Under the pieces are notes generated by a model. The model saw only the letters and a program-made list of their open reading frames with translations. It was not told the DNA's origin and did no database searches. A stretch of DNA of 24,989 nucleotides. It comes from Polyrhizophydium stewartii. Taxonomy: Eukaryota; Chytridiomycota; Chytridiomycetes; Rhizophydiales. The DNA is taken from contig JADGIZ010000116.1 of assembly GCA_027604665.1 (NCBI GenBank), positions 1 through 24,989 on the forward strand. The letters are read 5' to 3'. The position numbers and the translations under genes are program-made. This document shows, piece after piece, positions 1 to 24,989 of this stretch; position 1 is the stretch's first letter; every line of letters starts with the position of its first letter.

Positions 1-326
1 ACCGTATAAGAAGCCAGACCCTGTAGTAGAATCTTGGGCTAAACTATGCGGTAAATAAAACTCAATAAAAAAGTATGCTGAAGGATCCGGGGGAGCCTTT
101 ACAAGGCTCCGGTCGCTCCGTGGCCGGAGCTCCGCACCTACTAACACCGTGGCTAGGCCCTCTGGGCTCAATTCTAAATAAAACAACATTCTGGTAGATT
201 GAATTAAGGGTCATCTAGCTAGTCAGATCGACTTAATCGATTGGTAGGTAAATTAAAAGACTATCATATTATTGCTATTCATGTGCATTCGGTAAAAGAG
301 CTAGTAAAAAGTCCATAACCCAAACT

Positions 327-344
327 AATCGCGGAGCCGCTCAA
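327..344 (+). repeat. 18-bp GC repeat, copy A
   Basis: The 18-mer aatcgcggagccgctcaa occurs here and again, identically, at 3827-3844. The centre gcggagccgc forms a short hairpin. It belongs to the small dispersed palindromes of this genome. Confidence 0.7.
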
Positions 345-2383
345 TTCTAAGGGGGGAAATAATTTGTATAGCTTTCGATTAGTCTAGGAATCGTTAGAAG
401 CTACTATGTACTGACTAATAACCTTGATCTATAGCTAAAACCACCCTGAAGTAGTTAAAGATAGGTTGTGACGATTATTGTCCACTATCAAAGATTCCTA
501 CTTTCCAATTTGTGTTTTGCATTAGCACCCCCCTATTAATTAATTTCTAAACAGAATCGTGGAGGACCAAAGGTGGCGGGGCCGGAACCTCAACATTACT
601 CCTGATAAATGAGAATGGGTTCAATCCTCATTTAACTCGATCGTGACCAACTACTAAAATCGAGTGGTGTTGTGCAAATTTCCTAATATCATGGTAATTC
701 GTGTTGTGTCGAATTCATAGCAAATCAAGGATTAGCCTATTAGGGTAGGTAATAAAAGATGTTTAGCTCTTTACTGTAAAACCCAGAGATAATGTGAATG
801 AAGTTGACCCGAGACTCAAATCGGTCGTGGAGGTAACGATGGGCGCCGGAATGAACGACTCTCTAGCCATTATTTTGAAGAAACCACCCCTTTTCATGTT
901 GCTATTTAAGATGTACTGGTTTCCATTTACGGTTGAGTTTTCTCTTTATGCATTTGCAGTTTTCGGCTTTAAACGCGCTTCAATTATAGAAATGTAAGAT
1001 ATAATGATAAATATATAGATCCTTAGTGCTATAGTCTCCTGTATTGTATTAGGTGCCATTAATGTAATTTGCTATGGCCGTGTTCCATTAAATAAGCACC
1101 AAGGCTATATAACATATATTTTGTACCATAGATGGTTGTAAGAACTTGGAGGCCATAATCTTAAGACCTCTCTACTTTATATGTAAAGCATATGGTAAGT
1201 CAAAATAGAACTAATATTGTATACATTCCCATGTTCATCGAATGACTAGGAAATTTTTCGCCATAGGTCACTATATACCGGGCGCGGGGGGTCGATGTTA
1301 ATCGACTACCCGCTCCACGCCTCTAGCGCTCCCTAATTTAGTCAAAGGACCTAAGTGGGCGCTATTCCAATTCTAAGGATGGGCCCGCGAGCAACCTGGG
1401 GGCTAATCTAGATGGTAGGTACCTCTATTACGTTATCCATAAGTTAAGCGGCTGCGCAATTTGATTCAATACTAATCTAAGACAGATATTTGTACATTTA
1501 TACGCCTGGTGCTATTACTAATTATTTTATATATAAAGGTCGAAATATTGGACTAGGTAGTCTAGTAATTTGGCTATTCAATTAGAGAGAAGTTGTAATA
1601 GGTAGTTGAGTTCCATGCTATATATTTGCTCCAACCATTGCTAGTACAGTGATCCACTTAGCAGAATTGCGATAATCAACGTTATAGGAATTATCTACCA
1701 AATATTAATAGAAGCCTGCTTAATAATTGTGCATTACTTTGGACGATTATTGCTATTATTCTATGGGGCCTGGCACATTATTCTTATTTATTAATTTATT
1801 TTACTCCCTGATTATTAAGAGCTATAGTTTCAATAGATATGGATTTTGTAATTAGATTTAGAAATTTATAAGGAGCTGGTGGTCGATGCCGCGAATCACG
1901 TTGATTACGTTATTCGCCTCCCTAGCCTCGACTCCGCGCAGCGCCTTTGGATGGGGCGGTATATGGTGATCTCTGGCTATAATCTTAAAAAAGAATTGGA
2001 AATCTAACCATTGGTTCAATAAATTCGGATTAGAAGTGCCGTAGCTAGCGTAGTAATTCTAGTAACTAAGCGGCTAGCTTGGCGCGAGCTGATGCTAGCA
2101 ATTTCAGTAGATTAACTATATAATTTCCTACATTAATTTATCTATACTTTCCTACGAATTAGCTTTATACTGATTTAGTTAAGATCGTAGTTTTATTGAT
2201 TTGTGTTACACAGATGGCGCTACATTTTTAATGAATCATATAAGCCGTAATGTAATTCAGGTGAAGTATCACAAAACTAACTGTTAAACACTTGATGGGG
2301 TAACTTCTTAAGCTCCCGAATACGCGCCTCCTATCGCGATCGGGGGCGCGGGTCGAAAATAATGGCAATTTGTGCATTTGACG

Positions 2384-2417
2384 GGTGGCCGCCTCCCCGC
2401 TGCACGGGGGTGGCGGC
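2384..2417. repeat. GC-rich hairpin
   Basis: The arms ggccgcc and ggcggc, extended by cccc/gggg, face each other across a short loop, giving a very stable stem-loop in AT-rich surroundings. It is probably another mobile GC cluster; nothing indicates a gene end here. Confidence 0.6.
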
Positions 2418-3322
2418 GTACCTTGCGGAATAAACCTAAATATTGTCCTCAGCTGAGGTTTATAGGATGTTCAATAACCGGATCTTATTAAATATATACC
2501 ATGAAAGTATTAATCATGAAGGAGCTTAATTGGAGTATGAATTATTATTCAGGCCTGCATTCCTCAGTTCAGGATGCTCTGACATTTAAAGTGACCAACA
2601 GGGTATAATAAAAATAATGGCAACACCTGTAGTCAACGGGGAGGGGAAGAGTTTCCTGTTAGCTTTTAAGATAATAGCTATAAACAATACGTTTAAAGCC
2701 AAAAACTCTAAATAAATATGTATAGTTTAAATAAGATTCAGATCCTAGAATTTGAGATCAGAGGTCAACCTTTTAAGAATGGCGGTAACCTAGTAGTTTA
2801 ACTGAGTTGGTGCCTAAAATATTAATCTTAATAATCAGGACTAAAAGGAAGCCCCAGGAGCTGGTTTATTCTAGAATTAACTCAGCGCCGAATGAGGGGG
2901 CGTTCACTAAAGTAGTAATGATATCATAAGAGTTACAGGCCCTACTTTTAATAAATATGATTAAACCTTTTCACAATGAGTTAAGTCAATTAAAGTAGCA
3001 TTAAAAACCATAAGATTACTATCTAAATCACGCAGTCGCTTAAGAATTAAAGTACTAGCATCTATAGGTTTAGTATCTATCTTAGTATAACCGTAACCAA
3101 TTACTAAGTGAAAGCTAGAATAAAATTATAATATAAGCCTAAAGGTATATTGAAAATTAATAAACTTGAGTTAAAATAGTCGTAATGAATGAATCGTCTA
3201 ACCGGTCCGAGGGTGCCTAACACTTGTTGTATAGCAATTGTACTTTAAGTAAATCCATTCCTTAGTTGGATTTTTATGATTTTACCCACCAGGACCCCAT
3301 CTATAATAATAAGCCCCTAGCC

Positions 3323-3397
3323 AGGGCGGCTCCCAGGGCTGCCGGGCGCTTAAGCGCCCTAGCGGCTGGCGGGATTTGGTTACCTCTGGCAATAATC
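3323..3397 (+). repeat. Dispersed GC element (cttaag core), copy 1
   Basis: A 75-bp element begins agggcggctcccagggc, carries the perfect palindrome gggcgcttaagcgccc in the centre, and ends acctctggcaataatc. The same left block, core and right tail recur at 11951-12024. Shorter relatives are at 4543-4598 (inverted) and 19087-19130. The arrangement of a central hairpin with flanking complementary GC blocks resembles the GC clusters and double-hairpin elements known in chytrid and blastocladiomycete mitochondria. Mobility is inferred from the scattered copies. Confidence 0.75.
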
Positions 3398-3520
3398 AAT
3401 TACCATTCCCGCAGCAGTTAAAGAGGTACTAAAATTAGGTCCTAAAGCTACCACCCAAATCCTCAGTGCTTAATAATTCATCTAGTGATACTGGTGAAGC
3501 AATTAATCTATATTGATTAG

Positions 3521-3541
3521 AGTCGGCCCCCTGGGGGCGAC
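3521..3541. repeat. GC-rich hairpin
   Basis: The arms agtcggcccc and ggggcgact pair almost completely across a minimal loop. A second, smaller palindrome (ctccccgctacgcggtgagt) follows directly. Confidence 0.55.
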
Positions 3542-3826
3542 TCCCCGCTACGCGGTGAGTCTATGGTTAATTAGCCTTACAATCTTATCTGGAACTCTAA
3601 ATACATGAAACATGTTAGCCAAATATTTAACCGGTTAACTTAATCATTTTTATGAATAAATTAGGAACAGGACTCCTATAAGTGGCATAGGCTGCAAACT
3701 CATCTGATTTGTCTTTATTGATTTAGTACACCTCTACAGGGTCAATCATTTTATATTTGCACCCATTAGCTTTTATTTAGTTAAATGCGCTTATCAATAA
3801 TCTATCATAAAGGATCTTAGTATACC

Positions 3827-3844
3827 AATCGCGGAGCCGCTCAA
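3827..3844 (+). repeat. 18-bp GC repeat, copy B
   Basis: Identical to 327-344. The flanks differ after the shared 18 bp, as expected for an independently inserted short element. Confidence 0.7.
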
Positions 3845-4446
3845 GTCTTAGCTTTTTATCCGTAGGTTTTTTATATATTTCATAGGGTACCTGTACTAAA
3901 ATAGAGGTAAATTAGGCCTAGAATAGGTACAAAATCTGTAGTAGATGTAGCCAACTGGTAAAATGACAATTAAGGTACATGGGCTATCATCCTTCAATCA
4001 AATATAAACCAAAATAGAGGTACCAAACCTCGGATATCTTTGGACACCAATCCTGCTTCATTTTTATGTTATTAATTAAATTTATTAATTAGTCGAATCG
4101 TAGATTCGATAATCCTAATATAGTACTTATCTTGAATACTAAAAGGTTTAATATTAAGGCATATTTATATATAACGGGGGCCGGTGGAAATGACCCCTGG
4201 CAAGAATCTATTTTATCTAGGTCAGAGGTATTACTATAACGGGGTAAACCATAACAAGATAAGACCAAATAAGTTTGTAAGAGCTCCGCTCGATCAATAA
4301 TAATTATTCTAATCGACCTATGGTCGATCACCATGTAACCGCATAGCATTGGGCATACTCTGCCGTCCTAGCTTTAAATACGAGTGCTTCTTATAAAAGT
4401 CTTTAAGCATGGATTGGTGCCCCAAAATGTGTCCGCGCCATTTTCT

Positions 4447-4462
4447 GGAGCGACTCCTAGCG
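4447..4462 (+). repeat. 16-bp palindromic repeat ggagcgactcctagcg
   Basis: The same 16-mer occurs at 13293-13308, and a 15-bp inverted match is at 24146-24160. ggag/ctcc forms the hairpin stem. It is one of the small dispersed palindrome families. Confidence 0.65.
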
Positions 4463-4542
4463 TCTTTCACCAAATGACACCCCAATAAAACCCAGTAGGG
4501 CAAATAAATACATCTAAAATAGGTCAATTTCTATAAGGTGGC

Positions 4543-4598
4543 CCAGTCGCCCGGGCGCTTAAGCGCCCGGCAGCCTTGGTAGCCGCCCTTGCGACTGT
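4543..4598 (-). repeat. Dispersed GC element (cttaag core), copy 2, inverted
   Basis: Read on the minus strand this matches the left block and core of the copies at 3323 and 11951: cagtcgc, then agggcggct, then gggcgcttaagcgccc. The outer arms cagtcgc/gcgactg can pair around the inner palindrome, making a nested hairpin. The right tail acctctggcaataatc is missing. Confidence 0.7.
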
Positions 4599-5099
4599 GC
4601 ACATAAGTAGGTGGTATGGTCTATATATTCATAAGCCTAGAAAAGCTAATTAGGCATTCATTTAACTATCTGAGCCTCGGCAGGTTTGAATTCCTTATGA
4701 TATACCTACAATAGATAAATATTTTTACTGTTAAAAGGGGCGGTGCTGCCTGTTTTAATAAAAAGCAATCATATAGGTCATTATTAGTAGTCATCGTTCT
4801 AAGAGTATAGGTAGCCGAAATAACATTGGCAGCTTTATGTTAAAAACATCATCAGAAACATAGTAGGTTAGAGTAAAATATCATTGAGCCAAATCTGATT
4901 TATAATAATTAAACCGACACTGATTATTTAATAGATTGACTGCGAAGGCAGGCAATCACCCTCCGGTTGATTGTGAATAAACCTAGCTTTGTAATTATTA
5001 AGAAACTGTGACAAACTAATATATTAACCCTCTGTACTATTTTTTATTAAAGAGAATAAGTTTAAGTGGAAATTAAGATAGATCCCAAATTATTAAAAA

Positions 5100-5885
5100 A
5101 TGAAATATTTTCATCCTTATCATATTGTAAATGTGTCACCTTGGCCATTATTAATGAGTATAATAGTTTTAACATTAGGTTTAACTTTTGCAACTTGGTT
5201 AACTAATGGTACTAATGGTTATCAAGTTCTTATTACTTTAGCATCCTTTTGTTACGTTCTAATTTTATGGTTTAGAGATATTATACGTGAAGCTCAAGGA
5301 GGATTTCATACTAAAATAGTTCAAAGAGGTATAATAATTAGTTTTTAGTTATTTTTAATAACTGAAATTCTTTTATTTGCTTCATTTTTCTGGGCCTTTT
5401 TCCATTCTAGTTTAGCTCCTGCTATTGAATTAGGTAGTGTTTGGCCTCCTGTAGGTGTTACTCCAATTAATGCTTGGAACTAGCCATTATTAGGTAGTGT
5501 ATTATTATTATCTTCAGGTTTTATTTTAACTCACAGTCATCATGCTTTTTTAAGTGGACATAAAGATTTAGCTTTATTTAGTTTATTTTTTAGTATTTTA
5601 GTTGGTTCTTCTTTTGTTTATTTACAATTTAATGAATATCTTTATGCTGAATACGCAATTAATGATTCCGTTTTCGGTTCTACTTTTTACTCTTAGACTG
5701 GTTAGCATGGATAGCACATTATTTTTTCTATTGTATTTCTTATAGTCTCCTTTTTTCGTATGTATGTAGATCAATTTACCATAGAGCACTGCTTAGGGTT
5801 AGATTTTGCTATATGGTACGCTCATCTCGTTGATCTCTAGTGGTTATTCATATTTGTGGTTATATATTGGTTTGGAGGAAATTAA
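5100..5885 (+). CDS. cox3: Cytochrome c oxidase subunit 3
   Basis: This encodes COX3, a core membrane subunit of respiratory complex IV in the inner mitochondrial membrane. Translation from ATG 5100 to TAA 5883-5885 gives 261 residues, normal for the family. Recognisable blocks are [14 protein letters not shown] near the N-terminus, [12 protein letters not shown] with ELGSVWPP in the middle, LTHSHHAFL, and [10 protein letters not shown] followed by TGxHGxH and a C-terminal [17 protein letters not shown] occurs in frame at 5346, 5481, 5694, 5703, 5712 and 5838, all where hydrophobic residues are expected; leucine fits every one. Trp is always TGG. The last 20 codons (5826-5885) have a second, diverged copy at 6949-7020, so this C-terminus was probably brought in by the mobile ORF that follows. 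Codons from about 5690 on use more C and G at third positions than the first two thirds. No Shine-Dalgarno-like site is visible; the ATG follows an A-rich run. Confidence 0.97.
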
Positions 5886-5955
5886 TTTAGCATTTATTCC
5901 AACTATTTTCTAGTGTATAAATGTACCCTTTGAATCAGTATTAAGTAAATTAAAG

Positions 5956-6555
5956 GTGAATTATATAGAATACTTTGAGCATTTAGGTTCTAAATATACT
6001 AGGAAAATGATAATGGATAATTATGTCAAATCAAAAGGTATCTATATGTTTGTTAATTTAATAAATGAAAATTTTTATATAGGTTCATCAAATCAAATAG
6101 GTATCAGATTTGGGCAACACCTCAATAATTTTGATAAAAACTTAGGCTCTAAAAAATTTTATAATAGTGTTAATAAATATGGGTTAGACTATTTTCATTT
6201 TGTTATTTAGGAACTTTTACCTAGTGATTTCACTATAGAACAAATAAGAGAAATCGAGAACTCTTATATAGAACGTTTCCACCCAGCTTTAAATACTTAG
6301 GATACAGCTTTTCCATCGCTATATAATCCAGTAGGTGGCTCATCTGATAAAGTAAAATGTTTTGTATATAATATTTTTGACCATTCAATGATTGAGTTTG
6401 ATTCTCTTGTGGAATGTAGAATATTCTTAGACATTAGTGATTCAACCTTGAGACGCAATCTCAATTCCAATAGGTTATACTTAATTCATAACTCTTATTT
6501 AGTATCTAAAGATTTATCTAAATTTGATAGTGAAATTAAATTAGATGAATATTAA
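5956..6555 (+). CDS. GIY-YIG homing endonuclease (catalytic part, up to in-frame TAA)
   Basis: From GTG 5956 the frame runs 199 codons to TAA 6553-6555, with TAG leucines at 6208 and 6298. Motifs in order are GIY at residues 28-30, YIG at 41-43 followed by SS, an arginine at 51, and a probable catalytic glutamate at 101 in the ExxYIE...P.LN block. These are the conserved parts of GIY-YIG nucleases, which cut DNA to spread their own gene. Residues from about 133 to 195 (FVYN...FDSLVE...STLRRNL...YLVS) look like a NUMOD1-type helix-turn-helix repeat that binds DNA. The frame stays open upstream of the GTG into the cox3 3' end, in a different phase from cox3. No ATG precedes the GIY motif except at 6007, which still leaves the motif intact, so the true start is uncertain. 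The same frame continues after the TAA. Confidence 0.85.
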
Positions 6556-6948
6556 AATTAGAATGCAGTTAATTTATGTAATTTAGATGGAGTTGTGATA
6601 AAACAGTTCTATAGTATCAATGAATGTGCCAGATATTTAAAAATTGATCGAACTACAATAAAAAAATATCTACTGAAAGATGAACGTTATCTCAATATTA
6701 GGTTTAAACCATTTCAATCATTTGTAGATATTACCCTCGATCCAGGAGCGATTCAATTAATTATGGATAGGTTTCAAACTTAGCCTTATTATGAAGCTAC
6801 CTCTCTCAAAACGGGTGTAATTATACGTGATAAAAGTTCGGTAAACCTTATGGCACAATTATCTTGTTCTAGGGAGCCTTTTTATAGACATATAAATAAT
6901 AATACACTATTAAGAAAAGAATGGTCTATAAAAAAATATGATCAGTAA
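6556..6948 (+). pseudogene. C-terminal DNA-binding part of the GIY-YIG ORF, cut off by TAA
   Basis: After TAA 6553 the same reading frame stays open for 130 codons to TAA 6946-6948, with TAG leucines at 6559 and 6781. The peptide contains QFYSINECARYLKIDRTTIK, a clear NUMOD/helix-turn-helix repeat like the one upstream, and a third weaker repeat ending in SREPFYRHINNNTLLRKEW. Unbroken frame and family-like content say this was recently the C-terminus of the endonuclease. The TAA is therefore a young nonsense mutation, a sequencing error, or a codon that is read through. A separately translated protein is possible but no good start is visible. Confidence 0.7.
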
Positions 6949-7020
6949 TTTATCGATGTCTAGTGGCTTTTTGTTTTTGTAATTATCGAGCGGCTACGCG
7001 ATTGGTTCGGAGGTAATTAA
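6949..7020 (+). pseudogene. Displaced original cox3 3' end
   Basis: Directly after the endonuclease stop, the same frame reads F-I-D-V-L-W-L-F-V-F-V-I-I, then five foreign codons (6988-7002), then W-F-G-G-N and TAA 7018-7020. This parallels the current cox3 ending [19 protein letters not shown]. The leucine after V is TAG in both copies (5838, 6961). The foreign stretch gagcggctacgcgat is a GC-rich palindrome-like insert that replaced the tyrosine codon. The piece has no start codon of its own and is almost certainly not translated. Confidence 0.85.
6988..7002 (+). repeat. GC mini-element inserted in the cox3 relic
   Basis: The 15 bp gagcggctacgcgat interrupt the otherwise intact coding relic between isoleucine and tryptophan codons. 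gcg/cgc complementarity and GC-richness match the small palindromes elsewhere in the window. The insert keeps the frame. Confidence 0.6.
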
Positions 7021-7063
7021 TTTTCCTTAGTGATTTATATTGAATTTCAAAATTAATTTATTG

Positions 7064-7525
7064 ATGAGTTTTCTTATTATGTCTTTAGCTATTATATTTA
7101 TTATTTCTTTATTATATATATTAAGTTTTTGGTTACAACAAGGCGAACATAGTTCACTCAAATTAAGTATTTATGAATGTGGATTTGAACCTATAGGTAA
7201 TGCTAGAATGAAATTCGATTTACTTTATTGGATTATAGGTATATTTTATCTAATTTTTGATTTAGAATTAGTTTTTTTATTTCCATTTGGTTCAATTATT
7301 TTCAATTTTGATTCTTTTTATTATCTTTTTATATTTTTTGGATTTTTTCTTATTCTTACTTTAGGTTTTTTATTTGAATGGAAATCTAATGCTCTGTTTA
7401 TCAAATCTCAAATTTTAGTTTTGTTATCCATACCTTACCCATTAGCTTAGTTTGCAAGTTCGGTAATGATCGTGGAGGTGAACGCACCGCGGGGCGGGCA
7501 CGTCCACCTCGAAGAGTCCCGGTAA
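7064..7525 (+). CDS. nad3: NADH dehydrogenase subunit 3
   Basis: This encodes ND3, a small membrane subunit of complex I in the inner mitochondrial membrane. From ATG 7064, an N-terminal membrane helix is followed by YECGFEP at residues 37-43, FD at 51-52, LIFDLEL at 63-69, and two more hydrophobic helices ending in [14 protein letters not shown]. These are the standard ND3 landmarks. The usual family length (about 115-130 residues) is reached at TAG 7448, which would give 128 residues. If TAG is leucine, as in cox3, translation continues 25 codons to TAA 7523-7525 through a GC-rich hairpin with no ND3-like content. In-frame TTG 7040 is an alternative start, after TGA 7031; ATG 7064 fits family N-termini better. 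No other TAG occurs in the gene. The gene lies 43 bp after the cox3 relic on the same strand. Confidence 0.93.
7475..7510 (+). repeat. Stem-loop overlapping the nad3 3' end
   Basis: gaggtgaacg at 7475-7484 pairs with cgtccacctc at 7501-7510 in 9 of 10 positions around a GC-rich loop. It could be a GC cluster inserted at the gene end or an RNA-processing structure. It lies inside nad3 only if TAG 7448 is read as leucine. Confidence 0.55.
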
Positions 7526-8224
7526 TCAGGACTGCAATCGACTCCACTACCTTATCCTGGGCACCGGCTAATCACTTCTCTATACTGCTCAAATCAAGGA
7601 TGGTTATTGAATGACAGGAAGAGATCTATTAAAACTTTGTTGTGCTTCACTTCTCAGCTACCAAATAAGGATAAATGAGAATTCGATGATCGAGATGATG
7701 AACCATCTAAATTGATGTGTTATACGCGGTTAGACTGCGGCCTAGGCTGCTCAAAATGAGCGGACCGCTGAAGAAAGAAAAGATTCAATACAACCTGTTA
7801 GTCCGATGCTAGAAAAGGTATGTACCAAACAATAGTATTAATCATTTCATAAAAGCATGAGTGTCAGTTTACAGATGTTTATTGAAGCTTTATTTATTAA
7901 TTGAGTACTTTATGTTTCCTCTTATGGCTTCATGCTATGTTTGCCTGCCTTCAGGGAATTGGGGGGTTTGAACCTCATGCTTAGCCTGTCTTTTATATAT
8001 TATGTTATATCAAACCTACTTAGAACCATTATAGACGTGCTGTATCCGCTGCTAACCAGGATATCGTTGCTGTAAGAGGTTTGGCAGCGATTAGTGAATT
8101 CAGACCTTTGCCTCAACTATACTGATCAACTAAATCTAGAAGGTCAATTACGAACCTTACTTAGCAGCCATAATATGGCCATAAGATTTATTGATCGAAC
8201 TAGTTCGATGGATTCATGGTATTA

Positions 8225-8545
8225 TATGGATATGAACTAGTATATACTTATATTAGTAATAGATATAACCTAATATAACTAATGAATTATATAAAGAATA
8301 AAGATAAGCTAGACATAAATAGATTGGTGAGAATACAGATAATAACTAATGAAATAGACATCAGGATAAGCTAAAGATAATATCTAATATAAACCTTAGT
8401 AATTGATAAGATTATGATGATTTGGATAAAGTAGATAAGGTATAAGATACAATAATGGGTAATAAGATATAATGACTTAGAAGAGAATAGGGATTAGAAC
8501 ATAGATGTTAATAGAGAAATAGAAGGATGAAATGATTAGCATAGC
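8225..8545 (+). repeat. Purine-rich low-complexity block
   Basis: For about 320 bp the plus strand is dominated by A and G with T, and cytosine is scarce. Short words such as gataag, gataat and agataa recur irregularly. It looks like an old, decayed microsatellite or a strand-biased spacer. No frame stays open across it. Confidence 0.5.
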
Positions 8546-11500
8546 GTATTTCTGGGAATGATTATCTCTGTATCAGTCATTTTATTCATTACTATAGTTA
8601 TGTCAAGTTCTATAAAATGGCTCATAGTTTGTTTGAAGCACCATCGTTTACTTGCTTATTTCTGGATCATCGATAAATGAGCCGATACCTGATACCTATA
8701 GATGCAGTATTAGAAATAATAATTAGGTCCTGATTATTAACACTACCTAGTATTTGGCTTATTCTACCAACACTATGTATTCTAAATTCTACACTACATG
8801 TCTAAGTTTAGTCCTACTCCTGATCTTAGTCATGATTTAGATAAATTGTCAACTCGGCCTCAGGGCGAGTTACCGCATTCGCGGCAACCCTGTTATAGCG
8901 CGCTCTGAGTGGAGGGGCAACTATTATAAATCAAATTAGGCCAAAAAAAGGGCGAGCGCTGTGGGCCAGAAGGCTATATACGCAACCCTGCTGGTTGTAA
9001 GTTGAGCTAAAGTAAAAATTATTATTTCGATCTTAGAATGGCTTTGAATAAATCTTGGTTTAGTTTTATTAAAGGATTAATGAGCTTTATAGAACTTCTA
9101 GCTCAGGAATCCTAGTAGTTATAATGTACACAAGCAACTAAAGTAATTCATTATGGTTAATCTGCCTCTGACTCCACCCCCTCAAGGGGGGGGTCTTTCA
9201 ATTAGCAATTGCAGTTAAATCAATCCCAACCTAAGGCCCCGGAATAACTGCCACTTTAAAGAGGGCTTCCTTGGTCTAATACTAAACAAATTGAACACAC
9301 CACTAGATTGCTTATGATGCTGACTTACCATTGTAAGCAATTATAGCTGAAACCCCATGAGCAATTAGTACGTAACCAACAAAGATGGCCGCCCTTTTAG
9401 CAGTCTAATGGTAACCAGAACAGCATCATGTATCTTCTCGATCCAATGGATCGACCAAACCAGACTTGACCAGAACCAGGCTATATTGGCAAATGCATGA
9501 GAGATCAGTTAGATTTGTAATAGATCAACCCGCAGATGAATATGTATTCATGAGGTCAGAGTAAAATGTGTATCGAGTTTATCATAATGAACGCCTTTAA
9601 TGATGTGATCTATAACCAGTAATAAATCGTAAGAGTTAATATTTAGAGAGAATAGCAGACTACATGTTGAAATATTCTTTCATAAACTAAGTAGCCGGCT
9701 AGACTAGTAGTTAAGAACGCAATATATTGAACCCCAAAAAGAGGCAATTGTATTTAGATTTTAAAGAAAACCTCTGATCTTATATTGACTATTAGAATTA
9801 GTGGTAGCTTATAATAGGTAAAAATAATCGAAGATTGTGAATTATTTGAATCCTGAAGATTGTTTAGATTCCTATGTCCTGAGCTCAACTACAGAGTTAC
9901 TACATTTAAACGGCTCATTTCTGAACTAGTAATATGCCTAAATAAGTTAGATTTCTACAATGACTAAGCAGAAACAACCCAATTTACTGAATTGGAGATT
10001 TGGATTTGTAAATTACGATATAGGTGGCTATCTTCGATTGCTCCGAAAACTTCTAATAATAGGACTTCTGCCATCTTTAGAATATCCCGTTATTTTAATA
10101 AAGCTTCGAATGAAGCTGGAGCTATTCAAAGATTCGATTTAAAGAAGAATTGCCGCGTAGCTCGCCCCCCGCGACGAGTCGCAGCGGAGCTGCTCCAGAC
10201 CCACTCGATTAATTAAATACCTACCAAGGAATCGAGGTGGAATCGAATCTATGATTCGACTCCACGACGACCTCACAAATGAGGAACGAAATCTAAATGA
10301 GTTTTATAGAAGTTATTTTACCAAATCAGCCGCTTTTAGAAAAAAGCTGATTAACCTATAGCCAGATTGAAATTAACTGGGATCTGGTGATTATTTTATA
10401 TTTAGGTCTAGAGCATAGTAACTATTTTAGTACTAATATGTATAGCGATGGAAGAATTTGCCTATTTCATTTGTTATAAGTGACCCATCCGGCACCGGGG
10501 AATTGACAGACAAATCGACTTGGCCCTACAGGCTCAATTTCTAACTGTGATTCCCACGAATAAAGACTTTAATAGAACTGTGACTCCCTCGAGCCTTCAG
10601 CTCGTTCAAAACATTGAGAATATTCAAGCATTCAGAGAATGCTCAAGTAATTTAACATCAGCAATCATGGTCATCTTAATAGTTTAGAGAAGCATCTAGG
10701 GTGTTGGCTTTTGATGTTTTGAGGTTAACTAAGAACAATTGGTGAGATAAGTAACCAGATCAATGAAGAGCTACCTTAAATCTAATGCTTATGATAAAAC
10801 TGCAGCTGTATTAATAACAGCCAAGTAGAAATATAAAACCATTAATCTAACGATCGTAGATCGTGTCAAAATAAATTGGAAACACTCCAGATAATTCAGC
10901 TAATGACTGATATACACCTAGGTAATCTCAGAGCTATGATTAGAAACAACTATAGATATACTTCCGGATCATTAAATTATGGTTCCGCATTTAAGTTAAG
11001 GTCTGACATCGGTCTCGTGGGTACTACCCCAGGTAGCACATCTTTTTAATTGAGTGGAACGAATCCAGTTTCTAATCACCTAAGACTCGTTTAAATTCCC
11101 ATAGCATGGACTTTCGGTCATATTTCTAGGAGCACCCTGCACACAGAGCCGCTCAGCTCTGCTTCGCTACATCTAATAAAACATTAAATACAGGGTAATG
11201 AATTGGCTCAGTCCTTCAGTTTATTTGCACCTAAGAGTCTTATTCAGCAATTTAGGGCTACCTACGTTGGCCCCTAGGTTGGTCCATTAGAATTCACAAA
11301 TAATCATAACGATCCAAAGGTTATTTATATTATCAGTAGATGGCTGTACTTACCCCTAGGGAAATTAACCAGAACCATTGTGAAAATCAATTCTTAATGG
11401 TGTGAAGCATTTGTTGCTAGTACTGATCCGGGTTATTAACCCATAACACGTTTACCTATTAATAGCTCCTTTAAAATTTTCTACAGTTTATTGTTTTATC

Positions 11501-11950
11501 AAAAGTTTAGTGAATCAGTTCAAAATTCCATTTGGTTATCTTTTAGTATTATCATTAATTCTACATAATTTAAATAATGTTATGGTCGCATTCAATCGAT
11601 CAAGTTGGTTAGTTGTACAGTTCAAGTTAGTTTTTAGAACTGGACCTAAGGTTGTAGGATCCTAAATAGCTAAATCTGATTAAGAAGTTAATATTTCGAC
11701 ATTTAATAAATAAAGGTATTGATTAAGATCCTTATTGTAGCACCAGCCAATTGTCCGCCTAATTTAACCAGGTTAAAAATGACCAATATCAATGACAAAT
11801 TATATTAATTAGCACCTCTGATATAATTAATCTTTATAATTACATTAAATAAATTTATTTAGTTATACACAATTGGCCCAAAACACAGCTTAGGGTAGCT
11901 AACTTAATAGACCAGATTGGATATAATACTAGGAGGTAGGCCCAGTCGCG

Positions 11951-12024
11951 AGGGCGGCTCCCAGGGCAGCGGGCGCTTAAGCGCCCCGCGGCCGGGCGGT
12001 CTTTAGTGACCTCTGGCAATAATC
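11951..12024 (+). repeat. Dispersed GC element (cttaag core), copy 3
   Basis: This has the same order as the copy at 3323: agggcggctcccagggc, a central gggcgcttaagcgccc, a GC-rich right arm, and the tail acctctggcaataatc. The preceding cagtcgc is shared with the inverted copy at 4543. Differences are concentrated in the arms flanking the core. Confidence 0.75.
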
Positions 12025-12477
12025 TAACGTACATTATTAAAGATCCTTAAATTCTTTTAGTAGCACTCGTAATTAGAGCCGAAAGGTTTTTATAACTGTT
12101 AAGGATCTAAACTATGTCTGACTATGTTAATTTTACCGCTCTATCCGCTAATTAAACTGCTCAAATTGTACACGTATTTTAGGCCGAAAACTTTGAGGGT
12201 TTTAAAAATGTATAAGGCGCGATCGACGCTTGGTGGAGCAGCAAACCTTGCATGTTGTTCGCCTATTAGCCTCAATAAGACCTACTGGGATTTGATAGGA
12301 AAAGTTTGAACCATCTAATGACTGCCCAAAACTACAAATGGCCCATCGCGCGCAAAATTGTAACATCGATTTTGTGTTCTACCCTCTTTTACAGATTTAT
12401 GTATAAATATATAGACCGGGTTTTATCGGTGAAACTTTGATCGCTCTTTAGTTCAACTTGTTCCAACTCGTCTCAGT

Positions 12478-12726
12478 TCATATCAATCCATTTAAATCCG
12501 TCTGTTGCTGGATCTTGAAAGCCATCTTTAAATATCTGAAATGGTATGATGTATATTGCTGATATTGATAGTCCATAGGGAGCCTACTTGAATCAATATT
12601 CCTTAACTTAGAAGGGATACTTTTAACTATATCTAGAAATTGCTCCAGTAAAGTGTCACTAGAGGGCATCATATTTGAATTATCTGTAACAGCTAAAGCC
12701 AAATGGCAAAAATCAATTAATGCCCA
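12478..12726 (-). CDS. Unrecognised ORF
   Basis: The minus strand is open from 12726 to TGA 12478, about 82 codons, with possible TTG start at 12702. The peptide is mostly hydrophilic (for example LLEQFLDIVKSIPSKLR and YHFRYLKMAFKIQQQ) and uses a protein-like mix of codons. I recognise no family. It may be a fragment of a decayed plasmid or intron ORF, or chance. Confidence 0.25.
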   Translation of the reverse strand, partial: WALIDFCHLALAVTDNSNMMPSSDTLLEQFLDIVKSIPSKLRNIDSSRLPMDYQYQQYTSYHFRYLKMAFKIQQQTDLNGLI

Positions 12727-12729
12727 TTA

Positions 12730-13764
12730 TACTTATTCTAGAATTTAAGTAAAATCTTAACAAATAATCAAATAAAACTCTACTTATCAATCCTGATACG
12801 ACTAAGCTGTAGTATTTGATGAGGATCCTACTAGAACTATTTAAACTAGCTTATTATAGAAAGCCCTTATATAAACACCCGGAGCGACCGAGATTGCTGT
12901 TTAATGTGGATTGCCCCCTTTATGGGGGTCTTGTTTGATTTGAGTTACGATAGCTCGTAAGTTGCTATTTCTATCGCATCCGCGCCGCTGCTGACCCTGA
13001 TTTCACCATCTAACACGAGATAGCCCCAATCTGAGTAAAGCTGATTAGACCGCCGGCTTATATAAGGATTCTCTAATGATAAATGCCTTCCCGATATCTG
13101 TAATTATCGATCCTCTGGATCGACTATATTATTAAATCTAAAGCAACCTAACCGGCTTATTAAAAACCGCCGTAACAAATTCTAATAGATTGTAGAGGGA
13201 AAGCGGTAAAATGATCTATTATTATTTGGTGTATTAATCGATCAAAGAGGTAATCCCGAATTGGGCTCCGCGCTGCGCCGCGGCGCCCATTTGGAGCGAC
13301 TCCTAGCGGCAAGCAGATGGGTTATATAGGGGAAAGCTTCGGAGCGAAGCGCTCCTGCGGTAATAGATTGTATAGTTTAATCGATCATAGATCGATGAAT
13401 TCTATATTCTTTTAAGTTACCTATAAGTTATTTAGACTTTATCTCAATTCCACATAAATAATTATTTTTAGTCGATTCATAGAATCGAAGTTTATATAAT
13501 TAATCGATATCACTTTAATTATAACTCCAGAAATCGCGCCGCGACGTAGCCTCCTTGAAGGAGGCGGTCGCTCCAGCCGCTTAAGTTCTACAATAAATAT
13601 TTAGTATAAAGTTGATACAAATAACATCGACTAGGTCGATTAAGTTAATACAGATAGTTAATAAATAACCGAGAGGAGAAGAATAGACCACCTTTGAAGG
13701 GGGCAGAAGGAAGCGTAGCTGAGTGATGAGGGGGGTTGATATAATAGCTAAGAGTATCCTCATA
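12730..13764. other. Intergenic region with GC clusters
   Basis: No gene is recognised. A composite GC cluster lies at about 13255-13370 and includes the 16-bp repeat ggagcgactcctagcg at 13293-13308. A hairpin with arms gcctcct/aggaggc lies at about 13549-13565. Short gatcga palindromes occur near 13100-13125, 13380-13393 and 13470-13488. Confidence 0.5.
13293..13308 (+). repeat. 16-bp palindromic repeat, second copy
   Basis: Identical to 4447-4462 and embedded in a larger GC cluster; an inverted 15-bp match lies at 24146-24160. Confidence 0.65.
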
Positions 13765-13837
13765 CCATTTCACTGAAGCCGAACCTGAGAGGCGTAAGGT
13801 CCACTAGGCAACGGAGTGCTGCCGTATGGTGAAATGG
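13765..13837. other. Structured stem-loop, unknown role
   Basis: ccatttcac (13765-13773) pairs perfectly with gtgaaatgg (13829-13837). Inside, gcc...ggc (13778-13793) and ggca...tgcc (13807-13824) can form two further hairpins, giving a compact three-way junction of 73 nt. The interior is much less AT-rich than its surroundings. It could be a small structured RNA or an intron domain. I do not recognise it. Confidence 0.4.
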
Positions 13838-15300
13838 GAGGAATGACCATATTTGCCTATTTTTTGACTTATCTTTTGAATGAAACCGAGGTCAATAGTA
13901 GTAATATTATTAGAAAATCCGAATTTAATAGCTTATCGATCTAGAAGATCGAGTGTAATATACTTGTCAGTCATATAATATGGCATATTAAACGTTATAA
14001 AGTATTTTAGTTAGTGATGCATTTAAATTGATCTAGAAAGAAACATTATTACCATTAGAAGCAACTATCTATACTACTAATTATATCAATAATTATTCCG
14101 AAGCATCACCCTATATAGTACTGATTAGAAGTCTTATGTTTCTAAAATATAGGGCAACTAATGTTGCTCATTTCAGGATAGTTATTAAGGATTATTTCCA
14201 ATCAGTTTTATTCTAGACTTTACATATATAATCTAGACTAGAAATGCTAATAGTCTAATCTTAGTGAAATTATATTAGTCTAAATAGGCAAATTAGTGAT
14301 CGATCAGGATGTTGAAAAATAAACTAAATAATGTGATGACCTGGATCAAGCTATTTACGTTTCATCTCACTCTCCGAACGTTCGATTCACTCTTATGGGC
14401 CCGCCTTGATCCCAGGTCAGGGTTTCGGAGAAAACCTCCCCTTATTTGACCATCTAACCCCCTAGAGGGGTGTATTATTTAGCATTGGAGCCCCCCTTGA
14501 ATTTGATCATCAATTCCTCGATCGATTTCTGAATTCTTCATCTCCTCTCCTGTCCTCCCTACGATCCGGTAGTCAAGCAAATCGTTATAGAAGATAATAA
14601 TACTATTCCACTCTTCGCGTCCCCTGACTTAGGGTACGTCTTTTTACTACAAACTGGTACGGATCAGCTATACATTCTTTAGAGCTCAAATAAGTTCCTA
14701 ATAATTCCAAGGTCATTCTTATTTTATCACGACAAGCTACGCGGTTTACTGAACTTATTATTTGCAAGTTAAACAATACTTATCCATCTAAATATGGCTT
14801 TTAACTTCAGAGACTTTTAATTTGACGTATCCCCAAAGATAAAGTCTAATAATAATATACTTAGTTGTTAATCAGTCAATCTAAAATAGGTATCAACTCA
14901 TTGGTGAATAATAGCTTATTTTTATTCATCGATATTTTCATATAATCTGAATCTCAAGAAATAGAGCAATCCCTAATATGAAGAGTAGTTAATCAATTGA
15001 AAAAGTAATAAACCAAATAGGATAGACCATTCATTGATAAAGTTAACATGTCAGATTTTAAGCTAAGCTAATGTAAAGATAAATTTCTAATCGATTAATC
15101 ATAAATTAATCTAGAATTCCTTGGATCATCACCAAACCAAATAATACCTAAAGATAATCATGAAATAACTATACAAATAAAGGAAAGAATAATAAAAATC
15201 CAACTTCCATTAGTTGTAGCTTTTGTGTCTCTTTCAAGAAGTTCTGGTTAACCACTACTTCCCAGAAACTAAATATTTATAAAAAGATGGTTCAAAGGTC
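13838..15300. other. Intergenic region, mostly unassigned
   Basis: Apart from the stem-loop at 14338-14418, nothing is identified with confidence. On the minus strand, short protein-like, hydrophobic frames appear at about 15235-15098 and 15050-14920 but are broken by TAA or TGA. They may be relics of a decayed ORF. Confidence 0.4.
14338..14418. ncRNA. Conserved stem-loop family, copy 1
   Basis: gacctggatcaag pairs with cttgatcccaggtc (one bulged base) to give a 13-bp outer stem. The loop carries tacgtttcatctcactc (14356-14372), a small variable hairpin (cgaacgttcg), and ttcgattcact (14381-14391). The same two loop blocks in the same order occur at 16572-16609 inside an outer stem of unrelated sequence. 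Conserved loop with different but still paired stem is the pattern expected of a functional or once-functional RNA fold. Which strand is transcribed is unknown. A group II intron subdomain or another small RNA are possibilities. Confidence 0.5.
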
Positions 15301-15483
15301 TATTCTGGAAATTATCTAGTTATTCAAAAAGTCAAAGAGAATCGGTGTCCTTTTTAGGTTATAAGGCTTATGAATAGTCTACTGTATTTATATAGGGAAA
15401 CCTTTATTAACTAATTTAGCTTAGTTTTTTATTTGATCTTTATTTAGATTAGAGGGAGTTCCTATAGATATACCTCTAGATAA

Positions 15484-15954
15484 AGCATCATATGTTTTCT
15501 TACTAGCATAATTTCTACCAGTATCCTTCCTATTTAGATAGTAGAAATATAGAGATCCTCCTTTAATTGCCTACCTTTAATTGAATTGACCTTAGATTCT
15601 ATCCTGATATTTATAGACAGTTTATTTATCGCTCTGCTTCTACCCGCTCCGGGGGCGTCTTCTTTCTACAATTGGTCCAGTTATTTCTATTTTATTTATT
15701 TATACCATTTTCGTCTTATTCTTACCCTATCTAGTTTTTCCATCCTATACAACGGACCTATCATGGCTAAGAACCAGCTAATTAATCTATTAAGAAGATC
15801 CTACATTCTAGGTTAAGATAAGTTAACCAGATTAAAGTTATCTGAAAACCTTTACGATTTTGACATCATCTCCGATTTATCTGATATAATTGACCTTGTT
15901 GATTTGGGATTATTGTTACATATGATAACTAATATTTAGACATATCAATTCTAA
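15484..15954 (+). pseudogene. Unrecognised reading frame interrupted by one TAA
   Basis: With TAG as leucine, one frame is open from 15484 to 15813, hits TAA 15814-15816, and continues open to TAA 15952-15954. The first part is very hydrophobic; the second reads like a soluble domain (for example KLSENLYDFDIISDL). It stays open across GC-poor sequence where stops would be frequent by chance, but I recognise no family. An antisense frame at 15585-15428 overlaps its start, and either could be the shadow of the other. Confidence 0.25.
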
Positions 15955-16241
15955 TTATGAATACTCTAATCTAATATGTAAATAAATAAATCCTATAAGT
16001 TATAGCATACAATAAAATCATCAGAAATCAACACTAAATTCTAATAGTCCAGAGGGCGAGTCGGACTTCTAACCAATATAAAAGATATCATACTAATAAT
16101 AAACCAATAGATAAAGGATAAGATGAATGGAATATACTCTAGTAATAATTGCGAAGCATCGTAACTCTCAAATATCCCTAGCAGGGGCAGAATAAGTTCA
16201 ATTAACACTATATAGAATAGCCCATGGCCAATTCTTACCAT
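15945..16241 (-). CDS. Unrecognised hydrophobic ORF
   Basis: From ATG 16241 the minus strand is open for 98 residues to TGA 15945-15947, provided TAG (16041 and others) is leucine; otherwise it ends after 66. It has two or three likely membrane helices (GLFYIVLIELILPLLGIF and IPFILSFIYWFIISMISFIL). It resembles a mitochondrial membrane protein in composition, but I cannot match it to any cox, nad, atp or cob subunit. A TAA lies just upstream of the ATG. Confidence 0.3.
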
Positions 16242-16553
16242 AATCCGATGGAGGCCTTAGCCGACCTACGGCCTTATTTTTAATACTTACTAATTAGATA
16301 GCTATTTACCCTCTGCTATATTATTATTTAGATTTCTCCTTACTATCCTGTATTATCTAATATACCTTATAAATTAGAGCTAATAGTTACAATAGTAGAT
16401 CGTGTATAGCTGTGTAACAGCCAGACGAATAGAGATAGTAATAGTATGCTGATTAGAATAGTATATTACATCTGTCAATTGCGGTCCGCTCTATAAGAGC
16501 AATCGTAGATTGCTGGAGGACCGCGTCTACTTTTTGCTACCTACTATTAGATG

Positions 16554-16633
16554 CCTGGAGGTAGTTGCTAGTACGTTTCATCTCACTCGGCAAGCTCTTT
16601 CGATTCACTTTTTGGGGGCAGCATACCTCCAGG
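16554..16633. ncRNA. Conserved stem-loop family, copy 2
   Basis: cctggaggta (16554-16563) pairs with tacctccagg (16624-16633), extended by tgct/agca. The loop contains tacgtttcatctcactc (16572-16588), identical to copy 1 over 17 nt, a different small hairpin region, and ttcgattcact (16599-16609), identical over 11 nt. The outer stems of the two copies share no long sequence identity yet both pair. It lies about 310 bp beyond the 3' end of the SSU rRNA. Confidence 0.5.
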
Positions 16634-16747
16634 CCTACCGCACGACAAACCTGTGAAGAGCTTTTAGGACCCAACCTCAAAAAGCGTGGTTCTTCCCTCA
16701 CCACCATCTCGTTTATGGGTATTGAATTTTCTAGAAGCTCAATTAGA

Positions 16748-16779
16748 GTACCTCCTTAGATCATACGGCTAGCTCTCCC
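16748..16779 (-). other. Possible group II intron domain V relic
   Basis: The minus strand reads gggagagctagccgtatgat followed by ctaaggaggtac. Group II domain V usually contains agagccgtatga in its 5' strand and agtac in its 3' strand. Here a 2-base insertion splits the first motif and no proper hairpin forms, so at best it is a degenerate remnant. Confidence 0.25.
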
Positions 16780-16944
16780 GTCGTCCTCGCCTATCTGATT
16801 CTGATGGTTTATGTATACTTTTTTTAATAACCTAGTCCAAATAGCACATCTTACCCCTTTTAATTTAGTGATCATTCATAGTAGCAATCTATGATTGCCG
16901 GCCGCGACGGAGTCGCTCCAAATCTTTTTATGGTTATCCATTCT

Positions 16945-18085
16945 CTAATAACGCAGCAGCTTCCGATACCACGACTTTGTTATGACTTAAACCGAATCAA
17001 GCAAGACCGCACGATGGCAGCTTCTTTATCCTGTTTTGACAGGCGATTTGTACAATCTCAAGATGTTATTCACCGCTGTATAATGAACAGCGCTTACTAG
17101 CAATTCCAACTTCAAAGAAGCGAGTTACAGCTTTTTATAAGAACAAGATAAATTTTCAATTTCAATTTGTTTTTATCAATGTAATACATGTATAGCCCTT
17201 TTCATAGATCATGAGTACTTAAAGTAAAAGAGCTATTTAGAGCTCTGATTAGTCAATTACACCCCCACCGTAGGTGGGGCTTTATCACTAAATTAACTTA
17301 CAATAGCCATGCAATACTAAAAAATTAGAGGTAAGATTAATAGCGTATTATCTAATTAAACCACATATTTCACTGCTTTTATTAAGACCCGTCAAATCAA
17401 TTCCATTTCAATGTTGCCAAAATACTAAGGAGGTGGATTGAAGGAACAATCTGTGATTGCTCTTTTTGGCTTCAATCTATTGAGGGTATGGATTAATCAG
17501 GTATCTAATCTGTTTTATTTCCCATACTTTAGTAATAAAATGTCAATTAATCAATAATGAAATGTTATCACTCATTTTTCCAATTAATATCTAAAAATTT
17601 AATCCTTACATTAATTATTCATTTCATTTCTTGATAATTCTAGTTGAAGGGGATTTCTTCCATCTTTTTACACTTGAACCTATTCATTCTCAATTACACT
17701 ATTCTTTCTGTATTACCGCGGCTGCTGGCACAGACATTATCCAGAATAAGCATCAAATATGCTCTGATAATTCTCATTATGAATTTAATGTCATTAACTG
17801 AGTCAAATTTTCATTCATTGCTCAATATTCTACACTGCTGCCTTTGGAAATTGCTTTCTATTCAATTTTGTGACTTATGTTAAGGATTATTGGCAAGATT
17901 CCACCAAGGAGTTTCTTCTTCTACCTAAACCTTAGAATTGATCATCAGATTCCACTTTTGAGAATTCTGGTAGAAAGATCCTATTACTCACCTTCTCGCA
18001 TCAGATACCTTTAAGGCTCTTTTTACCAACATGTGTTCTTTAATGACCTGTGTTAATTGTTAGCTATGATCATACATTTCTTATC
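16945..18085 (-). rRNA. rns: Mitochondrial small-subunit ribosomal RNA
   Basis: The complement carries the universal landmarks of 16S-like rRNA in the right order. On the plus strand they appear as acgactttgttatgactt at 16971-16988 (3' end), gacaggcgatttgtac at 17038-17053 (decoding site), agccatgc near 17307, cccgtcaaatcaattcc near 17386, caggtatctaatctg near 17499, ccgcggctgctggcac at 17716-17731 (530 loop), tacactgctgcc near 17831, cctattactcaccttctcgc near 17982, and the 5' end around tatgatcatac at 18065. At about 1.14 kb it is compact: several variable helices are trimmed. A short caatctgtgattg palindrome sits in one variable helix (near 17447). The 3' boundary is approximate because the anti-Shine-Dalgarno tail is absent. 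It is on the opposite strand to cox3 and nad3. Confidence 0.93.
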
Positions 18086-19630
18086 TTCTACATTATACTA
18101 CTACTCATGGTCTCAGGGAGGTAAGGATAGTTATTATATTGGGTTCACCTGGTTGAGACCCAGGGTCAGATCTATTGGGAATTCTTGAGCGATACAGTGA
18201 TTATTTGGCATTAGATGAGGTTTATAAGGGAAACCCGAAAAAGGGGAGCCCTCAAAACAAGTAAAAGAATAAAGACCTTAATCATCCCTCATCTGTGATA
18301 AAAAAGTAATCTTAACAACATGCTAATCGATTTCAGAGATCCTCCAGTATTTGGCATCCCATATCAATAGTAGACTTGGAGGGCCTCCGGCCTGACTTGA
18401 CGATAGCAGATCTGATCATAAAGATAATAAGTTAGACTGACGGTCAGAGTCCTAACATTGCATACCAACTCGTCGAGTGTCGAATGAAGAGTGAAAAGTG
18501 AAATCAAGCAACCTCATAAATAAAAGTATAGCCCTCAGCGCAGTCTGAGATACAGCCAACATTATTAAGCTTCTTACCCAGTGATCCGTGAATAAACCAT
18601 GCTAACCAGAAATCTCTTTCTGATTATGGTTCTCTAGTTCGGCTTTCTTTAGACCAAAATAGAAGTTGAAGAAAATAGACAAGATCTTAATGCCAATATA
18701 ATAAGTGAATCGGATCAATTCATCTAAATATTCCTACTAGTTTAACATGAGAATGATACCGATTGACCCCAACTTTGTTCAGTCTAATAAAGGATAATTA
18801 AGTACATAATAATTGATGCACCTAACCTCTCTAAATGAAATATTATAGACCATGTCGTTATGGTACCATCTTATTTAGAAATTGCATTTTGCCTAATTAG
18901 GGTTGCTATATTATTACGGTCTAATAGGACCTAATCTACAGAATATAAGCTATTGAATTAAAATATCGCAACCAAGGTGAAACAGTTTTAACAACCTGTA
19001 ACACATTTTATGATACAATATATATACAGGATTTATTAGCGACCAGACTAAACTAATAAATAAAATTCAGGGCTATTTCTAAGTAGGAGCTCCCAGGGCC
19101 TAGGGCGCTTAAGCGCCCCGGTGGCGGGCCCTCTTTTAAAATAATGTGTGGGGACTGATGAGGAATTAGTTAATTTATTAAATATTCTGTAGTAGGGACT
19201 TGAATAAATGTAAACCATTTACACCAGGGGCCAATTAAAGTAATGGAAGCATGGGATTGTAAGTTTAAGGAACCGACTATGAAATAAAAGATTAATTGCA
19301 TAATACTTATCTAAATGGCCAATAGTTATAAAAACCATTAGACAATATCGATCCTTTGGATCGACCTCAGTTTGTGACTTCTTCATATAAATTGGATCAA
19401 AAGCCACTAGGTCTATTTCCCATTAGTTGATTGAAATGACTGGTCTACTTTAATTGGAACATCTAAGTAGCCTTTCAACCTAATAGTAGAAGTAGCATAT
19501 AAGAAAAGTTAAAGAGCTAACCTCAACCTATGGATTAGAGATCGTAAAGATTCTCGATCTATGATCGACTAGACTTTAAATAAAAAACATTCTATAAACT
19601 ATTTGGAAATTTTGCTAAGTTCTTTCTACT
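18086..19630. other. Intergenic region upstream of the SSU rRNA
   Basis: No gene is recognised. A stem-loop lies at about 18111-18160 (ggtctca...tgagacc with a 4-bp inner helix), close to the 5' end of the rRNA on the minus strand, where it could relate to transcript processing. One GC element is at 19087-19130. Short gatcga palindromes occur at about 19351-19367 and 19552-19568. Confidence 0.45.
19087..19130 (+). repeat. Dispersed GC element (cttaag core), copy 4, shortened
   Basis: gctcccagggc and the core gggcgcttaagcgccc match the copies at 3323 and 11951. The right tail is absent. The flanking arms ggagctcccagggcc and ggcgggccctc are partly complementary. Confidence 0.7.
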
Positions 19631-19783
19631 TGGATAAATACTAAAAATGGTAAAGAAGCATATGTAGGAAGTTCTCTAAACTAAAATGAACGTTTCAATG
19701 ATTCTAAGCGGCTTCGCGTTCAAGAATGGTACTTAAATAACAATAAGAAAGATTTACTCTTCAAATTACTCTCTAAACGCTGA
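19631..19783 (+). pseudogene. Broken GIY-YIG endonuclease fragment
   Basis: The frame reads WINTKNGKEAYVGSSLN, then TAA 19682, then NERFND and QEWYLNNNKKDLLFKLLSKR, ending at TGA 19781. This matches the YIG half of a GIY-YIG nuclease (N-x-x-G-K-x-Y-V-G-S-S, then N-x-x-R-F). The GIY half upstream is out of frame and the catalytic C-terminus is missing. A small palindrome, gcggcttcgcg, interrupts the fragment near 19709. This is a dead mobile ORF unrelated in detail to the one after cox3. Confidence 0.65.
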
Positions 19784-20505
19784 AGGTCTAATAAGATGTG
19801 TCAACACTTAATCAATCAAGGACTCATTATTTATTTATTATGCTCTATTCCGTCTGTAGCTCTCCTATTATATTACGTATTTAGAACTAACCGGAGCGGA
19901 GCGAAATTTGTTCAATTCTGTTATCGCAAAGGTTCTTTAGTTTTAGGTTAGATGGTGAATAGAGCGAGGAAGCCAAGCCCAGCAGGCTTGGTTGATAATT
20001 AGAATTTAATGAGAATTGGTTGATACTAAAGTTTACCTGTTAACAAGCAAGCTAAAGGCATAGATTGCTCAAACCTCGGATGCTAACACCGTAGGAAAAG
20101 GGCTTATATTAAAGCTATGCCCCAACTCTACGAGTTGTTTTTAATCAAAGAGCGACTTCGGGGGGGGGATTTACTTTTTCCATTATTTTAGCAAATTCCC
20201 CAATATTAAATGCCTTAAGCCATGCCGGATTCTCAAAATAACTCACCACGGAATCAAACAATTCGCCTCCCTGCTCTCCTTTCTATTTTAGATTAATCCA
20301 GCCCGGAGGGGAAACCATACTTGGTAAATTGAGAAAGAAGAAATAGCATAAGATCTGTAGGATCGTAATCTGATTGTACAACTCTTCTCAGAACATTAGG
20401 AACAGAGAAACTCATCTGGTTGGAAAATCTAACGACGGAAATGACAACCTCTTGATGTGTAGCACCTCACCTAATCAATTTCTCTTCAGACTTAAGAGGA
20501 TTTAA

Positions 20506-20796
20506 ATTATTAATAAGACCAATAATCTCTTGTGTATTACAACTCTTATTCAGATTTAGGTAAGATTCTTAGAGCTAAGAGACGAAGTCGATCGGGCTAG
20601 CGTCAGCAATGCCCTAAACGCAAATGGTGAAAATAATTATTGTGACTTTTAGATTTTTATGGTTCTTACTCAGTTTCATGAAGCAATGATGTAATTACGT
20701 AAAATGTTAATGGTGAAATATCTTGTCTCATTACCTAACCATCCAACTGTTTCAATTCAAGGTCAAAATCTCCTTCAACTATTATTAGAAATCTGA
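20506..20796 (+). pseudogene. Unrecognised reading frame with one TAA
   Basis: With TAG as leucine the frame is open from 20506 to TAA 20692-20694 and then to TGA 20794-20796. It ends in a protein-like stretch, KMLMVKYLVSLPNHPTVSIQ, followed by GQNLLQLLLEI. A GC-rich insert (around 20580-20612) sits within it. I recognise no family. It lies upstream of the group II reverse transcriptase relic on the same strand and could be part of the same dead intron. Confidence 0.25.
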
Positions 20797-20887
20797 AAGA
20801 TTTGAGCGACTGCGTGATTATAGCTCATTTGAACCAAAAAGAATAGTCGGATAACCTTACTACTCTAGACATGATTGAAGATCCTGA

Positions 20888-21145
20888 GATCTTGAAGCGG
20901 GAATGCCTTTTGATCTACTATTGTTTAGATTTTATAGAACCTATGATCAGATACAAAGGTGTAAATCTATAGAGATCCATCTTATCATCCAATCAAGGGA
21001 AGTCAAAAGAGAAGATAAGATAAAACATGAGGTAGGCTATAAGCCGAGTCTGAATGGGGGTAATGCGTCTGCTTAGGTCTGTTCAATGGTAAACCTACAC
21101 TTGCGTCTATATAACATTCACATCTTTCTTATTCTTCCTCATTGA
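20888..21145 (+). pseudogene. Unrecognised open stretch
   Basis: The frame is open for 85 codons between TGA 20885 and TGA 21143, with TAG as leucine. It contains MPFDLLLFRFYRTYDQIQRC and a run of charged residues. It is in a different phase from the stretch at 20506. It may be a further fragment of the decayed intron ORF that ends at 21907, but I see no reverse transcriptase motif in it. Confidence 0.2.
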
Positions 21146-21474
21146 TACTCAGTCTCTTTATTTGGGAGTTCTATAATAGTTATCTCGACTAAATAGGTCA
21201 AAATGCTAATCTACAATCAGGCCTATACTTACGGAAGCATTAATCAAAGCTGAAGTCCCAAAAGAACTTAAAGTCTCGAATCCTGAGCTGTCGGCGAAGG
21301 ATTAGTATAACCAGGGCCCTATGGGCCCATAGGCTGCCCTACGTCGCGGCCACAATAAACTGTAGAGGAACAGCTGAATAGATTTGAATATAAAAAAGGC
21401 AATCGAATATATAGGCAACTAGAGTGAAGAGGTACTTTAGATGTAGCCTAAAAGTTGAATATACAACAAGTAAT

Positions 21475-21907
21475 GTGAAATATAGAAGAATTAATTATAT
21501 ACGGAGACGCTTTCATGGTCGGATTAATAGCGCCCAAAAATGAAGCGCTTATAGTCAGAGAAAGGATAGATGTGTTTTTGAAAGACAAGTTAAAAATAAA
21601 CTTGAACGAGACACAGATAACCCTAGCCACATCAGTGGGAGTAAGATTCTTATGATACGACGTAAGAATAGTCCGGCCAAAGGGATATAAGAAATTTCTA
21701 GACCTGAAAGGGGTATTGAGAAGACAAACTCAAAGACCTACGATTAGCATGTCTACTCCTGAAATTGTAAAGAAATTCGTGTTAAACGCGCAGGCGACCA
21801 AATCATGAAGAATACAAATTAGGGAAGCCTAGAACTACCAGCTTAGGTTTATTTATCCTCAAATGATAGTACTGTATTGTATAATTGAAGGGGGAAGTAA
21901 AGCATAA
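21475..21907 (+). pseudogene. Decayed group II intron reverse transcriptase/maturase
   Basis: The sequence encodes VKYRRINYIR in one frame (from 21475), then after a frameshift near 21500 continues in another as YGDAFMVGLIAPKNEALIV, a region with VFLKDKLKINLNETQI, and then GVRFL. This is the RT catalytic block: the Y-[AG]-D-D box (here Y-G-D-A, so the second aspartate is lost), the following helix, the L-N-E-x-x-T motif and the F-L-G-Y-D motif. In the last, the glycine codon has become TGA (21653). A maturase-like X domain follows (RPTISMSTPEIVKKFV), with a second TGA at 21806, ending at TAA 21905-21907. The frameshift, lost catalytic residue and two TGAs mean it is inactive. Confidence 0.75.
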
Positions 21908-24342
21908 GAATAAGCTAGGGGGTTTTGATGATCTCCTTGATTTAGTAGCTTATAAAAATATAGAATTAGGAAGACTCTAGAGGATGTATTCTTTAAGATA
22001 CAACCAATCTAATCAGAAGTCCTAGTCTTTAATTAATTTAAATAGTTTGAATTCTATGAACAATGTAATCTCATCAACTAAAGTTGATTTACCTTCTTCT
22101 ATATATTATATACTTAGATCTTTTAGGGTTCTCTTCTACAACATAAATGATATTTACTAAAAGGATATATTCTCTTTAGAATAAAAACAAGTAACCCAAC
22201 TAGTCTCAGAGGGTCCAAATAATGTGTAGGAAGGTTAGATTGAGCCTCTCTTTTATTAATAAATTATATGGTCAAATAAAGATAATTAATAGAACCTATC
22301 TAATTAGGGTATGTTCTCATAATAATCTAGGGTAGGGACCTATCTTTCTATAGGATTACAACAGGCTTTTAGTAACCTCTCAAGTTCATTTTCCTTCTAT
22401 TTTAATTAATTATATATAGTATACGCATCCTCTTAGGCTTAGAAATGATAATATTATAAAGTATAGGGTTAGATATTCAAATTGGAAGTAGAAGTTTAAT
22501 CTGAATCTCAGTCTAACAGTGTAGGTATGTTTAACTACCCTTCTTATACCTCTTTGCTTTCTGTAAAGGTTCCCACACCCTAATTTACCATAACAAACTT
22601 AGATAATTATATATAAACCATTCTATTTAAATAATGTATAGGCTTCTAAATCTCTTCAATACAAATTATAATAATTTACACTACCGTAAAAGATAGATTT
22701 GAGTAGATTACCTATAAAAGATAGATAGAAACCCCATCAAATTAGATAGTTTAGGAGAAGATTATATTTATTAGTTAACCTCTAGCAGAACTTATCTCGA
22801 TTCGTAGCAATTCTTTATTATACATCCCCTGTTTGGGTTAATATAAATTTAATAGAAGAACATAACTATATTTAATACAGTAAAATTGGCTGATCTATCC
22901 CCATGTACCTTAAAAGAATAATGTTAATTAGAAATTAGTAAAGAAAAGAACCTGGATCTATCAATTGATTATTGCTCTTTAAAGATACGCCATTCCTCTG
23001 CTTAACAATTATTCTAACATTCCAATTTTTATAATGTAGAGGATATATAGGGTACATCCCTTCTTGGCTTATCCATATTGAAAATTAGAAAGTTGATGGG
23101 TAAGATTTATTTAGGATTCAGCAGAGGTAAGAGATTTTATAATAAAATAACACAAATCTTCTATAGGTTCAATCTTTTCTAAAGTGTAATACTATTTTAG
23201 TGGCCATTGCTTAATCTTTCAATTATATAATGAAATAAAACTTTATCGGGAGGTCACCAAGATGATTTATTATAGTATATGTCCTCTGGGTTTCTATTTA
23301 GAAGAAAGGTTATTAGATCTGTCTCATACTTTATTTCCCTAAGTTCTCTCCTAGATTCCCCATCTTTCTTCTTATCTCAATTACATATTTTAGAAGATAA
23401 GCCAAATAATCTAGATTTGAAGAGTACATACTCGGAGAATTAATTAGGTTTCTAGACCCTTTTGATTAGGTGCGGTATGTAAAAATTATATAAAGGAGAC
23501 ATTCTCTGTTAGATAAAGTAAATCTTTATTGGGTTCTCTACATAAACTAAAATCATCAAAATATCATACTCTCTTAAGGATTAAGCATAATCTAATTACT
23601 ATATAGGTTTCTTCTCATTGAAATATGTATAATTCTAATCTGGTTCTCTACTCCTCGTTTGGGATGATCAAGGTTCTAGTCAATATAAATCTTGGCACCC
23701 AGAATTTATTAAATAAAATGTAGCTTCTTTAACATTCCAAATTCTAAATACAAGTTCAAATAATGTATAGGGTACAAAGAAGGCTTGGGTTCTCAATCTT
23801 ATTAATTAAATCTCGATCTAGTAGATCGATTAATTACAATATGACTTCAAAGTTGGATAGAGGGATACATTGAATAATCTACCAATTTCTGAAGACTATT
23901 ACTTCTCTAGTTGCACACCTCCTTTCTTTATATTATAATAATTTGGTAGGAAACTGACCCTTCTAGGTTATATCATCTAAATAATTCTACCAATAGATCA
24001 GAATTCTTTTATTTATACAGGATTTATAGCCCAATAAAATTGGATTAGATTGGCGCGACTAGTCGCGCTCATCGCCCCTCCGGGCCGATTTCTAGAGAAT
24101 TAGACATACAAGTAGAAGAAATAAGGCTATATCCAAAAAACTCTTCGCTAGGAGTCGCTCAAAAATGGTGAATTATGATCGTATGGAGCAGATAATGAAA
24201 GAATATATTCGGAAAAAATAAAAGATCCCCCAATGAACGGTTGTAGATTTGCTTGCATGTAATTATATCGTACACAAACCAATAACCAGTATACTTTGAA
24301 CTTTAAACAGTTCGGAGCGGCTCCGCCGCGATTTATCTATAG
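21908..24342. repeat. Degenerate repeat region
   Basis: Very AT-rich sequence with no intact gene. Related phrases recur at intervals. aataatgtgtagg (22219) and aataatgtatagg (22630) lie 411 bp apart. taacattccaa followed by tatagggtac occurs at 23025-23055 and again at 23730-23775. tgtttggg...atataaat phrases occur near 22830 and 23658. On the minus strand some copies give short peptides with a common Y-T-L-F start. The simplest reading is an old array of diverged repeats, perhaps inserted in the dead group II intron. Confidence 0.45.
24146..24160 (-). repeat. 16-bp palindromic repeat family, inverted copy
   Basis: cgctaggagtcgctc is the reverse complement of 15 of the 16 bases of the repeat at 4447 and 13293. 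Confidence 0.6.
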
Positions 24343-24410
24343 CATCACGATCTTGATCGTTCAACTTGATTAGTAACATCACGATCTTGATCGTTCAACT
24401 TGATAAGTAG
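24343..24410 (+). repeat. 34-bp tandem duplication
   Basis: The unit beginning catcacgatcttgatcgttc is present twice, at 24343 and 24377, with only a few differences at the ends. Each unit contains the palindrome acgatcttgatcgt. The near identity marks a recent duplication. Confidence 0.85.
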
Positions 24411-24455
24411 AATATGACCTAATACTTTAGCCTTACATTTTGTATAAAGTTTGAT

Positions 24456-24479
24456 GGAGAGCCGTATGATGACAAGTAC
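24456..24479 (+). other. Probable relic of group II intron domain V
   Basis: ggagagccgtatgatgac followed by aagtac matches the 5' strand (agagccgtatgatg) and the start of the 3' strand (caagtac) of organellar group II domain V. The apical hairpin between them has been lost and the final cgg-containing strand is missing. It lies on the same strand as, and about 2.5 kb beyond, the reverse transcriptase relic, as expected for the 3' end of the same intron after internal expansion. Confidence 0.4.
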
Positions 24480-24989
24480 CTGAATATGTAGCCGACTGAA
24501 AGGAGGTGTATTGTCCTTTAATTAGTAGTACCCTCGCTCCGCATTACCGTGCTTCGCTTCATCAATAATAACCTAAAATAGTTCTTATGGTTTGTCTTAA
24601 GTTCTAAATTAATCAGATACAAGTCATAACCAAATAGAGAAGTAGCTCAACCAATAAACAGATGAAACATGAATCTTTACCAGCTAAGTAGTCCTATAGC
24701 TAAAACCAAGGAATCTAGGGTAACATGATGGATTATTATGTTGTAATTCAATCTAATTACCTTTTAGTCTACCTCATGTTTTAGATGCTAAATTGCCCTT
24801 ATTATTAGATTTGAACAGCTAACCTTCATAAACATTCTTAGAGCTGACACAACCTTGAACTATTTCAAGATATAGGGGAAAGAACCTTTGCGATAATTGA
24901 ACAAATCCAGAGCGGCGGAGGCGGACTAATTCTTTTCATTAGATGGGATATATAGCGGGACTTTATAAAAGACGGTCGATTGCTCATAT
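24480..24989. other. Intergenic, nothing recognised
   Basis: No open frame, RNA gene or repeated element that I can support. A short GC-rich patch is at 24910-24925. Confidence 0.5.

Follow-up and report, generated by a model that had tools for sequence, protein, structure and literature searches.

Two diverged cox3 endings flank a GIY-YIG endonuclease frame in a probable fungal mitochondrial contig that reads TAG as leucine

Mitochondrial genes with exchanged C-termini have been described in several fungi. According to passages of a study of Glomus sp. DAOM-229456 (PMC3630166), the hybrid atp6, atp9, cox2 and nad3 genes of this fungus are associated with mobile ORFs, and in the case of atp9 a GIY-YIG ORF ends at position 1119 and the native end begins at position 1120 (Table 2 of that study). 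The same passages name atp9 of Rhizopus oryzae and cox2 of Mortierella verticillata as alike, and they tell of atp6 in Allomyces macrogynus, where a foreign C-terminus comes with an endonuclease ORF and the native end, located downstream, is identical to that of A. arbusculus. In Phlebia radiata, endonuclease ORFs lie near alternative 3' ends of the mitochondrial atp6 and cox2 genes, and in the part of PMC4019555 that deals with them the authors rate endonuclease transposition as likelier than horizontal transfer. A preliminary description of the DNA analysed here had invoked C-terminal substitution by mobile ORFs as a phenomenon known for other genes, and published cases do exist, including one with a GIY-YIG ORF (passages of PMC3630166).

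The locus that we describe has an endonuclease ORF immediately 3' of a cox3 core with an in-frame ending, and a second, diverged ending just past this ORF. This layout matches that of the published hybrids and, by analogy, would represent a new case of an already known mechanism. As in the passages on Glomus sp. DAOM-229456, a gene core is followed by a putatively inserted C-terminus, an endonuclease ORF and a putatively displaced native C-terminus. Unlike in those passages, the host gene is cox3, the genetic code is code 16, the endonuclease is split by a TAA codon, a GC-rich repeat is found in the displaced tail, and a step in composition reaches upstream into the host gene. A. macrogynus likewise has a C-terminus with an endonuclease ORF and a native end downstream, and P. 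radiata has endonuclease ORFs close to alternative 3' ends; the genes concerned there, as far as those passages go, are atp6 in the former and atp6 and cox2 in the latter.

The window, that is, the whole stretch of DNA analysed, is an entire contig (C116) of 24,989 bases with a GC content of 35%, and it probably comes from a fungal mitochondrion; in six contigs of the assembly matched by DNA pattern, which are probably nuclear, GC around the match was 60-69%. A fungal source is suggested by chitin synthase matches of up to 4.0e-198 in the assembly, although 4 of 14 control genomes also gave matches to this family. All window features given below are on the plus strand. Read with code 16, cox3 extends from 5100 to 5885 (Pfam COX3, 1.1e-80 over residues 5-259) and contains six TAG codons read as leucine. 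One of these falls at the leucine of the HGLH motif, which is common to the animal cox3 sequences compared, and for this reason the reading of TAG as leucine is sound. We divide the gene into a 5' part that we take as resident (5100-5651), a 3' part before the duplicated stretch (5652-5825) and tail A (5826-5885), which is continuous with cox3 and was delimited by frame reading and by comparison with the second ending, tail B. The downstream neighbour is a nad3 frame (7040-7525; Pfam PF00507, 1.5e-21), which over 7397-7525 extends beyond the family match and across a GC-rich repeat, unless an internal TAG acts as a stop. A 33-base GC-rich repeat at 7480-7512 has 12 exact copies over ten contigs, compared with none for the reversed control; the contigs other than the window are C1, C2, C3, C4, C29, C61, C68, C361 and C432.

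Directly after the cox3 stop, in the +1 frame relative to cox3, an endonuclease frame runs from 5886 to 6555 and carries a GIY-YIG domain (Pfam PF01541) above the curated cut-off (38.6 bits versus 22.6; 1.4e-9). This confirms that cox3 ends at 5885 and is followed by a GIY-YIG ORF. The first in-frame ATG past cox3 is at 6007. The claim that the ORF continues to 6948 held for the frame and the domain, but not for a single intact ORF: a TAA at 6553-6555 separates the GIY-YIG domain from a NUMOD1 domain (Pfam; 27.6 bits, cut-off 22.8) in the continuation of the frame (6556-6948), which itself ends with TAA at 6946-6948, so that the catalytic and NUMOD1 modules are not in one uninterrupted frame. 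Judged from these frames, the endonuclease gene is either divided into two parts or truncated. Owing to this split we do not claim an intact enzyme, and present endonuclease activity is doubtful. Two chains of the I-TevI catalytic domain (1mk0 and 1ln0) align to the frame (2.3e-5), with its GIY...YIG, an Arg (1mk0), a Glu (1ln0) and an Asn aligned to these chains; we take these to be the motif residues of I-TevI, presumably with the corresponding functional roles. The likeness to endonucleases of the I-TevI type thus resides in a catalytic domain with aligned motif residues, whereas the frame found here is free-standing, lies outside any detected intron and has its NUMOD1 part severed by TAA. 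It is also stop-free backwards into cox3 for 110 codons (5554-5885), for which a permutation of synonymous codons gave 0.03 to 0.05, a value too weak for conclusions.

Tail B (6949-7020) starts at the base after the last stop of the endonuclease frame and reads FIDVLWLFVFVIIERLRDWFGGN, then TAA. A second cox3 ending had been proposed at this place. Local alignment to the cox3 tail bears this out, with a best score of 74, whereas 1000 dinucleotide-shuffled versions of 5886-7040 reached no more than 45. WFGGN is common to tails A and B, as is the codon at which TAG encodes leucine, in agreement with the earlier view that they encode the same kind of peptide, and none of the other cox3 endings in the alignments compared ends in WFGGN. 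The peptide given for the second ending is indeed cox3-like, but the portion elided in the preliminary description contains ERLRD. These residues are encoded by an in-frame net gain of 12 nt contributed by a dispersed GC-rich repeat, GAGCGGCTACGCGA (6988-7001), with copies elsewhere in the window and in the assembly. One-mismatch copies occur at two other places in the window (0.01 expected), and the pattern with one free base was found at 36 places in the assembly (12.86 Mb, 690 contigs), compared with 13 for the reversed control.

Joining CAT (5823-5825) to TTT (6949) in frame restores the motif HF(V/I)D; HFVD is present in four other rows of our cox3 alignment (A1) and in further cox3 alignments, and tail A has HL there. 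This speaks for tail B as the former continuation of cox3 at the insertion site. We consider it likely that a GIY-YIG cassette was inserted in cox3 together with an ending of its own, tail A, and displaced the host ending, tail B. From this layout we infer the cutting, the transfer with its direction and donor, the order of events and the use of tail A, as follows. A free-standing GIY-YIG homing-endonuclease cassette would have entered cox3 at the His-Phe codon junction near the 3' end, bringing a cox3 ending placed upstream of the endonuclease frame. The endonuclease would cut cassette-free cox3 at the His-Phe site. Break repair would then copy the cassette together with its flanks, the template coming from a donor lineage that uses the same code; the tract so copied may reach from ~5652 to 7020. 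The host cox3 would then read into tail A up to the stop at 5885, and the former post-site ending would be stranded as tail B on the far side of the endonuclease. The GC-rich repeat would also have entered tail B, and with a TAA now between the GIY-YIG domain and NUMOD1 the cassette looks partly decayed.

Alternatively, 5826-6948 could be, or until not long ago have been, an intron that encodes an alternative ending of cox3 in its 5' part, with tail B as the real last exon. The join of 5825 to 6949 in frame, with its restored motif, would fit such an arrangement, as would the coding constraint in both tails (see below) and the frame-preserving nature of the net gain in tail B; moreover, alternative C-termini with endonucleases have been proposed for atp6 and cox2 of P. 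radiata (passages of PMC4019555). However, the spliced cox3 would have ERLRD near its C-terminus, and an RNA family search (Rfam) of 5000-8300 at E<=1 gave no match, an argument that is weak given that an interrupted cox3 region on another contig, C4, was equally blank. A search of the whole window for introns at E<=0.5 found none, the only RNA match being the small-subunit rRNA; in other parts of C4, two group I introns were detected. On balance, we regard the intron as improbable.

The divergence between the tails was compared over 20 codons each, including the stop and setting aside the 12 nt of the repeat. Over this short length the tails are 73% identical, with differences at 16 of 60 sites. 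The many third-position differences reported earlier are there (9/20), but they are joined by differences at 7/20 first positions, and second positions do not differ at all (0/20), an outcome with a probability of 0.0004 if changes were position-blind. For the larger part of their separate history both tails were therefore coding, a pattern more readily explained by the union of two functional genes than by a local duplicate in decay. If the cox3 ending had been duplicated in tandem within its own lineage, the endonuclease ORF having landed between the copies and the far copy being in decay, this would account for the shared WFGGN and TAG leucine and for a third-position GC of 4/16 in both tails. 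Nevertheless, a decaying copy should alter second positions too, and since most of the divergence arose while both tails were coding, we consider such a duplication quite unlikely, in line with the earlier reading as a transfer between lineages.

Other mitochondrial-like pieces were found in the assembly. A diverged second cox3 (L006) lies on the minus strand of C4 (18470-21636). It contains TAG codons and small breaks of the frame, a GIY-YIG remnant lies between its exon pieces, and the reading ends abruptly at YYWHF, the position that the cassette occupies in the window. Pieces of cox1 are present on C29, C98 and C4 and, weakly, on C61. Together with the shared 33-base repeat, these scattered pieces suggest that the mitochondrial genome is very large or that the sample contained two mitochondrial types. 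A score scan of C4 and the other collected loci for the tail of the C4 cox3 revealed none above chance (the first 1721 bases of C4 are N). Scanning the assembly with a first tail DNA pattern gave 11 places (12 for the reversed control), two of which correspond to tails A and B; translations of the remaining nine did not resemble a cox3 tail. A second tail pattern gave one place, as did its reversed control. If a single cell line or culture contained two types of mitochondria, their mtDNA could have recombined with no part played by the endonuclease. Such an event could draw on the diverged cox3 and cox1 pieces of C4 and on the GC-rich repeats common to C4 and the window, but it is very improbable, as the C4 cox3 is only 43% identical over the longest matched piece, breaks off before the ending and is accompanied by no tail above chance, and the endonuclease lies exactly between the tails.

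Returning to the insertion of a cassette with its own ending, we searched viral contigs and genome contigs for a close cox3 relative, with or without the ORF, and found none among them. In the viral contigs, the cox3 protein query gave 5 candidate stretches and the A1 query gave 157, none of them a relative. Seven cox3 loci from genome contigs were rejected as close relatives, one (L057) being animal-mtDNA-like and six bacterial-titled. Alignment A1 takes in four of these seven (L057 to L060) and leaves out L063 because of stop codons, as well as the shorter matches L061 and L062. The contig of L057, filed under an Emticicia MAG, shows by eye an animal mitochondrial row (part of cox1, cox2, atp6, cox3 and nad3) and looks like a contaminant. 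Compared with three other cox3 tails, tails A and B match each of them at 10-11 of 17 residues, and in every comparison tail A outscores tail B by 3 points. The two tails have their WFGGN and TAG leucine in common, and hence the more distant donor proposed in the preliminary description looks unlikely; judging from these residues, any donor of the cassette was probably a relative that shares the code.

We also examined third-position GC along the locus. It is 5% in the cox3 5' part (8/174 codons) and 7% in nad3 (9/121, over 7040-7420), and rises to 25% in cox3 5652-5825 (13/53), with 4/16 in each tail and 16-18% in the two endonuclease pieces (38/216 and 20/125). For C- versus T-ending codons, a permutation test that took the break scan into account gave p 0.010 for a break near 5652. 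Fisher tests, done after this break had been seen and with the cox3 5' part plus nad3 as reference, gave 9.4e-5 for 5652-5825, 0.017 for tail A and likewise for tail B, 3.6e-5 for the first endonuclease piece and 0.0012 for the second. The composition step is present at both edges of the tract 5652-7020. Since third-position GC is raised across the cox3 3' part, the tails and the endonuclease, the imported tract may span ~5652-7020, tail B included, and cox3 5652-5825 would be a co-converted flank. Most simply, the flanks would have been copied along with the cassette during break repair, and possibly tail B too. The step may nevertheless not mean foreign origin, because third-position GC is uneven elsewhere too (5-24% in four pieces of cox1 from C29 and C98, 7-32% in five pieces from C4), and because the second endonuclease piece did not differ from the reference in C- versus T-ending codons alone (p 0.12). 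More tentatively, and with less likelihood than the cassette insertion as such, the whole ~1.37 kb (5652-7020) could have been imported as one piece from a lineage whose cox3 was already hybrid. Transfer between lineages of an element with its own ending, as proposed earlier, is partly supported by the hybrid layout and the coding-constrained divergence; the assignment of 5826 as the foreign and 6949 as the native copy was not established, considering the near-equal match of the tails to other cox3 and the raised third-position GC in both.

Among the titles, abstract openings and passages of the open-licence literature that we searched there was no cox3 case of such an ending swap, and passages of PMC6221350, PMC7951889 and PMC5626475 contain no such case. 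The present locus would extend the range of gene endings exchanged by mobile endonucleases to cox3 and to a mitochondrion with TAG as leucine, and the cox3 3' end would be unsafe for phylogeny in such genomes. The composition step, if borne out, would reveal the extent of co-conversion within the host gene. If the whole tract was imported as one piece, neither tail would be native, both homing flanks would be kept as a record of co-conversion, and a two-step chain of transfer would be readable within one gene.
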